64,000 nt of DNA from Chelatococcus caeni (lineage in GTDB: Bacteria > Pseudomonadota > Alphaproteobacteria > Rhizobiales > Beijerinckiaceae). Both the position numbers and the translations under genes were made by a program. Positions 1 through 64,000 of this stretch are shown here, piece after piece (positions within the stretch are counted from its first letter, which is position 1; each line of letters opens with the position of its first letter). The notes beneath the pieces were generated by a model. The model did not search any database. It was not told the origin of the DNA and saw only the letters and a list, made by a program, of their open reading frames with translations. Location: positions 868,001 through 932,000 of the forward strand of contig NZ_JACIEN010000001.1 in the NCBI RefSeq assembly GCF_014196925.1, written 5' to 3'.

Positions 1-178
1 TATTCCCGTCCACGGCGTCGCCTTCATCGGCGAGGCGAACGAGGACAGCGAGGCCATCATCGCCGAACTCGGCGGGGCGCGCCGCCTCGGCCGCCTGCCG
101 CTCCTGACGGCCCTGACGCGGGAAGCGCTCGCCGCGGCCTTCGCTGGCGCGTTCGATCCGGCCGACTTCCGGTCATGA
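1..178 (+). CDS. bioD: Dethiobiotin synthetase, C-terminal end (partial)
   Basis: The last ~58 codons of a gene truncated by the window start; the frame runs from base 2 to a TGA at 176-178. BioD closes the ureido ring of dethiobiotin from DAPA, CO2 and ATP in the cytoplasm. The visible tail has the [16 protein letters not shown] stretch and the RRLGRLPLL stretch usual near the BioD C-terminus. The stop overlaps the bioA start in an ATGA, so the two are translationally coupled in one operon. The P-loop lies outside the window, so the call rests on the tail plus context. Confidence 0.85.
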
Positions 179-1464
179 CCATGGACCATCGCACGACCTT
201 CGCCGGCCCGTCTCCGGTCTGGCATCCCTTTACCCAGCACGCGCTCGCGCCCGAGCCGCCGCTCGTCCTGCGCGGTGAGGGCGCGTGGCTGACGACGGCG
301 ACGGGCGAGCGCATTCTCGACGCCATCTCCTCCTGGTGGGTCATCACCCACGGCCATTGCCACCCGCGCATCGTGGCGGCGATCCGCGATCAGGCCGGGG
401 AACTCGACCAGGTCATCTTCGCCGGCCATACCCATCTGGCGGCCGAGGCGCTGGCGCGCCGACTGGTGGCCCTGGCGCCGGCGGGGCTCGCCCATGTCTT
501 CTTCTCCGACAGCGGCTCCACCGCCGTCGAGGTCGCGCTCAAGATGGCGGTCGGCTACTGGCGCAACATCGCTGAGCCGCGCAGCCGCATCCTTGCCCTC
601 GAACACGGCTATCACGGCGACACCATCGGCACGATGTCGGCCGGCGCGCGCGGCATCTACAATGCCGCCTACGAGCCGCTGCTCTTCGATGTCACCCGCC
701 TGCCGTTCCCGGCGCAGGGCCGCGAGGAGGCGACGCTCACCGCGCTCGAAGCCGCCTGCCGGGAGGCGCCTTGTGCCGCGCTCCTCGTCGAGCCGCTCAT
801 CCTCGGCGCGGGGGGCATGCTGGTCTATCCGGCCTGGGTGCTCGCCGAGATGCGCAGCATCTGCGACCGCCACGGCGTGCTCCTCATCGCCGACGAGGTG
901 ATGACCGGCTTCGGCCGCACGGGCCGGCTCTTCGCCTGCGAGCACGCCAGCGTCATGCCGGATATCCTGTGCTGCGCCAAGGGCCTCACCGGCGGCGCGC
1001 TGCCGCTCGCCGTCACCCTCTGCCGCCGCGAGATTTTCGACGCCCATTATTCCGAGGACCGTCGGCGCACCTTCTTTCATTCGAGCTCGTTCACGGCCAA
1101 CCCCATCGCCTGCGCCGCGGCCAACGCCAATCTCGACATCTGGGACGAGGAGCCGGTCGCAGAGCGCATCGCCGCTCTCGGCGCCCTGCAGGAGGAGCGG
1201 CTGGCACGCTTCCATGACGACGCGCGCTTCGCCAGCATGCGGCGCCTCGGCACCGTCGCGGCGCTCGATCTCGCGGTCGACGATCCCGGCTATCTCGCCG
1301 GCATCGGCCTTGAGCTCGCGGCCTTCTTCCGCGAGAGAGGGCTCCTGCTGCGCCCGCTCGGCAATACCATCTACGTCATGCCGCCCTATTGCGTGACGGC
1401 CGGGGACCTCGACCGCGTCTACGCCGCCATTGCCGCGGCGGCCGAGCACTTCGGGCGGGGGTGA
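175..1464 (+). CDS. bioA: Adenosylmethionine-8-amino-7-oxononanoate aminotransferase
   Basis: PLP enzyme that transfers the amino group of S-adenosylmethionine to KAPA to give DAPA, the step before BioD. The product is 429 residues, the normal family length. Visible features are the SSWWV segment near residue 50 that lines the substrate site, [15 protein letters not shown] for cofactor phosphate binding, the [12 protein letters not shown] strand with the PLP aspartate, and CAKGLTGG with the Schiff-base lysine. The start overlaps the bioD stop by ATGA and the stop overlaps the bioZ start, giving a tight bioD-bioA-bioZ operon. Confidence 0.96.
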
Positions 1465-2441
1465 TGGGGGGCACCCGCATCGCCGGCCTCGGCCATCATG
1501 CCCCGGCGCGCGTGGTGGCGAATGCCGAGATCGAGGCGCGCCTCGGCCTCGACGAGGGCTGGATCGCCCGCCGCACCGGCATCCGCGAGCGGCGCTGGGC
1601 GGCACCCGGCGAGGCGGTGAGCGACCTTGCCGTGCCGGCGGCGGCGATGGCGCTCGCCCAGGCGGGCATCGCGCCCGATGCCGTCGGCCTCGTCCTCCTC
1701 GCCACCAGCACGCCCGACCACCTCCTGCCGCCGACCGCCCCAATCGTTGCGCATCGGCTCGGCCTCTCCTGCGGGGCGGTGGACCTCACGGGCGCCTGCG
1801 CCGGCTTTCTCTATGCCTTCGTGCTGGCGGAGGGCTTCGTGCGCACGACGGGGCGGGCGGCGCTCGTGATCGCGGCCAATATCCTGTCCCGGCGCATCGA
1901 CCCGGACGACCGCATGACGGCGGCGCTCTTCGCCGATGCCGCCGGGGCGCTCGTTCTCGCGCCCGATCCGCGCCCCGAGGCCGGGCTCCTGGCTTCAGCG
2001 CTCGCCAGCGATGGCGCCGGCTATGACCTCATCCAGATCCCCGCCGGTGGCAGCCGCCGCGCGATGACCGCGGACACGCCGGCGCGCGAGGGCCGTATGG
2101 TGATGCGGGACGGGCGCGCCGTCTTCGCCGCGGCGGTGGACATTATGGTCTCGTCCTGCCGGCAGGTGCTCTGGGATGCGGGCATTGCGGCGAAGGAGAT
2201 CACCTGTTTCGCGCCGCATCAGGCCAACGGCCGCATGATCGCCGCGGTGGCCGGCAGGCTGGCTATCGGGCCGGAGCGCACGCTGTCCACCCTCGCCGAA
2301 TTCGGCAACACGTCCGCGGCGACCATTCCCTTTTCCCTGTCCCAGGCAAAAGCCGCGCGCAGGCTTGGTCAAGGCGACCTGCTGCTCCTCGCCGCGGCGG
2401 GCGCGGGCCTTGCCGGGGGAGCGGCCATCTACCGCCTGTAG
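1464..2441 (+). CDS. bioZ: BioZ, FabH-like ketosynthase for pimeloyl-ACP synthesis
   Basis: A 325-residue protein of the beta-ketoacyl-ACP synthase III family. The catalytic Cys lies at about residue 112 in DLTGACAGF, with the His in FAPHQANG and the Asn in EFGNTSAAT completing the Cys-His-Asn triad. Placement directly after bioA (TGATG overlap) identifies it as BioZ, which in Agrobacterium, Brucella and Mesorhizobium condenses glutaryl-CoA with malonyl-ACP to start the pimelate chain, replacing BioC/BioH. A longer open frame exists upstream, but ATG at 1464 fits the family start and the overlap. A GTG at 1461 is also possible. Confidence 0.9.
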   Translation: MGGTRIAGLGHHAPARVVANAEIEARLGLDEGWIARRTGIRERRWAAPGEAVSDLAVPAAAMALAQAGIAPDAVGLVLLATSTPDHLLPPTAPIVAHRLGLSCGAVDLTGACAGFLYAFVLAEGFVRTTGRAALVIAANILSRRIDPDDRMTAALFADAAGALVLAPDPRPEAGLLASALASDGAGYDLIQIPAGGSRRAMTADTPAREGRMVMRDGRAVFAAAVDIMVSSCRQVLWDAGIAAKEITCFAPHQANGRMIAAVAGRLAIGPERTLSTLAEFGNTSAATIPFSLSQAKAARRLGQGDLLLLAAAGAGLAGGAAIYRL

Positions 2442-2448
2442 CAGGCGG
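2432..2448. terminator. Hairpin between convergent bioZ and the DUF2267 gene
   Basis: A perfect 7-bp inverted repeat, CCGCCTG (2432-2438) and CAGGCGG (2442-2448), with the bioZ TAG stop as the 3-nt loop. It lies between convergent genes. There is no clear T-run, so termination is inferred from position. Confidence 0.45.
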
Positions 2449-2454
2449 ATCAGG

Positions 2455-2895
2455 TCAGTGCTGCGTCGGCTCCACGGATTGCCACAGGGCACGCAGGTCC
2501 TGCGGCAGGGCGTCCTTCACCTTGGCCACCTCACCCGGTGAGACGTGCCGCGACAGGACGCGGAAGACGGTCTTGACCGCCTCGTTGGCGTCGACCGGGC
2601 GCGTGTCGCTCAGCCATCTCTGCACCTCGGCGATGAATGCGTCGCGGTCGAGGTTGGTTGGCTGCTTCTCGGGCTGGTACTGGTCGTAGTAGACGCCGCG
2701 CACCAGGAGCGGCAGCTCGGCGCCGAGATGGGCGGCGAGCTCGACCGGCAGCCGGTCGCGCAGCTTGTGCAGGACGATGGAGAGCACCTTCCAGGCCACC
2801 CGCTCGTCGGGGCCCAGATCATTGGTGATCTCGTTGAGCCAGATATGCGTTGTCTGCAGCGTCTTGTCGAAGACGTCGAGGCCGGTCGCGCTCAT
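2455..2895 (-). CDS. DUF2267 family protein
   Basis: 146 residues matching the DUF2267 layout: a helical protein with an N-terminal TLQTTHIWLNEI helix, a KVLSIVLHKLRDRLP helix, the ELPLLVRGVYYDQY core motif, and a second half repeating the fold (VFRVLSRHVSPGEV...LPQDLRALW). The family is soluble, cytoplasmic and of unknown function, often seen near stress genes. It is convergent with bioZ, so it is unlikely to be part of biotin synthesis. Confidence 0.8.
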   Translation of the reverse strand: MSATGLDVFDKTLQTTHIWLNEITNDLGPDERVAWKVLSIVLHKLRDRLPVELAAHLGAELPLLVRGVYYDQYQPEKQPTNLDRDAFIAEVQRWLSDTRPVDANEAVKTVFRVLSRHVSPGEVAKVKDALPQDLRALWQSVEPTQH

Positions 2896-2983
2896 GCCTC
2901 ATCTCCCTTCGTTGTTGCGGCGCGTGATCGCTTCATGGGCCGCAAACGAGGCTTCGCCGCTTTTGTTCCGGTCTGCCGGGCAG

Positions 2984-3904
2984 CTATCGACCCGCCCGTT
3001 CGGGCTCTTCGTCGGCGCCGGCGGCGACGAATGCGTCGCGGGCCTCGCGCACGCTCGCCGTGATGCGGCGCGCCACGGCGGCGACGCGGCGCGTGTCGTG
3101 CGTATCGGGATGGGCGATCAGCCAATAGCTGCGCATGAAGCGGATGTGGGGCAGGAGCCGCTTGAGCTCGGGATATTGCATGGCGGCATAGTCGTGCAGG
3201 ATGCCGACGCCGTGACCGGCCCGCACCGCCTCCATCTGGCCGACGACGCTGCCGCATTCGAAGCGCCGGTGCATCAGCCGGCCGAGGGTCGCCGCATAGT
3301 CGAGCGCCCGGCTGTAGACGAAGTCCTCCACATAGGTGACGAAGAGATGGCCGGCGAGGTCCTCCTCGCGCGTGATGGCGCCGCTGCGCGCGAGGTAGCT
3401 CTTCGCCGCATAGACGCTGAGCGTATAATCCGTGAGCTTCTTCACGATGACACGGCCCTGCTTCGGCCGGTCGAGTGTGATGACGAGATCGGCCTCGCGC
3501 CGCGACAGTGAGAAAGTGCGCGGCAAAGGCACGAGCTGGATGACGAGGTCGGGATGTTCGGCGGCGAGAGCGCCGAGCGCGCGCGAGAGAAAATAGTTGC
3601 CGAGCCCGTCCGGGGCGCCGACACGCACGGTGCCGCCGATCGCCTCGGCCGTGCCGGACAGTTGCGCCTCCACCTTGAGGAACTCGGATTCGGCCCGCTC
3701 TGCCGCGGCCATCAGCGCCTCGCCCGCGGGCGTCAGGGCGCAGCCGTTGGTCTGGCGCTCGACGAGCTTCGTGGCGAGTTCCTCCTCGAGGGCCGTGAGC
3801 TGGCGCCCCACCGTGGCGTGGTTGAGCCCGAGGCGCCGGGCGGCGCCGAGGATCTGCCCGGTACGGGCCACGGCGAGAAAGATGCGGATGCGGTCCCAGT
3901 CCAT
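2984..3904 (-). CDS. LysR-family regulator, probably of mmsA
   Basis: 306 residues. An N-terminal winged helix-turn-helix ([20 protein letters not shown], then [16 protein letters not shown]) is followed by a LysR effector-binding domain from about residue 90. It is divergent from mmsA, so it most likely controls valine or propionate breakdown. The frame stays open to 3949, but the start at 3904 (MDWDRIR) is preferred because the longer version would bury the perfect inverted repeat at 3920-3960 in coding sequence. The effector is unknown; binding of a branched-chain intermediate is inference. Confidence 0.85.
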
Positions 3905-3919
3905 CACACGACTATAGTT

Positions 3920-3960
3920 TTTGCACATCAGAGCCGCAATATCGGCCATTGATGTGCAAA
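3920..3960. promoter_or_regulatory. Perfect 11-bp inverted repeat between lysR and mmsA
   Basis: TTTGCACATCA at 3920-3930 and its exact reverse complement TGATGTGCAAA at 3950-3960, separated by 19 bases, lie between the divergent lysR and mmsA starts. Size and position fit a LysR-type operator acting on both promoters. Binding by the neighbouring regulator is inferred. Confidence 0.6.
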
Positions 3961-4032
3961 TCTCTGGAAACGATAAGGGGGGCGGTTCAATCGGCCCGAC
4001 GCTCCGGTCCGAGTCTTCTGGGAGGATCTGCC

Positions 4033-5532
<1,500 letters not shown>

Positions 5533-5557
5533 CGCGCCCCGGACCTGCCGCACCCGA

Positions 5558-5587
5558 AGGCCGTCGCCGGCTGCCCGGCGGCGGCCT
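5558..5587. terminator. Strong hairpin between convergent mmsA and the histidine kinase
   Basis: A 13-bp stem with one G-U pair (5558-5570 with 5575-5587) and a CTGC loop, placed between convergent stops. It is likely a bidirectional terminator, although no T-run follows. Confidence 0.55.
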
Positions 5588-5599
5588 CATCGTGTGAAG

Positions 5600-7402
5600 T
5601 CAGGCGCCGAGCTGCTCGGCCGGGATGCTGAGCCGCATGACGAGGCCCTCGCGTGACCATTCGCGCGCCAGGGCACCGCCGAGCTGGCGGACGGTCGCAC
5701 GCGCCAGCGAACTGCCGAAGCCTTCCTGCGTCGGCGGCTGCTCGATCGGCGGGCCATCGTGTTCCTGCCAGAGGATCGTCACCCGGTCGCCGTCGAACGT
5801 CCAGCGGATCGCGATGCGCCCCGTCGGGCTGGCGAGGGCGCCGTATTTGGCGGCATTGGTCGCAAACTCGTGCACCAGCAGCGCGACGCCCGTCAGGGTC
5901 GAGCCGCCGATGGCGAGATCGGCGCCCTCCAGGGTGAAGCGCCCGGGTGCCGAGGCATCGCGATAGGGTTCGAGGATCGCCTCGATGAGCGCCCGCAGCG
6001 TCGTGGCGCGCGCGCGGTCGTCGAAGGCATGCAGCGTCAGCTCATGCGCGCGGGCGAGGGCACCCAGCCGCTCGCGGATGGCGTCCGTCACCGCTTCCGC
6101 GCCGGCCGAACGGCCGCTGAGGCTGACGATGCCGATCGCGAGGGCGAAGAGGTTCTTGATCCGGTGGTTCATCTCCCGGAGCAGCAGCATCTGCTGCTCC
6201 TCGCCCTGCCGGCGGTCCGTGATGTCACGGGCGATCTTCGATGCCCCGATGATCCGCCCTGCGCCGTCATGAATCGGGGAGACGGTGAGCGAGACATCGA
6301 CGAGCTTGCCGTCCTTGCAGCGACGGACGGTCTCGTAATGATCGACGCGTTCGCCCCGGCGGATGCGCTCGAGAATGGAGGGCTCCTCGTCCGGCCGGTC
6401 TTCGGGGATGAGGATCATGACCGGCTGGCCGATGGATTCGGCCGCCGTGTAGCCATAGAGGCGCTCGGCGCCGCCGTTCCAGCTCGTGACGATGCCGTCG
6501 AGGTCGGTGCTGATGATGGCGTCGTCACTCGACTCGACGATCAGGGCGAGCCGGCGGGCGGCTTCTTCCGCATGCAGGCGTTCCGTGATGTCGACGAGGA
6601 CGTTGACGGCGCCGATGAGATTGCCCGATGCATCGAACAGCGGTGTCGGATAGGGGAGAAACGGCACCCTGGTGCCGTCCGGCCGTTCGGCGACCGCGTC
6701 CATGCCGCGGATCGGGCGCTTTTCCTTGAGCGCCATCGCCATCGGGCACTCGTCGTGCGGCAATGGCCTTCCGTCCGGCCAGAAGAGCTTCCACGAGCCG
6801 CAGAACTCGCTCTTGCCCAGTTCCGGACGACAGCCCCAGAGGTCGGCCGCCGCCTCGTTGTAGAAGGTGATCCGCCCCTCCGCGTCCGTCATGTAGATCG
6901 CTGCCGGCAGGAGGCTCAGCAACTCGTGCGAGCGCAGGGCGTCGTTATAGGCGCGCTCCTGCTGCTGCCTGTGCTCCGTGATGTCGCGGAAGCAATTGAC
7001 GGCCCCCGTGATCGCGCCGGCGGCGTTGAACAGCGGGTTGATGTTGACGAGCGCCAGAATGCGCGTTCCGTCCGGCCGCTCGATGACGATCTCCGCGTTG
7101 CGGACCGGCGTGCCCGTGCGCAACGTCTCCGCCATCGGGTTCTGCGCGTGGGGCAGGAACGAGCCATCCGCCCGGTACAGGCGATAGGCGCCGCAGAACC
7201 GTTCGCTGGGATCGCGCAGCCGCGGCCTGCGACCCCACAGCTCCGCCGCGCCCTGATTGTAGCGGACGATGCGGCCTTCTTGGTCGCAGATGTAAAAAGC
7301 GCCGGGGAAAAGGTCGAGCAGGCGCTCGATGTCAAGTGAACTGTCGGTTGGCTCGCTCGCCACTTCTGCAAGCGGGAAAGAGGTAACGTCGGAACTGCTC
7401 AT
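5600..7402 (-). CDS. Three-PAS HWE-family sensor histidine kinase
   Basis: 600 residues with no membrane segment, so a cytoplasmic sensor. Three PAS/PAC units run at about 22-146, 155-275 and 283-400; the first two are close repeats of each other (FYICDQEGRIVRYN, IYMTDAEGRITFYN). The C-terminal third is an HWE/HisKA_2 kinase: the H-box REMNHRIKNLFALA holds the phospho-accepting His, HEFATNAAKYGAL is the N-box, and ILWQEHDGPP carries the WxE signature. No response regulator or anti-sigma gene is adjacent, so its output is unknown. It could sense redox, light or small ligands; no flavin-binding cysteine motif (NCRFLQ) is present. Confidence 0.92.
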   Translation of the reverse strand: MSSSDVTSFPLAEVASEPTDSSLDIERLLDLFPGAFYICDQEGRIVRYNQGAAELWGRRPRLRDPSERFCGAYRLYRADGSFLPHAQNPMAETLRTGTPVRNAEIVIERPDGTRILALVNINPLFNAAGAITGAVNCFRDITEHRQQQERAYNDALRSHELLSLLPAAIYMTDAEGRITFYNEAAADLWGCRPELGKSEFCGSWKLFWPDGRPLPHDECPMAMALKEKRPIRGMDAVAERPDGTRVPFLPYPTPLFDASGNLIGAVNVLVDITERLHAEEAARRLALIVESSDDAIISTDLDGIVTSWNGGAERLYGYTAAESIGQPVMILIPEDRPDEEPSILERIRRGERVDHYETVRRCKDGKLVDVSLTVSPIHDGAGRIIGASKIARDITDRRQGEEQQMLLLREMNHRIKNLFALAIGIVSLSGRSAGAEAVTDAIRERLGALARAHELTLHAFDDRARATTLRALIEAILEPYRDASAPGRFTLEGADLAIGGSTLTGVALLVHEFATNAAKYGALASPTGRIAIRWTFDGDRVTILWQEHDGPPIEQPPTQEGFGSSLARATVRQLGGALAREWSREGLVMRLSIPAEQLGA

Positions 7403-7585
7403 CGGCGACCCATCCGATCGACACTGCGTGATGCCCGGCGGCCGATGATCTTACTCCGTCGAAGTGCCATGGCCGCTAGTTGTTGGTGGTCACACTTGGA
7501 AATGCAAGCACATTCGTCGCTGCGCTGCGGTTGCCCCACTGATGGCATTACGCTTTCGGGACGGGGGTCGCGTTTACGTGATCTC

Positions 7586-8188
7586 TCAGGTCGCCAGCCG
7601 GTCCCATGCCGCCATGGCGCCGCCAGCCACGGCAAGCAGCGTCTCGCGCGAGGCTCCGTCACGCGCCCGGATGGACATGCCGTGCTGCACGGTGGCGTAG
7701 AAATTCGCGATTGCGGCGCAATCGGCATGGTTCGGCAGCTCGCCTTCTGTGACCGCCCGCTCCAGCCGCTCCTCGAGGATGCGGACACCGTCCAGCCGGC
7801 GCTTCTTCAGGTCGTCGCGAATGGCGGGGCTGGCGCATTCGGGCTGCGGCGCCCCGAGCACGATCAGGCAGCCGCGCGGTTCGGCCCCGCTCGTATAGGC
7901 GAGGGCCGTCGCTTCGAGCAGATGCGCCATTGCCGCCCGCGCGGTCGGCGCCCCGGCGATGCCTTCCCAGATGCCTTGGCCTTCGGTCTCGGCATAGAGC
8001 GTCACCGCCTCGCGAAAGAGGCCTTCCTTGCTGCCGAAGGCGGCGTAGAGGCTGGGCGGGTTCAGGCCCATGGCGGCGGTCAGGTCCGCCATCGAGGCAT
8101 TGTCGTAGCCCTTCTGCCAGAAGACCTCCATCGCCTGGCGGAGGGCCGCCGTGCGGTCGAAGCTGCGGGGGCGTCCACGCTGGGCCAT
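7586..8188 (-). CDS. TetR/AcrR-family repressor
   Basis: 200 residues from MAQRGRPRSFD; an in-frame ATG at 8203 would add five residues. The N-terminal TetR DNA-binding domain is clear (AALRQAMEVFWQKGYDNASM, then LTAAMGLNPPSLYAAFGSKEGLF), and the C-terminal domain contains a GCLIVLGAPQPECASP loop with two cysteines, as in YxaF/LmrA-like repressors. It is divergent from an SDR gene at 8293 and probably represses both genes through the paired sites at 8208 and 8264. Confidence 0.88.
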   Translation of the reverse strand: MAQRGRPRSFDRTAALRQAMEVFWQKGYDNASMADLTAAMGLNPPSLYAAFGSKEGLFREAVTLYAETEGQGIWEGIAGAPTARAAMAHLLEATALAYTSGAEPRGCLIVLGAPQPECASPAIRDDLKKRRLDGVRILEERLERAVTEGELPNHADCAAIANFYATVQHGMSIRARDGASRETLLAVAGGAMAAWDRLAT

Positions 8189-8207
8189 CGGGCTCGTCAC
8201 CATTTTA

Positions 8208-8221
8208 TGTATCGATTGATA
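8208..8221. promoter_or_regulatory. Candidate TetR operator 1
   Basis: TGTATCGATTGATA lies a few bases upstream of the tetR start and matches the second site at 8264 in the TGTATCG..T.G.TA pattern. Two related copies in one short divergent spacer suggest that the TetR protein controls its own gene and the SDR. Confidence 0.5.
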
Positions 8222-8232
8222 AAATAAAGCCC

Positions 8233-8279
8233 TTGACGGCTGGCGGCAAGCGCGTAGCTTTTGTGTATCGTTCGTTACA
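8233..8279 (+). promoter_or_regulatory. Candidate SDR promoter with TetR operator 2
   Basis: TTGACG at 8233-8238 and TAGCTT at 8255-8260, 16 bases apart, form a plausible sigma-70 promoter for the SDR. TGTATCGTTCGTTACA at 8264-8279 is an imperfect palindrome (TGTA..CG..CG..TACA) positioned where transcription would begin, as expected of a repressor site. Confidence 0.5.
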
Positions 8280-8292
8280 TAAAGGACCAGCC

Positions 8293-9033
8293 ATGGCCGA
8301 TCTTCAGGGAAAAGTTGCGCTCGTCACCGGCGGCAGCCGCGGTATCGGCGCGGCGATCGCGCGCCGCCTCGCCGCCCAGGGGGCGGATGTTGCGATCACC
8401 TATGCGCATGCGCAGGACAAGGCGGCGCGGGTCGTCGCCGACATCGAGGCTGCCGGCGGCAAGGCGCGGGCAATCCGGGCCGACAACCGCGACCCCGAAG
8501 CGATCACGGCCGCCGTCGATGCCGTCGTCGACGCGAAGGGGAGGATCGATATCCTCGTCAACAACGCCGGCATCTTCGAGATGGGCGAGATCGCGGACCT
8601 CACAGCCGAGGATTTCGACCGCATGGTCGACGTGAACCTGCGCGCGGTCTTTCTCGCATCGAGCCGGGCGGCCCGGGCGATGGGCGAGGGCGGGCGCATC
8701 GTCACCACCGGCAGCACGCTCGCCGTGCGCGTGCCGTGGCCCGGCATCAGCCTCTATGCGATGAGCAAGGCGGCGCTCGTCGGCCTGACGAAAGGCATGG
8801 CGCGCGACCTCGGCCCGCGCGGCATCACGGCCAATATCGTCCATCCAGGCTCCACCGATACGGACATGAACCCGGCCGGCGGCGAGAGCGCCGACCAGCA
8901 GCGCGGCCTCATGGCCATCGCGCGCTACGGCAAGCCGGAGGACGTCGCCGATCTCGTGGCCTGGCTCGCCGGGCCGACGGCGGCTTCCGTCACGGGCGCC
9001 GAATTCACCATCGACGGCGGCGCCAACGCCTGA
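8293..9033 (+). CDS. SDR-family oxidoreductase (FabG-like)
   Basis: 246 residues, a classical short-chain dehydrogenase/reductase. TGGSRGIGAAIA is the dinucleotide-binding Gly motif, NNAGIFEMG the strand-4 motif, and the Ser-Tyr-Lys catalytic set appears as TTGSTLA followed by YAMSKAA. The C-terminal FTIDGGANA is the usual SDR ending. The substrate cannot be told. Control by the divergent TetR repressor suggests an inducible role, for example on a xenobiotic or reactive carbonyl. It is convergent with the GntR gene, four bases away. Confidence 0.9.
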   Translation: MADLQGKVALVTGGSRGIGAAIARRLAAQGADVAITYAHAQDKAARVVADIEAAGGKARAIRADNRDPEAITAAVDAVVDAKGRIDILVNNAGIFEMGEIADLTAEDFDRMVDVNLRAVFLASSRAARAMGEGGRIVTTGSTLAVRVPWPGISLYAMSKAALVGLTKGMARDLGPRGITANIVHPGSTDTDMNPAGGESADQQRGLMAIARYGKPEDVADLVAWLAGPTAASVTGAEFTIDGGANA

Positions 9034-9037
9034 GGCG

Positions 9038-9808
9038 TCAGGCCGGCGCCACGTCGCGGCCGAAGGTGGCGCTCGCCGCCTCGCGGGCGTGGGCCGGCAT
9101 CTCGTCGTCCTCGAACAGCTCCGGATGCGCCCGGGCGAGCCGGGGCAGGGAGTTGAGGATCTCGCGCAGGTGGAGGCGCATGGCATCGCCCGCCCGCTCC
9201 GCGTCGCGCGCGGCGATCGCCTTGACGATCTCCGCATGCTGGTCGATCAGCAGCGACATGGGGGAGGCGGCCGGCAGGCTGAGGTAGCGCACCCGGTCCA
9301 TCTGCGCCTTCACGTCCTCGATGAACGGCCAGGCGCTCGCGCATTCCACCGCCTCGGCCAGGGTGCGGTGGAAGGCCTCGTCGTAGCGCAGGAAGAGACG
9401 CTGGTCGTCGCTGGCCGCCGCCTCCTTCTGCAGGGCGATGAGGTCGCCAAGCCGGTCGAGCGCCTCGGGCGGCGCCACGGCGCAGGCCGCCGTCGCCACG
9501 GCCACCTCCACCGCCTCGCGCACGAATCGCGCATTGGCGACGTCCTTCAGCGAGATGCGCACCACGAAGGTGCCGCGCTGCGGCAGGATGCGCACGAGCC
9601 CCGCCTCGCTCAGCTTGATGAAGGCCTCGCGTACCGGCTGGCGGCTGACCCCGAAGCGGGCGCCGATCTCCTGCTCCGACAGACGCTGCCCCGGCAGATA
9701 TTCCAGCGTCACGATCGCCTGCCTGAGCAGGCGATAGATCTGCGGCGCGATGGCCGCCGCAGGATCGACTTCGTTCCTCACGCAGCTTTCCTCCCGGGCG
9801 TCTTGCAT
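9038..9808 (-). CDS. GntR-family regulator (FCD/FadR type)
   Basis: 256 residues. The winged helix DNA-binding domain (LRQAIVTLEYLPGQRLSEQE, then VSRQPVREAFIKLSEAGLV) precedes an all-helical FCD ligand domain with the DEAFHRTLAE and QHAEIVKAIAARDAERA histidine/acid motifs that bind a metal and a carboxylate ligand. It is divergent from the dctPQM-uxuA operon and is the likely repressor of hexuronate uptake and use, with an uronate or its product as inducer (inferred). Confidence 0.9.
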   Translation of the reverse strand: MQDAREESCVRNEVDPAAAIAPQIYRLLRQAIVTLEYLPGQRLSEQEIGARFGVSRQPVREAFIKLSEAGLVRILPQRGTFVVRISLKDVANARFVREAVEVAVATAACAVAPPEALDRLGDLIALQKEAAASDDQRLFLRYDEAFHRTLAEAVECASAWPFIEDVKAQMDRVRYLSLPAASPMSLLIDQHAEIVKAIAARDAERAGDAMRLHLREILNSLPRLARAHPELFEDDEMPAHAREAASATFGRDVAPA

Positions 9809-9818
9809 TTTGCTATAA

Positions 9819-9832
9819 CCATACTACCATAC
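9819..9832. promoter_or_regulatory. Direct repeat in the gntR-dctP spacer, candidate operator
   Basis: CCATAC occurs twice (9819-9824 and 9827-9832) with a TA between, in the 86-base divergent spacer. It is the only obvious repeated structure there. A match to a known GntR site is not clear, so the assignment is tentative. Confidence 0.3.
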
Positions 9833-9894
9833 CAGTTAAGCGAGCGGGATAGGCATAAGGCTCGTTCGCCGGGGAAACCTCTGGGAGATTGCTG

Positions 9895-10884
9895 ATGTCC
9901 ATCCATCGAGTCGTCCTGTCCGCCTGCGCGGGCCTTGCGGCGCTTGCCGCCGCCACCACCATGTCGAGCGCCGCGCTTGCGGCCAAGTATCAATTGAACA
10001 TCAACACGGCGCTGACGACGGACGACCCCATCTACAAGGGGCTCGAGCGCCTGCGCGACCGCATGAAGGAGCGCAGCAACGGCGAGTTCGAGATCCGCAT
10101 CTTCTCCGGCTCGCAGCTCGGCAAGGACGAGGACGTGCTGGAGCAGGCGCGCGCCGGCGCCAATGTCGCGGTCGTCGTCGACGGCGGCCGCCTCGCCGTC
10201 TTCGTGCCCGAGTTCGGCGTCCTCGGCGGCCCCTTCCTCGCCAGCGGCTACGACGGTGTGCGCAAGGTCGTGACCTCGCCGCTCTTCGACGCATGGGCGG
10301 AGAAGCTGCGCAAGGCCTCCGGCCACGAGGTGCTGTCCTTCAACTGGTGGCAGGGCGAGCGGCACCTGCTCACCAACAAGCCGGTGTCGAAGCCGGCGGA
10401 CCTCTCCGGTGTCCGCATGCGCACCCCCGGCGCGCCGGTGTGGATCGAGACCATCCGCGCGATGGGCGCGACGCCGACCCCCATGGCCTGGGCCGAGGTC
10501 TATCCTGCGCTGCAGCAGCAGGCCATCGACGCCGTGGAGGCGCAGACGCCGGCCGCCTACGGTGCCCGCCTCTACGAGGTCACCAAGCACATGACCAAGA
10601 CGGGCCACATCAATCTCATTACCGGCCTCGTCACCAGCGCCGGCTGGTTCGACAGCCTGCCCGCCGACATGCAGACCGCGCTGAAGGAAGAGGCCCTCGC
10701 CGCCGGCGACTTCGCCTCCCGCACGACCGAGGAGGCCATCGGCACCTACGAGAAGGACATGGCCGCCAAGGGCGTGACGATCACCGAGATCGACGTCACT
10801 CCCTTCCGCGAGGCGACGGCGGATGTCTACAGCAAGCTCGGCTATGCCGACCTGAAGAAGACCATCGACGAGATGCTCAAGTAA
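9895..10884 (+). CDS. dctP: TRAP transporter substrate-binding protein, DctP type
   Basis: 329 residues with a signal peptide (SACAGLAALAAATTMSSAAL, cleaved near ALA-AKY) and a DctP fold. Family marks are the IFSGSQLGKDEDVLEQ segment and VRMRTPGAPVW, whose Arg binds the substrate carboxylate. It captures an organic acid in the periplasm for DctQM. Because uxuA follows in the operon, the ligand is probably glucuronate or galacturonate (inferred). ATG at 9895 is preceded by GGGAGA at 9883-9888; a TTG six bases upstream is less likely. Confidence 0.92.
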   Translation: MSIHRVVLSACAGLAALAAATTMSSAALAAKYQLNINTALTTDDPIYKGLERLRDRMKERSNGEFEIRIFSGSQLGKDEDVLEQARAGANVAVVVDGGRLAVFVPEFGVLGGPFLASGYDGVRKVVTSPLFDAWAEKLRKASGHEVLSFNWWQGERHLLTNKPVSKPADLSGVRMRTPGAPVWIETIRAMGATPTPMAWAEVYPALQQQAIDAVEAQTPAAYGARLYEVTKHMTKTGHINLITGLVTSAGWFDSLPADMQTALKEEALAAGDFASRTTEEAIGTYEKDMAAKGVTITEIDVTPFREATADVYSKLGYADLKKTIDEMLK

Positions 10885-10917
10885 TCTCGTCGGGTAGCCT
10901 TACAGGTAAACTTGCCC

Positions 10918-10942
10918 GGGCCGCTGCTTTGCGCGGCGGCCC
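10918..10942 (+). terminator. Hairpin between dctP and dctQ, probable attenuator
   Basis: A 10-bp stem with one G-U pair (10918-10927 with 10933-10942) and a TTTGC loop in the 79-base gap after dctP. Such intra-operon hairpins often let the binding protein be made in excess over the permeases, by partial termination or by protecting the 3' end of the dctP mRNA. Confidence 0.55.
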
Positions 10943-10963
10943 GTTTCCATTCGGAGACGCTCC

Positions 10964-11494
10964 ATGCGCTTCTTGCTCGCGCTGGAGGATGCGCTCGCCA
11001 AGCTCCTGCTCGGCGCGATCGTCCTTCTCGTCTTTCTGGCGGCCATGGCCCGCACCGTCGGCCATCCGCTGATCTGGTCCGTGGACCTCGCCCAGCTCTT
11101 CTTCGTCTGGCTCGCCATGCTCGGGGCCAACAAGGCGCTGCGCATCAAGGCGCATGTCGGGGTCGATTTCTTCGTGCGCAAGCTGCCCGTCAGGCTGCGC
11201 CACGGCCTCGAGATCCTCTTGGGGCTCATGACGCTTGCCTTCCTCCTCACCATGGCCTGGCAGGGCGCGCGCCTGACGATGCTCAACCTCGAGCGCGTCT
11301 ATGGCGACAGCGGCATCTCCTACGGCTGGGTGACGGGCGCTGTGCCCGCCGGTTGCCTGCTGCTCGCCGTCACGCTCGCCGCCCATCTCGTGCGCAGCCT
11401 CATCGGCGCCTTCACCGGCGATTCCCTCCGCCCGACCCTCGTTTTCGCCCGGCCCGACGAGGACATGGCCGGCGCCAGCCACGCCGCGGAGTGA
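10964..11494 (+). CDS. dctQ: TRAP transporter small permease, DctQ type
   Basis: 176 residues with four hydrophobic segments (LLLGAIVLLVFLAAMA; a second around AQLFFVWLAMLGANKALRIK; LEILLGLMTLAFLLTMAW; and VPAGCLLLAVTLAAHLV). The FVWLAMLGANKALR motif in segment 2 is typical of DctQ. It partners DctM in the inner membrane. It sits seven bases before dctM in the same operon. Confidence 0.92.
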   Translation: MRFLLALEDALAKLLLGAIVLLVFLAAMARTVGHPLIWSVDLAQLFFVWLAMLGANKALRIKAHVGVDFFVRKLPVRLRHGLEILLGLMTLAFLLTMAWQGARLTMLNLERVYGDSGISYGWVTGAVPAGCLLLAVTLAAHLVRSLIGAFTGDSLRPTLVFARPDEDMAGASHAAE

Positions 11495-11500
11495 CAGGCG

Positions 11501-12778
11501 ATGCTGCTTCTCGGTGTGATCTTCTTCGTCCTGATGTTCGCCGGCCTGCCGATCGCCTTCGCCATCGGCATCGCGGGCTTCAGCTTCTTCCTCGGTGCCG
11601 GCTCGATCCCGGTGTCCATCGGCGTGCAGCAGGTGGCCACCGCCTCGCAGAGCTTCCCGCTGCTCGCGGTGCCCTTCTTCGTGCTTGCCGGCCACATGAT
11701 GAACCGGACCGGCATCACGACCCGGCTCATCGCCTGCTCCAACGTGCTCGTCTCGTGGATGGCTGGAGGCCTCGCCCAGGTCTGCATCGTGCTGTCGACC
11801 CTGATGGGCGGCGTCTCCGGCTCGGCCGTCGCCGATGCCGCCATGGAGGCGCGCATCCTCGGGCCGGACATGATTCGGCGCGGCTATTCGCGCGGCTTCA
11901 CCGGCGCGGTCATCGCCGTCGGCTCGCTGATCACGGCGACCATCCCGCCGAGCCTCGGCCTCATCCTCTACGGCTTCGTCGGCAACGTCTCCATCGGCAA
12001 GCTGTTCCTCGCCGGCGTCATCCCCGGCCTCGTCATGATGGCGGCGATGATGTTCACGGCCTGGCTCGTCGCCCGCAAGCGCGGCTACCAGGCGGAGGGC
12101 GCCGAACTGCCGACGGCGCGCGACGTGTGGCGGGCGATCCGCGACGCCAAATGGGCGCTGCTCTTCCCCGTCATCCTGCTCGTCGCCATTCGCGGCGGCA
12201 TCTTCACGGCCTCCGAGGTCGGGGCCTTCGCGGTGGTCTATGCCGTGCTCGTCGGCGTGCTGCTGCACCGGGAGCTGACCTGGTCGGGCCTCGTCGAGGC
12301 GCTCGGCGAGGCGGTGCTCGACGTCGGCGTCATCATGCTCATCATCCTGATGTCCGGCATGGTCGGCTACGCCATCATCTTCGAACAGGCGCCGCAGACG
12401 ATCGCCGCGGCGATGCTCGGGCTGACGCAGGAGCCGGTGCTCGTCATCCTGCTCATCCTCCTCTTCCTCTTCATCGCCGGGCTCTTCGTCGAATCGACCG
12501 TGCTCGTCCTGATGCTGACGCCGATCTTCGTGCCGCTCGTCACGCGGCTCGGGGTCGATCCCGTGCATTTCGGCATCCTGATGATGTCCGTCATCACGCT
12601 CGGCGGCATGACCCCGCCGGTGGGCGTCGCGATGTACACGGTCTGCGGCATCCTGCGCTGCCCGGTCGAGGAGTATTTCCGGGAATCGCTGCCGTTCCTC
12701 GCCGCGATCGTCCTCGTCATCCTGGCGCTCGCCCTGATGCCGGGCATCGTCCTGTTCCTCCCCAACATCGTCGGTTGA
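11501..12778 (+). CDS. dctM: TRAP transporter large permease, DctM type
   Basis: 425 residues and many transmembrane segments, the usual DctM size. Marks include MFAGLPIAFAIGIAGFSFF near the start, LMGGVSGSAVADAAMEARIL, ATIPPSLGLILYGF and the closing GGMTPPVGVAMYTVCGILRC. It is the Na+-coupled translocation subunit driven by DctP delivery. It is followed 11 bases later by uxuA, tying transport to catabolism. Confidence 0.94.
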   Translation: MLLLGVIFFVLMFAGLPIAFAIGIAGFSFFLGAGSIPVSIGVQQVATASQSFPLLAVPFFVLAGHMMNRTGITTRLIACSNVLVSWMAGGLAQVCIVLSTLMGGVSGSAVADAAMEARILGPDMIRRGYSRGFTGAVIAVGSLITATIPPSLGLILYGFVGNVSIGKLFLAGVIPGLVMMAAMMFTAWLVARKRGYQAEGAELPTARDVWRAIRDAKWALLFPVILLVAIRGGIFTASEVGAFAVVYAVLVGVLLHRELTWSGLVEALGEAVLDVGVIMLIILMSGMVGYAIIFEQAPQTIAAAMLGLTQEPVLVILLILLFLFIAGLFVESTVLVLMLTPIFVPLVTRLGVDPVHFGILMMSVITLGGMTPPVGVAMYTVCGILRCPVEEYFRESLPFLAAIVLVILALALMPGIVLFLPNIVG

Positions 12779-12789
12779 GGCTCCCTGAG

Positions 12790-13974
12790 ATGGAAGAAAC
12801 GTTCCGATGGTTCGGCCCCGCGGATGCGGTGCGGCTGAACGAGATCCGGCAGACGGGCGCGCGCGGCATCGTCACGGCGCTGCACGACATTCCCTACGGC
12901 GAGGTCTGGCCGCTCGAGGCGATCACGGAGCGCAAGCGCCTGATCGAGGCCGATCGGAGCCTCGGCCTGCGCTGGAGCGTCGTCGAGAGCCTGCCGGTGC
13001 ACGAGAACATCAAGCTCGGGGAGGGGGATCTTCGCCCGCTCTTCGACAACTACCGCACCTCGCTGCGCAACCTCGCCGCCGCGGGCGTCACCACCGTCTG
13101 CTACAACTTCATGCCGCTGCTCGACTGGATGCGGACGGACCTCGCCTATCCGCAGCCCGGCGGCGCGCTGGCGCTGCGCTTCGATGCCCATCTCCATGCG
13201 GCCTTCGACTGCTACATGCTGGAGCGGCCGGGCGCCGTGGCGGAGTTTTCGCCCGAGGTTCTGGCCCGGGCCAGGGCGTGGTTCGACGCATCGACCGGCG
13301 CCGACCGGCAGCGCCTGCTCGACACGATCATGGCCGGCCTGCCGGGCGCCTACACGCGCTACGACGTGCCGGGGCTCAGGACGGTGCTCGGGCGCTACGA
13401 CGGCTTCGGCGCCGCGGACCTGCGCGCCAACCTCAAGCGCTTCCTCGAGGAGGTGGTGCCGACGGCGGAGGAGGCGGGCGTGCGCCTGTGCGTGCATCCG
13501 GACGATCCGCCGCGCCCGCTCTTCGGCCTGCCGCGCATCGTCTCGAATGCGGAGGACCTCGCCTACATCGTCGAGGCCGTGCCTTCGCCGGCGAACGGCA
13601 TCACGCTGTGCACGGGCTCGCTCGGCGCCGGCGCCGGCAACGATCTTCCGGCGATCGCGCGCCGCTTCGCAGCGCACATCCATTTCGCCCATCTGCGCAA
13701 TGTGAAGCGCGACGCCGACGGCAGCTTCATGGAGAGCGAGCATCTCGACGGCGACGTCGACATGGTGGCCGTCATCGCGGCGCTGCATGCGGAAGAGCAG
13801 CGCCGCGCGCGGGAAGGGCGGGCGGATCGGCAGATCCCCATGCGGCCCGACCATGGCCAGGTGCTGCTCGACGACGGCAGCCGCAAGACGCATCCCGGCT
13901 ATCCGCTCGTCGGCCGGCTGCGCGGGCTCGCCGAGCTGCGCGGCGTGATGAAGGCGGTGGCCGCGCTCACCTGA
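12790..13974 (+). CDS. uxuA: Mannonate dehydratase
   Basis: 394 residues, the same length as the E. coli enzyme. It dehydrates D-mannonate to 2-keto-3-deoxygluconate in the hexuronate pathway. Family motifs include RWFGPADAVRL at the N-terminus, CVHPDDPPRPLFGLPRI, the metal-site LCTGSLGAGAGND, HIHFAHLRNVKR, SEHLDGDVDM and MRPDHGQVL. The reading frame is open far upstream through the permease genes, but ATG at 12790 matches the family start. No uronate isomerase or UxuB is in view; they may be elsewhere. Confidence 0.95.
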   Translation: MEETFRWFGPADAVRLNEIRQTGARGIVTALHDIPYGEVWPLEAITERKRLIEADRSLGLRWSVVESLPVHENIKLGEGDLRPLFDNYRTSLRNLAAAGVTTVCYNFMPLLDWMRTDLAYPQPGGALALRFDAHLHAAFDCYMLERPGAVAEFSPEVLARARAWFDASTGADRQRLLDTIMAGLPGAYTRYDVPGLRTVLGRYDGFGAADLRANLKRFLEEVVPTAEEAGVRLCVHPDDPPRPLFGLPRIVSNAEDLAYIVEAVPSPANGITLCTGSLGAGAGNDLPAIARRFAAHIHFAHLRNVKRDADGSFMESEHLDGDVDMVAVIAALHAEEQRRAREGRADRQIPMRPDHGQVLLDDGSRKTHPGYPLVGRLRGLAELRGVMKAVAALT

Positions 13975-14005
13975 GCGGGCTCAACCCACGCGCACCGGGT
14001 TCAGC

Positions 14006-14033
14006 ACGCGCCGGGGCGTCCGTCCCGGCGCGT
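14006..14033. terminator. Hairpin between convergent uxuA and oxyR
   Basis: A perfect 10-bp inverted repeat, ACGCGCCGGG (14006-14015) and CCCGGCGCGT (14024-14033), with an 8-nt loop in the 66-base gap between convergent genes. It is a likely bidirectional terminator. Confidence 0.55.
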
Positions 14034-14040
14034 TGCCGTT

Positions 14041-14973
14041 TCAGGCCGCCTCCCGCTCGCGCTGCTTGACGTCGGTGAGGATCTGGCCCGCCACCTGCCG
14101 GATGATGGCGGCGAGCGCCTCGAAATCCCGCCGGCGGGAGGAGTTGCGCCGCCAGGCGAGGCCGATGGTCCGATAGGGTTCCGGGTCGGCGAAGCGCACG
14201 AGCCGGATGCGGGCATCCTGCCCGACTTCCACCGGCACGGCGATCTCCGGCACGAGCGTCAGACCATAGCCGTTGGCGACGAGCTGCACGATCGTGGCAA
14301 GGCTGGAGGCGCCGAACTGCTGGCGCTGCGTCGTCCCCGACATGCCGCAGAAGGTCAGCGCCTGCTCGCGCAGGCAATGGCCCTCCTCGAGGAGGAGGAG
14401 ACGCTTGAGGTCGAGCGCCTCTGGCTGCGGCCGCTGGTGGGCCGGCATGTCCTCCGTCGCCGGCATGGCGAGCAGGAAATTGTCGTCGAACAGCGGCACG
14501 GCGTCGATATCCGGATGGTCGATCGGCAGCGACATCAGGACGACGTCCACCCGCCCGGCCACCAGCTCGTCGAGGAGCTGGGCCGTGAGCGTCTCGCGGA
14601 TGTTGAGCGACAGCGCGGGATAGGCCTCGGTGATCTCGGGCAGGATGCGCGGCAGGACATAGGGCGCGATCGAGGGAATGATGCCGAGCTGCAGCGGCCC
14701 GGACAGCACCTCCTGACGGGTGCGGGCATATTCCATGAGATCGCGCGCCGCCACGAGGATCTCCCGTGCGCGCCGGGCCACCTCGTGGCCCATTTCCGTC
14801 AGCTGGACGTCTCCCCTGCGCCGCTCGATGAGGACCGTGCCCAGCAGGGCCTCGAATTCCTGCATCTGCATCGACAGCGCCGGCTGGGTGACCGAGCATT
14901 CTTCCGCCGCGCGGCGGAAATGACGATGGCGGGATAGGGCCTCGAAATATCTGAGATGGCGCAGAGTGATCAT
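14041..14973 (-). CDS. oxyR: Hydrogen-peroxide sensor OxyR (LysR family)
   Basis: 310 residues with an N-terminal LysR helix-turn-helix (YFEALSRHRHFRRAAEEC, then TQPALSMQMQEFEALLG). The two redox cysteines are present at about residues 200 and 209 in EEGHCLREQALTFCGM, matching Cys199/Cys208 of E. coli OxyR, so disulfide activation by H2O2 is expected. It is divergent from the catalase gene across a 101-base spacer, the classic arrangement. No exact four-part ATAG/CTAT OxyR site was seen by eye in the spacer. Confidence 0.95.
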   Translation of the reverse strand: MITLRHLRYFEALSRHRHFRRAAEECSVTQPALSMQMQEFEALLGTVLIERRRGDVQLTEMGHEVARRAREILVAARDLMEYARTRQEVLSGPLQLGIIPSIAPYVLPRILPEITEAYPALSLNIRETLTAQLLDELVAGRVDVVLMSLPIDHPDIDAVPLFDDNFLLAMPATEDMPAHQRPQPEALDLKRLLLLEEGHCLREQALTFCGMSGTTQRQQFGASSLATIVQLVANGYGLTLVPEIAVPVEVGQDARIRLVRFADPEPYRTIGLAWRRNSSRRRDFEALAAIIRQVAGQILTDVKQREREAA

Positions 14974-15074
14974 GGCAATCAGTCTTTCTTATCAACTGGG
15001 TAAGGTAAAACAATTGGACCTGATACGGAACTATCCTCAATGTCGCATTTAGAAACGTGAAAAGGAGAGGTTCG

Positions 15075-16538
<1,464 letters not shown>

Positions 16539-16975
16539 GCCGTCCCCGCCCATGACCTTCCCCCTGCCGCGGGTGCGCCCGCATCCGCGGCAGGACGGCC
16601 TTGCGGCCCCCGTTCGCCATCCGGCGGTGTGCATGACGACCTCCTCCGTGGCGCCCGCAGACGAGCTGCGCGGCGTGCCGACGCGTTTGACGCACGAACG
16701 GCCCATTCGCTGCGGACGCAGGCAGATCCGGAAAACCTATCGCATTGCACAATCAGTGGTTTTCTGGCATTAGATATGCAACCATAGGTAATTAGAACCA
16801 GAAACGATCCCGGCTTGCAAGAGGGCATTGCGCCGGTGCCGCGCAGCGGCCGCCGGCCCTGCTTGCGCGGGGCTGGTGTCGGCAGCGCGGGGCCGGTCCC
16901 GCAAGGGATGAGCGCACTTGCATCACCCTGCGGCATGAAGCACTGTGCCGCCCTCGTTGCTGTCGAGACGCTGGC
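16539..16975. other. Intergenic region katA-nnrU
   Basis: 437 bases without a convincing gene. It starts with a possible katA terminator, a 10-bp stem at 16563-16572 and 16585-16594. The middle, about 16730-16800, is visibly AT-richer and may carry the promoter of the nnrU-panB pair. Short open frames here lack ribosome sites and family features. Confidence 0.6.
16563..16594 (+). terminator. katA terminator hairpin
   Basis: CCTGCCGCGG and CCGCGGCAGG form a perfect 10-bp stem with a 12-nt loop, 25 bases after the katA stop. There is no T-run, so function is inferred from position and strength. Confidence 0.45.
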
Positions 16976-17551
16976 ATGACCCTTCTGATCATCGGCCTTG
17001 CGATCTTTTTCGCTGCCCATGTCTTCACGATGTATCGCGGACCTCGCGCCGCCGCTGTCGCGAGGCTGGGCGAGGGGGGCTACAAGGCGCTCTATTCGCT
17101 CGCATCCCTGATCGGCCTCGTGCTGATCGTCTGGGGCTTCGGGCGCTATCGGGCCGAGGGCTACATTCCCCTGTGGGAGCCGCCGTTGTGGGGCCGGCAT
17201 CTGGCGCTGGCGCTGATGTGGCCCGTCTTCGTGCTGCTCGTCGCCGCCTATGCGCCCGGCGCGATCAAGCGCAAGGTCCGTCATCCCATGCTGGCGGCGG
17301 TGAAGATCTGGGCGCTCGCCCACCTTCTCGCCAACGGCGATCTCGGTTCCCTGCTCCTGTTCGGCTCCTTCCTCGCCTGGGCGGTTGCGGACCGCATCGC
17401 CGTCAAGCGCCGTCCCGGCAGCGACGCGGCCGTTCCGGCCGGCTCCCTCCGCAACGACGTGGTGGCGGTCGTCGCTGGTACTATCGTCTACGTTGCTTTT
17501 TTGTTCTGGCTGCATCCGCTATTGATCGGGGTACCGGTATTGCCGGCCTGA
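16976..17551 (+). CDS. NnrU-family membrane protein
   Basis: 191 residues with about five transmembrane helices. The N-terminal LLIIGLAIFFAAHVFTMYRG, the LYSLASLIGLVLIVWGFGRYR stretch and the MLAAVKIWALAHLLANGDLG motif are typical of NnrU. NnrU was named from nitrite/nitric-oxide reduction clusters, but many alphaproteobacterial copies lie away from such genes, as here. Some relatives act in carotenoid or cytochrome metabolism. It is 19 bases before panB and likely co-transcribed; that gives no clear functional link. Confidence 0.85.
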   Translation: MTLLIIGLAIFFAAHVFTMYRGPRAAAVARLGEGGYKALYSLASLIGLVLIVWGFGRYRAEGYIPLWEPPLWGRHLALALMWPVFVLLVAAYAPGAIKRKVRHPMLAAVKIWALAHLLANGDLGSLLLFGSFLAWAVADRIAVKRRPGSDAAVPAGSLRNDVVAVVAGTIVYVAFLFWLHPLLIGVPVLPA

Positions 17552-17570
17552 ACGGGGAAAGGAATAGAGC

Positions 17571-18443
17571 ATGTCGGTTGTTGGTGGCGTACGCCGGCTG
17601 ACGGCGCCGGACATTCGCGCGCGCAAGGGCGGTGCGCCAGTGGTCGGGCTCACCGCCTACCATGCCCCGGGAGCGCGCCTTGCCGACGAGCATTGCGACT
17701 TCCTCCTCGTGGGCGATTCCCTCGGCATGGTCCTCTACGGCTATGACACGACCGTGCCCGTGACGCTCGACATGATGATCGCGCACGGCGCCGCCGTGGT
17801 GCGCGCCTCCCGCCATGCCCTCGTCGTCGTCGATCTCCCCTTCGGCTCCTACGAGGAGGGGCCGCAGGCCGCCTTCCGCGCGGCCTCGCGCGTCATGAAG
17901 GAGACGGGCTGCGGCGCGGTGAAGCTCGAGGGCGGCTGCCATATGGCGGCCACCGTCGGCTATCTCGTCGAGCGCGGCATCCCCGTGATGGGGCACGTGG
18001 GCCTGACGCCGCAGTCCATCAACAGCTTCGGCTCCTTCCGCCCGCGCGGGCGCGACGACATCGAGAGCGAGGCGATCGCCGCCGATGGCGAGGCGGTCGT
18101 TTCGGCCGGCGCCTTCGCGCTGGTGGTGGAGGCGGTGCCGGTGCGCGTCGCGGCGGCCCTGACGCGCGCCATGCCCGTGCCGACCATCGGCATCGGCGCC
18201 TCGGTCGTCTGCGACGGGCAGATCCTCGTTGCGGAGGACATGCTCGGCCTCACGCCGCGGGTGCCGAAGTTCGTCCGGCGCTATGCGGAGGTCGGCGCCA
18301 TCGCCTCCGACGCCGTCGCCCGCTATGCGCGCGACGTCCGCAACCGCGCCTTCCCGGGTGTCGAGAACACCTATGCCGAACCCGGCTTCGAGGCGCCGGA
18401 GATCGATCTTCCCGACGACGAGCCGAGCGCGGCGGCGAAATAG
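17571..18443 (+). CDS. panB: 3-methyl-2-oxobutanoate hydroxymethyltransferase
   Basis: 290 residues. PanB transfers a hydroxymethyl group from methylenetetrahydrofolate to ketoisovalerate, the first committed step to pantothenate. Motifs seen are VGLTAYHAPGARLADEHCDF, VGDSLGMVLYGYDTT with the metal Asp, GAVKLEGG, VMGHVGLTPQS and the closing TIGIGAS. GGGAAAGGA lies just upstream of the ATG. No panC is adjacent. Confidence 0.96.
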   Translation: MSVVGGVRRLTAPDIRARKGGAPVVGLTAYHAPGARLADEHCDFLLVGDSLGMVLYGYDTTVPVTLDMMIAHGAAVVRASRHALVVVDLPFGSYEEGPQAAFRAASRVMKETGCGAVKLEGGCHMAATVGYLVERGIPVMGHVGLTPQSINSFGSFRPRGRDDIESEAIAADGEAVVSAGAFALVVEAVPVRVAAALTRAMPVPTIGIGASVVCDGQILVAEDMLGLTPRVPKFVRRYAEVGAIASDAVARYARDVRNRAFPGVENTYAEPGFEAPEIDLPDDEPSAAAK

Positions 18444-18453
18444 CGACCCGCAC

Positions 18454-18470
18454 GCGCGTCCAAGACGCGC
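18454..18470 (+). terminator. panB terminator hairpin
   Basis: GCGCGTC and GACGCGC with a CAA loop form a perfect 7-bp stem, 11 bases after the panB stop and ahead of the next gene's ribosome site. It is short and without a T-run. Confidence 0.4.
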
Positions 18471-18522
18471 CCGTACCCCACGGTCATCCTCGCGCGGACT
18501 GGCGAGAACGTGGGGGAGGCCG

Positions 18523-19155
18523 ATGATGCCGGATGCCTTGTCGTGGCCGGAGACCGGACACGCCCTCGTGCCGCTCGTGCTCGCGGCCGCCGCCGTCATG
18601 GGCAGCCCCGGCCCCTCGACGATCAGCGTCACCGCCGTTGGCGCGGCCTTCGGTTTTCGAAGGTCTCTCGGCTATGCGGCCGGCCTCGTGGTGGGTACGA
18701 CGGTCGTGCTCCTCGCCATCGCCCTCGGCATGGCGACGCTGCTCGGGGCCCTGCCGGGGGCTGCGCCGGTTCTTGCCGTGGCGGCCGGTCTCTACATCCT
18801 CTACCTGGCGTTCAGGATCGCCACGGCCCCGCCGCTGGACCGGCGGGGCGGCCAGGCGGGCGAAGCCGCCGCGCCGTCCTTCATCGGCGGCTTCCTCCTG
18901 GCGCTCGCCAATCCCAAGGCCTGGCTCGCGATCACCGCGGTCTTCACCGGTACGAGCGTCGTTCGCAGCGGCGGCTGGCTCGACGCAGCCGTGAAAATGG
19001 CCGTGCTGACGGCCATGATCGTCCTCATCCACGCCGCCTGGCTGCTGGCGGGCACCTTCCTGTCGCGCCTCCTGCGCGATCCGCTCTGGGCGCGGCTGAC
19101 CAATGTCGCACTCGCCCTGCTGCTCGTCGCCTCCCTGGCCGTGCCGCTGCTGTAA
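18523..19155 (+). CDS. LysE/RhtB-family exporter
   Basis: 210 residues with about six transmembrane helices. The N-terminal AAAVMGSPGPSTISVTAVGA carries the family's PGP motif, followed by GYAAGLVVGTTVVLLAIALG and FIGGFLLALANPKAWLAI with the conserved NPK. It exports amino acids or related metabolites across the inner membrane; the substrate is unknown. GGGGGAGG at 18512-18519 supports the ATG at 18523 (a second ATG follows directly). Confidence 0.9.
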   Translation: MMPDALSWPETGHALVPLVLAAAAVMGSPGPSTISVTAVGAAFGFRRSLGYAAGLVVGTTVVLLAIALGMATLLGALPGAAPVLAVAAGLYILYLAFRIATAPPLDRRGGQAGEAAAPSFIGGFLLALANPKAWLAITAVFTGTSVVRSGGWLDAAVKMAVLTAMIVLIHAAWLLAGTFLSRLLRDPLWARLTNVALALLLVASLAVPLL

Positions 19156-19161
19156 GGGCCG

Positions 19162-19983
19162 TCAGGGCACCGCGACGTCCCGGAAGCGCCGGCTCAGTTC
19201 ATGCAAGGCGCGGGACACCTCCGGCCCGCGCAGCGGCGGGCCATGGCCCGACAGCAGCGTCTCGGGATCGAGCTCCGCCAGGCGGCGGACAGATTGTTCG
19301 GCTGCGTCCCAGTCCGACGTGAAATAGCGCGGCGGGCCGTGCATCTCCGGCTCCTGCGTCATGACGTTGTAGGCCGCCTCCTGCGCCGTCGTGATGACGG
19401 CGTCGCCCGCGATGAGGATGCGCCGTGACGCATGCCACAGCGACACGTGCCCGGGCGTGTGGCCCGGCGTCGCGATCCAGGTCCAGCCCGGCATGTGTGG
19501 CACGGTGCCGTCGCCCGGCAGCGGCATCAGCCGGTTGGAGACGTCGATGGGCGATCGCGGGAAGAGGGGCGAGAGCAATGTCATCAGCCCGCCGCCGGCA
19601 TCCGCATCGGCGGGCGGATAGGCCTGCCGGCGGCTGAGGAAGGGGACCTCGGCCGGATGGGCGCAGACGGGCGCGTCCCACATCTCGGCCAGGTCCTCGA
19701 GCGCTCCGATATGGTCGAAATGCCCGTGGGTGAGGATGACGGCCGCCGGCCGCGTGCCTTCGCCGAAGCGTCTGGCCGCATGCCGCTCGATGGTGCCGCG
19801 CGCGCCAGCGATGCCGGCGTCGATCAGCACCCAGCCGCGGTCGCCGCAATCCGGCTGTCCATGGAAGACGACATTGACGATGGCGAGGCGCAGGATCGAC
19901 AGGTCCGGCGTGACCACGACCTCCTCGGTGGCGCCGGGGCTTGCGATCACCGCGTCCCGGTCTATCGCTATCTGCAGGGCCAT
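19162..19983 (-). CDS. MBL-fold metallo-hydrolase
   Basis: 273 residues of the metallo-beta-lactamase fold. The metal ligands are THGHFDHIG (HxHxDH), a His in TPGHTPGHVSLWH and an Asp in ILIAGDAVITT, with a final His in LLSGHGPPL. The layout matches general Zn hydrolases, including lactonase and glyoxalase-II-like enzymes; the substrate cannot be read. It is convergent with the LysE exporter and followed on the same strand by nothing related. Likely cytoplasmic, with no signal peptide. Confidence 0.88.
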   Translation of the reverse strand: MALQIAIDRDAVIASPGATEEVVVTPDLSILRLAIVNVVFHGQPDCGDRGWVLIDAGIAGARGTIERHAARRFGEGTRPAAVILTHGHFDHIGALEDLAEMWDAPVCAHPAEVPFLSRRQAYPPADADAGGGLMTLLSPLFPRSPIDVSNRLMPLPGDGTVPHMPGWTWIATPGHTPGHVSLWHASRRILIAGDAVITTAQEAAYNVMTQEPEMHGPPRYFTSDWDAAEQSVRRLAELDPETLLSGHGPPLRGPEVSRALHELSRRFRDVAVP

Positions 19984-19995
19984 GAGGCTTCCCGT

Positions 19996-20442
19996 TCAGC
20001 CGAGGGGGCGGGAGCCTACGGCGCGCCGCAGCTGCGCGGCGCCCCGGCGCAGGCTGCGGAGCCTCTTGGGCTCGTCCCGCCGGTCGGAGCCGAGGGCGCA
20101 CAGGACGTCGACCGCCGTCACCGCCAGCACCGAGGCGAGCCCCGCCGAGGTGGCGCCCCGCCAGCGGCCGTGCCGCCCGAGGCCGCAGGCGAGCGTCGCC
20201 ATGTCGAGCACGTCGCCGGCGACGCGCAGCCAGACCCAGCGCTGCGGCTGGCGCGAGGCGAGGATGACGATCCCCTGAACGATCTCGCGCAGGCCGTAGG
20301 TGCCGAGGACGAGCCCGGTCGTGCGGCTTCGCGCCCGCTGCGCCGCGGGTCTCGACGAGCAGAGCTCGAGGACACCGAGGGCGATGGAGAACCAGCCGAG
20401 CCCGTAGGCCAGTTGTTCCGCGGACGAGCGTTTCATGTGCAC
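19996..20442 (-). CDS. Small membrane protein of unknown function
   Basis: 148 residues with three or four hydrophobic segments (LAYGLGWFSIALGVLELCS, TYGLREIVQGIVILAS, GLASVLAVTAVDVLCA) and a basic tail. It resembles the short membrane proteins often annotated with cyclase/dehydrase-like neighbours, but I cannot assign a function. A strong AGGAGG ends five bases before a GTG at 20442, so GTG is the preferred start over the ATG two codons later. It ends 13 bases before the MBL hydrolase start, so the two are probably co-transcribed. Confidence 0.7.
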   Translation of the reverse strand: MHMKRSSAEQLAYGLGWFSIALGVLELCSSRPAAQRARSRTTGLVLGTYGLREIVQGIVILASRQPQRWVWLRVAGDVLDMATLACGLGRHGRWRGATSAGLASVLAVTAVDVLCALGSDRRDEPKRLRSLRRGAAQLRRAVGSRPLG

Positions 20443-20527
20443 GGCAACCTCCTGTCACGACCGGCCCCAACCGCGGCGGTGGCCCGATGTTCCAGGCGGG
20501 GGCCGGCGGGTGGCAGGGAGGGCGCGT

Positions 20528-20965
20528 TCAGGCCAGCGGCGGCGGTCGCCGGCGGATCGGCTGCGACTTGACGATGGCGGTGCTGGTCTCGGCCTTGTCG
20601 GCGATGCGGTCGAGGATGCGGTCGAGTTCCTCGATGGAGCGCACGAAGAGACGGGCGATGAAGCAGTCGTCGCCCGTCACCTTGTCGCATTCGCAGAAGG
20701 CCTCGGTCTCCTCGATGAGCTGCTGCACGACGTGCAGCTTGCCCGGCATCGGCCGGATACGGACGATCGCCTGCAGCTGGTAGCCGAGCGCCTGCGGGGC
20801 GATGTCCACCGTATAGGCGCGCACGACGCCCCGTTCCTCCAGCCGCCGCAACCGCTCCGACACGCTCGGCGACGACAGGCCGACACGGGCTGCGAGCTCC
20901 TTGAGGGAGAGACGCGCATCCTCCACGAGGACGGCGAGGAGACGTCGGTCGATATCGTCCAGCAT
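20528..20965 (-). CDS. Lrp/AsnC-family regulator
   Basis: 145 residues, standard for the family: an N-terminal helix-turn-helix (LDDIDRRLLAVLVEDARLSL, then VGLSSPSVSERLRRLEERGVV) and a C-terminal RAM/ligand domain (IRIRPMPGKL, KVTGDDCFIARLFV). The frame continues upstream to 21025, but MLDDIDRR is the family start. It is divergent from a DMT exporter at 21119, with a near-palindrome at 20998-21013 between them, so it probably regulates amino acid export. Confidence 0.92.
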   Translation of the reverse strand: MLDDIDRRLLAVLVEDARLSLKELAARVGLSSPSVSERLRRLEERGVVRAYTVDIAPQALGYQLQAIVRIRPMPGKLHVVQQLIEETEAFCECDKVTGDDCFIARLFVRSIEELDRILDRIADKAETSTAIVKSQPIRRRPPPLA

Positions 20966-20997
20966 GGCGGCCCCATCGGCAGATTGAGCCGTCAGCC

Positions 20998-21013
20998 TTG
21001 CATAATTAGGCAA
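20998..21013. promoter_or_regulatory. Near-perfect palindrome, candidate Lrp operator
   Basis: TTGCATAATTAGGCAA matches its reverse complement at 14 of 16 positions. It lies between the divergent lrp and exporter starts. An AT-rich centre with GC-containing ends is typical of AsnC/Lrp sites. Binding is inferred. Confidence 0.5.
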
Positions 21014-21118
21014 AATTGAAAACACGCCTTTCGAAGCTCATGGAATGCGCCCGGGCGCCGCATCATCATCGGCAGCGATGGCAATGGTGCCGGCGGCAGC
21101 GGCCGCGGAGGACGGATC

Positions 21119-22027
21119 ATGAGCGAGAGGTTGCGCGGCACGGCGGAGATGACGGCGGCGATGGTCATCTCCGGCACCATCGGCTGGTTCGTCGTCATGT
21201 CCGGTCGGCCCGTGCTCGACGTGGTGTTCTGGCGCTGCGTCTTCGGGGCCGCGACGCTCCTCGTCGTCTGCGCGGCCATGGGCCTGCTGCGGGGGAAATG
21301 GCCGCTTCGCATCCTCGGCCTTGCCGCGCTCGGGGGCGTGGCGATCGTGCTCAACTGGCTGCTGCTCTTCGCCGCCTATTCGCGTGCCTCCATCGGCGTC
21401 GCCACGGTGGTCTACAACACGCAGCCCTTCATGCTGGTGGGGCTCGGGGCGCTCCTTCTGCGCGAGCGGGTGACCGGCGCGCAGCTCGCCTGGCTCGCGC
21501 TCGCCTTCGCCGGCATGCTGCTGATCGTCGAGGGAAAGCCCGCTGCGGCCACAGCCAGCGGCGACTATCTCGGCGGCATCCTCCTGGCGCTTGCCGCGGC
21601 CTTCTTCTATGCGCTCGCCGCCATCGTCGCGCGCAGGCTCGCCGGCACGCCGCCGCACCTCATCGCCCTCGTGCAGGTCTGCGTCGGCATCCTGATGCTG
21701 GCGCCCTTCGCCGACCTGGCGCATCCGCCCTCCGGGGGAGGGCAGTGGACGCTGCTCGCGACGGTCGGCGTCGTGCACACGGGGCTCATGTACATCCTGC
21801 TCTACGGCGCCCTTCAGCGGCTGCCGACCCATCTCGCGGGGGCGCTGTCCTTCATCTATCCGATCGCCGCGGTGCTGGTCGATCTTCTGGCCTTCGGCCA
21901 TCCCCTGCAGGGGCTGCAGATCGCCGGCGCCGCCGGCGTGCTTCTCGCCGCGGCGGCGATGAACCTCGGATGGTCGCTTCCCGGCCGTCCGCGCCGCCGG
22001 ATCGCGCCGGCGCGAGCCTGCGATTGA
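21119..22027 (+). CDS. EamA/DMT-family exporter
   Basis: 302 residues with ten predicted transmembrane helices arranged as two EamA repeats (first about 5-135, second about 145-285). Visible marks include VVFWRCVFGAATLLV, ALGGVAIVLNWLLLFAAYSR, NTQPFMLVGLGALLLRE and LSFIYPIAAVLVDLLAFG. It most likely exports amino acids or another small metabolite. The divergent Lrp-type regulator supports amino acid-responsive control. Confidence 0.9.
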   Translation: MSERLRGTAEMTAAMVISGTIGWFVVMSGRPVLDVVFWRCVFGAATLLVVCAAMGLLRGKWPLRILGLAALGGVAIVLNWLLLFAAYSRASIGVATVVYNTQPFMLVGLGALLLRERVTGAQLAWLALAFAGMLLIVEGKPAAATASGDYLGGILLALAAAFFYALAAIVARRLAGTPPHLIALVQVCVGILMLAPFADLAHPPSGGGQWTLLATVGVVHTGLMYILLYGALQRLPTHLAGALSFIYPIAAVLVDLLAFGHPLQGLQIAGAAGVLLAAAAMNLGWSLPGRPRRRIAPARACD

Positions 22028-22151
22028 ACGCGCGGCGGCTCGGCCGGCGCGCGCTCGTCCATGGCGCTCGCCTTTGGCCGGTGACTGTGCTAGGCGACCG
22101 GCTGGATGAAATTTGCCCGCGCCTCGCGCGGGCCAGCGGTCAACGGGCTCG

Positions 22152-22814
22152 ATGGCTGATATCTTTCACGAGATCGAAGAGGAGCTGCGGCGCGACAAGG
22201 CGCTCGCCTTCTGGAAGAAGCACGGCACCAAGGTCATCGTCCTGGCGGTCGTGTTCGTCGCGGCCATTGGCGGCTGGCGGTTCTACCAGCACCAGCAGCG
22301 CAGCCAGGCGGAGGCGACCGGCGCCCGCTACGAGCAGGCGCTCGAGCTTCTCGGTGCGAACCGGGGCGACGAGGCCGCGGCGCTGCTGCGCGAGATCGAG
22401 AACGACGGGTCGACCGGCTACCGCCTCGTGGCACGCCTGCGCCTGGCGGCGGAGACCGCCCGGTCGGATCCGGCCCGGGGCGTCGAGGCCTACGAGGCGA
22501 TCGCGGCCGACGCGACCGTGCCGGCCGGCCTGCGCGATCTCGCGCGCCTGCGCGCCGTCGTCGCGGGCTTCGGCCAGATGGACGCTGCTGCCGTGACGGC
22601 GAAGCTCGAGCCGCTTGCCACGCCCACCGCCGTGTGGCGCCACAGCGCGCGCGAGCTCCTCGGCCTCGCGGCCCTCAAGGCCGGCGACTACGAGGCGGCG
22701 GGCCGCTGGTTCGACCAGATCGCCTCCGACCGCGAGGCCCCGCCGGCCTTGCGCCAGCGCGTCAACATCTATCTCGAACTCGTGCGCAGCGGCCCCGCCG
22801 GCAACGCCGGCTGA
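22152..22814 (+). CDS. YfgM-like TPR membrane protein
   Basis: 220 residues: a cytoplasmic start (MADIFHEIEEELRRDKALAF), one membrane anchor (VIVLAVVFVAAIGGWRFYQH), then a helical periplasmic TPR-like domain. This matches the YfgM/DUF2659 family, a Sec-associated periplasmic chaperone in E. coli. The gene is directly before der, as in the E. coli yfgM-bamB-der order, though bamB is missing here. ATG at 22152 gives the family start; the open frame begins a little earlier. Confidence 0.85.
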   Translation: MADIFHEIEEELRRDKALAFWKKHGTKVIVLAVVFVAAIGGWRFYQHQQRSQAEATGARYEQALELLGANRGDEAAALLREIENDGSTGYRLVARLRLAAETARSDPARGVEAYEAIAADATVPAGLRDLARLRAVVAGFGQMDAAAVTAKLEPLATPTAVWRHSARELLGLAALKAGDYEAAGRWFDQIASDREAPPALRQRVNIYLELVRSGPAGNAG

Positions 22815-22832
22815 GCCTACAGGTAAGAAGCC

Positions 22833-24191
22833 ATGGCTGGCACAGTCGCCATCATCGGCCGGCCCAACGTCGGCAAGTCGACGTTGTTCAATCGCCTCGT
22901 CGGCAAGAAGCTCGCGCTGGTCGACGACCGGCCGGGCGTGACGCGCGACCGGCGCGAGGGCGAGGCGCGGCTCGGCGACCTCACCTTCAACATCGTCGAT
23001 ACGGCCGGCCTCGAGGAGGCGGACGAGGCCTCCCTCGCCGGGCGCATGCGCGCCCAGACCGAGGCGGCGATCGCCGATGCTGACGTCATCCTTTTCGTCG
23101 TCGACGTGCGGGCCGGCCTGACGCCGACCGACCGCGCCTTTGCCGACGTGGTGCGCCGCTCCGGCAAGCCCGTGGTGCTGCTCGCCAACAAGGCGGAGGG
23201 TGGCAAGGGCATCGAGGGCGCCTATGAGGCCTTCGGCCTCGGCCTCGGCGATCCCGTCCCGATCTCGGCCGAGCACGGCGAGGGTCTGGGCGAGCTCTAC
23301 GACGCGCTCGAAGCCCTGCTGCCGCGCGAGCCGGAGGAGGATGAGGACGAGGCTGAGACGGAGGCGGCCGACCGGCCCGTCCGCGTCGCCATCGTCGGCC
23401 GTCCCAATGCCGGCAAGTCCACCCTCGTCAACCGCATGCTGGGCGAGGAGCGGCTGCTCACCGGCCCGGAAGCCGGCATCACGCGCGACACCATCTCGCT
23501 CGACTGGGACTGGCGGGGCCGGCGGGTGAAGCTGTTCGACACCGCCGGCATGCGCAAGCGCGCCCGCATCGATGACAAGCTCGAGAAGCTCTCGGTCGCC
23601 GACGGCCTGCGCGCCGTGCGCTTCGCCGACGTCGTCGTCGTGCTGCTCGATGCGACCATCCCCTTCGAGAAGCAGGACCTCACCATCGTCGACCTCGTCG
23701 AGCGCGAGGGCAGGGCGCTCGTCATCGGCCTCAACAAGTGGGACCTCGTCGCCGACCGGCCGGGCCTGCTGAAGGAATTGAAGGAAGAGGCCTCGCGCCT
23801 GCTCGCCCAGGTCAAGGGCGTGCCGGTCGTGCCCCTGTCCGGCCTCGCCGGCGAGGGTGTCGACGCGCTGATGAAGGCGGTCTTTGCGGCGCATGACGTG
23901 TGGAACCGCCGCGTGTCGACCTCCCAGCTCAACCGCTGGCTCGGCGACATGCTGGAGAGCCACCCGCCGCCGGCGGTGGCCGGCCGGCGCATCAAGATCC
24001 GCTACATGACCCAGGTGAAGGCGCGCCCGCCGCACTTCGCCATCTTCGGCAACCAGCTGCAGGAACTGCCGAAGTCCTACACGCGCTACTTGGTCAACGG
24101 CCTGCGCGAGGCCTTCGACCTGCCGGGCGTGCCCATCCGCCTCTCCCTGCGCACGGGCAAGAACCCGTACGAGAAGGGCGGGCGGCAATAG
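22833..24191 (+). CDS. der: Ribosome biogenesis GTPase Der
   Basis: 452 residues with two tandem GTPase domains and a KH-like C-terminus, the hallmark of Der/EngA. The first domain has [16 protein letters not shown] and DTAGLEEAD; the second has [27 protein letters not shown] and NKWDLV. The KH-like part includes [21 protein letters not shown]. It acts in 50S subunit assembly. It is preceded by the YfgM-like gene and followed by a hairpin at 24198-24219. Confidence 0.97.
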
Positions 24192-24197
24192 GCAATC

Positions 24198-24219
24198 GGC
24201 AGTCGGATCAACGACTGCC
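24198..24219. terminator. Hairpin between convergent der and SDR genes
   Basis: GGCAGTCG (24198-24205) pairs with CGACTGCC (24212-24219) over a GATCAA loop. A second CCGACTGCC at about 24225-24233 offers an alternative pairing. It lies between convergent stops. Confidence 0.5.
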
Positions 24220-24237
24220 TACCGCCGACTGCCTCCC

Positions 24238-24978
24238 TTACGCCGGCATCTGCGGCTTCAGCAGCCGATCCTCGCGAAAATCGTAGATGAGCCCGCTCTC
24301 CTGCCACTCCGGCAGCACGAGCTCGACGAGATGGGGCGCGAAATCCTCCGGCGTGCGCAGGCTCTGCGGGTCCTCGCCCGGCATCGCCGCCCGGCGCATG
24401 GCCGTGCGCAGCGGGCCGGGATTTGCGAGCATCACCTTCACCGGCGTGCTGGCGGTCTCGGCCGCATAGGTCCGCGCCAGCATCTCTAGCGCTGCCTTGG
24501 AGACGGCGTAGACGCCCCAATAGGCCGTGCCCTTGTGCGCCGCGCCGGAGGAGATGAAGACCGCCCGGCCGGCATCGGAGGCGCGCAGCAGCGGATCGAG
24601 CGAGCGGATGAGACGCCAGTTCGCGGTGACGTTCACGGCCATCACGTCGTCCCACACCTTCGGCTCGATATGCCCGAGGGGCGACAGCGCGCCGAGCAGG
24701 CCGGCATTGGCGACGAGGACGTCGAGCTTGCCCCAGCGCTCGTGGATGGCGGCGCCGAGCCGGTCGAGCGCGTCGTAATCCTTGAGGTCGACGGGCACGA
24801 GTGTCGCCGAGCCGCCGAGGGCGCGGATCTCGTCGTCGAGTTCTTCCAGTGCGCCGCTGGTGCGGGCAAGGGCGATCACATGGGCGCCGGCACGCGCCAG
24901 TTCGAGCGCGACGGCACGGCCGATGCCGCGCGAGGCGCCGGTGACGAGGGCGATGCGGTCGGCGAGGGGGCTGGACAT
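24238..24978 (-). CDS. SDR-family oxidoreductase (YciK-like)
   Basis: 246 residues, short-chain dehydrogenase/reductase. TGASRGIGRAVA is the cofactor motif, NAGLLGALSPLGH follows strand 4, and the catalytic Ser and Tyr-Lys are in FISSGAAHKG and YAVSKAALE. The arrangement and the PMAxLR-like MLANPGPLRTAMR resemble YciK-type enzymes. The substrate is unknown. The open frame extends upstream, but MSSPLADRIALVTG is the natural start. Confidence 0.9.
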   Translation of the reverse strand: MSSPLADRIALVTGASRGIGRAVALELARAGAHVIALARTSGALEELDDEIRALGGSATLVPVDLKDYDALDRLGAAIHERWGKLDVLVANAGLLGALSPLGHIEPKVWDDVMAVNVTANWRLIRSLDPLLRASDAGRAVFISSGAAHKGTAYWGVYAVSKAALEMLARTYAAETASTPVKVMLANPGPLRTAMRRAAMPGEDPQSLRTPEDFAPHLVELVLPEWQESGLIYDFREDRLLKPQMPA

Positions 24979-25073
24979 GGACGATCCTGCAGTTGAGGCG
25001 CGAGTCTGATCTGGCCCGTCCCTAGCACCATTTGCGCCGCCGGGCGAGGCCGCGGGCTGAATTGTGGAGTTTT

Positions 25074-25137
25074 GGCAACACTGTTGCCTTCTCGACTCGC
25101 CAGCCTGTGATTTGCCCAGTTTTGCCGCAATGCGGCA
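25074..25137. promoter_or_regulatory. Two inverted repeats upstream of the exported hypothetical gene
   Basis: GGCAAC-ACT-GTTGCC at 25074-25088 and TGCCGC-AAT-GCGGCA at 25123-25137, both perfect six-base arms with three-base centres, lie in the 216-base spacer before the gene at 25195. The regularity suggests binding sites; the protein is unknown. Confidence 0.35.
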
Positions 25138-25194
25138 GCATCTGACGGGTGTACATGGCGGCATCTGGAAGCCGCAGCTTTGGCGGGGGCAATC

Positions 25195-25587
25195 ATGCCG
25201 GTATCGGCGGGCATCGATGGACGTGTCGGGTGGCAGCGCTTCGTGCGCGGCGCCTGCCTCGTGCTCGTCGTTGCCCTGGCGGTGGCCATGATCGCCGGGC
25301 GGATGGCCCATACGCGCAATGTGGCCGAGCGCCTCGCTGCCACCTTCGCGGCGTCGAGCCTGAGCGAGCTTGCCGTCCTGTCGCTCGAAGTGCCGTCGGC
25401 GGCGGACGACCAGGCGGTGCCCGCAGGCGAGACCAAGACGCACTGCCAGCCCGGCATCCTGCCGGCCGCTGCGGCTGCCGCGCCGCTGCGGGGCTTCTCC
25501 GATCTCGTCGGCTGCGTGCAGAGCCGCATGCTGCCGACGCACGAGGTGCCGCCGCCACTCGGCCCGCCGCGGCTTCTCGTCACCTGA
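25195..25587 (+). CDS. Hypothetical membrane-anchored protein
   Basis: 130 residues, not recognised. A single hydrophobic segment near the N-terminus (GACLVLVVALAVAMIAGRMA) is followed by a polar region with two cysteines about 30 residues apart, which could form a disulfide outside the membrane, and a proline-rich end. A GGGGGC run lies upstream of the ATG at 25195. It precedes the L,D-transpeptidase gene by about 160 bases. Coding potential is moderate. Confidence 0.5.
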   Translation: MPVSAGIDGRVGWQRFVRGACLVLVVALAVAMIAGRMAHTRNVAERLAATFAASSLSELAVLSLEVPSAADDQAVPAGETKTHCQPGILPAAAAAAPLRGFSDLVGCVQSRMLPTHEVPPPLGPPRLLVT

Positions 25588-25746
25588 GTTTTCTCCGTTT
25601 TCGTTCATGACGCCCCGAGGGCATCGGCCGTGCGGCAGGAGTGATCCGCCGGGCACGCGATGTCCCGGCGGTCGCGGCGGGTGCCTGGAGGTCAGCCTCG
25701 GGCCGTGCCGTTGCCGGCGGCGTCCGTCCCTCCCGAGGAAGAAGAC

Positions 25747-26355
25747 ATGTCCATGGATCGTCGCAATTTTCTCTCCATCGGCCTCAGCGCCGCCGCCTGT
25801 TCGCTTGCCGGCCTGCCGGCCGCGGCCATGACCGGCGTCGGGGCGTCCGCCCAGCAGGCGCCCGACACTCTCGCCGGTCCGCCGCAGGATTTCGTCATCG
25901 ATCCGATCTACATGCGCCAGATCGTGCCCTACGAGGGTCCCGGCCGCCCGGGCACGATCGTCGTGCGCACCAAGACGCGCTTCGTCTATCTCGTGCTGCA
26001 GAATGGCGAGGCGCTGCGCTACGGCTGCGGCATCGGCCGCGACGGCTTCTCCTGGTCGGGCGAGGCGACGGTGGCGCGCAAGGCCGTCTGGCCGGCCTGG
26101 TATCCGCCGCCCGAGATGCGCAAGCGCCAGCCGGAACTGCCGGTGATGATGGCGGGCGGCATCAAGAACCCGCTCGGCGCCCGCGCCCTCTATCTCTACC
26201 AGAACGGCGTCGACACGCTCTACCGCATCCACGGCACGACCGAAGCCTGGACCATGGGCCAGGCGGTCTCCTCCGGCTGCGTGCGGCTGATGAACGATGA
26301 CATCATCGACCTCCACCAGCGCGTGCCGACGGGAACGCGGGTCATCGTGATCTGA
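25747..26355 (+). CDS. Exported L,D-transpeptidase (YkuD domain)
   Basis: 202 residues. A signal peptide with an RR start (MDRRNFLSIGLSAAACSLAG, Tat-like) leads into a YkuD domain: IVVRTKTRFVYLVLQNGEAL at its beginning and the catalytic motif HGTTE...SSGCVRLMNDD with the Cys nucleophile. Such enzymes make 3-3 peptidoglycan cross-links or attach proteins to the wall in the periplasm. The KAVWPAWYPPPEMRKRQPEL block is common in the alphaproteobacterial subfamily. Start chosen at the ATG after GAGGAAG at 25736-25742. Confidence 0.93.
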   Translation: MSMDRRNFLSIGLSAAACSLAGLPAAAMTGVGASAQQAPDTLAGPPQDFVIDPIYMRQIVPYEGPGRPGTIVVRTKTRFVYLVLQNGEALRYGCGIGRDGFSWSGEATVARKAVWPAWYPPPEMRKRQPELPVMMAGGIKNPLGARALYLYQNGVDTLYRIHGTTEAWTMGQAVSSGCVRLMNDDIIDLHQRVPTGTRVIVI

Positions 26356-26503
26356 CCCGCGGTTCTGCGGTCGTCAGGTCCGTGGTGCGAGGCGAGGAGC
26401 CTTCCTCAGCTGCACGAGGACGGGGAGAGGAGGGCATCCTTCTGCAATCGTCCTTTTGCGGCAGGCGCAACGCCCCGGAGCATTGCGTCGCAGCGCTCCC
26501 TCT

Positions 26504-26595
26504 CGTCTTGGCCGGGCTTGTCCCGGCCATCCACGCCTTTGACGTTGCACAGGACGGCCAAGGCGTGGATGCCCGCGACGAGCGCGGGCATGACG
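26504..26595. repeat. Dispersed cloverleaf-type palindrome, copy A
   Basis: About 92 bases with the same nested arms as the tandem array at 50239-51049: GGCCGGG/CCCGGCC, ATCCACGCCTT/AAGGCGTGGAT and GCCCGCG/CGCGGGC, closed by outer CGTC../..GACG. It is intergenic between convergent genes. Confidence 0.8.
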
Positions 26596-26632
26596 CGGGG
26601 AGGGCAGGTCTGGAGGCTTCGGGGCTGGCATG

Positions 26633-26664
26633 AAAAAACCCGTCTTCTCGCGAAGGCGGGTTTT
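26633..26664 (-). terminator. purF intrinsic terminator
   Basis: A 13-bp stem (26635-26647 with 26652-26664) and TCGC loop, with a run of six T on the minus strand (26638-26633). It is placed about 20 bases after the purF stop. This is the clearest rho-independent terminator in the window. Confidence 0.9.
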
Positions 26665-26685
26665 CTATCGGAAGGACGCGGTGGT

Positions 26686-28134
26686 TCAGCCCGCCTCGGC
26701 CAGCATCGAGAGCTGGCGCGGCGCTTCACCCGAGATGTCGGTGAGCGGCGTCGGATAATCGCCGGTGAAGCAATGGTCGGTGAATTGCGGGCGCGCCGGG
26801 TCGCGGCCCTCGTAGCCGACGGCCCGGTAGATACCGTCGACCGACAGGAAGGCGAGCGAATCGGCGCCGATATAGGCCCGCATCTCCTCGAGCGAATGGG
26901 TCGCGGCGAGCAGCTTGTCGCGCTCGGGCGTGTCGATGCCGTAGTAGTCCGGATGGGCGATCGGCGGGCTCGCGATGCGGAAGTGCACCTCGGTCGCCCC
27001 GGCATCGCGCATCATCTGCACGATCTTCACCGAGGTGGTGCCGCGCACGATGGAATCGTCGACGAGCACGATGCGCCGGCCCGCGACCACGCCGCGGTTG
27101 GCCGAATGCTTCATGCGCACGCCGATCTCGCGCACCGACTGGGTCGGCTGGATGAAGGTGCGCCCGACATAATGGTTGCGGATGATGCCGAGCTCATAGG
27201 GGATGTTGCAGGCCTGGGCATAGCCGATGGCCGCCGGCACGCCGGAATCGGGCACCGGCACCACGACGTCGGCCGAGGCCGGCGCCTCGCGCGCCAGCTG
27301 TTCGCCCATGCGCTTGCGAACTTCGTAGACATTGCGCCCGTGCACCATGGAATCGGGCCGGGCGAAGTAGATGTACTCGAAGATGCAGGGGCGCATCGGC
27401 TGGTCCGGGAAGGGCTTGATCGATTCGATCCCCTCCTCGGAGATGACGACGACCTCGCCGTTCTCGATATCACGCACGAACTTGGCGCCAATGATGTCGA
27501 GCGCGCAGGTCTCGGAGGCGAGGATGTAGCGCCCGTCGAGCTGCCCCAGCACCAGCGGGCGGATGCCGAGCGGGTCGCGCGCGCCGATGAGCTTCTTGTT
27601 GGTGAGGCCGACGAAGGAATAGGCTCCCTCGAGCCGCTGCAGCGCGTCGATGAACCGGTCCATGAAGCGGCCGCGGCGGCTGCGCGCGACAAGGTGCAGG
27701 ATGACCTCGGTGTCGCTGGTCGACTGGCAGATGGCGCCGTCCTGCACCAGCTGGCGGCGCAGGGTGAGCGCATTGGTGAGATTGCCGTTGTGCGCCACCG
27801 CGAAGCCGCCGCCGTGCAGCTCGGCGAATAGCGGCTGCACGTTGCGCAGCGCCGTCTCGCCCGTCGTCGCATAGCGCACGTGGCCGATGGCGGCGGCGCC
27901 GGGCAGGCGGGCGATCACCGCCGCGTCGGAGAAATTGTCGCCGACGAGGCCGAGGCCCTTCTCCGCATGGAATTTCGTGCCGTCGTAGGAGACGATGCCG
28001 ACCGCCTCCTGCCCGCGGTGCTGCAGCGCATGCAGGCCGAGCGCGGTGATCGCCGCCGCGTCAGGATGCCCGTAAATGCCGAACACCCCGCACTCCTCGT
28101 GCAGGGTATCCCCGTCGAAGTCGCTGTCCATCAT
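26686..28134 (-). CDS. purF: Amidophosphoribosyltransferase
   Basis: 482 residues from the ATG at 28134; in-frame GTG at 28152 and ATG at 28131 are alternatives. PurF makes phosphoribosylamine from PRPP and glutamine, the first step of purine synthesis. The N-terminal nucleophile Cys lies in HEECGVFGIYGH after a short propeptide that would be removed. Glutaminase residues (HVRYATTGE, VAHNGNLTN) and the PRPP loop VLVDDSIVRGTTS are intact. cvpA lies upstream, the common cvpA-purF pairing. Confidence 0.96.
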   Translation of the reverse strand: MMDSDFDGDTLHEECGVFGIYGHPDAAAITALGLHALQHRGQEAVGIVSYDGTKFHAEKGLGLVGDNFSDAAVIARLPGAAAIGHVRYATTGETALRNVQPLFAELHGGGFAVAHNGNLTNALTLRRQLVQDGAICQSTSDTEVILHLVARSRRGRFMDRFIDALQRLEGAYSFVGLTNKKLIGARDPLGIRPLVLGQLDGRYILASETCALDIIGAKFVRDIENGEVVVISEEGIESIKPFPDQPMRPCIFEYIYFARPDSMVHGRNVYEVRKRMGEQLAREAPASADVVVPVPDSGVPAAIGYAQACNIPYELGIIRNHYVGRTFIQPTQSVREIGVRMKHSANRGVVAGRRIVLVDDSIVRGTTSVKIVQMMRDAGATEVHFRIASPPIAHPDYYGIDTPERDKLLAATHSLEEMRAYIGADSLAFLSVDGIYRAVGYEGRDPARPQFTDHCFTGDYPTPLTDISGEAPRQLSMLAEAG

Positions 28135-28270
28135 GTCGTCCACCGCACGCACGGCAGCCCGCCGACCATGGGGTCATGGAGACGGGCGGTCACGCCTCAT
28201 GTCGTGTCAAACCATTGTCGTTGCAATCCGCACTCACGTCATGCCGCATGTGCGAAAAGCGCGGGCTTCC

Positions 28271-28912
28271 TCAGTTGTTTCCCCCGGCCAGGGCGCGAAT
28301 GCCCTGCCTGTCGCCCTGTTCGTAGCTGCCGGGCGTCTGCTGGGTGCGCTGCTCCGGCACCGCTTCGGCCGGCGGCTCCTCGGTCTCGCCTTCCGGCTTC
28401 GTCCGCTTGAGGCGCTGCAGGATCGCCGTTTCCGGATCGTCAGGCAGAAGGGCCATCAGGCTGTTGCCGGTCGACTGCAGGATGCCGCGCGTCTTGGCGT
28501 CGCGCGCCCATTCCGGCTGCATCTCGGGCGTGATCAGCCAGTTGAAGAAGAGGAAGGCGACGGCGCAGATCAGGAAGCCGCGGGCGGCGCCGAAGACGAA
28601 GCCGAGCGAGCGGTCCAGCGCGCCGATGCGCGAATCGAGCACGAGGTCCGACAGCTGCACCGTGATGAAGGACACGATGATCAGCGTGACGAGGAAGATG
28701 GCCGCGATGGCCACGACGAGCGCGATGGTCGGGTTCGAGATGTGCTGCTTCACGTAGGGCAGCAGCGCCGGATGCAGCATCAGCGCGGCAACCGCGGCAG
28801 CGCCCCAGGAGGCGATGGCGAGGACCTCGCGCGTGAACCCGCGCACGGTCGCCAGCAGGGCGGAGATCACGACGATGCCGAGGACGATGAGATCGAAAAG
28901 CGGAACTGGCAT
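28271..28912 (-). CDS. cvpA: CvpA-family membrane protein
   Basis: 213 residues. Four transmembrane segments (FDLIVLGIVVISALLATVRG, IASWGAAAVAALML, ALVVAIAAIFLVTLIIVSF, GFLICAVAFLFFNWL) with the DRSLGFVFGAARG motif define CvpA, linked to colicin V production and envelope stress tolerance. The C-terminal ~50 residues are charged and proline-rich. It lies 136 bases upstream of purF on the same strand. MPVPLFDL at 28912 is the family start. Confidence 0.92.
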   Translation of the reverse strand: MPVPLFDLIVLGIVVISALLATVRGFTREVLAIASWGAAAVAALMLHPALLPYVKQHISNPTIALVVAIAAIFLVTLIIVSFITVQLSDLVLDSRIGALDRSLGFVFGAARGFLICAVAFLFFNWLITPEMQPEWARDAKTRGILQSTGNSLMALLPDDPETAILQRLKRTKPEGETEEPPAEAVPEQRTQQTPGSYEQGDRQGIRALAGGNN

Positions 28913-29015
28913 GAGCGCGCGCCGTTGAGCCTTGTCTTCGTTATGCCCTCGGCGCCTGATGCCGCTGGCCACGTTGCTGCCTCAGCGCGCTGTATAGCCC
29001 GCCGATGGGCTTTCG

Positions 29016-30428
29016 TCACCTGTCATGAACGAGCCGGGCATCCCTTTGCCGCGGCCCGGCCGCGACGTTGGCGACGAGATCCGCGATATGGGCCGTCCCG
29101 GTGAGGGCGAGCGACGCATCGCCCGCCTCGCGGATGGCCGCGGGCGTCACGGCGCGGCGGAAGCCGAGCTTGGCCGCCTCCTTGAGGCGCTGGGCGGCCT
29201 GGGCGACCGGCCGGACCGCGCCGGAGAGGCCGATCTCGCCGAAGAAGACCACCTCCGGCGGCAGCGGCCGGCCGGCGAGGGAGGACACGAGGGCGGCCGC
29301 CGCGGCGAGGTCCGCCGCCGGCTCCGTGATCTTCAGCCCGCCCGCGACGCTCAGATAGACGTCGTGCATGCCGAGCTTGAGGCCGCCGTGCGCCTCGAGC
29401 ACGGCGAGCACCATGGCGAGGCGGTTCTGCTCCCAGCCGACCACGGCCCGCCGCGGCGTGCCGAGGGAGGTCGGGGCGACGAGCGCCTGGAACTCGACGA
29501 GGAGGGGGCGCGTGCCCTCCATGCCGGCGAAGACCGCCGCGCCGGGCGCCGCATGGTCGCGGCCGGCGAGGAAGAGGGCGGAGGGATTGGGCACTTCGGC
29601 AAGGCCGCTGCCCGTCATTTCGAAGACGCCGATCTCGTCTGTGGGGCCGAAACGGTTCTTGACCGCGCGCAGGATGCGGAAGTGGTGGCCGCTGTCGCCC
29701 TCGAAGGAGACGACCGCATCCACCATGTGCTCGACGACGCGCGGGCCGGCGATCTGCCCGTCCTTGGTCACGTGGCCGACGAGGATGACGCAGGTGCCGG
29801 TCGTCTTGGCGAAGCGGATGAGCGTCTGCGCGCTGCCGCGGACCTGCGTCACGGTACCCGGCGCCGCATCGACGAGGCCGCTCCACATGGTCTGGATCGA
29901 ATCGATGACCACGAGCCGCGGCGCCGGCCCCTGCGACAAAGTGGCGACGATGTCCTCGACATTGGTCTGCGAGGCGAGTTCCACCGGCGCGTCGGTGAGG
30001 CCGAGCCGCTCGGCCCTGAGGCGCACCTGGCCGATGGCCTCTTCGCCCGAGATGTAGGCGATGCGGTGGCCGGCCCGCGCCAGGGCCGCGCAGGCCTGGA
30101 TGAGCAGGGTCGACTTGCCGATGCCGGGGTCGCCCCCGATGAGGATGACCGAGCCCTCGACGAAGCCGCCGCCGGTCACGCGGTCGAGCTCGCCGATGCC
30201 GCTCGCCGCGCGCGGCGCCTGCGCTTCGCTGCCGGTGAGACCCTCGAGCGGGAAGACGCGCCCCTTCGCCCGCCCGCCCATCCGCGCCCCCGGAACGGGC
30301 ATGGGCGGCGCGCTCGCCGTCTCCTCGGCGAGGCTGTTCCACGCCCCGCAGGCGTCGCACTTGCCCTGCCAGCGCGTATAGGAGGCGCCGCAGCTCTGGC
30401 AGATGAAGGACGGCGCGCGCTTGGCCAT
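29016..30428 (-). CDS. radA: DNA repair protein RadA
   Basis: 470 residues. The N-terminal zinc finger (CQSCGASYTRWQGKCDACG) is complete, followed by a RecA-like ATPase with GGDPGIGKSTLLIQ (Walker A) and LVVIDSIQTMW (Walker B), the RadA-specific KNRFGPTDEIG, and a C-terminal Lon-protease-like domain. RadA is a helicase-like motor for branch migration in recombination. It is part of the dnaB-alr-radA-cvpA-purF gene run. Confidence 0.97.
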   Translation of the reverse strand: MAKRAPSFICQSCGASYTRWQGKCDACGAWNSLAEETASAPPMPVPGARMGGRAKGRVFPLEGLTGSEAQAPRAASGIGELDRVTGGGFVEGSVILIGGDPGIGKSTLLIQACAALARAGHRIAYISGEEAIGQVRLRAERLGLTDAPVELASQTNVEDIVATLSQGPAPRLVVIDSIQTMWSGLVDAAPGTVTQVRGSAQTLIRFAKTTGTCVILVGHVTKDGQIAGPRVVEHMVDAVVSFEGDSGHHFRILRAVKNRFGPTDEIGVFEMTGSGLAEVPNPSALFLAGRDHAAPGAAVFAGMEGTRPLLVEFQALVAPTSLGTPRRAVVGWEQNRLAMVLAVLEAHGGLKLGMHDVYLSVAGGLKITEPAADLAAAAALVSSLAGRPLPPEVVFFGEIGLSGAVRPVAQAAQRLKEAAKLGFRRAVTPAAIREAGDASLALTGTAHIADLVANVAAGPRQRDARLVHDR

Positions 30429-30489
30429 GGGACGCTCAATTCGCCGGATGGGAATGCAGGCGCGGCCGCTTGGCGCATGCGCGCCACGC

Positions 30490-30532
30490 TCCCTCCCTCC
30501 GCGAAGCGGTGGGGAGGGTCGGGGTGGGGGGC
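30490..30532. repeat. GC-rich palindromic repeat, family 2, copy 1
   Basis: CCCTCC.. followed by a GCGAAGC turn, then GGGGAGGG and GGGGTGGGGGG. It has the same elements in the opposite direction at 30694. Confidence 0.6.
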
Positions 30533-30693
30533 GCCTGCAGCTGAGTGCCGGCGAAACGCGCTCCGGGCCGAGGCCTGACGGCGGCGCTGGTCAAGGCGAT
30601 GTATGGATCGCGAAACGAGCGGCGGAGGACGGCCTTCACGGTCTGGTTTCCTTCATGGCTTCAAAAGAAAGCTCTGTCGCGCTGTGGCGGCGA

Positions 30694-30742
30694 CGCCCCC
30701 CACCCCTAGCCGCTCCCCACCGCCAGCGGGGGGAGGGGAAGC
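30694..30742. repeat. GC-rich palindromic repeat, family 2, copy 2
   Basis: GCCCCCCACCCC, then CTCCCCACCGCCAGCGGGG and GGAGGGGAAG: an inverted-orientation relative of the copy at 30490. Confidence 0.6.
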
Positions 30743-30777
30743 ACTCCTGCCTTCGGCGTCCCTCTGGCTGCCAGCGG

Positions 30778-31968
30778 TTACTGGCCCGCCGGCAGGTAGC
30801 GGCGGTAGTACCGCTCGCCGAGGTCGGTCAGCATCTCGTAGCCGATGGTGCCGGCGCGCTTGCCGGCCTCGTCGACGGTGAGGCCGTTGCCGATGAGCGT
30901 GACCTTGTCGCCGCGCTGCACGGCGCCTTCGGGCACGGCGCTGACGTCGAGCGTGATCAGGTCCATCGAGATGCGCCCGGCAAACGGGCAGCGCACGCCC
31001 GCGACGAGCGCCTCGCCGCCGCTCTTGAGGTTGGTGCCGCTCGCCGTGCGCAGATAGCCGTCGGCATAGCCCACCGACAGCGTCGCGATGCGCCGCCGGC
31101 CCTGTGCCGTCCAGTGCCCGTTGTAACCCACCGTCTCGCCGTCCGGCGCCCAGCGCAGCTGGATGATGCGCGCCTCGAGCTGCACCACCGGGCGCATGGG
31201 ATTGGCGCGCTCGGGCGTCGGGTTGCCGCCGTAGAGCGCGTAGCCCGGCCGCACCAGGTCGAAATGCGGCGCCTGCGGCAGGAAGATGCCGGAGGAGTTG
31301 GAGAGAGAGGCCGGCACGCCGGCAAAGCGCTCGCGCACATGCGTGAAGGCGGCGATCTGCCGGACGTTGATCGGATGCTCGGGTTCCTCGGCCGAGACGA
31401 GGTGGCTCATGACGAGGCTCGGCGTGAAGGCGCCGAGAAGCTCGGCGTCCTCGGCGAGCTGCAGCGCGGCCTCGGCCCTGAGGCCGAGGCGGTTCATGCC
31501 CGTGTCGACATGGATGGCCGCCGGCAGGCGGCCGGCGCCCGCCCGGCAGAAGGCTGCCCATTCCTCGACTTCCTCCTGCGAGCCCAGCACCGGCCGCAGG
31601 TCATGCGCCGGATAGGCGGCGGCGGTGCCGGGCAGGAGGCCGTTGAGCACGTAGATCACGGCATCCGGCGCCGCCGCGCGCGTGCGCCGCGCCTCGACGA
31701 GATGGGCGACGAAGAAGGTGCGGCAGCCGGCGGCGTAGAGCGCGGGGACCGCTTCGTCGATGCCCATGCCGTAGGCGTCGGCCTTGACGACGGCCGCCGT
31801 CTCGGCTCCGCCGGCCTTGGCGGCCAGGGTGCGCCAGTTGGCCACGAGGGCGGCCAGATCGATGGTGAGGAGCCCGCCTGCCTCGTCTTCGCCGATGGCG
31901 GGGCGCGGCTCGTTCGATGCACTGGTCACGATGTCCGGAGCCTCATGTGAATTTGGCCTCAGCGCCAC
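30778..31968 (-). CDS. alr: Alanine racemase
   Basis: 396 residues if the GTG at 31968 is used; a GTG at 31929 would shorten it by 13. PLP enzyme making D-alanine for peptidoglycan. The Schiff-base Lys lies in AVVKADAYGMG, the second catalytic Tyr is expected in the VGYNGHW segment, and TLSVGYADGY and CPFAGRISMDLITLDV are family signatures. The GTG at 31966-31968 abuts the dnaB stop (31969-31971), so coupling to dnaB translation is likely. Confidence 0.94.
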   Translation of the reverse strand: MALRPNSHEAPDIVTSASNEPRPAIGEDEAGGLLTIDLAALVANWRTLAAKAGGAETAAVVKADAYGMGIDEAVPALYAAGCRTFFVAHLVEARRTRAAAPDAVIYVLNGLLPGTAAAYPAHDLRPVLGSQEEVEEWAAFCRAGAGRLPAAIHVDTGMNRLGLRAEAALQLAEDAELLGAFTPSLVMSHLVSAEEPEHPINVRQIAAFTHVRERFAGVPASLSNSSGIFLPQAPHFDLVRPGYALYGGNPTPERANPMRPVVQLEARIIQLRWAPDGETVGYNGHWTAQGRRRIATLSVGYADGYLRTASGTNLKSGGEALVAGVRCPFAGRISMDLITLDVSAVPEGAVQRGDKVTLIGNGLTVDEAGKRAGTIGYEMLTDLGERYYRRYLPAGQ

Positions 31969-33459
31969 TCAGAACTGCTCTGGCAGGCGGTCTTCCTGCG
32001 CGAGATTGCCGAAGCGCGTGACGTCGGCCTGGAACGACAGCTGCACGGTTCCGGTGGGGCCGTGGCGCTGCTTGCCGATGATGACCTCGGCCTTGCCGTG
32101 GGCCTGGTCCATCTCGGCCTGCCACTTGAAATGCTCCTCGGTGCCGGGCTTCGGCTCCTTGTTCTTGAGGTAATATTCCTCGCGGTAGACGAAGAGGACG
32201 ACGTCGGCGTCCTGCTCAATCGAGCCCGATTCGCGCAGGTCCGACAACTGCGGCCGCTTGTCGTCCCGGTTCTCGACCTGGCGGGACAGCTGCGACAGGG
32301 CGACGATGGGCACGTGCAGCTCCTTGGCGAGCGCCTTCATGCCCGTCGTGATCTCGGTCAGCTCCTGCACGCGGTTCTCGCCCTTCTTGGACGAGCCGGA
32401 GAGGAGCTGCAGGTAGTCGACCACGAGGAGGTCGAGCCCGCGCTGGCGCTTGAGGCGCCGCGCCCTTGCCGCAAGCTGGGCGATGGACAGGCCGCCCGTC
32501 TGGTCGATGTAGAAGGGGATCGTCTGCATCTCCCGGGCGACGTCGCTGATCCGGTAGAACTCCTCCTCGCGGATGTCGCCGCGGCGGATCTTGTAGGAGG
32601 GGATGCCGGACTGCTCGGCGATGATGCGGTTGGCCAGCTGCTCGGCCGACATTTCGAGCGAGAAGAAGCCGACGATGCCGCCGTCCACCGCCTTCACCGC
32701 GCCGTCCGGCTGCTTCTCGCCGCGGTAGGCCTTGGCGATGTTGAAGGCGACGTTGGTGGCGAGCGAGGTCTTGCCCATGGCCGGGCGGCCGGCGAGGATG
32801 ACGAGGTCCGACGGCTGCAGGCCGCCCATCATGCGGTCGAGGTCGTGCAGCCCGGTGGCGAGCCCGGAGAGCTTGCCCTCGCGCTTGTAGGCCGCGGCGG
32901 CGACGTCGATGGCCGCGGTGAGCGCATCGGCGAAGCGCTGGAAGCCGCCGTCGTAGCGGCCGGTCTCGGCCAGGCTGTAGAGCTTGCGCTCCGCATCCTC
33001 GATCTGGTCGCGGGGCGAGACGTCGACCGGCGCGTCATAGGCGACGTTGACCATGTCCTCGCCGATGCCGATGAGCTCGCGGCGGATCGCGAGGTCGTGG
33101 ATCGTGCGGCCGTAGTCCTCGGCATTGATGATGGTGGTGGCCTCGGCGGCGAGCCGCGCGAGATATTGCGAGACGGTGAGGCCGCCGAGGTCGTGGTCGC
33201 CGAGGAAGGTCTTCAGCGTGATCGGCGTCGCGATCTTGCCCGCCTTGATGAGGCTCGACGTCACCTCGTAGATGCGCCGGTGCACCTCCTCGTGGAAATG
33301 GGCGGGCTCGAGAAAGTCGGAGACGCGGAAGAACGCCTCGTTGTTCACGAGGATCGCGCCGAGCAGCGCCTGCTCGGCGTCGATATTGTGCGGCGCAAGG
33401 CGGTAGCGCGGCTCATCGGGGCCGTCGAGCCGCGCTGCGAGTGAATTCACGGTTGCCAT
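31969..33459 (-). CDS. dnaB: Replicative DNA helicase DnaB
   Basis: 496 residues. The N-terminal primase-interacting domain (APHNIDAEQALLGAILVNNE) is followed by the RecA-like helicase domain with GRPAMGKTSLATN (Walker A), FFSLEMSAEQLANRI (motif H1a), DLLVVDYLQLL (Walker B) and ALSQLSRQVENR (H3). No intein is present. DnaB is the hexameric fork helicase. It is upstream of alr on the same strand. Confidence 0.97.
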   Translation of the reverse strand: MATVNSLAARLDGPDEPRYRLAPHNIDAEQALLGAILVNNEAFFRVSDFLEPAHFHEEVHRRIYEVTSSLIKAGKIATPITLKTFLGDHDLGGLTVSQYLARLAAEATTIINAEDYGRTIHDLAIRRELIGIGEDMVNVAYDAPVDVSPRDQIEDAERKLYSLAETGRYDGGFQRFADALTAAIDVAAAAYKREGKLSGLATGLHDLDRMMGGLQPSDLVILAGRPAMGKTSLATNVAFNIAKAYRGEKQPDGAVKAVDGGIVGFFSLEMSAEQLANRIIAEQSGIPSYKIRRGDIREEEFYRISDVAREMQTIPFYIDQTGGLSIAQLAARARRLKRQRGLDLLVVDYLQLLSGSSKKGENRVQELTEITTGMKALAKELHVPIVALSQLSRQVENRDDKRPQLSDLRESGSIEQDADVVLFVYREEYYLKNKEPKPGTEEHFKWQAEMDQAHGKAEVIIGKQRHGPTGTVQLSFQADVTRFGNLAQEDRLPEQF

Positions 33460-33846
33460 CGGTCTTCGGTCATCGAGTCGCTGGACGATGAGACTAACAC
33501 GTCGGCGCGCCCGCCGAAGCCGCGCGGGCGCGAGGCGGCAAAAACGCGGTGCACAGTCCAGTAAAGCGGGGACGGCGTTAAGAAGTCGTTAACCTTTCGT
33601 TGACCGTGTCGCGCGGGTGACTCTGCCGCAGGGAGGCAGGGCATTGCCCATGACGCCGGCGTGTCAATGCAGGTGCGGGGGGCTCCCTCGTCATGGCCGG
33701 GCTTGTCCCGGCCATCCACGCCTTCGGGCTCGCGCAATCGTCAAAGGCGTGGATGCCCGCGACACGCGCGGGCATGACGGCAGGAAGGGACGGCTCCGGG
33801 TTTCAGCGGCCGTGGCCGTGGGGCTCCGCAGTCTCTTCCCCGTCCG
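33460..33846. other. Intergenic region upstream of dnaB with one palindrome copy
   Basis: 387 bases. The part next to dnaB (33560-33610) has the AT-richer GTTAAGAAGTCGTTAACC block and may hold its promoter. A dispersed cloverleaf palindrome lies at 33689-33779. No gene is supported. Confidence 0.75.
33689..33779. repeat. Dispersed cloverleaf-type palindrome, copy B
   Basis: Outer stem CGTCATG (33689-33695) with CATGACG (33773-33779). Arm 1 is GGCCGGG (33695-33701) with CCCGGCC (33707-33713). Arm 2 is ATCCACGCCTT (33714-33724) with AAGGCGTGGAT (33744-33754). Arm 3 is GCCCGCG (33755-33761) with CGCGGGC (33767-33773). All are perfect. It is the same element as in the tandem array. Confidence 0.85.
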
Positions 33847-35100
33847 CTACTCCCCGGCGAGCCTCAGCGGGCTGCGCTGGCCCTCGCGCCGGCGCAGCGC
33901 GGCCTCGCGCTCGGCGATGTAGGTGCGCGTCAGGGGCACGGTGTCGATCTTCTTGGCGAGCTGGATCTGGAACACCATCATGCCGTCGTGGCGGAAGGAC
34001 ATCTCCGAGCCCGCGAGATAGAAGTCCCACATCCGGGCGAAGCGCTCGTCGTAGAGCGCGACGGCCTCCTCCCGGCGGGCGTGGAAGCGCTGGCGCCAGG
34101 CCTTCAGCGTCTCGGCATAGTGCAGGCGCAGGATCTCGATATCCGTCACCATCAGGCCGGCGCGCTCGATGGCCGGCAGCACCTCCGACAGGGCCGGGAT
34201 GTAGCCGCCGGGGAAGATGTACTTGGCGATCCAGGAATTGGTCGCGCCCGGCTCCTCCATGCGGCCGATGGAATGCAGCAGCATGACGCCGTCGTCGTCG
34301 AGGAGGCGCGCCGCCGTGTCGAAGAAGGTCTGGTAATAGGGCACGCCGACGTGCTCGAACATGCCGACCGAGACGATGCGGTCGAAGCGCTCCTCGACGG
34401 CGCGGTAGTCCTGCAGGCGGAAGCGCACCTTGTCGGTCAGGTTGCGCTCCTTGGCGCGCGCGCTCGCGACGCCGAGCTGCTCCTCTGACAGCGTGATGCC
34501 GACGACGTCGGCCTCCGCATAGGCGCCGAGATAGAGGCCGAGGCCGCCCCAGCCGCAGCCGATGTCGAGCACCTTGTGCCCCGGCTCGACGAGGAGCTTG
34601 GCCGTGATGTGCCGCTTCTTGGCGAGCTGCGCATCGTCGAGGCACTGGTCCGGCGTCTCGAAATAGGCGCAGGAATATTGTCTGTCGGCATCGAGGAAGA
34701 GGCTGTAGAGCCGCCCGTCGAGGTCGTAGTGGTGGGCGACGTTGCGCCGGGCCTGCGGCATCCGGTTCCACTGCATGATGCCGCGCAGCCACTTGCGCCA
34801 GCGCCGGACGAGGCGCACCGGCAGGGGCGGGCTCGCGAGGCGCAGGTTGATCATGCCGAGCGCGATGAGATCGGCGATGTCGCCCTTCTGCATCGTCAGG
34901 CGGCCGTTCATGTAGAGTTCGCCGAGGGCGAGGTCCGGGTTGGCGATCAGAGCCGCCACGTCCCGCCGGCCCGCGATGCGGATGCCGAGGGGAGGGCCGC
35001 TGCCGTCGCCGACGACGAAGGGCGGCGTGTCCGCCACCTGCACTTCGAGGGTGCCCTGCCGGATGAGGCGGCCAAGCAACGGTCGCAGCAACCTGTCCAT
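33847..35100 (-). CDS. Cyclopropane-fatty-acid synthase-type SAM methyltransferase
   Basis: 417 residues. The C-terminal Cfa domain contains AHHYDLDGRLYSLFLD, QYSCAYFETPDQCLDDAQ, the SAM motif VLDIGCGWGG, EHVGVPYY and HSIGR, followed by IFPGGYIP. It probably methylenates or methylates unsaturated acyl chains of membrane phospholipids using SAM. The N-terminal ~100 residues are the usual poorly conserved lead domain. Alphaproteobacteria often carry several paralogs with other fatty-acid methylating roles, so the exact product is open. Confidence 0.9.
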   Translation of the reverse strand: MDRLLRPLLGRLIRQGTLEVQVADTPPFVVGDGSGPPLGIRIAGRRDVAALIANPDLALGELYMNGRLTMQKGDIADLIALGMINLRLASPPLPVRLVRRWRKWLRGIMQWNRMPQARRNVAHHYDLDGRLYSLFLDADRQYSCAYFETPDQCLDDAQLAKKRHITAKLLVEPGHKVLDIGCGWGGLGLYLGAYAEADVVGITLSEEQLGVASARAKERNLTDKVRFRLQDYRAVEERFDRIVSVGMFEHVGVPYYQTFFDTAARLLDDDGVMLLHSIGRMEEPGATNSWIAKYIFPGGYIPALSEVLPAIERAGLMVTDIEILRLHYAETLKAWRQRFHARREEAVALYDERFARMWDFYLAGSEMSFRHDGMMVFQIQLAKKIDTVPLTRTYIAEREAALRRREGQRSPLRLAGE

Positions 35101-35184
35101 ACCTGCACCTCCTCCCGGCCTCGCGACCGTTGCAACTGTGCTGGAACGACAGAAAAAGGTTAGGAACGGTTGCCCAGAAAAGCA

Positions 35185-35208
35185 ATGGGCGCCGATCACG
35201 GCGCCCAT
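35185..35208 (-). terminator. Second hairpin downstream of rplI
   Basis: ATGGGCGCCG and CGGCGCCCAT form a perfect 10-bp stem with an ATCA loop, followed on the minus strand by a T-rich TTGCTTTTCT. It may back up the terminator at 35244 or act for readthrough transcripts. Confidence 0.6.
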
Positions 35209-35243
35209 GAACTGTGAACATGGCTGAAGAAACGGGCGCAAAA

Positions 35244-35266
35244 CCGGCGGCTTCATGCGCCGCCGG
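35244..35266 (-). terminator. rplI operon terminator
   Basis: CCGGCGGC and GCCGCCGG form a perfect 8-bp stem with a 7-nt loop, about 28 bases after the rplI stop. On the minus strand TTTT follows at 35243-35240. It would end the rpsF-rpsR-DUF2232-rplI transcript. Confidence 0.7.
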
Positions 35267-35293
35267 CCGCTGTTTCTTGGGCCTCGTCTTGCC

Positions 35294-35860
35294 TCAGACT
35301 TCCTCTTCGCCGGCGGCGTCGGCGAGCGCCGCGCCCACCTCGAGGCCGAGGTCGTCGAGGTTCGTCTCCTCACGCGTGAAGACGGCCTCGCCGCGCTGCT
35401 GGCGCTCGGCTTCCTCGGCGCTGCGGGCGACGTTGACGGTGATCGACACCTCGACCTCCGGGTGCAGCGCCACCGGCACGGTGTGGAGGCCGAGCGTCTT
35501 GATCGGCGCGTTGAGCACGATCTGCTGGCGCGAGACGGTGAAGCCGCCGGCCGTCAGCACCTCGGCGATGTCGCGCGTGGCGACCGAGCCGTAGAGCACG
35601 CCCGTCTCGCCGGCCTGGCGCAGGATGACGAAGCTCTCGCCGTTGAGCTTCTCGGCGACCTTCTCCGCCTCGCTCTTGAGCTCGAGGTTGCGGGCCTCGA
35701 GCTGGGCGCGCTGCTGTTCGAAGCGGGCCTTGTTGGCGGTGGTGGCGCGCAGCGCCTTGCCCTGCGGCAGGAGGAAATTGCGGGCGAAACCGTCGCGCAC
35801 GCGCACGACCTCACCCATCTGGCCGAGCTTCGGCACGCGTTCGAGCAGGATGACTTCCAT
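35294..35860 (-). CDS. rplI: 50S ribosomal protein L9
   Basis: 188 residues. The N-domain begins [20 protein letters not shown] with [14 protein letters not shown], a long helix follows, and the C-domain ends around [21 protein letters not shown] ~40-residue acidic tail beyond the standard ~148 residues is common in this order. AAGGAG precedes the ATG. Last gene of the rpsF operon. Confidence 0.97.
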
Positions 35861-35878
35861 GGTGGTTCTCCTTACGTT

Positions 35879-36877
35879 TCAGGTTCGGTTCTGGCTGTCG
35901 GGAGCGACGGGCGGCGTGCCCGACGTGATCTGGTGTTCGGGCGGGCCGAAGAAGGCCGCCGCGACGCCGACGATGGCGAGCACCGGCAGCGCCCAGATGA
36001 GAAAGATGACGACGACGAGATAGACGAAGCTGAGGATCAGCGGCCGTCCGCCCTTGCCCATCGTCCAGCGGTGGATGGCCGCGAGGCCCTGCAGCGCGAA
36101 GGCGGCGGCGAGCGCGCCGGTGAGTGCCTGGGCGAGGACCCCGGCGAAGCCCGTCAGCATGAAGCCGCCGGCGAGCGCGAGCGCGAGCGCAAAGGGCGCC
36201 TGGCGCGGCAGCACCATCAGCGGCAGCGGCGGCCATGGCCGCGGCAGCCGGCCGGAGAGGCTCACCGCCTTGGCCGCGCCCCAGAGGTTGATGACCAGCA
36301 TCGGCACGAAGGAGGCGGCGGCGGCAAGCGGCATCACGGCGACGATGGTGTCCACCGTCGCGACGGCCGAGAGGCCGCCGGGCAACTCGCCCGCGCCCTC
36401 GGCGGCGCCCTCGGCCCCGGCGCCGAGCTCCGCCCTCAGCACGGATTCGATGGCGCGGCGCATGGTCTCGACATAGGCCTCGTAGGACCAGCCGAGCGAG
36501 ACGGCGCCGGCGAAGGTGACGAGCCCGGCGACCGCCGCCACCCACAGGAGCAGCCGGCCGATGGGGTACCATTCGGTGCGCCCGTCGCCCGTGGCGCGGC
36601 CGAGGAGGCCGAGATAGGCGAGCCACCAGGCGGGCAAGGCGACGCCGAGCGCGAAGGCCGGCGCAGCCGCCCAGCGCAGCGCGATGCCGATGGCGAGCGC
36701 GCCGACGGCGGCGGCGACGAGGCCGGCCCGGTGGTTCCAGCCAAGGGCTGCAATGATGACGGGAAGGGGGGCGACATAGGACAGCATCACCGCCAGCGGC
36801 GATCCGGTGATCACCACGGTGAAGAGGAGGGCCGATACGAGGCCGGCGCCTGCGCCTATGACGAGAGTGCTCATCAT
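35879..36877 (-). CDS. DUF2232 integral membrane protein
   Basis: 332 residues with about eight transmembrane helices (AGLVSALLFTVVITGSPLAV, VMLSYVAPLPVIIAALGWN, and onward to FVYLVVVIFLIWALPVLAIV). The family sits between rpsR and rplI in many alphaproteobacteria, as here; its function is not established. It may be a S-component-like or YybS-type protein. Two adjacent ATG codons (36877, 36874) are possible starts. Confidence 0.88.
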   Translation of the reverse strand: MMSTLVIGAGAGLVSALLFTVVITGSPLAVMLSYVAPLPVIIAALGWNHRAGLVAAAVGALAIGIALRWAAAPAFALGVALPAWWLAYLGLLGRATGDGRTEWYPIGRLLLWVAAVAGLVTFAGAVSLGWSYEAYVETMRRAIESVLRAELGAGAEGAAEGAGELPGGLSAVATVDTIVAVMPLAAAASFVPMLVINLWGAAKAVSLSGRLPRPWPPLPLMVLPRQAPFALALALAGGFMLTGFAGVLAQALTGALAAAFALQGLAAIHRWTMGKGGRPLILSFVYLVVVIFLIWALPVLAIVGVAAAFFGPPEHQITSGTPPVAPDSQNRT

Positions 36878-37068
36878 CGTCCTGCTGTCCCGCTGCCTTT
36901 CGCAGGGTTAGGGGCGGATCCGACGTCCGTCCCAGCAAACTCTCCACGAAAGCGTGACGGGAGAGCGACGGGGGTTTTCAGTTCGCTTGCTGCGTCCGGG
37001 CGGGCGAGGCGTCCACCCGGGCTTCATGCGCGGCACCCGGCGAGCCGGATGCCGCGTCGAACGTCACC

Positions 37069-37305
37069 TTACTTGATGACGTAGGGCAGCAGGCCCAGGA
37101 AGCGCGCGCGCTTGATGGCCTGGGCGAGCTCGCGCTGCTTCTTGGCCGAGACGGCCGTGATGCGCGAGGGCACGATCTTGCCGCGCTCGGAGATGTAGCG
37201 CGAGAGCAGGCGCGTGTCCTTGTAGTCGATGACCGGCGCGTTGGGGCCCGAGAACGGGCAGGTCTTGCGGCGGCGGAAGAAGGGGCGGCGGGGTGCGCTC
37301 GACAT
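37069..37305 (-). CDS. rpsR: 30S ribosomal protein S18
   Basis: 78 residues with the [19 protein letters not shown] start and the [20 protein letters not shown] core that contacts 16S rRNA and S6. One free Cys; not a zinc-finger type. It starts three bases after the rpsF stop, so the S6-S18 partners are made together. Confidence 0.97.
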
Positions 37306-37308
37306 GGC

Positions 37309-37767
37309 TCAGTTCTCCTCGGACGCCGTTTCGTCTTCGCGGCGGTCGCGGCGCGGGCCGCGGTCGCCGCGGTCACCACGATCGCCCCGGTCACCGCGCG
37401 GGCCGCGGTCGAAACCGCCGTCGCGGTCGCGGCGCTCGTCGCGGTCGCGCTTCTGCATCATCGCCGAGGGGCCTTCCTCGTGCGCCTCGACCCGAAGGGT
37501 GATGAAGCGCAGGATGTCCTCGTTGATGCGCATCTGGCGCTCCATCTCGGCCACGGCCGCTGCCGGGGCGTCGATGTTGACCAGCGTGAAATGCGCCTTG
37601 CGGTTCTTCTTGATGCGGTAGGCGAGCGACTTGATGCCCCAGTACTCGGTCTTGCCGACGGAGCCGCCGTTCGTCTCGACGATGCCCTTGAACTGTTCGA
37701 CGAGGGCCTCGACCTGCTGTGCGGAAATATCCTGGCGTGCCAGGAAGACGTGCTCGTAGAGAGCCAT
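37309..37767 (-). CDS. rpsF: 30S ribosomal protein S6
   Basis: 152 residues. The S6 fold is clear ([20 protein letters not shown], then [20 protein letters not shown]). The C-terminal ~45 residues are a highly charged Arg/Asp/Gly tail with repeated RGD-like units ([13 protein letters not shown]), typical of the order and likely disordered. First gene of the operon, behind a long leader. Confidence 0.97.
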
Positions 37768-38082
37768 TGAGTGGCCTTTCCTTTACAACCGACGTTCTCT
37801 CCGGCGCTGAGCCCTTCGAGCCCTGTCGCCAAGGCCCGAGCGCGCTGTTCGAAGGCGGAGACACGGGACGCCGGGGCGGATGCCCCTCACGGGCCTCACC
37901 TCGGGAGCAGATCCCGTCGGCAAGGCACCGCCGTCCGTTCAGCCCCCGGCCGGAGCGAACGTGAAGCGGGGCCTTTAAGGGATTTTGAGGGGGATGGCAA
38001 GGGGGCGCTAAAGGGCGCAAAGCCAATCGACGCGGCTTTATGCGTCATCTCGCTCAATGATCTGCTCTCTCGGTCGAGCCTG
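37768..38082. other. rpsF leader and edge of the inserted region
   Basis: 315 bases. Bases 37768 to about 37965 would be transcribed as a ~200-nt GC-rich rpsF leader from the promoter at 37972-38000. The remaining ~80 bases reach the deaminase stop and include a short AAAGCC/GGCTTT hairpin (38019-38039). No gene is supported. Confidence 0.7.
37972..38000 (-). promoter_or_regulatory. Candidate sigma-70 promoter of the rpsF operon
   Basis: On the minus strand TTGCCA (38000-37995) and TAAAGG (37977-37972) are spaced by exactly 17 bases. Transcription would start near 37965, leaving a ~200-nt leader ahead of rpsF. Prediction by eye only. Confidence 0.5.
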
Positions 38083-39699
38083 CTACAGCGATGTCGCTGA
38101 TTCCGGCGGTGGATTGGTGGTGGCGTTTAAAGATTCGTCGGTATTTGTCGAGGTATCGTCTCGCTTTATTTGCCCAAATAAAATGCTGACGGCGGCTGCC
38201 TCGATGTCAGGGTAATAAGATGGAACAACTATATCAAGCATCGGCCGTTCAATATTATCATCAGAATACCATCTTCTTGCTGTTCCGTTGCGATTCTTTC
38301 GTTTTCCTTTTTGAAAAATATCTCGGTACCTAAAGGGCGAAATTCCCATGAATGGGACGAAAGAAACTCTTTCGTGGCTCTCCTGTTCGATCTCGATCTC
38401 GTTGGCATGAAGTTCTTTTGCTCGGCTTTTTGGATAAGGTTCCATATAGACAACACGGTTTATGCCGCTTGCGATAATATGCTTGGTGCAGTTGTGGCAA
38501 GGAAAGGTTGTGCAATATAGTGTGCTACCTTTTATGCTTCTTCCTAGGCGTGCTGCGTCGCAGATGGCGCACATTTCAGCATGGACGACGCGCCCGTACT
38601 CGGTCAAATCCAGAATGGACGCGCCGAATAGCGCTCCTCTGCCGCGCTTAGCTTCTTCGCTTGTTATGGGTTTTTGTATAAGCTCTTCAACGATATGGGC
38701 GGGTGTTCCTATGCTCTTGGCTTTTCTTGACAAGAGTCCGTTGTCTAAAAAACGATTAACTAGATCGCGTAAAATTTCTTTTTTAACGAGTTCGTTTGGA
38801 TCGTATCCAATTCTTACATCTCTAAAATCCGGCTCTTCCATATCCCAGTAGGTGCCGCCTGAGAATTTTGGAACCTCATTGCATCCCTGTGTGATAAGTT
38901 CACCATCTGTTGTGAAGATGGCGGCGCCGACTTGTCTGGACAAATCAGATGATCGCAACGAAGCTGATTTCGCTGCATACATTCCGTACTCATCTTTAGA
39001 TGGAGAAATATCATTCCGCCCAAAGAAAGCATTTATAAAGCGCAAAATTGTGGAGTCCATTTCTCTCCGTTCTACTCCGGGAATGAATACGTCTGCCAAA
39101 TGAAATGCTTCTCGTAGTTGCTGGCCATATGGTTCGGCCTCGCTCGCATCACGCTCAATCAACAGTTTGGCGCGTTCTGAGATTTCTTGTGGAGGTATAA
39201 GGCTGCCGCGCAACTTTGCTTCAATGCGTTGTGTTCGATCGTTTATCGACCCGTAGGCGGAAATCAGTATAAACTGCCTACCATATACATTCCTCAAAAA
39301 AATAACTTCGTCCGGCCTTTTTAGTTGGCGGATAATGTAAGCTTTTCCTTCTGGAACAGATTCGTCGTCGATAGTATGCTTCTTTCTAATTGCGGTAATC
39401 TCGTTAATTGCCATGGCAGACATTGCTGCGGCATTATCGTACTTTCGGCATAGAGAATTTGCATAATCCATCTTAAAATTGGTGACCGAAAAAAAGTCGT
39501 CCGATGTGGGCTCTAGAACTTCGGTTGGGAAATACCGCATAAGCTCTGTTAATTTTATCACTTCGGAATCGTATTGAACGCCTTTCAATGCGTTCACTAA
39601 GCTAGTCGTAATTTCATCTATATCAACGCCAATTGGCCCGGCTATACCAAAAATTAACTCTGGTCGACGAACAGTCTGAATGGTAGCAGTTGGCATCAT
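38083..39699 (-). CDS. Anti-phage dCTP deaminase, AvcD/DCD type
   Basis: 538 residues from the ATG at 39699, behind AGGGGAGA; ATG at 39696 or 39723 are alternatives. The N-terminal half looks like the degenerate P-loop nucleotide-kinase-like domain of AvcD (ELIFGIAGPIGVDIDEI, no Walker Lys). The C-terminal half is a cytidine-deaminase fold: SRQVGAAIFTTDGELITQG, NEVPKFSGGTYW, VVHAEMCAICDA with the zinc His and catalytic Glu, and TTFPCHNCTKHI with the two zinc Cys. AvcD-type enzymes deaminate dCTP/dCMP on infection and starve phage of dCTP. Codons are far AT-richer than the neighbours: the line 39241-39300 is 24 of 60 G+C by count. This points to horizontal gain. An ordinary metabolic dCMP deaminase would be about 150-180 residues. 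Confidence 0.88.
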   Translation of the reverse strand: MMPTATIQTVRRPELIFGIAGPIGVDIDEITTSLVNALKGVQYDSEVIKLTELMRYFPTEVLEPTSDDFFSVTNFKMDYANSLCRKYDNAAAMSAMAINEITAIRKKHTIDDESVPEGKAYIIRQLKRPDEVIFLRNVYGRQFILISAYGSINDRTQRIEAKLRGSLIPPQEISERAKLLIERDASEAEPYGQQLREAFHLADVFIPGVERREMDSTILRFINAFFGRNDISPSKDEYGMYAAKSASLRSSDLSRQVGAAIFTTDGELITQGCNEVPKFSGGTYWDMEEPDFRDVRIGYDPNELVKKEILRDLVNRFLDNGLLSRKAKSIGTPAHIVEELIQKPITSEEAKRGRGALFGASILDLTEYGRVVHAEMCAICDAARLGRSIKGSTLYCTTFPCHNCTKHIIASGINRVVYMEPYPKSRAKELHANEIEIEQESHERVSFVPFMGISPFRYRDIFQKGKRKNRNGTARRWYSDDNIERPMLDIVVPSYYPDIEAAAVSILFGQIKRDDTSTNTDESLNATTNPPPESATSL

Positions 39700-39786
39700 C
39701 GTCTCCCCTGTGGATAAAGCCATCTACCGGTGGAATCGCGCACGCTGTATGATGTTGAAAAAACGATTCTTGGAAAAGGGTGCGCC

Positions 39787-39987
39787 ATGAGCAACAATCA
39801 GCAAGGGTGGGAATTGGATTTCCACGCTATCCAAGCAACGGTTGAACGGGTCGCGCGACGGGTCAATGCTCACTTTGTGATCGATCCGGATAAGGCCGAG
39901 GAATTTCGGGCAGCTATTTCCAAGCGCGAAGAGAACCTAAATCAGGTTTACGGGGTTCTGCATGAGAATGTTAAGGCGTCTCGATGA
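39787..39987 (+). CDS. Small ORF divergent from the deaminase, unknown
   Basis: 66 residues, mostly helical and charged, ending HENVKASR; the open frame starts earlier at 39730. AAAAGGG at 39775-39781 sits at good distance from the ATG at 39787. It shares the AT-rich composition of the deaminase and starts ~90 bases from it on the opposite strand. I do not recognise a family. It could be a regulator or partner of the deaminase, or a chance ORF covering an RNA gene like AvcI, the small RNA that restrains AvcD in Vibrio. Confidence 0.5.
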   Translation: MSNNQQGWELDFHAIQATVERVARRVNAHFVIDPDKAEEFRAAISKREENLNQVYGVLHENVKASR

Positions 39988-40072
39988 TCCCAGTCGCCTG
40001 AAATGGTAACATTACCAATTGCGGCTTTTGGGGCGCTTTGTGTCCCCTCAATAGGGGGCGGGTAAATTTGGG
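39988..40072. other. End of the AT-rich segment, with a hairpin
   Basis: Continues the AT-rich composition. Contains a TGGTA/TACCA repeat near 40002-40015 and a GTCCCCT/AGGGGGC hairpin with CAAT loop (40042-40059) that could end transcription of the 66-residue ORF. At 40073 the sequence switches to the phhA-like remnant. Confidence 0.5.
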
Positions 40073-40321
40073 CTATTTAAGTCTGGTCTTCCGCTCCCTA
40101 AACCCCCGCCAATAATCCCCCGTCCCCTGTCGCACCACCACATCCTCCGCCCCGATCTCGAACGGCGTCAGCTCCGGCTCCGTCCGCAGCCGGATGTACA
40201 ATTCCAAAAAATCCGTCTCCCGCATCAGCGCGAACAGGTCCTCGAACCGCTCGATGATGAAATGATCGCCAGCCGTCGTCGACGTAGTAGCCGGTGTACA
40301 GGATCCGGTTGACGTTCAGCG
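40073..40321 (-). pseudogene. Decayed 3' end of a second phenylalanine 4-hydroxylase gene
   Basis: The minus strand encodes ERFEDLFALMRETDFLELYI and PFEIGAEDVVVRQGTGDYW, nearly the same as the C-terminus of intact phhA at 41005, ending in an in-frame TAG (40073-40075). A frameshift near 40277 separates it from an upstream matching YYVDD stretch, beyond which similarity is lost at about 40320. The catalytic core is missing. Differences from phhA are spread throughout, so it is an old paralog remnant, not a recent copy. It borders the AT-rich deaminase segment. Confidence 0.85.
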
Positions 40322-40378
40322 ACGTCCGCGCGGGGCCGACGACCCCGATCTGCCCGCGGTCGTTCCCGCCTGCCCAGC

Positions 40379-40900
40379 CTATTTCCCCGGCGCAGCCGCC
40401 GCCGTCTCCCCTGGCGGCAAGATCCGGAACGTGAACGTCGTCACCTTTTCCCCTGGACCAAACGGCCCCGGAACCTCGTGGCTGACGGGCGGCAGGCTCT
40501 TGAGATAGGCCGCGATCGCCATGGCGTCGTCGGGCGTGAGATTGGCGAAGGCGTGCCAGGGCATGATCGGCGCGAGGATGCGGCCGTCCGGCCGCTCGCC
40601 GGTCTGGATCGCCGTCACGATCTGCTCCTTGGTCCAGCTGCCGATGCCGGTTTCGTTGTCGGGCGTGATGTTGCGGCCGACGAAGACGCCTTCGCCCGGA
40701 ATCTCGAAGCCGACGTCGGAGCCGCCGAGAAAGCGCGACATGTCGGGTGAACCGAAGAGATAGCCCGGCGTGTGGCAGTCATTGCAGCCGCCGATGGTGA
40801 CGAGATATTTGCCCCGCGCGACCTCAGCGTCCTCGGCGAGCGCCGGCAATGCCTGTGCGATGCCCGAGGCGGCCAGAAACACAAGAAGAATCCGTGACAT
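40379..40900 (-). CDS. Periplasmic c-type cytochrome
   Basis: 173 residues with a signal peptide (ILLVFLAASGIAQALPALA) and one heme c site, GGCNDCHTPGYLFG. The axial Met is probably in APIMPWHAFANLT. The overall form (MSRFLGGSDVGFEIPGEGVF, VGRNITPDNETGIGSWT) resembles single cytochrome domains of dehydrogenase cytochrome subunits. It probably carries electrons in the periplasm. The partner is unknown. ATG at 40900 preferred over an open frame extending 30 bases upstream. Confidence 0.9.
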   Translation of the reverse strand: MSRILLVFLAASGIAQALPALAEDAEVARGKYLVTIGGCNDCHTPGYLFGSPDMSRFLGGSDVGFEIPGEGVFVGRNITPDNETGIGSWTKEQIVTAIQTGERPDGRILAPIMPWHAFANLTPDDAMAIAAYLKSLPPVSHEVPGPFGPGEKVTTFTFRILPPGETAAAAPGK

Positions 40901-41004
40901 GACTCTTCTCCCTCCGCTTGCCCGCGTCATGGCTGGGAAGGATAAAATTTAACATAAACTGAAATCTTCTTCCATGCCGGTAGCCGCAACCGGCCGGGCG
41001 TGCG

Positions 41005-41880
41005 TTACTTGAGATGCGACTTCGCCTGCGGAAACTCGCGCCAGTATTCGCCGGTCCCCCGTCGCACCACCACATCCTCCGGCCCGATCTCGAACGGCGT
41101 CAGCTCCGGCTCCGTCCGCAGCCGCGTGTACAATTCCAGAAAATCCGTCTGGCGCATGAGGGCGAACAGGTCCTCGAAGCGGTCGATGACGAAGTAGGTG
41201 GCCTGGAAGTCGTCGATGTAATAGCCGGTGCGCAGCACGCGTTCGAGGTCGAAGGCGAGGAAGTTGGCGGAGGGGTCCTCGACCACGTATTTCGCCTCGC
41301 CGTAGGAGGAGGCGATGCCGGCGCCGTAGGCCTTGATGCCCTCGGGCTTGCGGATGAGGCCGAACTCGATGGTGTACCAGTTGAGCCGGGCGAGGAACTT
41401 CACGCCCTTGTTGTCGCAGGCGACGAGCCCCGTGCGGCCGTATTCGCGCATGTAGTCGGCATAGGCCGGGTTCGTCAGTAGCGGCACGTGGCCGAAGACG
41501 TCGTGGAAGATGTCGGGTTCTTCGAGATAGTCGAGCTGCGCCCGGCTGCGGATGAAGGTGCCGGCCGGGAAGCGCCGGTCGGACAGCATCTGGAAGAAGG
41601 GGCGCGAGGGGATGAGGCCGGGCACGGCCACCACCTCCCAGCCGGTGAGGCGCCTCAGGCGCTCGTTCATGGCGCGGAAGTCCGGCACGCCCTCGGGGCC
41701 GATGCCGAGGGCGGCGAGCCCGTCGAGATATTCCTGGCAGATATGGCCTTCCAGCGTCTTGCGCTGGCGCTCGAAGAGGATGCCCCAGGTCGCGTGGTCC
41801 TCGGCGCTGTAGCGCTCCCAGTCCTGCGCGATGATGCAGTCTTCGACGCTCTGCGCGTTCAACACGGCGTGCGTGGACAT
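41005..41880 (-). CDS. phhA: Phenylalanine 4-hydroxylase
   Basis: 291 residues, the size of bacterial monomeric enzymes. It converts phenylalanine to tyrosine with tetrahydropterin and O2. The iron ligands are the two His of DIFHDVFGHVPLL and the Glu of WYTIEFGL; SSYGEAKYVVEDP is also conserved. GGGAGG lies before the ATG at 41880; the open frame reaches 42027. A decayed relative of its 3' end lies at 40073-40321, with the cytochrome c gene in between. Confidence 0.96.
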   Translation of the reverse strand: MSTHAVLNAQSVEDCIIAQDWERYSAEDHATWGILFERQRKTLEGHICQEYLDGLAALGIGPEGVPDFRAMNERLRRLTGWEVVAVPGLIPSRPFFQMLSDRRFPAGTFIRSRAQLDYLEEPDIFHDVFGHVPLLTNPAYADYMREYGRTGLVACDNKGVKFLARLNWYTIEFGLIRKPEGIKAYGAGIASSYGEAKYVVEDPSANFLAFDLERVLRTGYYIDDFQATYFVIDRFEDLFALMRQTDFLELYTRLRTEPELTPFEIGPEDVVVRRGTGEYWREFPQAKSHLK

Positions 41881-42152
41881 CGCTTGCCTCCCTGACGTGC
41901 GGGAGCCGGCTACGGATGCGGCCTCGCGACAGGCTCCGCCGGCATAACGCACGAAGCGGCGTGGCAGGTCCGCCCGGCCCGCAGGACGTCCTTTTCGGAT
42001 CATCGCGCCTTGCCCCCTCGGCGGCAAGGCTGCCCCCCGCGCGGCGGGATGGCTGGACGGCGCGACTTCGGCTAAACCCGTGAGAACAGGGCGGGGGCCC
42101 TTGCCGCACGCGAGCGGCCGGCGCCCGACGCCCGCCTGGAGAGCACGTCACC

Positions 42153-42902
42153 ATGGCTTCCACTGTGAGACTGGGCGTCAACATCGATCACGTCGCCACC
42201 ATCCGCAATGCGCGCGGCGGGGACCATCCCGATCCCGTGCGCGCGGCCCATGCCGCCGTCGCGGCCGGGGCGGACGGCATCACCGCGCATCTGCGCGAGG
42301 ACCGGCGCCACATCCGCGACGAGGATATCGCGCGCCTCAAGGCCGAGCTGCCGGTGCCGCTCAATTTCGAGATGGCGGCGGAGGAGGAGATGGTGGCGAT
42401 CGCCCTCGCCACCCTGCCGCACGCCGCCTGCCTGGTGCCGGAGAAGCGCGAGGAACGCACGACCGAGGGCGGTCTCGACATCGTGACCGGCTATGCGCAT
42501 CTGCGGCCCATGGTCGCCGAACTGACCGGCGCCGGCATCCGCGTCTCGCTCTTCATCGAGCCGGACGAGGCCGTCCTGGAGACGGCGGCGGCGCTGCTCG
42601 CCCCGGTGGTCGAGCTGCACACCGGATCCTATGCCGAGGCGGTGCAGGCGGGGGACGAGGCGCGCATCGCCCACGAGCTCGAGCGCCTGCGCAGGGCGGC
42701 GGCGCGCGCCGCCCACTACCATATCGAGGTGCACGCCGGCCACGGGCTCACCACGGCCAATGTCGGGCCGGTCGCGGCGATCCCGGAGGTGGCCGAGCTC
42801 AACATCGGCCACTACATCATCGGCGAGGCCGTCTTCATCGGGCTCGAAGGGGCCGTGCGGGCCATGCGCGCGGCCATCGAGGCCGGGCGCGCCGGCGCGT
42901 AA
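42153..42902 (+). CDS. pdxJ: Pyridoxine 5'-phosphate synthase
   Basis: 249 residues. PdxJ closes the pyridine ring from 1-deoxyxylulose 5-phosphate and aminoacetone phosphate in vitamin B6 synthesis. Signatures: [64 protein letters not shown] and [13 protein letters not shown], ending with [15 protein letters not shown]. It is nine bases before acpS and starts the pdxJ-acpS-lepB-rnc-era-recO run. Confidence 0.97.
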
Positions 42903-42910
42903 GGGGTGCC

Positions 42911-43315
42911 ATGATCATCGGCATAGGCTCCGATCTCTGCGACATCCGCCGCATCGAGCGCTCGCTGGCGCGCTTCGGCGAGCGCTTCACCCACCGCGTC
43001 TACACCGAGGGCGAGCGCGCGAAGAGCGACCGGCGGGCGGCGCGGGCCGCCTCCTATGCGCGGCGTTTCGCCGCCAAGGAGGCCTGCGCCAAGGCGCTCG
43101 GCACGGGCATGCGGCTCGGCGTCTTCTGGCGCGACATGGAGGTGGTCAACCTGCCCGGCGGGCGCCCCACCATGCGCCTGACCGGCGGCGCGCTGAAGCG
43201 GCTCGAGGAGATGACGCCGCCCGGCCACGAGGCGGTGGTGCACGTGTCGCTGACCGACGATCCGCCGCTGGCGCAGGCCTTCGTCATCATCGAGGCGCTG
43301 GCGCGGCCGGGTTGA
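42911..43315 (+). CDS. acpS: Holo-[acyl-carrier-protein] synthase
   Basis: 134 residues. AcpS moves phosphopantetheine from CoA to apo-ACP. The metal Asp is in [15 protein letters not shown] and the Glu-Lys pair in [15 protein letters not shown]. GAVxVSLTDD-like VVHVSLTDD is near the end. The ATG follows AAGGGG eight bases after the pdxJ stop. Confidence 0.96.
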
Positions 43316-43526
43316 TCGTGCCACGCTCGCGCCGCAATCACATCCGCTATGGCCTGCGCCGGTTCGCGTTGCGGCGCGGGAGCGTATCGGCTAGACCGCA
43401 ACGGATTCTTTGAACAGGCGCGGCCTGCGGCGGGCTTTCCGTCGGCCGTCACGAGCAATGGTTGGAGCCGCTCCACGTGGCGTCGAAAAACGTGGTCCGG
43501 TGAGGGTTCCCGAGAAGGCACGATCG

Positions 43527-44297
43527 ATGGACGAGGCGCGCGTGGACGATACGAAGAAGAAAGCCGACCAGGGCGGCGTTCTCGAGACGGTCAAGGTCAT
43601 CGTCCAGGCGCTGCTGATCGCCCTCGTGGTGCGCACCTTCCTGTTCCAGCCCTTCAACATCCCCTCGGGCTCGCTGATCCCGACCCTGCTGATCGGCGAC
43701 TATCTCTTCGTCTCGAAATATTCCTACGGCTATTCGCGCTATTCCTTCCCCTTCGGGCCGCCGCTGTTCTCCGGCCGCATCTGGGGCTCGGAGCCCAAGC
43801 GCGGCGACATCGCCGTCTTCAAGCTGCCGAAGGACAATTCGACCGACTACATCAAGCGCGTCGTCGGCCTGCCGGGCGACACCATCCAGATGATCGACGG
43901 CGTGCTGCACATCAACGGCGAGGCGGTGAAGCGCGAGCGCGTCGGCAACTACGTCACGCAGGATTCCTGGGGCCGCGACATCGAGGTGCCGATGTACCGC
44001 GAGACGCTGCCCGGCGGCACCACCCATACCGTCATCGAGCGCGACGGCGACCGCGGCTACTGGGACAACACCTACGTCTACAAGGTGCAGCCCGGCCACT
44101 ACTTCATGATGGGCGACAACCGCGACAATTCCACCGACAGCCGCGACGAGAACGCCGTCGGCCAGGTGCCCTTCGAGAACCTCGTCGGCCGCGCCGAGAT
44201 CATCTTCTTCTCCATCGGGGAGGGAAGCGCCGGCTGGAAGGTGTGGGAATGGCCGTGGACGGTGCGCTGGGAGCGCATCTTCAACCCGGTGAAGTGA
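43527..44297 (+). CDS. lepB: Signal peptidase I
   Basis: 256 residues. One N-terminal membrane anchor (VIVQALLIALVVRTFLFQPF) precedes the periplasmic protease. The nucleophile Ser is in NIPSGSLIPTLLIGDYLFVS, with Leu where most homologs have Met after SGS, and the base Lys is in DYIKRVVGLPGD. FMMGDNRDNSTDSR is the box E motif. It removes signal peptides. ATG at 43527 is chosen because the open frame upstream lacks family similarity; GAGAAGG lies before it. Confidence 0.95.
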   Translation: MDEARVDDTKKKADQGGVLETVKVIVQALLIALVVRTFLFQPFNIPSGSLIPTLLIGDYLFVSKYSYGYSRYSFPFGPPLFSGRIWGSEPKRGDIAVFKLPKDNSTDYIKRVVGLPGDTIQMIDGVLHINGEAVKRERVGNYVTQDSWGRDIEVPMYRETLPGGTTHTVIERDGDRGYWDNTYVYKVQPGHYFMMGDNRDNSTDSRDENAVGQVPFENLVGRAEIIFFSIGEGSAGWKVWEWPWTVRWERIFNPVK

Positions 44298-44313
44298 AAG
44301 ACGGTGCAATAAG

Positions 44314-45021
44314 TTGGGCCGCAAATCCGCCGATACCGCCGCGCTCGAAGCGCAGCTCGCCTATTCCTTCGCCGACAAGGATCTCCTGAAGCGCGCGCTG
44401 ACCCATGTCAGCGCCTCGCCCTCCGACAAGACGCGCTCCTACCAGCGCCTCGAGTTCCTGGGCGACAGGGTGCTCGGCCTGTCGGTCGCCGACATGCTGC
44501 TCGCCGCCTTCCCGGCGGCGGAGGAGGGCGAGCTGTCGCGCCGCCTCGCCGAGCTCGTGCGCAAGGAGAGCTGCGCCGAGGTCGCCCAGGCCTGGGACGT
44601 CGGGCCGCACCTGCACCTCGGCGACGGCGAGGTCTCCTCCGGTGCGCGCCGCAACCATGCTATCCTCGCCGACGTGTGCGAGGCCATCGTCGGCGCGGTC
44701 TTCCTCGATGGGGGCTACGACGCGGCGCGCGCGCTGGTCGAGCGGGCCTTCGCGGCGCGCCTGCATGCCCCACGCCGCCCGCTGCGCGACGCCAAGACGG
44801 CGCTGCAGGAGTGGGCGCAGGGGCGCGGCCTGCCGGCGCCGACCTATGAGCTCGTCGAGCGCTCCGGGCCGGACCATGCGCCCGAGTTCGTCATCGGCGT
44901 CAATGTCGAGGGCATGGTGCAGGCGCAAGGGCGCGGCACGGCCAAGCGCAATGCCGAGCAGGCTGCGGCCGAGGCCTTCCTGCTGCGCGAGAGGATCTGG
45001 ACGGTGAATCAGGATGTCTGA
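44314..45021 (+). CDS. rnc: Ribonuclease III
   Basis: 235 residues from a TTG start. It cleaves double-stranded RNA in rRNA and mRNA processing. The signature RLEFLGDRVLGLSVAD and the second acidic site DVCEAIVGAVFLDGG are intact; the C-terminal dsRNA-binding domain starts at DAKTALQEWAQGRG and includes GTAKRNAEQAAAEAFL. Its end overlaps era by eight bases, so the two are coupled, as in many bacteria. Confidence 0.96.
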   Translation: MGRKSADTAALEAQLAYSFADKDLLKRALTHVSASPSDKTRSYQRLEFLGDRVLGLSVADMLLAAFPAAEEGELSRRLAELVRKESCAEVAQAWDVGPHLHLGDGEVSSGARRNHAILADVCEAIVGAVFLDGGYDAARALVERAFAARLHAPRRPLRDAKTALQEWAQGRGLPAPTYELVERSGPDHAPEFVIGVNVEGMVQAQGRGTAKRNAEQAAAEAFLLRERIWTVNQDV

Positions 45022-45964
45022 CGAGAACGCAGGCGAAAACGCTGCAGAAAACGCTTCTCCGGCAGGCGGGGCGACGCGCTGCGGCTTCGTGGCCCTGATC
45101 GGCGCGCCCAACGCCGGCAAGTCGACGCTCGTCAACGCCCTCGTCGGCACCAAGGTCTCCATCGTCTCGCGCAAGGTGCAGACGACGCGCGCCCTCGTGC
45201 GCGGCATCGCGCTCGAAGGCGAGAGCCAGATCATCTTCGTCGATACGCCGGGCATCTTCCGGCCCAAGCGCCGGCTCGACCGCGCCATGGTGACCTCGGC
45301 CTGGGGCGGGGCGGGGGACGCGGATGTCGTCTGCCTCCTCATCGACGCGCGCAAGGGCCTCGACGAGGAGAGTGAGGCCATCCTCGGCAAGCTCGCGGAC
45401 ATCCGCCAGCCGAAGGTGCTCATCCTCAACAAGGTCGACGTGGTGCAGAAGGAGAAGCTCCTCCAGCTCGCCGCCGACATCAACGCCCGCCAGCCCTTCG
45501 CCGAGACCTTCATGGTCTCGGCGCTGTCCGGCAGCGGCGTCGCCGGCATGCGCGCCAAGCTCGCCACCATGATGCCGCCGGGCCCCTGGCTCTACCCGGA
45601 AGACCAGGTGTCGGACGCGCCGCTGCGCATGCTCGCCGCCGAGATCACGCGCGAGAAGCTGTTCGAGCGCCTGCACGACGAGCTGCCCTATTCCTCCACG
45701 GTTGAGACCGAGCAGTGGCAGCAGATGAAGGACGGCTCGGTGCGCATCGAGCAGACGATCTACGTGGAGCGCGAGAGCCAGCGCAAGATCGTGCTCGGCA
45801 AGGGCGGCCAGGCCATCAAGACCATCGGCTCGCTCGCCCGGGCCGAGATCGCCGAGGTCGCCGAGACGAAGGTGCACCTGTTCCTCTTCGTCAAGGTGCG
45901 CGAGAATTGGAGCGACGATCCCGCCCGCTACCGCGAGATGGGGCTGGAGTTTCCGAAGGGCTGA
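45014..45964 (+). CDS. era: GTPase Era
   Basis: 316 residues. GTPase domain with [16 protein letters not shown] (P-loop), VDTPGIF and LNKVD, then a KH domain (RKIVLGKGGQAIKTIG). Era binds 16S rRNA and aids 30S maturation. It overlaps rnc and precedes recO by 30 bases in the same operon. Confidence 0.97.
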   Translation: MSDENAGENAAENASPAGGATRCGFVALIGAPNAGKSTLVNALVGTKVSIVSRKVQTTRALVRGIALEGESQIIFVDTPGIFRPKRRLDRAMVTSAWGGAGDADVVCLLIDARKGLDEESEAILGKLADIRQPKVLILNKVDVVQKEKLLQLAADINARQPFAETFMVSALSGSGVAGMRAKLATMMPPGPWLYPEDQVSDAPLRMLAAEITREKLFERLHDELPYSSTVETEQWQQMKDGSVRIEQTIYVERESQRKIVLGKGGQAIKTIGSLARAEIAEVAETKVHLFLFVKVRENWSDDPARYREMGLEFPKG

Positions 45965-45994
45965 GCCCCGCGGGGCGTGCCATCCGGGTGAGCC

Positions 45995-46768
45995 ATGGAA
46001 TGGCAGGACGAAGGCATCGTGCTCGGCGCCAGGCGCCACGGCGAGGCCAATGTCATCCTCGAGTTGATGACGGCGGCGCACGGCCGCCACATGGGCCTCG
46101 TGCGCGGCGGGCGCTCGCGCCGCCTGCAGCCCGTCCTGCAGCCGGGCAATAGCGTCGCCGTCGTCTGGCGCGCCCGCATCGAGGAGCACCTCGGCCTCTA
46201 TGCGGTGGAGGCGACGGCCATGCGCGCCGCCCGCTTCATCGCATCCCCGCTCGCGCTCCACGGCCTCGGCACCCTGACGGCCCTGCTGCGCCTGATGCCG
46301 GAGCGCGACCCGCATCCCGGTCTCTATGAAGCGCTGACCGTGCTCATGGAGCACATGGACGATCCCGCCATCGCCCCGGCGCTCATCGTGCGCTTCGAGC
46401 TCGCCATGCTCGCCGAGCTCGGCTTCGGCCTCGACCTTTCGAGCTGCGCCGCCACCGGCGGCACGCAGGAGCTCGTCTATGTCTCGCCGAAGTCCGGCCG
46501 CGCCGTCTCGCGCGCGGCGGGCGAGCCCTACCGTGACCGGCTGCTGCCGCTGCCCTCCTTCCTGCGCGAGGGCGGCCTCGTCGACACGATCGGCACCGCC
46601 GACGTGCTCGCCGGCTTCCAGCTGACGGGGCTCTTCTTCGCCCGCCACGTCTACGAGCCGCGCGGCCTTACCGAGCCCGACGCCCGCCGGCGCCTGATCG
46701 AGTTTCTCGCGCGCGGCGAGGCGGCCGGACAGGACCCTCTCCCCACGAGCGGGGAGAGGGCAGGGTGA
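45995..46768 (+). CDS. recO: DNA repair protein RecO
   Basis: 257 residues. The OB-fold N-terminus ([20 protein letters not shown]) and helical C-domain ([20 protein letters not shown]) are clear. RecO helps load RecA in RecFOR repair. The final ~10 residues ([10 protein letters not shown]) are encoded by a GC-rich palindromic repeat that overlaps the end of the gene, so the native C-terminus has probably been extended by a repeat insertion. Confidence 0.95.
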
Positions 46769-46776
46769 GGGGCGGC
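46735..46776. repeat. GC-rich palindromic repeat overlapping the recO stop
   Basis: CCCTCTCCCC-acga-GCGGGGAGAGGG followed by CAGGGTGAGGGGC. The hairpin is perfect over ten bases. It covers the last codons and TGA of recO (46766-46768). Confidence 0.7.
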
Positions 46777-47186
46777 CATTCCCGCAAGGCCGATGTCTGC
46801 CTTGCTCCATCGGCCTTTGCCTCTTCCCTGGACCCGCTCCCTGCTGGCGGCAGGGCTATCGCCAGCGAACGAGCGACATTGATCCCTCCCTTCAGGGGAG
46901 GGTGGATCGGTCCGCAGGACCGAGACGGGTGGGGTCAAGGCCGGGAACGGTGCTTGCAATCTCAGCCGCGCGGCCCCCTCCGTCACCGCTTCGCGGTGCC
47001 ACCTCTCCTGTGCGGGGGAGGATCAAGACCTCGACGTGCATATGCGATAGCTCGCCGCCGCTGGTGGGAGAGAGGACGCGGTTGCCCGGATCCCGCGAAG
47101 CAATGCTGCGGCAGCCGCAAACCACCCCGTCGCACTTGCGGTGCGGCGCCATGTTCGCTACCCGTTCCCCGAGAGAGGAATTGGGA
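46769..47186. other. Intergenic region recO-parC, repeat-rich
   Basis: 418 bases. Contains the tail of the recO-overlapping repeat and two further GC-rich repeat blocks in opposite orientation (about 46879-46934 and 46972-47028). The parC ribosome site GAGAGGAA is at 47173-47180. No gene is supported. Confidence 0.7.
46879..47028. repeat. Pair of inverted GC-rich repeat blocks
   Basis: Block 1 (46879-46934) reads GATCCCTCCC-ttca-GGGGAGGGTGGATC and then GGTCCGCAGGACC. Block 2 (46972-47028) reads CCCCCTCC, CACCGC-ttc-GCGGTG, CACCTCTCC and GGGGGAGGATC. They face each other in a head-to-head arrangement, like the pair at 30490/30694. Confidence 0.55.
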
Positions 47187-49433
47187 ATGGGCAAGCCTGT
47201 CGATCCGCCGTCCGGTGGCAGCATCGAGAACATCAATCTCAAGGACGCGCTCGAGGAGCGCTACCTCGCCTATGCGCTGTCCACCATCATGCACCGGGCG
47301 CTGCCCGATGCGCGCGACGGCCTGAAGCCGGTCCACCGGCGCATCCTCTACGGCATGCGTCTCCTGAGGCTCGACCCCGGCGCCGCCTTCAAGAAGTCCG
47401 CCCGCGTCGTCGGCGACGTCATGGGCCAGTTCCACCCGCACGGCGACCAGGCGATCTATGACGCGCTGGTGCGCCTGGCGCAGGATTTCGCCCAGCGCTA
47501 CCCGCTGGTCGAGGGGCAGGGCAACTTCGGCAATATCGACGGCGATAACGCCGCGGCCATGCGCTACACCGAGGCGCGCATGACGGAGGTGGCGCGCCTT
47601 CTCCTGCAGGGCATCGACGAGGACGCCGTCGATTTCCGCGAGACCTACGACGAGGCCAACCGCGAGCCCATCGTCCTGCCGGCGGCCTTCCCGAACCTTC
47701 TCGCCAACGGCAGCCAGGGCATCGCCGTCGGCATGGCGACGTCGATCCCGCCGCACAATGTTGCCGAACTGTGCGATGCCGCGCTCTACCTCATCGGCCA
47801 CCCGCGCGCGTCCTCGGAGCAACTCCTCACCTTCGTGCAGGGGCCGGACCTGCCGACCGGCGGCATCATTGTCGACGGGCGCGAATCGATCCTCGACGCC
47901 TACCGCACCGGCCGCGGCTCCTTCCGCGTGCGCGCGCGTTGGGAGAAGGAGGAGACGGGCCGCGGCGGCTGGGTCGCCGTGGTCACCGAGATTCCCTACG
48001 GCGTCGCCAAGGCCCGCCTCATCGAGAAGATCGCGGAGCTGCTGCAGGAGCGCAAGCTGCCGCTCCTCGCCGACGTGCGCGACGAATCGGCCGAGGACGT
48101 GCGCATCGTGCTCGAGCCGCGCGCCCGCACCGTCGATCCCGTCCTCCTGATGGAATCGCTCTTCCGGCTCACCGATCTCGAGAGCCGCGTGCCGCTCAAC
48201 ATGAATGTGCTGACGGCCGGCCAGGTGCCGCGCGTGCTCGGCCTGGCCGAGGCGCTGCGCGAGTGGCTCGATCACCGCCGCGAGGTGCTGCTGCGCCGTT
48301 CGCGCCACCGCCTCGGCGAGATCGAGCGCCGGCTCGAGATCCTCGGCGGCCTGCTCATCGTCTATCTCGACCTCGACAAGGTGATCCGCATCATCCGCGA
48401 GGAGGACGAGCCGAAGGCCGAGCTGATGAAGGTCTTCTCCCTCACCGAGGTGCAGGCCGACGCCATCCTCAACACCCGGCTGCGCTCCCTGCGCAAGCTG
48501 GAGGAGATGGAGCTGCGCAAGGAGTTCGACGAGCTCACCGCCGAGAAGAGCGGCATCGAGGACCTCATCGCCTCCGAGGACAAGCAGTGGAAGACGGTGG
48601 CCTGGGAGGTCCGCGAGGTCAAAAAGACCTTCGGGCCCGAGACCCCGCTGGGGCGCCGCCGCACCACCTTCGCCGTGGCGCCGGAGGCGGCCGCCATCGA
48701 CCTCACGGAGGCCATGGTCGAGCGCGAGCCCGTCACGGTCGTCCTCTCCGAGAAGGGCTGGATCCGGGCGCTCAAGGGCCACGTGGCCGATTTCTCGACC
48801 CTGCAGTTCAAGGGCGACGACGCCCTCAAGGTGGCCTTCCACACGGAGACGACGGCCAAGATCCTGGTGCTCGCCAGCAACGGCAAGGTGTTCACGCTCG
48901 AGGCCTCGAAGCTGCCCGGCGGGCGCGGCTTCGGCGATCCGGTGCGCCTGATGGCCGATCTCGACGAGGGCGCGGATATCGTCGGCGCCTTCCCCTACCG
49001 GCCGGAGACGAAGCTGCTGCTGGTGTCGAGCGAGGGGCGCGGCTTCGTTGCCGCGGCCGATGCCGTCGTCGCCAACACCCGCAAGGGTAAGCAGGTGCTC
49101 AACGTCTCCGCACCCTACAAGGCGGCCGCCTGCGTGCCGGCGGAGGGCGACCATGTCGCCATCGTCGGCGAGAACCGCAAGCTGCTCGCCTTCCCGCTCG
49201 CGCAGGTGGCCGAGATGGCGCGCGGCCGCGGCGTGCGCCTGCAGAAATACAAGGACGGCGGCCTCTCGGACGTGAAGGTCTTCGCCCTCGCCGAGGGCCT
49301 GACTTGGAAGGACACCTCCGGCCGCACCTGGACGGTGGCCGGCGACGACCTGAAGGACTGGCTCGGCAACCGCGGCGATGCCGGCCGCCTGCCGCCGAAG
49401 GGCTTTCCGCGCAACAACAAGTTCGGCGGCTGA
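47187..49433 (+). CDS. parC: DNA topoisomerase IV subunit A
   Basis: 748 residues. The breakage-reunion domain starts [20 protein letters not shown], with the catalytic Tyr at about residue 127 in [11 protein letters not shown], and the C-terminal beta-propeller is short, as expected of ParC and not GyrA. It decatenates chromosomes with ParE. In the quinolone region the sequence is [11 protein letters not shown], with Gln where E. coli has Ser80. ATG at 47187 follows GAGAGGAA and gives the alphaproteobacterial MGKPVDPP start. Confidence 0.96.
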
Positions 49434-49445
49434 CGGGCAGCGAAG

Positions 49446-50198
49446 ATGCGCAGGTCGCGCCCCGTCAACCTGCCGGCGCCCTATCTGAAGCGCGTCGCGC
49501 TGGTGCCGGAGAAGGTCGGCGACTGGGCGGCCTATCCCTTCTGCCTGCCGATGTTCCGGGAGCGGGAATTCGAGATCGCCTTCACCCATCCCGTCACCGT
49601 CATCGTGGGCGAGAACGGGGTGGGCAAGTCGACGCTGCTGGAGGGCATCGCCGTCAAGGCCGGCTTCGGCCATTTCGGCGGCGCGACCGGCCACCGGCTC
49701 GGCAGCCACGACGATGAGGCGACGCTTTCCGACGCGCTCGCGCTCTCCTGGCTGCCGCGCATCACCCGCGGCTATTTCTTTCGCGCCGAGACCTTCTTCT
49801 CCCTCGTGCGCTACATGGTCGAGGCCGCGAAGGAGCCGCTGAGCGGCCCGCCGCCCGACTGGCTGGAGATGTCGCACGGCGAGGGCTTCCTCGCCTTCTT
49901 CCGCGAGCGCTGCGCGGGGCAGGGCGTCTATTTCTTCGACGAGCCGGAATCGGCCCTCTCGCCCTCGCGGCAGATCGAGTTCATGAAGATCCTGCGCGCC
50001 ATGGAGCGGTCCGGCCGCTGCCAGGTGGTCATCGCCACCCACGCGCCGCTCCTCATGGCCTATCCGGGCGCCGACCTCAGGATGCTCACCCGCGCCGGCC
50101 TGTTCCCGACGCGCATCGAGGACACGGACCATTTCCGGGTCCTGCGCGAGTTCTTCCTCGACCCCGAGCTTTTCGTCGATTCGATGCTGGACGAGTGA
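49446..50198 (+). CDS. AAA/ABC-type ATPase of unknown role
   Basis: 250 residues, a single compact ATPase without membrane segments. VIVGENGVGKSTLLEGIA is Walker A, SHGEGFLAFF the signature-like motif, VYFFDEPESALSPSRQIEF Walker B with D-loop, and VIATHAPLLMAYPGADL the switch His. It resembles small stand-alone AAA_21/SMC-like ATPases widely annotated as 'AAA family ATPase'. It starts 12 bases after parC and may be co-transcribed, but a link to topoisomerase IV is not known. Confidence 0.85.
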   Translation: MRRSRPVNLPAPYLKRVALVPEKVGDWAAYPFCLPMFREREFEIAFTHPVTVIVGENGVGKSTLLEGIAVKAGFGHFGGATGHRLGSHDDEATLSDALALSWLPRITRGYFFRAETFFSLVRYMVEAAKEPLSGPPPDWLEMSHGEGFLAFFRERCAGQGVYFFDEPESALSPSRQIEFMKILRAMERSGRCQVVIATHAPLLMAYPGADLRMLTRAGLFPTRIEDTDHFRVLREFFLDPELFVDSMLDE

Positions 50199-51146
50199 CG
50201 GCGGGGGCGGGACTGGAGAGTGACGCGCAGCCTCCCCGCATCACGGCCGGGCTCGTCCCGGCCATCCACGCCCTTCACCCCTGCGCGAGCGTCACGGCGT
50301 GGATGCCCGCGACGAGCGCGGGCATGACAGTGGAGACGGCTGCGCAAATGGAACAGGAAGAGTGAGGCACAACCTCTCCGCCCGTCACGGCCGGGCTCAT
50401 CCTGGCCATCCTCGCTCTTCACCCCTGCGCGAACGTCACGGCGTGGATGCCCGCGACGAGCGCGGGCATGACAGTGGAGACGGCTGCGCAAAGGAAGCGG
50501 GAAGAGCGCGGCACAACCTCCCCGAGTCATAGCCGGGCTCGTCCCGGCCATCCACGCCTTTCGACCCTGCGCGGGCGTCGCGGCGTGGGTGCCCGCGACG
50601 AGCGGGCACAACGGTGGAGACGGCTGCGCAAAGGGAACGGGAGAAGTGGGGCACAACCTCCCCGCCCGTCATGGCCGGGCTCGTCCCGGCCATCCACGCC
50701 TTTCGACCCTGCGCGAGCGTGGATGGCGTGGATGCCCGCGACGAGCGCGGACATGACGGTGGAGACGGCTGCGCAAAGGGAGCGGGAAGAGCGTGGCACA
50801 ACCTCCCCGCCCGTCATGGCCGGGCTCGTCCCGGCCATCCACGGCTTTCAACCCCGCGCGAGCGTCACGGCGTGGATGCCCGCGACGAGCGTGGGCATGA
50901 CGGTGGAGACGGCTGCGCAAAGGAAGCGGGAAGAGCGTGGGGCACAACCTCTCCGTTCGTCATGGCCGGGCTTGTCCCGGCCATCCACGCCTTTCACCCC
51001 TGCACGAGCGTGGACGGCGTGGATGGCCGGGACAAGCGCGGGTATGACGGCGGAAGCGGTGGAAACGGCGAAATGGCGGAGACGGGGGAAGCGGTTCGAA
51101 AGGCCATGTGGCAGTCTTTCCCAATCCGCCTGCCTCACCCGTTTCC
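50199..51146. other. Gene-free region filled by a tandem repeat array
   Basis: 948 bases between the ATPase and the dioxygenase (convergent). Almost all of it is the six-unit array at 50239-51049; the last ~95 bases are unique with nothing recognisable. Open frames on both strands here are by-products of the repeats. Confidence 0.85.
50239..51049. repeat. Tandem array of six ~144-bp units with cloverleaf palindromes
   Basis: Palindrome copies at 50239-50328, 50383-50472, 50525-50612, 50667-50758, 50812-50902 and 50958-51049, with start-to-start distances of 142-146 bases. Each has the arms GGCCGGG/CCCGGCC, ATCCACGCC/GGCGTGGAT and GCCCGCG/CGCGGGC inside an outer CGTCATG/CATGACG stem. Linkers are also repeated (GTGGAGACGGCTGCGCAAA, then a purine-rich part and GGCACAACCTC). 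The copies differ by scattered substitutions. The same palindrome occurs singly at 26504 and 33689. No coding function is seen. Confidence 0.9.
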
Positions 51147-51806
51147 TCAATCCTCCGCCCACATGCGCGTCAGGTTCGCGGCGCATTTGGCAAGCAGGTC
51201 GTATTCCGGCGTCTTGCCGTGCTGTTCGAACAGCCGCGTGCGCGCAGTGTCGAGGTCGAAGAGCAGCTCCCGCCGCGCCCCGTCCCGCACGTAGCTGCGT
51301 GCCCAGCCGACGGCGGCGAGGCGCTCGCCGGTTCGCACCGGCTCGACCCGGTGCAGCGTCGTCGCGGGATAGGCGACGAGATGGCCGGCGGGCAGCTTGA
51401 TCGCCTCCTCGCCCGCCGCGCTCTCGATGACGAGCTCGCCGCCCTCATAGGCCTGCGGATCGGCGAGGAAGAGCGTGAAGGACACGTCCGTGCGCAGCCC
51501 GTGCATGATCGGGTTGTCGACATGCGTGCCATAGGCCCGGCCGGCGCCGTAGCGGCTGAAGAGGATCGGAGTCAGCGCCTTGGGCCGGACCGCCGCCGCA
51601 AAGACGGGATTGGCGAGGATGCGCGCCGAGATCCTCTCGCGCAGGCCCCGCACGGCCGCGCCCTCCCGCGCCTGCTCGTTGTCCTTGACGAGCCGGGCGC
51701 TGCGGCCCGCCGTCGCACGCCCGTCCTCGAAGGGCAGGTGGGCCAGTGCTTCGCGGATCTGCGTGAGGTCTTCCGCCGTCAGGACATCGCCGATGAGGAC
51801 GAGCAT
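51147..51806 (-). CDS. PKHD-type Fe(II)/2-oxoglutarate dioxygenase (PiuC/YbiX-like)
   Basis: 219 residues, near the usual 225. The double-stranded beta-helix core is clear: LFSRYGAGRAYGTHVDN with the HxD iron ligands, FTLFLADPQAYEGGELVI, LVAYPATTLHRVEPV with the distal His, and RLAAVGWARSYVRD with the 2-oxoglutarate Arg. Relatives (PiuC, YbiX) usually accompany TonB-dependent iron receptors and are iron-repressed; the substrate is unknown. GGAG lies nine bases before the ATG. It is divergent from the peroxidase pair across an AT-rich spacer. Confidence 0.92.
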   Translation of the reverse strand: MLVLIGDVLTAEDLTQIREALAHLPFEDGRATAGRSARLVKDNEQAREGAAVRGLRERISARILANPVFAAAVRPKALTPILFSRYGAGRAYGTHVDNPIMHGLRTDVSFTLFLADPQAYEGGELVIESAAGEEAIKLPAGHLVAYPATTLHRVEPVRTGERLAAVGWARSYVRDGARRELLFDLDTARTRLFEQHGKTPEYDLLAKCAANLTRMWAED

Positions 51807-51913
51807 CTTTCATGTCTCCATTGACCGGAACGGGCATAGCAAATAGCTAAGATCATGAAAATGAATAGAAATTTTAATTTTAACAATTCCATTCTCTGAG
51901 CTGGAGAACAGCC
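51807..51913. promoter_or_regulatory. AT-rich divergent promoter region
   Basis: The stretch 51841-51890 is strikingly AT-rich for this genome, with GAATAGAAATTTTAATTTT. Being between an iron-type dioxygenase and a heme/copper protein pair, it is a candidate site for an iron regulator (Fur, Irr or RirA), but no textbook box can be read. Confidence 0.4.
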
Positions 51914-52771
51914 ATGATCAAGTCGCGGAAAGTCTGGGTCGGCCTCGGCGCGGCCGTGCTCGCCGGCGCCGGCGTCGGCGCCCCCGCCGAGGCGCAGCCG
52001 CTGGCGCGCGGCATCGAGCAGGCGGCGCCCGGCGAGGCGTCAGCGGCTCGCGATCTCGTCCTGCGCGTGGCGGAGAGCCACGCCGGCCATGCCGCGGCTG
52101 GGGATGGCGAAGGCGAGGGCGGCGGTGCCGAGCTGGCGCCGGACCTGCGCCTGACGCGCGATCTCGCCCTCATCAGCGGTCACCTGACCGTTGGCAACGA
52201 ACTGGTCGAGGCGGGGCGCTGGAGCGAGGCGATGGTGCATTTCCTCCACCCGGCGGAGGAGCTCTACGGCGGCATCGCCGGCGATCTCAAGAGCTTCGGC
52301 ATCCCGCCCTTCGCCGCGGCGCTCAAGGTGCTCGCCCAGACGGTGAAGGCGCAGAAGCAGGAGGCTTACGAGGGGGCGCTGAAGACGGTGCGCGATCGCC
52401 TCGCGGCCGCCGACGCGGCGGTGCAGGCGAAGACCGCCGACTGGCCGGGCCTGACGCTCGATGCCGTGCTCGAGGTGCTCAACACCGCCGGCGAGGAATA
52501 CGAAGCGGCCATCGAGGACGGCAAGTTCAAGCTCGTGGTCGAGTATCAGGATTCGCGCGGCTTCATCCTTCAGGCCGAGCAGATGCTGGCGGCGGTCGCG
52601 CCCGACCTCGAGAAGAAGAACGCCGGGGCTTATGCCGCCCTGCAGCACGAGTTGGCCGAGCTGAAGAAGGCCTGGCCCAGTGCGGTCGCGCCGGGCAAGC
52701 CGGTGCTCGACGTCTCCGAGGTGCTCGGGCTCATCGCCAAGGCCGAGATCGAGATCGGCAAGCTGATGTGA
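51914..52771 (+). CDS. Exported helical protein paired with a diheme peroxidase
   Basis: 285 residues, not assigned to a named family. A signal peptide (VWVGLGAAVLAGAGVGAPAE, cut near AEA-QP) precedes a wholly helical, acidic protein. A conserved-looking MVHFLHPAEELYGGI segment with two His and acidic residues could bind metal. GGAGA lies seven bases before the ATG. Only three bases separate it from the peroxidase-cupredoxin gene, so the two are coupled. Likely periplasmic. A role in metal or electron handling is inferred from the partner. Confidence 0.7.
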   Translation: MIKSRKVWVGLGAAVLAGAGVGAPAEAQPLARGIEQAAPGEASAARDLVLRVAESHAGHAAAGDGEGEGGGAELAPDLRLTRDLALISGHLTVGNELVEAGRWSEAMVHFLHPAEELYGGIAGDLKSFGIPPFAAALKVLAQTVKAQKQEAYEGALKTVRDRLAAADAAVQAKTADWPGLTLDAVLEVLNTAGEEYEAAIEDGKFKLVVEYQDSRGFILQAEQMLAAVAPDLEKKNAGAYAALQHELAELKKAWPSAVAPGKPVLDVSEVLGLIAKAEIEIGKLM

Positions 52772-52774
52772 GCG

Positions 52775-54142
52775 ATGGCGCGCGCAGGCAGCAGATTCGG
52801 CGCAGCCTTTGATCGGGCGGTGCGGCGGCCGTGGCGCGCGGCCGCCGGCGCCTGCGCCGTCGTGTTCTGTGCCGGCCTGTCGGCGGCCGAGACGCCGCCG
52901 TCCGTAGCGGCCGATGTCCTCGCCGCCTTCGCCCGTCCTGCGCGGCGCCCCTCGGCGGAGGACGACGATGCGCGGCAGGTCGCGCTCGGGCAGGCGCTCT
53001 TCTTCGACACGCGCCTGTCGGGGGATGGCAGCCTCGCCTGCGCCTCCTGCCACGATCCGCAGCTCGGCTTCGCCGACGGCGTGCCGCTCGGCCGCGGCAT
53101 CGCCGGCAGCCGCCTGCCGCGCCACACGCCGGCGCTGTGGAACCTCGCCTGGGGCCGCACCTTCTTCTGGGACGGGCGGGCGACGAGCCTGGAGAGCCAG
53201 TCGACCGGGCCCATCGAAAGCCCGGTCGAGATGGGCGCGAAGCTGGAGGAGGTGGTTGCCCGCCTCTCCGACGGTTCGGCGATGCGCGCGGCCTTCGCCG
53301 AGACCTTTCCCGAGCGCCCGGTGGTCGACGGGCTCAACCTGTCACGGGCGCTCGCCGCCTTCGAGCGCACGCTCGTCTCGCCGGAGACCCGCTTCGACCG
53401 CTTCGTGGCGGGCGAGCGCGATGCGCTGACGGCGGACGAGATCGCCGGCTTCCACCTCTTCACAGGCAAGGCCGGCTGCGTCGCCTGCCACAGCGGCTGG
53501 CGCTTCACCGACGAGGCCTTCCACGACATCGGCCTTCCCGGCGACGACCGCGGCCGCGGCGCCGCCCTCGGCCTTGCGGCGGCCGATCACGCCTTCAAGA
53601 CGCCGAGCCTGCGCGAGATCGCCTGGACGGCGCCCTACATGCACGACGGCGCGCTGGCGACGCTGGAGGATGTCGTCGCCCATTACGAGCACGGCATCGT
53701 CGACCGGCCGACGCTGTCGGCCGACCTGCCCAAGGGGTTGTCGCTGAGCGAGGCGGAGCGGGATCAGCTCATCGCCTTCCTCGGCACCTTGTCGAGCGAG
53801 GATCCGCCGCGGTCGGCGTCGCTGCCGCCGCATGTGGAAGCGGCGCCGAGCAGCGCCGGGGCCGTGTCGGTCTCTACTATCGGCCAGGCCGGCAAGCGCT
53901 TCGCGCCGGATCACGTGCGCATCCGCGCGGGCGAGGGGCTCACCGTGGTCAACGACGACACCCGCACCCACAACGTGCGCGTCGACGACCCGCGCCTCAC
54001 CTACAGTTCCGGCGCGCAGGAGCCCGGCGACAAGGTGGTCCTGTCCTTCGAGGAGCCCGGGCAGTTCCTGGTCACCTGCGGCATCCACCCCGAGATGCGT
54101 CTCACCGTCGAGGTCGCGCCGCAGGAGCCGGCGCCGAAATGA
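52775..54142 (+). CDS. Diheme cytochrome c peroxidase/MauG-like protein fused to a cupredoxin
   Basis: 455 residues with a signal sequence (ACAVVFCAGLSAAE). Residues ~45-345 are a CCP/MauG domain with two heme c sites, CASCH (89-93) and CVACH (235-239), plus WNLAWGRTFFWDGRA and TPSLREIAWTAPYMHDG. Residues ~361-448 form a C-terminal plastocyanin-like domain with a full type-1 copper set: His399 (TRTHNV), Cys435, His438 and Met441 (CGIHPEM). Bacterial peroxidases normally receive electrons from a separate cupredoxin or cytochrome; here donor and enzyme appear to be joined. Coupled to the exported helical protein upstream. Confidence 0.9.
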   Translation: MARAGSRFGAAFDRAVRRPWRAAAGACAVVFCAGLSAAETPPSVAADVLAAFARPARRPSAEDDDARQVALGQALFFDTRLSGDGSLACASCHDPQLGFADGVPLGRGIAGSRLPRHTPALWNLAWGRTFFWDGRATSLESQSTGPIESPVEMGAKLEEVVARLSDGSAMRAAFAETFPERPVVDGLNLSRALAAFERTLVSPETRFDRFVAGERDALTADEIAGFHLFTGKAGCVACHSGWRFTDEAFHDIGLPGDDRGRGAALGLAAADHAFKTPSLREIAWTAPYMHDGALATLEDVVAHYEHGIVDRPTLSADLPKGLSLSEAERDQLIAFLGTLSSEDPPRSASLPPHVEAAPSSAGAVSVSTIGQAGKRFAPDHVRIRAGEGLTVVNDDTRTHNVRVDDPRLTYSSGAQEPGDKVVLSFEEPGQFLVTCGIHPEMRLTVEVAPQEPAPK

Positions 54143-54143
54143 A

Positions 54144-54168
54144 AAGGGCGGGCCCGAGGCCCGCCCTT
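54144..54168. terminator. Bidirectional terminator between the peroxidase gene and bioY
   Basis: AAGGGCGGGCC pairs with GGCCCGCCCTT over a 3-nt loop, an 11-bp stem flanked by A on the left and T on the right, directly between two convergent stops. Confidence 0.75.
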
Positions 54169-54190
54169 CCTGATCGGTCGTGTCGCGTGC

Positions 54191-54757
54191 TCAGCGCCGG
54201 CGGTCGAGCGCCACGACGCTCGCATAGGCGAGGGCCGACTTCAGCACCGTGCCGAGGATGAAGGGCACGAAACCGGCGGCGATCGCCTTCTCGAAGCCGA
54301 TCAGCTGGGCGAGCCAGGCGACGCCCGGCACGAAGACGATGAGGTGGCCGACGAAGAGCGAGACCGCGAGCTTGCCGTAGTGGCGGTTCCAGCCCTGGTC
54401 GGCGAGCCAGCCGACGAAGGCGGCGGCGAGGAGGAAGCCCACGAGATAGCCGCCCGTCGGGCCCATGGCGTAGAGGAGCCCGGCATTGCCGCCGGCGAAG
54501 AGCGGCAGGCCGGCGAGGCCCTGCGCGAGGTAGGCCACCAGCGTCTCGCTCGCCAGGCGCCAGCCGCAGAGCGCGCCGACCAGCAGCACCGCATAGGTCT
54601 GCATCGTCATGGGCACCGGATACATCGGCACCTCGATCCAGGCCGAGGCCGCGATGAGCCAGCTGCCGAGGAGCACGACGGCGGCCCGGCGCAGGGCGGA
54701 GGAACCGACAAGACGCGCCAGGGGCGCGGCATGAGGGGTGGAGGTGGTGTACGACAT
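54191..54757 (-). CDS. bioY: Biotin transporter BioY
   Basis: 188 residues with about six transmembrane helices, the S-component of an ECF biotin transporter. Marks are PVPMTMQTYAVLLVGALCG and GPTGGYLVGFLLAAAFVGWL. No ECF ATPase or BioN is adjacent; solitary BioY proteins can still take up biotin. GGGAG before the ATG at 54757 sets the start. It complements the bioDAZ operon at the other end of the window. No BioR-type TTATCTATAA box was found upstream. Confidence 0.94.
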   Translation of the reverse strand: MSYTTSTPHAAPLARLVGSSALRRAAVVLLGSWLIAASAWIEVPMYPVPMTMQTYAVLLVGALCGWRLASETLVAYLAQGLAGLPLFAGGNAGLLYAMGPTGGYLVGFLLAAAFVGWLADQGWNRHYGKLAVSLFVGHLIVFVPGVAWLAQLIGFEKAIAAGFVPFILGTVLKSALAYASVVALDRRR

Positions 54758-54986
54758 CAAGGGACTCCCAATCGATGCCGCGACACTTCCTTGGCTGTGC
54801 GCCGTCGTCAAGCCCGTCGATGTGGGAAAGCTGGGGCAAGGGGCCGAAACCGGAGTGCGCCGTCGTGCCCCGGATGTTCGGCGGCATGCTGCTCATCGCG
54901 GCGCCTTCGGCGATTCATGCGCTGGTCCCCGGCTCGCATTCCGCTTCGCTGCATGTGTCCGGGGAACGGGCGTGTCGCGGGAACCC

Positions 54987-55733
54987 TCAGCCGAAGCGCA
55001 CCCAGCCCTGCGGATAAAGCCGCTCCTGCGGCAGGAAGCGGGCCTTGTAGGCCATCTTGCGCGATCCCTCGACCCAGTAGCCGAGGTAGACGTAAGGCAG
55101 GCCGAGGCGCCGGGCCTTGGCGATATGGTCGAGGATCATGAAGCTGCCGAGGCTGCGCTCGCCATCATCGGGATCGTAGAAGGAATAGACCATCGACAGG
55201 CCGTCGCCGAGCACGTCGGTGAGCGCCACCCCCACGAGGTCGCCCGTGCCGCGGCCGTTGATGCCCGTATCCGGCCCGCGCCGCCGGTATTCGACGAGCC
55301 GCGTCGGCACGTGGCTGTCCTCCACCATCATGGCGTAGTCGAGCATCGTCATGTCCACCATGCCGCCGTCGGAATGGCGCGCCTCGAGATAGTGGCGGAA
55401 CAGCGAATATTGCTCGGAGGTGGGGATCGGCTCGCCCATGGCGCCGACGAGGTCGGCATTGGCCCGGGCCACCCTTTTCAGGTTGCGCCCCGGCCGGAAG
55501 GCGTCGACGACGATGCGCACCGACACGCAGGCCTTGCAGTGCTCGCAGGCCGGGCGGTAGGCGATGGTCTGCGAGCGGCGGAAGCCGCCTTGTGTCAGGA
55601 TGTCGTTGATCTCCGCGGCCCGCCGGCCGATGAGATGGGTGAAGACCTTTCGCTCTTCCCGCCCCGGCAGGTAGGGACAGGCCGAGGGCGCCGTCAGGTA
55701 GAACTGCGGCGCGTCGCGCGGTTGCGTCGTCAC
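54987..55733 (-). CDS. bpt: Aspartate/glutamate leucyltransferase
   Basis: 248 residues from a GTG start preceded by GGGAGG. The N-terminal domain has [16 protein letters not shown] and [12 protein letters not shown]; the C-terminal GNAT-like domain has [19 protein letters not shown] and [18 protein letters not shown]. Bpt adds Leu to N-terminal Asp or Glu of proteins, marking them for ClpAPS degradation in the N-degron pathway. It is not the eukaryotic-like Aat. Confidence 0.95.
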
Positions 55734-55813
55734 CTCGTTCCTCCCTCCGTCCGTTCATCGCCCGCGAGAGTATCCACTGACGATACCACTGCCCTGACGG
55801 CGCTCAAGCGCCG

Positions 55814-56263
55814 TTACCGCGCGTTCACGATCGTGAGCCCCGTGAGCACGTCGTGCAGCAGCCGCCGGTCGTCGCGCAGGAGGCCGACGAGGATGTCGAT
55901 CACCAGCACCAGCCCGGTGCCGGCCGCGACATAGAAGAGGAGCGCGTGGACGGCCGCGGTGATGAAGTCGACCCGCGTACCGCCGGGGCCGATCACCCTG
56001 AGGCCGAGCATGCGCATGCCGATGGTCGACTGCCGGCTGCCGCCCACCGTGATCGCGCTGTAGAGCACGCCCGTGCCCGCCCCGACGAGCGGGAACAGGA
56101 ACCAGGCGAGCCCGAAGGTGAAGACCCCGAGCACCGCAACGATGACGAACAGCATCACCATGAGCACGGCGATGACGCAGATGTCGACGAGATAGGCGAA
56201 GAGGCGTGGCGTCAGCACGCCTGCGGTGGCCTCGGGCGGCAGCGTCGGCATGTTCTCACTCAT
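55814..56263 (-). CDS. RDD-family membrane protein
   Basis: 149 residues with three transmembrane helices. The first starts PRLFAYLVDICVIAVLMVML, holding the family's Arg and Asp; later come GGSRQSTIGMRMLGLRVIG and a final Asp-rich loop (RDDRRLLHDVLTG). RDD proteins may act as small ion transporters or in secretion; function is unproven here. It lies 80 bases upstream of bpt on the same strand. Confidence 0.9.
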   Translation of the reverse strand: MSENMPTLPPEATAGVLTPRLFAYLVDICVIAVLMVMLFVIVAVLGVFTFGLAWFLFPLVGAGTGVLYSAITVGGSRQSTIGMRMLGLRVIGPGGTRVDFITAAVHALLFYVAAGTGLVLVIDILVGLLRDDRRLLHDVLTGLTIVNAR

Positions 56264-56305
56264 GGATCCCGTCCTGTCTTGAGGGAGGCGGCTGGTCGCG
56301 GTGCT

Positions 56306-57571
56306 TCACGGCGTCTCGCTCAGGCCGCGGGCATCGACCCGGCGCGGGGCGAGCCCGTCCGCCTCGAGCGCGGCGAGGATGGCGCGGGTGTGCTCGGCAT
56401 CGCGCGTCTCGACCGTGAGGTCGATGGTGACCCCCTTGGCCGGGACATCGAGATAGAGGCGCCCGTGCGAGACTTCGAGGATATTGGCACCGAGTTCCCC
56501 CAGCCGGCTGGCGACGCGGCCGAGCAGCCCCGGCCTGTCACTCGTTGTAATGCGGAAGGAGACGATCCGTTCCGCCCGCTCAAGCTCGCGCACCATCACC
56601 GAGGCGAGGAGCCGTGCGTCGATGTTGCCGCCGCACAGGACGAGCCCCACCTTCCGGCCGCTGAAGCGCTCCGGCCGGGTGAACATGGCGGCGAGGCCGG
56701 CCGCACCCGCGCCCTCCGCCATGGTGCGCTGCTGGGTGGCATAGGCGTTGACCGCCCGCTCGATGGCCGCTTCCTCGACGAGGATGATCTCGCTCGCGAG
56801 CGCCCGCACGATCGGCAATGTCATCGTGCCCACGGTCTTGACCGCGATGCCCTCGGCCAGCGTCGGTCCGCCGATGGGCAGGTCGCTGCCGGCGATGGCA
56901 TTGTGGAAGGACGGGTAGAGCAGGGCCTCGACGCCGACGACGTCGATCCCGGGCTTCAGCGCCTTCGCCGCCACGGCGATGCCGGAGAACAGGCCGCCGC
57001 CGCCGATGGGCACGACGAGCGTGTCGAGGTCCGGCATGTCGGCCAGCATCTCGAGCGCGATGGTGCCCTGGCCCGCCATGACGGCCGGATCGTCGTAGGG
57101 GTGGACGAAGACGAGCCCTTCCTCGGCGGCGATGGCCCGGGCCCGCTCGGCCGATTCGTACAGCGTCTCGCCGAAGAGGACGACGCGCGCCCCGTGCGCC
57201 CGGGTGTTCTCCACCTTCACGAGGGGCGTCGCCTCGGGCATCACGATGGTGGCGGGAATGCCGAGCCGCCGCGCGTGATAGGCGACCGCCTGGGCGTGAT
57301 TGCCGGCGGACATGGCGATGACGCCGCGCCGGCGCTCGTCGTCGGTGAGGCGCGTCAGCTTCACCAGCGCGCCGCGCTCCTTGAAGGAGCCGGTCGCCTG
57401 CATGTTCTCATGCTTGACGAAGACCTCGGCGCCGGTGAGCGCCGACAGGCGCGGAGCGGGCATCATCGGGGTGCGCAGCACCTTTCCGGCGACGATGGCC
57501 GCCGCCGCTTCGACATCCGCGAGGGTGATGGCGTGCCGCTCAGCGGTCATTCCCGATACGTCCTCCAGCAT
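56306..57571 (-). CDS. Threonine dehydratase with C-terminal ACT domain
   Basis: 421 residues. A fold-type II PLP enzyme: the Schiff-base Lys is in NMQATGSFKERGA, the phosphate loop is VVPIGGGGLFSG, and AEGAGAAGLAAMF follows. Residues ~330-415 form one ACT domain (FRITTSDRPGLLGRVASRLG), so it can be feedback-controlled. It converts threonine to 2-oxobutanoate; a biosynthetic (ilvA) or catabolic role cannot be separated. ATG at 57550 is an alternative start. Confidence 0.92.
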   Translation of the reverse strand: MLEDVSGMTAERHAITLADVEAAAAIVAGKVLRTPMMPAPRLSALTGAEVFVKHENMQATGSFKERGALVKLTRLTDDERRRGVIAMSAGNHAQAVAYHARRLGIPATIVMPEATPLVKVENTRAHGARVVLFGETLYESAERARAIAAEEGLVFVHPYDDPAVMAGQGTIALEMLADMPDLDTLVVPIGGGGLFSGIAVAAKALKPGIDVVGVEALLYPSFHNAIAGSDLPIGGPTLAEGIAVKTVGTMTLPIVRALASEIILVEEAAIERAVNAYATQQRTMAEGAGAAGLAAMFTRPERFSGRKVGLVLCGGNIDARLLASVMVRELERAERIVSFRITTSDRPGLLGRVASRLGELGANILEVSHGRLYLDVPAKGVTIDLTVETRDAEHTRAILAALEADGLAPRRVDARGLSETP

Positions 57572-57638
57572 GGCTTGCCAGCCGCTCCCTTAATCGACGC
57601 CGACCGCGCGGCCTATCGCAGATGCTGCGCGCGGTGGC

Positions 57639-58976
57639 TCATATCTCGCGCGGCACCAGGTGGCGTTCACCGAACAACCCGCCCGGCCGCAGCACGAGGA
57701 ATAGCACGAGCAGGCAGTAGACCGCGATGTCGCGCAGCTCGATCGGCAGCGCCGCCGACCAAGCGGCCTCCACCGCGGCGATGACGAGCCCCCCGGCGAG
57801 CGCGCCGGCGACGGAGCCGATGCCGCCGACGACCGCCGCGACGAGCGCCTTCAGCCCGAGCGCCAGGCCGCCGGAAAAGCCGACGCCGCCATATTGCGCG
57901 ACCATCAGGAAGCCCGCGAGCGCGGCAAGGCCTGTGGCGAGGGCGAAGGTGATCGAGAACAGCACGCGCCCGTCGATGCCGAAGAGGGCGGCGGCCACGG
58001 GATCGTCGGCATAGGCCCGCCAGGCGCGGCCGAAGCGCGTGCGCGCCAGGAGGAGCATGAGAAGCCCGGCCGCCAGCGCGCCCGTTGCCGTGACGAGGAG
58101 CGACATGGGCGTGACGGTGACGAGGAAATCGCGGGCGCCGGCGATGCCGAGCGTCGCATTCCAGACAGGCGGCACCCAGCGCCCGCTCTCGCCCTGGGCG
58201 AGGCGCAGGTATTCGGCGAGCGCGATGGAGAGCCCGACCGTCACGATCACGATCTGCTGGCCCTTGAGGCGCAGCAGCGGCGCCACGGCAAGCCGCCCCG
58301 CGACGAGCCCGTGCAGGGCTCCCGCCGTCACCGCGACCACGAGGCCCGACAGGAGGCCGGGCAGCGGCGTCACGGCGCCGCCGGCGACGGAGAGCGCGAT
58401 GGTCAGCGTCGCCGCCATGCCGCCGAGCACGGCGAATTCGCCGAAGCCGAGCATGATGCGCCGCACGAGGCCGAAGATGAGCGCGTAGGAGGCGGCAAGG
58501 AGACCATAGATCGCCGCCATGGGCAGAGCGGCAAGGGCCTGCTGCAGGGCGTAGGCGAGGGGCGAGGGCAGCTGCAGCACGCGCGCCGAGGCCGCCCTCC
58601 GCTCCGGGTCGGCCGCGGCCGCCTCGGGCGTCTCGAGATAGAAGCGCTGCAGGAAATAGACCGAGGCGTCGTTGAGCGCGCCCCGCTCGGTCGTGATGCC
58701 GACGAGCCGCGCCTTGCCGGCGGCAAAGCCGGCCCCGGCGAAGCGGCAGGTGATGGCGCGCCGGCGCGTGCTGCGCGGGGTGTCGACTTCGTAATGGATC
58801 AGCACCTCGTTGCGGCCCGGCCCGGGGCGCGGCTCCGACAGGCGAAAGTTGGCGCCGTCGGCATTGAGGGCCGGGATCGCCTGCCGGCAGATGCGCGCCT
58901 GTTCCGCATCGACGCCGCGCCCGCAGCCCGCAAGGGCGAGGCAGGCGGCGAGGAACAGGAGGACGCGGCGCAGCAT
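57639..58976 (-). CDS. LivH-type ABC permease with a lipoprotein-like N-terminal domain
   Basis: 445 residues. The first 18 residues (MLRRVLLFLAACLALAGC) look like a lipoprotein signal with a lipobox LAGC. Residues ~19-135 are a soluble part with three Cys and a FAGAGFAAGKARL region. Residues ~140-440 are a branched-chain amino acid ABC permease of the LivH family (IYGLLAASYALIFGLVRRIM, VTVGLSIALAEYLRLAQG, GLKALVAAVVGGIGSVAGAL). A normal LivH is ~300 residues. No LivM, LivG, LivF or binding protein is adjacent. The lipobox might instead be an ordinary signal anchor. Confidence 0.85.
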   Translation of the reverse strand: MLRRVLLFLAACLALAGCGRGVDAEQARICRQAIPALNADGANFRLSEPRPGPGRNEVLIHYEVDTPRSTRRRAITCRFAGAGFAAGKARLVGITTERGALNDASVYFLQRFYLETPEAAAADPERRAASARVLQLPSPLAYALQQALAALPMAAIYGLLAASYALIFGLVRRIMLGFGEFAVLGGMAATLTIALSVAGGAVTPLPGLLSGLVVAVTAGALHGLVAGRLAVAPLLRLKGQQIVIVTVGLSIALAEYLRLAQGESGRWVPPVWNATLGIAGARDFLVTVTPMSLLVTATGALAAGLLMLLLARTRFGRAWRAYADDPVAAALFGIDGRVLFSITFALATGLAALAGFLMVAQYGGVGFSGGLALGLKALVAAVVGGIGSVAGALAGGLVIAAVEAAWSAALPIELRDIAVYCLLVLFLVLRPGGLFGERHLVPREI

Positions 58977-59018
58977 GGCCGCACTGTAGCGGGCGCCGCG
59001 CGCCGGGAAAGGGGCCTT

Positions 59019-60335
<1,317 letters not shown>

Positions 60336-60352
60336 TTATGGGAGGAGACGAC

Positions 60353-61417
60353 GTGCAGTCCGATCAGGCGGCGGAAGCGGAAATCCTGTGCGAGCGGCGC
60401 GGCGCTGCCGGCGTCGTCACGCTCAACCGTCCGAAGGCGCTCAACGCGCTCACCCTCGGCATGGTGCGCGCCATGCGCGCCGCGCTCGACGCCTGGGAGA
60501 AGGATCCGGCCGTCACCCGCGTCGTCGTCACCGGGGCGGGCGGCAAGGCCTTCTGCGCCGGCGGCGACATCCGCCGGCTGCACGATCTCGGCCGGGAAGG
60601 GCGCATCGACGAGGCGCGTACCTTCTGGGGCGAGGAGTACAAGCTCAACGCCCGCATCAAGGGCTACGCGAAGCCCTATGTCGCGCTCATCGACGGCATC
60701 GTCATGGGCGGCGGCGTCGGCCTGTCCCTGCACGGCAGCCACCGGGTGGCGAGCGAGAAGCTGATGTTCGCCATGCCCGAGGTCGGCATCGGCTTCTTCC
60801 CGGATGTCGGCGCCACCTACGCCCTGCCGCGGCTGCCGGGGGCCGCCGGCACCTATCTCGCCGTGACGGGGGAGCGCATCGGCCTTGCCGATGCCTGCGC
60901 CCTCGGCATCGCCACCCACGCTGTCGCTTCGTCGGCCATGGTGCAGGTGCTGGACGACCTGTGCGCGGGCGGCGACATCGCGGCGGTGCTCGCCGCCCAT
61001 GCCGTCGACCCCGGCGTATCGCCGCTCGCCGCTGAGCGGGCGATGATCGACCGCTGCTTCGCCGGAGCGGACATTCCCGACATCCTGAATCGATTGCTGA
61101 GCGAAACCGGCCAAGGCTCTGAAAATGCAGGCAGGCTGGCGGCGCTCATGCGCACCAAGTCGCCGACCAGCATGACGATCGCCCGCGAGCAGATGCGCCG
61201 CGGCGCCAGCCTCTCCTTTGCCGAGGCCATGCAGCTCGAATACCGGGTCGTGTCGCGCATCGCCGAGGGGCACGACTTCTACGAGGGCGTGCGTGCCGTG
61301 ATCGTCGACAAGGACCAGGCGCCGAAATGGCGTCCGGAGCGCGTCGAGGAGGTGACAAGCGAGGCGATCGCGGCTTATTTCGCTCCATTACCGGAAGGCG
61401 ACCTCGCCATCGATTGA
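60353..61417 (+). CDS. 3-hydroxyisobutyryl-CoA hydrolase
   Basis: 354 residues from a GTG at 60353, six bases after GGAGGAG at 60341-60347; an ATG at 60326 is less well placed. Crotonase fold with ALNALTLGMVRAMRAAL, GGKAFCAGGDIRRLH and GGGVGLSLHGSHRVA. PEVGIGFFPDVGATY with Glu and Asp is the HIBCH signature, and the C-terminal domain is the longer HIBCH type (RMRRGASLSFAEAMQLEYRV-like). It frees 3-hydroxyisobutyrate in valine breakdown, the route that ends at MmsA (4033 in this window). Confidence 0.92.
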   Translation: MQSDQAAEAEILCERRGAAGVVTLNRPKALNALTLGMVRAMRAALDAWEKDPAVTRVVVTGAGGKAFCAGGDIRRLHDLGREGRIDEARTFWGEEYKLNARIKGYAKPYVALIDGIVMGGGVGLSLHGSHRVASEKLMFAMPEVGIGFFPDVGATYALPRLPGAAGTYLAVTGERIGLADACALGIATHAVASSAMVQVLDDLCAGGDIAAVLAAHAVDPGVSPLAAERAMIDRCFAGADIPDILNRLLSETGQGSENAGRLAALMRTKSPTSMTIAREQMRRGASLSFAEAMQLEYRVVSRIAEGHDFYEGVRAVIVDKDQAPKWRPERVEEVTSEAIAAYFAPLPEGDLAID

Positions 61418-61454
61418 GATGGCCGGCCCCTTCCGGGCGGAAAGGGGTGATGGC

Positions 61455-61940
61455 ATGTTCCAGCGCAGCGGAGACGACGAGGCGCGTGGCGGCGGGCAGC
61501 CGGGCCGGCCGCCCGGCACCACGCGCGGGCTGCTCGACGCCATCGCCCTGCACGAGCGGGCTGCGGCCCTGCGCTGGGACCAGATGCTCGTCTGGTTCAT
61601 GCGTGTCATGGCCTGCGCCTGGCTGGTGAAAGGCCTCGGCGCCTGGGCCGTGCTGCTCGGCTTTGGCCCGGGGGAGGGCGTCGCCTTCGAGGCGCGCTCG
61701 CTGTCCTTCCAGGCCACCATCATCTACTTCGCCGTCATCGACCTCGTGGCGGCCGTCGGCCTGTGGCTGACGAGCACGTGGGGCGGTGTGATGTGGCTTC
61801 TGGCCGTCACGAGCCACATCATCCTCGCCTTGTTCTTTCCGCGTATCGTCATGAGCAACGCCATGACGCTGAGCGCATTCGCCTCGCTCATCCTGCTTTA
61901 TCTCGCGATTTCATGGAAAGCAGCGCGCCAGGAAGACTGA
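61455..61940 (+). CDS. DUF6163-like membrane protein
   Basis: 161 residues with four hydrophobic segments after a glycine-rich start (ACAWLVKGLGAWAVLLGF, TIIYFAVIDLVAAVGLWL, WGGVMWLLAVTSHIILALFF, LSAFASLILLYLAISW). It matches the DUF6163 family found in Hyphomicrobiales, of unknown function. AAGGGG at 61442-61447 supports the ATG at 61455. It is 37 bases after the hydrolase stop and may be co-transcribed. Confidence 0.78.
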   Translation: MFQRSGDDEARGGGQPGRPPGTTRGLLDAIALHERAAALRWDQMLVWFMRVMACAWLVKGLGAWAVLLGFGPGEGVAFEARSLSFQATIIYFAVIDLVAAVGLWLTSTWGGVMWLLAVTSHIILALFFPRIVMSNAMTLSAFASLILLYLAISWKAARQED

Positions 61941-62247
61941 TGTCTTGCGCGTGGCGCGCCTTCGTTTGCGGACTAATCGCAAGGCCAATGCGGCGACCGG
62001 CAATCTTTTCCCTTGCACCGGGCGTCGACGTCAGTTGCAATAAGCCGCAACCTGCAGCGAATGCGGGAAGGAGTATGCGAGGCATGTCCGCCGAGTAGCC
62101 GTAACGGTCAACGATTGTTGAGATTTGATTTACGACGTTTCGCAAAGATTTGATTCATCGTATTGTTTAAATTCGTCTTCATCGGCGCAGGCTATCGTAC
62201 TCCTCATAAAAGGCTGGAAGATCGCAATCCGGCCTGCGTAACAGGCG
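61941..62247. other. Regulatory region upstream of ldtR
   Basis: 307 bases without a gene. The second half is AT-rich and holds a direct repeat AGATTTGATT at 62121-62130 and 62146-62155, spaced by 25 bases centre to centre. This could be a regulator site, perhaps for LdtR itself. Confidence 0.55.
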
Positions 62248-62772
62248 ATGGGGCGTATGATGGGGACTGTGATGAAAACGGTAGAGCCGACGCCGGTTCA
62301 TTCCATAGACGCTGAAATCGGTCCGCTCTACTTGGAAGCTCTGACCCTCGTGGAGCGGCTGCACCGGCGTCTCCTGGACGTCATCAAGGACGAGTTCGAG
62401 CGCCGCGGGCGCACGGACGTCAATGCGGTGCAGGCTCTCCTGCTCTACAACATCGGCGACAAGGAGCTGACGGCGAGCGAGCTGCGCACCCGCGGCTACT
62501 ATCTCGGCTCCAACGTGTCCTACAACGTGAAGAAGCTCGTCGAGATGGGCTACCTGCACCATGCACGCTCGCGGGTCGACCGTCGCTCGGTGCGCATCAG
62601 CCTGACCGATCGCGGGCGCGAAGTTCACGAGATCGTGTCCACGCTCTACGACAAGCACACGCGGACGATCGAGACGATCGGCGGCGTCACCGCCGAGGAT
62701 TTCCGCAACCTCAACCAGGCCCTGGTGCGGCTCGAGCGCTACTGGACGGATCAGATCCGCTACCGGCTCTGA
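62248..62772 (+). CDS. ldtR: MarR-family regulator LdtR
   Basis: 174 residues from the first ATG; an ATG at 62272 would drop eight. MarR winged helix with LYLEALTLVERLHRRLLDVI, ELTASELRTRGYYLGSNVSY and the wing HHARSRVDRRSVRISLTDRG. This sequence type, placed directly before an L,D-transpeptidase with a peptidoglycan-binding domain, matches LdtR of Liberibacter and other Rhizobiales, which activates the transpeptidase gene ldtP and affects osmotic tolerance. Confidence 0.88.
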   Translation: MGRMMGTVMKTVEPTPVHSIDAEIGPLYLEALTLVERLHRRLLDVIKDEFERRGRTDVNAVQALLLYNIGDKELTASELRTRGYYLGSNVSYNVKKLVEMGYLHHARSRVDRRSVRISLTDRGREVHEIVSTLYDKHTRTIETIGGVTAEDFRNLNQALVRLERYWTDQIRYRL

Positions 62773-62930
62773 CGTTCTCTTTCCCGCGGCTCGCAAGGCA
62801 TCCGGCGGCTGGCACGGCCGCCGGATGTTGCATAATTGCAGCGCCCGGATTTTTGCGCGCGGCAGGGCCGAACCGTGGCGCCGCCTGCCACAAATTGGCC
62901 CGAGTGCTCCCCGACAGCTCACGCTTGATT

Positions 62931-62944
62931 AACCGTAGACGGTT
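62931..62944. promoter_or_regulatory. Inverted repeat upstream of ldtP
   Basis: AACCGT-AG-ACGGTT, perfect six-base arms, in an AT-rich patch about 95 bases before the ldtP start. Candidate LdtR site or promoter element. A published LdtR consensus was not available to compare. Confidence 0.4.
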
Positions 62945-63038
62945 TAATTAGGGTCAGTCGTCCGTACGGGCGGCGATGTGGCGGCGTTCTTGCGCGCCGC
63001 CGGCAGTCAGAGCGAATTCGACGATCGGGATCCCGCCA

Positions 63039-64000
63039 GTGCGCATTACGGTTTCCAAACTCAATGCCTCCGCCTTCGCCGGTGCCGTCGCCGTTGCGTG
63101 TGCCGCCCTGTCGGCTCCGGCCGCCGCCCAGCAGCCGATGGTGATCGCCTCGCAGGCCGAGTGGAGCCAGGGCTACGACGCGGCGCCGCGCATCCGCGTG
63201 CAGCGCTCCTTCATGCCCACCGTCTCGCACGAGGCGATCACGGGCACCGAGCAGGCCATTGCGCATTATCGCGACATCGCGGCGCGTGGCGGCTGGGGCC
63301 AGGTGTCGTCCAACCAGCGGCTGCGCGTCGGCGCCAAGGGCCCGGGCGTCGTCGCCCTGCGCGAGCGTCTCATCCTGTCCGGCGACCTCGAGCCGTCCGC
63401 CGGCAATTCGCCGGTGTTCGACACCTATGTCGAGGCCGCGGTGAAGCGCTTCCAGGCGCGGCACGGCCTCAATGCGACGGGCGTCGTCAACGGGCCGACC
63501 ATCTCCGCGCTCAACGTGCCGGTCGATACCCGCCTGCGCCAGCTCGAGATCAATCTGGTGCGCCTGCGCGCCCTGTCGGGCGACCTCGGCGAGCGCTACG
63601 TGATCGTCAACATCCCGGCCGCGCTCGTCGAGACGGTCGAGGGCGGGCAGGTCGTCAGCCGTCACGCCGCCGGCGTCGGCAAGATCGACCGCCAGTCGCC
63701 GATCATGAACGCCAAGATCACCGAGATCAATTTCAACCCGTTCTGGACGGTGCCGGCCTCCATCATCCGCAAGGATCTCATCCCGAAGATGCGGCAGGAC
63801 CCGAGCTACCTGTCGGACAACAAGATCCGCGTCTACAACGGTCAGGGTCAGGAAGTTCCGCCGCAGAGCATCAACTGGAACTCCGACGAGGCCACGCGCT
63901 ACATGTTCCGCCAGGACCCCGGCGCGGACCTCAATTCGATGGGCTTCGTGCGCATCAACATTCCCAACCCGCACGGCGTCTACATGCACGACACGCCGGC
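63039..64000 (+). CDS. ldtP: L,D-transpeptidase LdtP with peptidoglycan-binding domain (partial)
   Basis: Runs off the window end; 320 codons are visible from a GTG at 63039. A signal peptide (LNASAFAGAVAVACAALSAP, cut near AAA-QQ) is followed by a PG_binding_1 domain (LRVGAKGPGVVALRERLILS to LNATGVVNGPTISALNV) and then a YkuD domain (IVNIPAALVETVEGGQVV, INFNPFWTVPASIIRKDLIP). The window ends at GVYMHDTP, just before the Cys motif. It forms 3-3 cross-links in the periplasm and is probably controlled by LdtR upstream. Confidence 0.93.
   Translation, partial: MRITVSKLNASAFAGAVAVACAALSAPAAAQQPMVIASQAEWSQGYDAAPRIRVQRSFMPTVSHEAITGTEQAIAHYRDIAARGGWGQVSSNQRLRVGAKGPGVVALRERLILSGDLEPSAGNSPVFDTYVEAAVKRFQARHGLNATGVVNGPTISALNVPVDTRLRQLEINLVRLRALSGDLGERYVIVNIPAALVETVEGGQVVSRHAAGVGKIDRQSPIMNAKITEINFNPFWTVPASIIRKDLIPKMRQDPSYLSDNKIRVYNGQGQEVPPQSINWNSDEATRYMFRQDPGADLNSMGFVRINIPNPHGVYMHDTP

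What the first reader, a model, noticed from the sequence alone, without database searches (positions are those of the whole stretch)
38083..39987. AT-rich island with an AvcD/DCD-type anti-phage dCTP deaminase
Seen: a ~540-residue protein with a degenerate P-loop-like N-terminal domain and a cytidine-deaminase C-terminus (HAE plus PCHNC zinc site), in a segment much AT-richer than the genes on both sides (24 of 60 G+C in line 39241-39300). Known: this domain pair defines AvcD/DCD, which protects against phage by removing dCTP/dCMP. Inferred: a recently gained defence gene set between the rpsF promoter and the phhA region. It lacks other obvious defence or mobile genes, so it may be a minimal, single-gene insertion.
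Basis: partly seen in the sequence, partly recalled or inferred. Interest (0 to 1): 0.85.

Follow-up and report, generated by a model that had tools for sequence, protein, structure and literature searches.

The report
Phage-defence deaminase with small partner gene
An acquired bacterial gene that probably starves phages of a DNA building block sits beside a tiny, oppositely oriented gene that recurs next to its relatives, which suggests that this kind of defence has a small protein partner.

Summary
The 538-546 aa protein at 38083-39723(-) passes NCBI's equivalog model for anti-phage dCTP deaminase (458 bits, cut-off 400) and keeps HAE and PCHNC; its model has an adenylate-kinase-like and a dCMP-deaminase-like domain. 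It lies in an insert (about 38010-40087) of 43-48% G+C between G+C-rich flanks. One of 4 held genomes of the genus has it; two lack any insert there; the nearest relative carries a reverse transcriptase between the same junctions. So this is a cargo-swap site.

Divergent small ORFs are assigned there in 25 of 27 homologues at least 38% identical and in 3 of 27 more distant ones. Leave-one-out profiles recover 18 of 19 members of groups A and B at E at most 2e-5; mismatches follow codon position. The intergenic DNA is enriched in GANTC/TGATTC (CcrM/GcrA-type site), replicated in 12 held-out loci, though the window's own two GANTC sites lack the extended motif.

Best reading: a two-gene AvcD-type module whose small protein most likely restrains the deaminase. 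That role and methylation control are inferred, untested.

The parts
38083..39723 (-). AvcD/DCD-type anti-phage dCTP deaminase, 546 aa as listed; likelier start M9 at 39699 (538 aa)
   Evidence: NF041025 458.3 bits, cut-off 400; PADLOC dCTPase 523.5 bits; AlphaFold2 mean pLDDT 82.5; Foldseek matches to dCMP deaminases and to an adenylate-kinase-related protein
39787..39987 (+). Divergent small protein, 66 aa (frame open from 39730), group A of the small partner ORFs
   Evidence: Recovered by a profile of the other members: E 7.8e-11, 2.7e-11; two-helix hairpin model, pLDDT 80.9
39700..39786 (.). Shared intergenic region of 87 nt between the two start codons, with GAATC at 39733 and GATTC at 39765 (GANTC sites in opposite orientation)
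38010..40087 (.). AT-rich insert; ends approximate, read from where the alignment with the sister genome G003 breaks off (38015 and 40088)
40069..40315 (-). Second, partial copy of the 3' end of phhA at the right edge of the insert
   Evidence: Direct repeats 40069-40261 and 40275-40315 with 41001-41193 and 41209-41249; 77% identical to residues 277-340 of PhhA

Best explanation
This is a horizontally acquired two-gene anti-phage module. Gene 1 is an AvcD/DCD-type deaminase that, when released during infection, converts dCTP/dCMP to dUTP/dUMP and starves phage replication. Gene 2 is a small, probably helical protein encoded divergently from a short shared region that carries GANTC sites. Most likely the small protein keeps the deaminase inactive and is lost when a phage shuts off host transcription, doing by protein what the AvcI RNA does in Vibrio. 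Shown by computation: identity of the deaminase, the insertion and swap, the recurrence and coding signature of the small ORF, the GANTC/TGATTC enrichment. Inferred: activity of this copy, physical interaction, the inhibitor role, and CcrM/GcrA control.
For: Deaminase. Insertion and swap. Small gene: upstream divergent ORFs of different genera match each other. A ten-member profile with the tested member left out (for L049, L050, L051 all three left out) recovers 10 of 10 at E 5.6e-13 to 1.2e-5; the best non-member in the pool of 330 upstream ORFs reached 0.017. In 12 further loci a divergent small ORF is assigned in 10, partly by eye. Leave-one-out over 432 ORFs: group A 10 of 11 at E at most 2e-5, group B 8 of 8 at E at most 5.2e-8, group C 3 of 5 at E at most 0.017, group D 3 of 4 at E at most 0.0082. 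Mismatches at codon positions 1/2/3 sum to 136/98/208 over 7 pairs; pN/pS 0.40-0.57 in the four group A pairs above 33% identity. Assigned in 25 of 27 homologues of at least 38% identity and 3 of 27 below. Pararhizobium gei has an annotated hypothetical protein there. Inhibitor role by analogy with AvcI, which inhibits AvcD and is lost on transcription shut-off (PMC10511110, passages).
Against: No functional test. The small proteins diverge fast and fall into groups A-D whose common origin is only hinted at. L073 (E 0.034, no better than the best non-member at 0.029), L013 (22), L074 (0.73) and L009 (6.2) are not recovered. The window's own small ORF has no canonical ribosome site, and its two GANTC sites match neither TGATTC nor YGAKTCG. 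Searching with the window's small protein alone found only itself in 397 genomes. An activator, sensor or DNA-binding regulator would fit the genetics as well. An AvcI-like RNA is not excluded: structure scores were unremarkable on both strands, but so were those of the Vibrio and E. coli plasmid loci, so that test is weak.
Confidence: 0.5

Rival explanations
1. Ordinary AvcID: the deaminase is controlled by an AvcI-like non-coding RNA from the upstream region, and the divergent ORF is a side feature.
For: In Vibrio the inhibitor is an RNA of about 171 bases encoded next to avcD (PMC10511110; PMC12409362; PMC9455884; passages seen). The tested relatives work that way.
Against: The conservation is at protein level with codon-position bias and recurs at one place in many genera. 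No Rfam family and no unusual fold were found, but the fold test is insensitive.
Confidence: 0.25
2. The small protein is a transcriptional autoregulator of the shared divergent promoter, or a helper or sensor of the deaminase, not an inhibitor.
For: Divergent arrangement over a short shared region (87 nt here), with an enriched DNA motif.
Against: No DNA-binding family matches the window's or nine other small proteins; the window's model is a plain two-helix hairpin without significant PDB match.
Confidence: 0.2
3. A lone deaminase gene was inserted and the small ORF is a chance reading frame.
For: Small, fast-diverging ORF; no canonical ribosome site in the window.
Against: Profile recovery at E 2.7e-11 for the window's ORF, codon-position pattern, annotated equivalent in Pararhizobium gei.
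Confidence: 0.05

Closest known systems
AvcID of Vibrio (AvcD deaminase with RNA inhibitor AvcI); DCD / anti-phage dCTP deaminase (NF041025)
   Same: Two-domain deaminase over the equivalog cut-off; a neighbouring element at the 5' end of the deaminase gene.
   Different: The neighbouring element here is a divergent, apparently translated small ORF; an AvcI-like RNA was neither found nor excluded. GANTC sites lie in the shared region.
Type II toxin-antitoxin modules
   Same: A small protein gene next to an enzyme of a kind whose excess is harmful to the cell in Vibrio AvcD (PMC9455884, passage).
   Different: Divergent instead of one operon; neutralisation not tested.
GcrA/CcrM-dependent promoters of Caulobacter
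   Same: GANTC near the start codons; GcrA and a RAMA-domain protein of CcrM type are encoded in the genome.
   Different: The window's sites lack the extended YGAKTCG motif; no methylation or expression data. In Brevundimonas subvibrioides the extended motif was not detected either (PMC7987155, passage).
Chromosomal defence hotspots with exchangeable cargo
   Same: One site between conserved genes holds deaminase, reverse transcriptase or nothing in four congeners.
   Different: No tRNA in the window and no mobile gene seen inside the insert; only four genomes compared.

Membership tests
AvcD/DCD anti-phage dCTP deaminase | Whole-protein match to the curated model | tested here: met
   NF041025 458.3 bits, cut-off 400, residues 22-475; PADLOC dCTPase 523.5 bits
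AvcD/DCD anti-phage dCTP deaminase | Zinc-site residues H, E, C, C of the deaminase domain | tested here: met
   HAE and PCHNC; invariant in 21 aligned homologues
AvcD/DCD anti-phage dCTP deaminase | N-terminal P-loop kinase-like domain joined to a deaminase domain | tested here: met
   AlphaFold2 model; Foldseek 3lw7 (adenylate-kinase-related) E 1.7e-6 and 2w4l (human dCMP deaminase) E 2.4e-9
AvcD/DCD anti-phage dCTP deaminase | Deamination of dCTP/dCMP and protection against phage | not testable with these tools
   Needs experiment
AvcID type III toxin-antitoxin | Inhibitory non-coding RNA AvcI next to avcD | tested here: inconclusive
   No Rfam family over its gathering score in 37500-41000; no z-score below -2 in 15 loci on either strand, the Vibrio and E. 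coli plasmid loci included, so the test is insensitive
Type II toxin-antitoxin | Translated small protein that binds and neutralises the toxin | not testable with these tools
   Coding signature found; translation, binding and neutralisation need experiments
GcrA/CcrM-dependent promoter | GANTC in the promoter region | tested here: met
   GAATC at 39733 and GATTC at 39765
GcrA/CcrM-dependent promoter | Extended motif YGAKTCG of GcrA-activated promoters in Caulobacter (PMC7987155) | tested here: not met
   The window's sites read GGAATCGC and CGATTCT. In homologues it occurs in 7 of 16 first loci and 5 of 12 held-out loci
GcrA/CcrM-dependent promoter | Loss of activity without CcrM or GcrA | not testable with these tools
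   Needs reporter assays
DRT (defence-associated reverse transcriptase), for the cargo of G003 | Match to a DRT class model | tested here: inconclusive
   General RT 129.5 bits; RT_UG17 105 bits over residues 146-398 of 464; RVT_1 73 bits

The most novel reading that the evidence does not exclude
Alphaproteobacterial AvcD systems are a distinct two-protein branch: families of small divergent proteins take the place of the RNA inhibitor AvcI, and their supply depends on the host's own adenine-methylation mark (GANTC, CcrM/GcrA), so that a phage which stops host transcription or disturbs methylation releases the deaminase.
Probability: 0.22. Interest if true: 0.82.

Novelty: new variant of a known kind. 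Interest (0 to 1): 0.6.

Why it matters
How nucleotide-depleting defences are kept silent and switched on is described, in the papers seen here, for RNA-controlled AvcID. If a small protein regularly sits beside the alphaproteobacterial deaminases, detection models that look for the deaminase alone miss half of the system, and tests that clone only the deaminase could misjudge it. A methylation-sensitive promoter would tie an anti-phage system to the cell-cycle methylation circuit, which can be tested directly in Caulobacter.

Tried and rejected
Metabolic deaminase: rejected. Viral relatives: the IMG/VR pattern scan gave none. In GenBank phages 1095 records match, but only 2 cover at least 80% of the query; the other 18 of the 20 listed rows cover 19-26%, the deaminase domain. 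Integration at a tRNA: no tRNA in the window. The small protein alone, searched in 397 order genomes, found only the window's copy; the family shows only through position and profiles. One profile for all small ORFs failed: on the held-out set the group A profile found only L073, weakly (E 0.0081), so groups B-D were set up partly by eye and then tested by leave-one-out. RNA structure test uninformative. Sigma-70 promoter and terminator scans found no more than shuffles. Foldseek with the small protein: no match at E at most 0.001. -10-like boxes: 5 of 20 GATTC sites have a 5-of-6 match downstream; no control was run, so nothing is claimed. Ribosome-site counts likewise have no control.

Rows dropped: L012, L014 and L067 lack the 5' end and are not in the final table of 54. 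L001-L008 (except the unrelated L002) and L047 repeat loci counted under other ids. Homologues are partly related, so counts are not independent events: the window's intergenic DNA had no blastn match in the loci held, but L050 and L051, for example, share intergenic sequence.

Full report
Observation. ORF 38083-39723(-) is 546 aa; a better start is M9 at 39699, preceded by GGGGAG (sequence). It passes NCBIfam NF041025 'anti-phage dCTP deaminase' with 458.3 bits against a cut-off of 400, while ComEB reaches 54 of 219. PADLOC dCTPase gives 523.5 bits; Pfam sees only deaminase-type domains. HAE and PCHNC are present, and the H, E and both C are invariant in the 21 aligned sequences. AlphaFold2 (21 sequences, mean pLDDT 82.5, pTM 0.76) gives a model whose Foldseek matches include human, Streptococcus and T4 dCMP deaminases, the bifunctional chlorovirus dCMP/dCTP enzyme 7fh4, and the adenylate-kinase-related 3lw7.

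Insertion and swap site. G+C falls to 0.43-0.48 between flanks of 0.64-0.76 and 0.61-0.75. In the genus 1 of 4 held genomes has the gene. In G003 the flanks are 96.2% identical up to window position 38015 and 95.1% from 40088 on. Between them lies a different AT-rich gene, a 464-aa reverse transcriptase (RVT_1 73 bits; PADLOC RT 129.5 and UG17 105 bits), which the other three genomes lack. In G002 the rpsF side (to 38014) is followed after 116 bases by the pdxJ side (from 42049); in G001, more diverged, 133 bases separate the matches to 37967 and from 42169. G002 has no PhhA match, and the G001 match is only 51% identical, on another contig. The right edge of the insert is a second, partial copy of the 3' end of phhA, shared with G003. 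How the cargo comes in is unknown; recombination between conserved flanks is my inference.

A second gene. On the other strand, 87 nt from the deaminase start, begins a 66-codon ORF (39787-39987). An all-against-all comparison of ORFs upstream of deaminases showed relatives of it at the same place and orientation in Microvirga, Devosia, Sphingopyxis, Novosphingobium and others (names). A ten-member profile with the tested member left out (for L049, L050 and L051 all three left out) recovered 10 of 10 at E 5.6e-13 to 1.2e-5; the best of the other ORFs in the pool of 330 reached 0.017. Twelve further homologues were then fetched at order level. I assign a divergent small ORF at the same place in 10 of 12 (not in L080 and L083), most of them of other sequence groups than the first. 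The groups were set up partly by eye. Leave-one-out over 432 upstream ORFs gave: group A 10 of 11 at E at most 2e-5 (L073 0.034, no better than the best non-member); group B, with a motif around R-G-[PSA]-[FY], 8 of 8 at E at most 5.2e-8; group C 3 of 5 at E at most 0.017 (L013 22 and L074 0.73 not recovered); group D 3 of 4 at E at most 0.0082 (L009 6.2 not recovered). Of the 10 held-out assignments, 8 are thus supported by profile. The best outside match of group A is L045 of group B in 9 of 11 tests, that of group B is L053 of group A in 7 of 8, at E 0.029-0.23: a hint of common origin, no more.

It is probably translated. Over seven nucleotide-aligned pairs, mismatches at codon positions 1/2/3 sum to 136/98/208 (three of the seven alignments hold 10-12 nt out of frame, and pairs are not independent). 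pN/pS is 0.40-0.57 in the four group A pairs above 33% identity. GGAG, GAGG or AGGA lies within 25 nt of the start in 17 of the 18 further members and, by my reading, in 8 of the 10 first ones; the window's own and L040 are the two without. NCBI annotates a hypothetical protein at this place in Pararhizobium gei. The window's and nine other small proteins have no Pfam match over a cut-off. The window's small protein is modelled as a two-helix hairpin (pLDDT 80.9, pTM 0.50) without significant PDB match.

Distribution. Of 54 homologues with an intact 5' end, a small ORF of groups A-D is assigned in 25 of 27 at 38% identity or more and in 3 of 27 below. None is assigned in the Vibrio and E. coli plasmid homologues L071 and L072; L072 has instead a 61-aa ORF in the same direction as the deaminase.

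Promoter motif. The 87 nt hold GAATC at 39733 and GATTC at 39765. The motif was first noticed by eye. In the 16 first loci the 6-mer GAATCA/TGATTC then occurs in 11, expected 1.4, and no 6-mer of any kind exceeded 7 loci in 200 shuffles. In the 12 held-out loci GANTC occurs in 12 of 12 (shuffle mean 5.7) and TGATTC in 7 of 12 (mean 1.4); 0 of 1000 shuffles reach either. TGATTC is found in 18 of 28 loci with the small ORF and 5 of 26 without (Fisher p 0.0011); GANTC in 24 of 28 and 15 of 26 (p 0.033). As background, 21 intergenic promoter-type regions that I picked from one annotated Pararhizobium plasmid stretch hold TGATTC in 0 and GANTC in 2; this is one record, and its own deaminase locus (L069) lacks the site too. 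CcrM methylates GANTC and the methylated site recruits GcrA (PMC3667746, passages); YGAKTCG is the motif proposed for GcrA-activated promoters in Caulobacter, but it was not detected in Brevundimonas subvibrioides (PMC7987155, passages). G000 encodes GcrA (196 bits) and a RAMA-domain protein (59 bits), the RAMA-CcrM link being recalled. CcrM/GcrA control is an inference. Against it: the window's sites match neither TGATTC nor YGAKTCG, and L041, L049, L052 and L069 have no GANTC in the region (the deaminase starts of L049 and L052 are uncertain).

Mechanism. In Vibrio, AvcI RNA binds and inhibits AvcD, and phage-induced loss of transcription removes it (PMC10511110, passages; PMC12409362, passages; PMC9455884, passage). 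By analogy the divergent small protein is the most likely brake; an activator, a regulator or a hidden RNA remain possible. Fold scores of the region were unremarkable, but equally so in the Vibrio and E. coli plasmid loci, so the RNA is not excluded.

Novelty. The deaminase is a known kind. I saw no description of a divergent small protein partner or of GANTC control for it in the listings or in the passages read. That library holds only openly licensed papers, and two papers recalled as the founding ones are not in it, so this is weak evidence of absence.

Noticed in passing
L037:5054-6445 (-), genome G003: A lone 464-aa reverse transcriptase occupies the same insertion site in the nearest relative; nearest PADLOC class UG17, with a weak group II maturase-domain hit below its cut-off. 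It may be an undescribed single-gene defence RT.
   Followed up: partly
40069-42027: A partial second copy of the 3' end of phhA, a cytochrome c gene (40379-40930) and intact phhA form a block shared by G000 and G003; G002 gives no PhhA match and G001 only a 51% one on another contig.
   Followed up: partly
L072:2709-2894 (+), E. coli plasmid CP057903.1: A 61-aa ORF directly upstream of and in the same direction as the deaminase, annotated as hypothetical; it may overlap the AvcI region there.
   Followed up: no
hits H3-H28: Small plasmids of E. coli and Klebsiella pneumoniae (4.6-9.3 kb) carry an anti-phage dCTP deaminase about 33-35% identical to this one.
   Followed up: no
G259:C1, G129:C5, G027:C212 and L011: Some family homologues come as two pieces or with an internal stop, as if the deaminase is being lost in places; artefacts of the first look are not excluded.
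   Followed up: no
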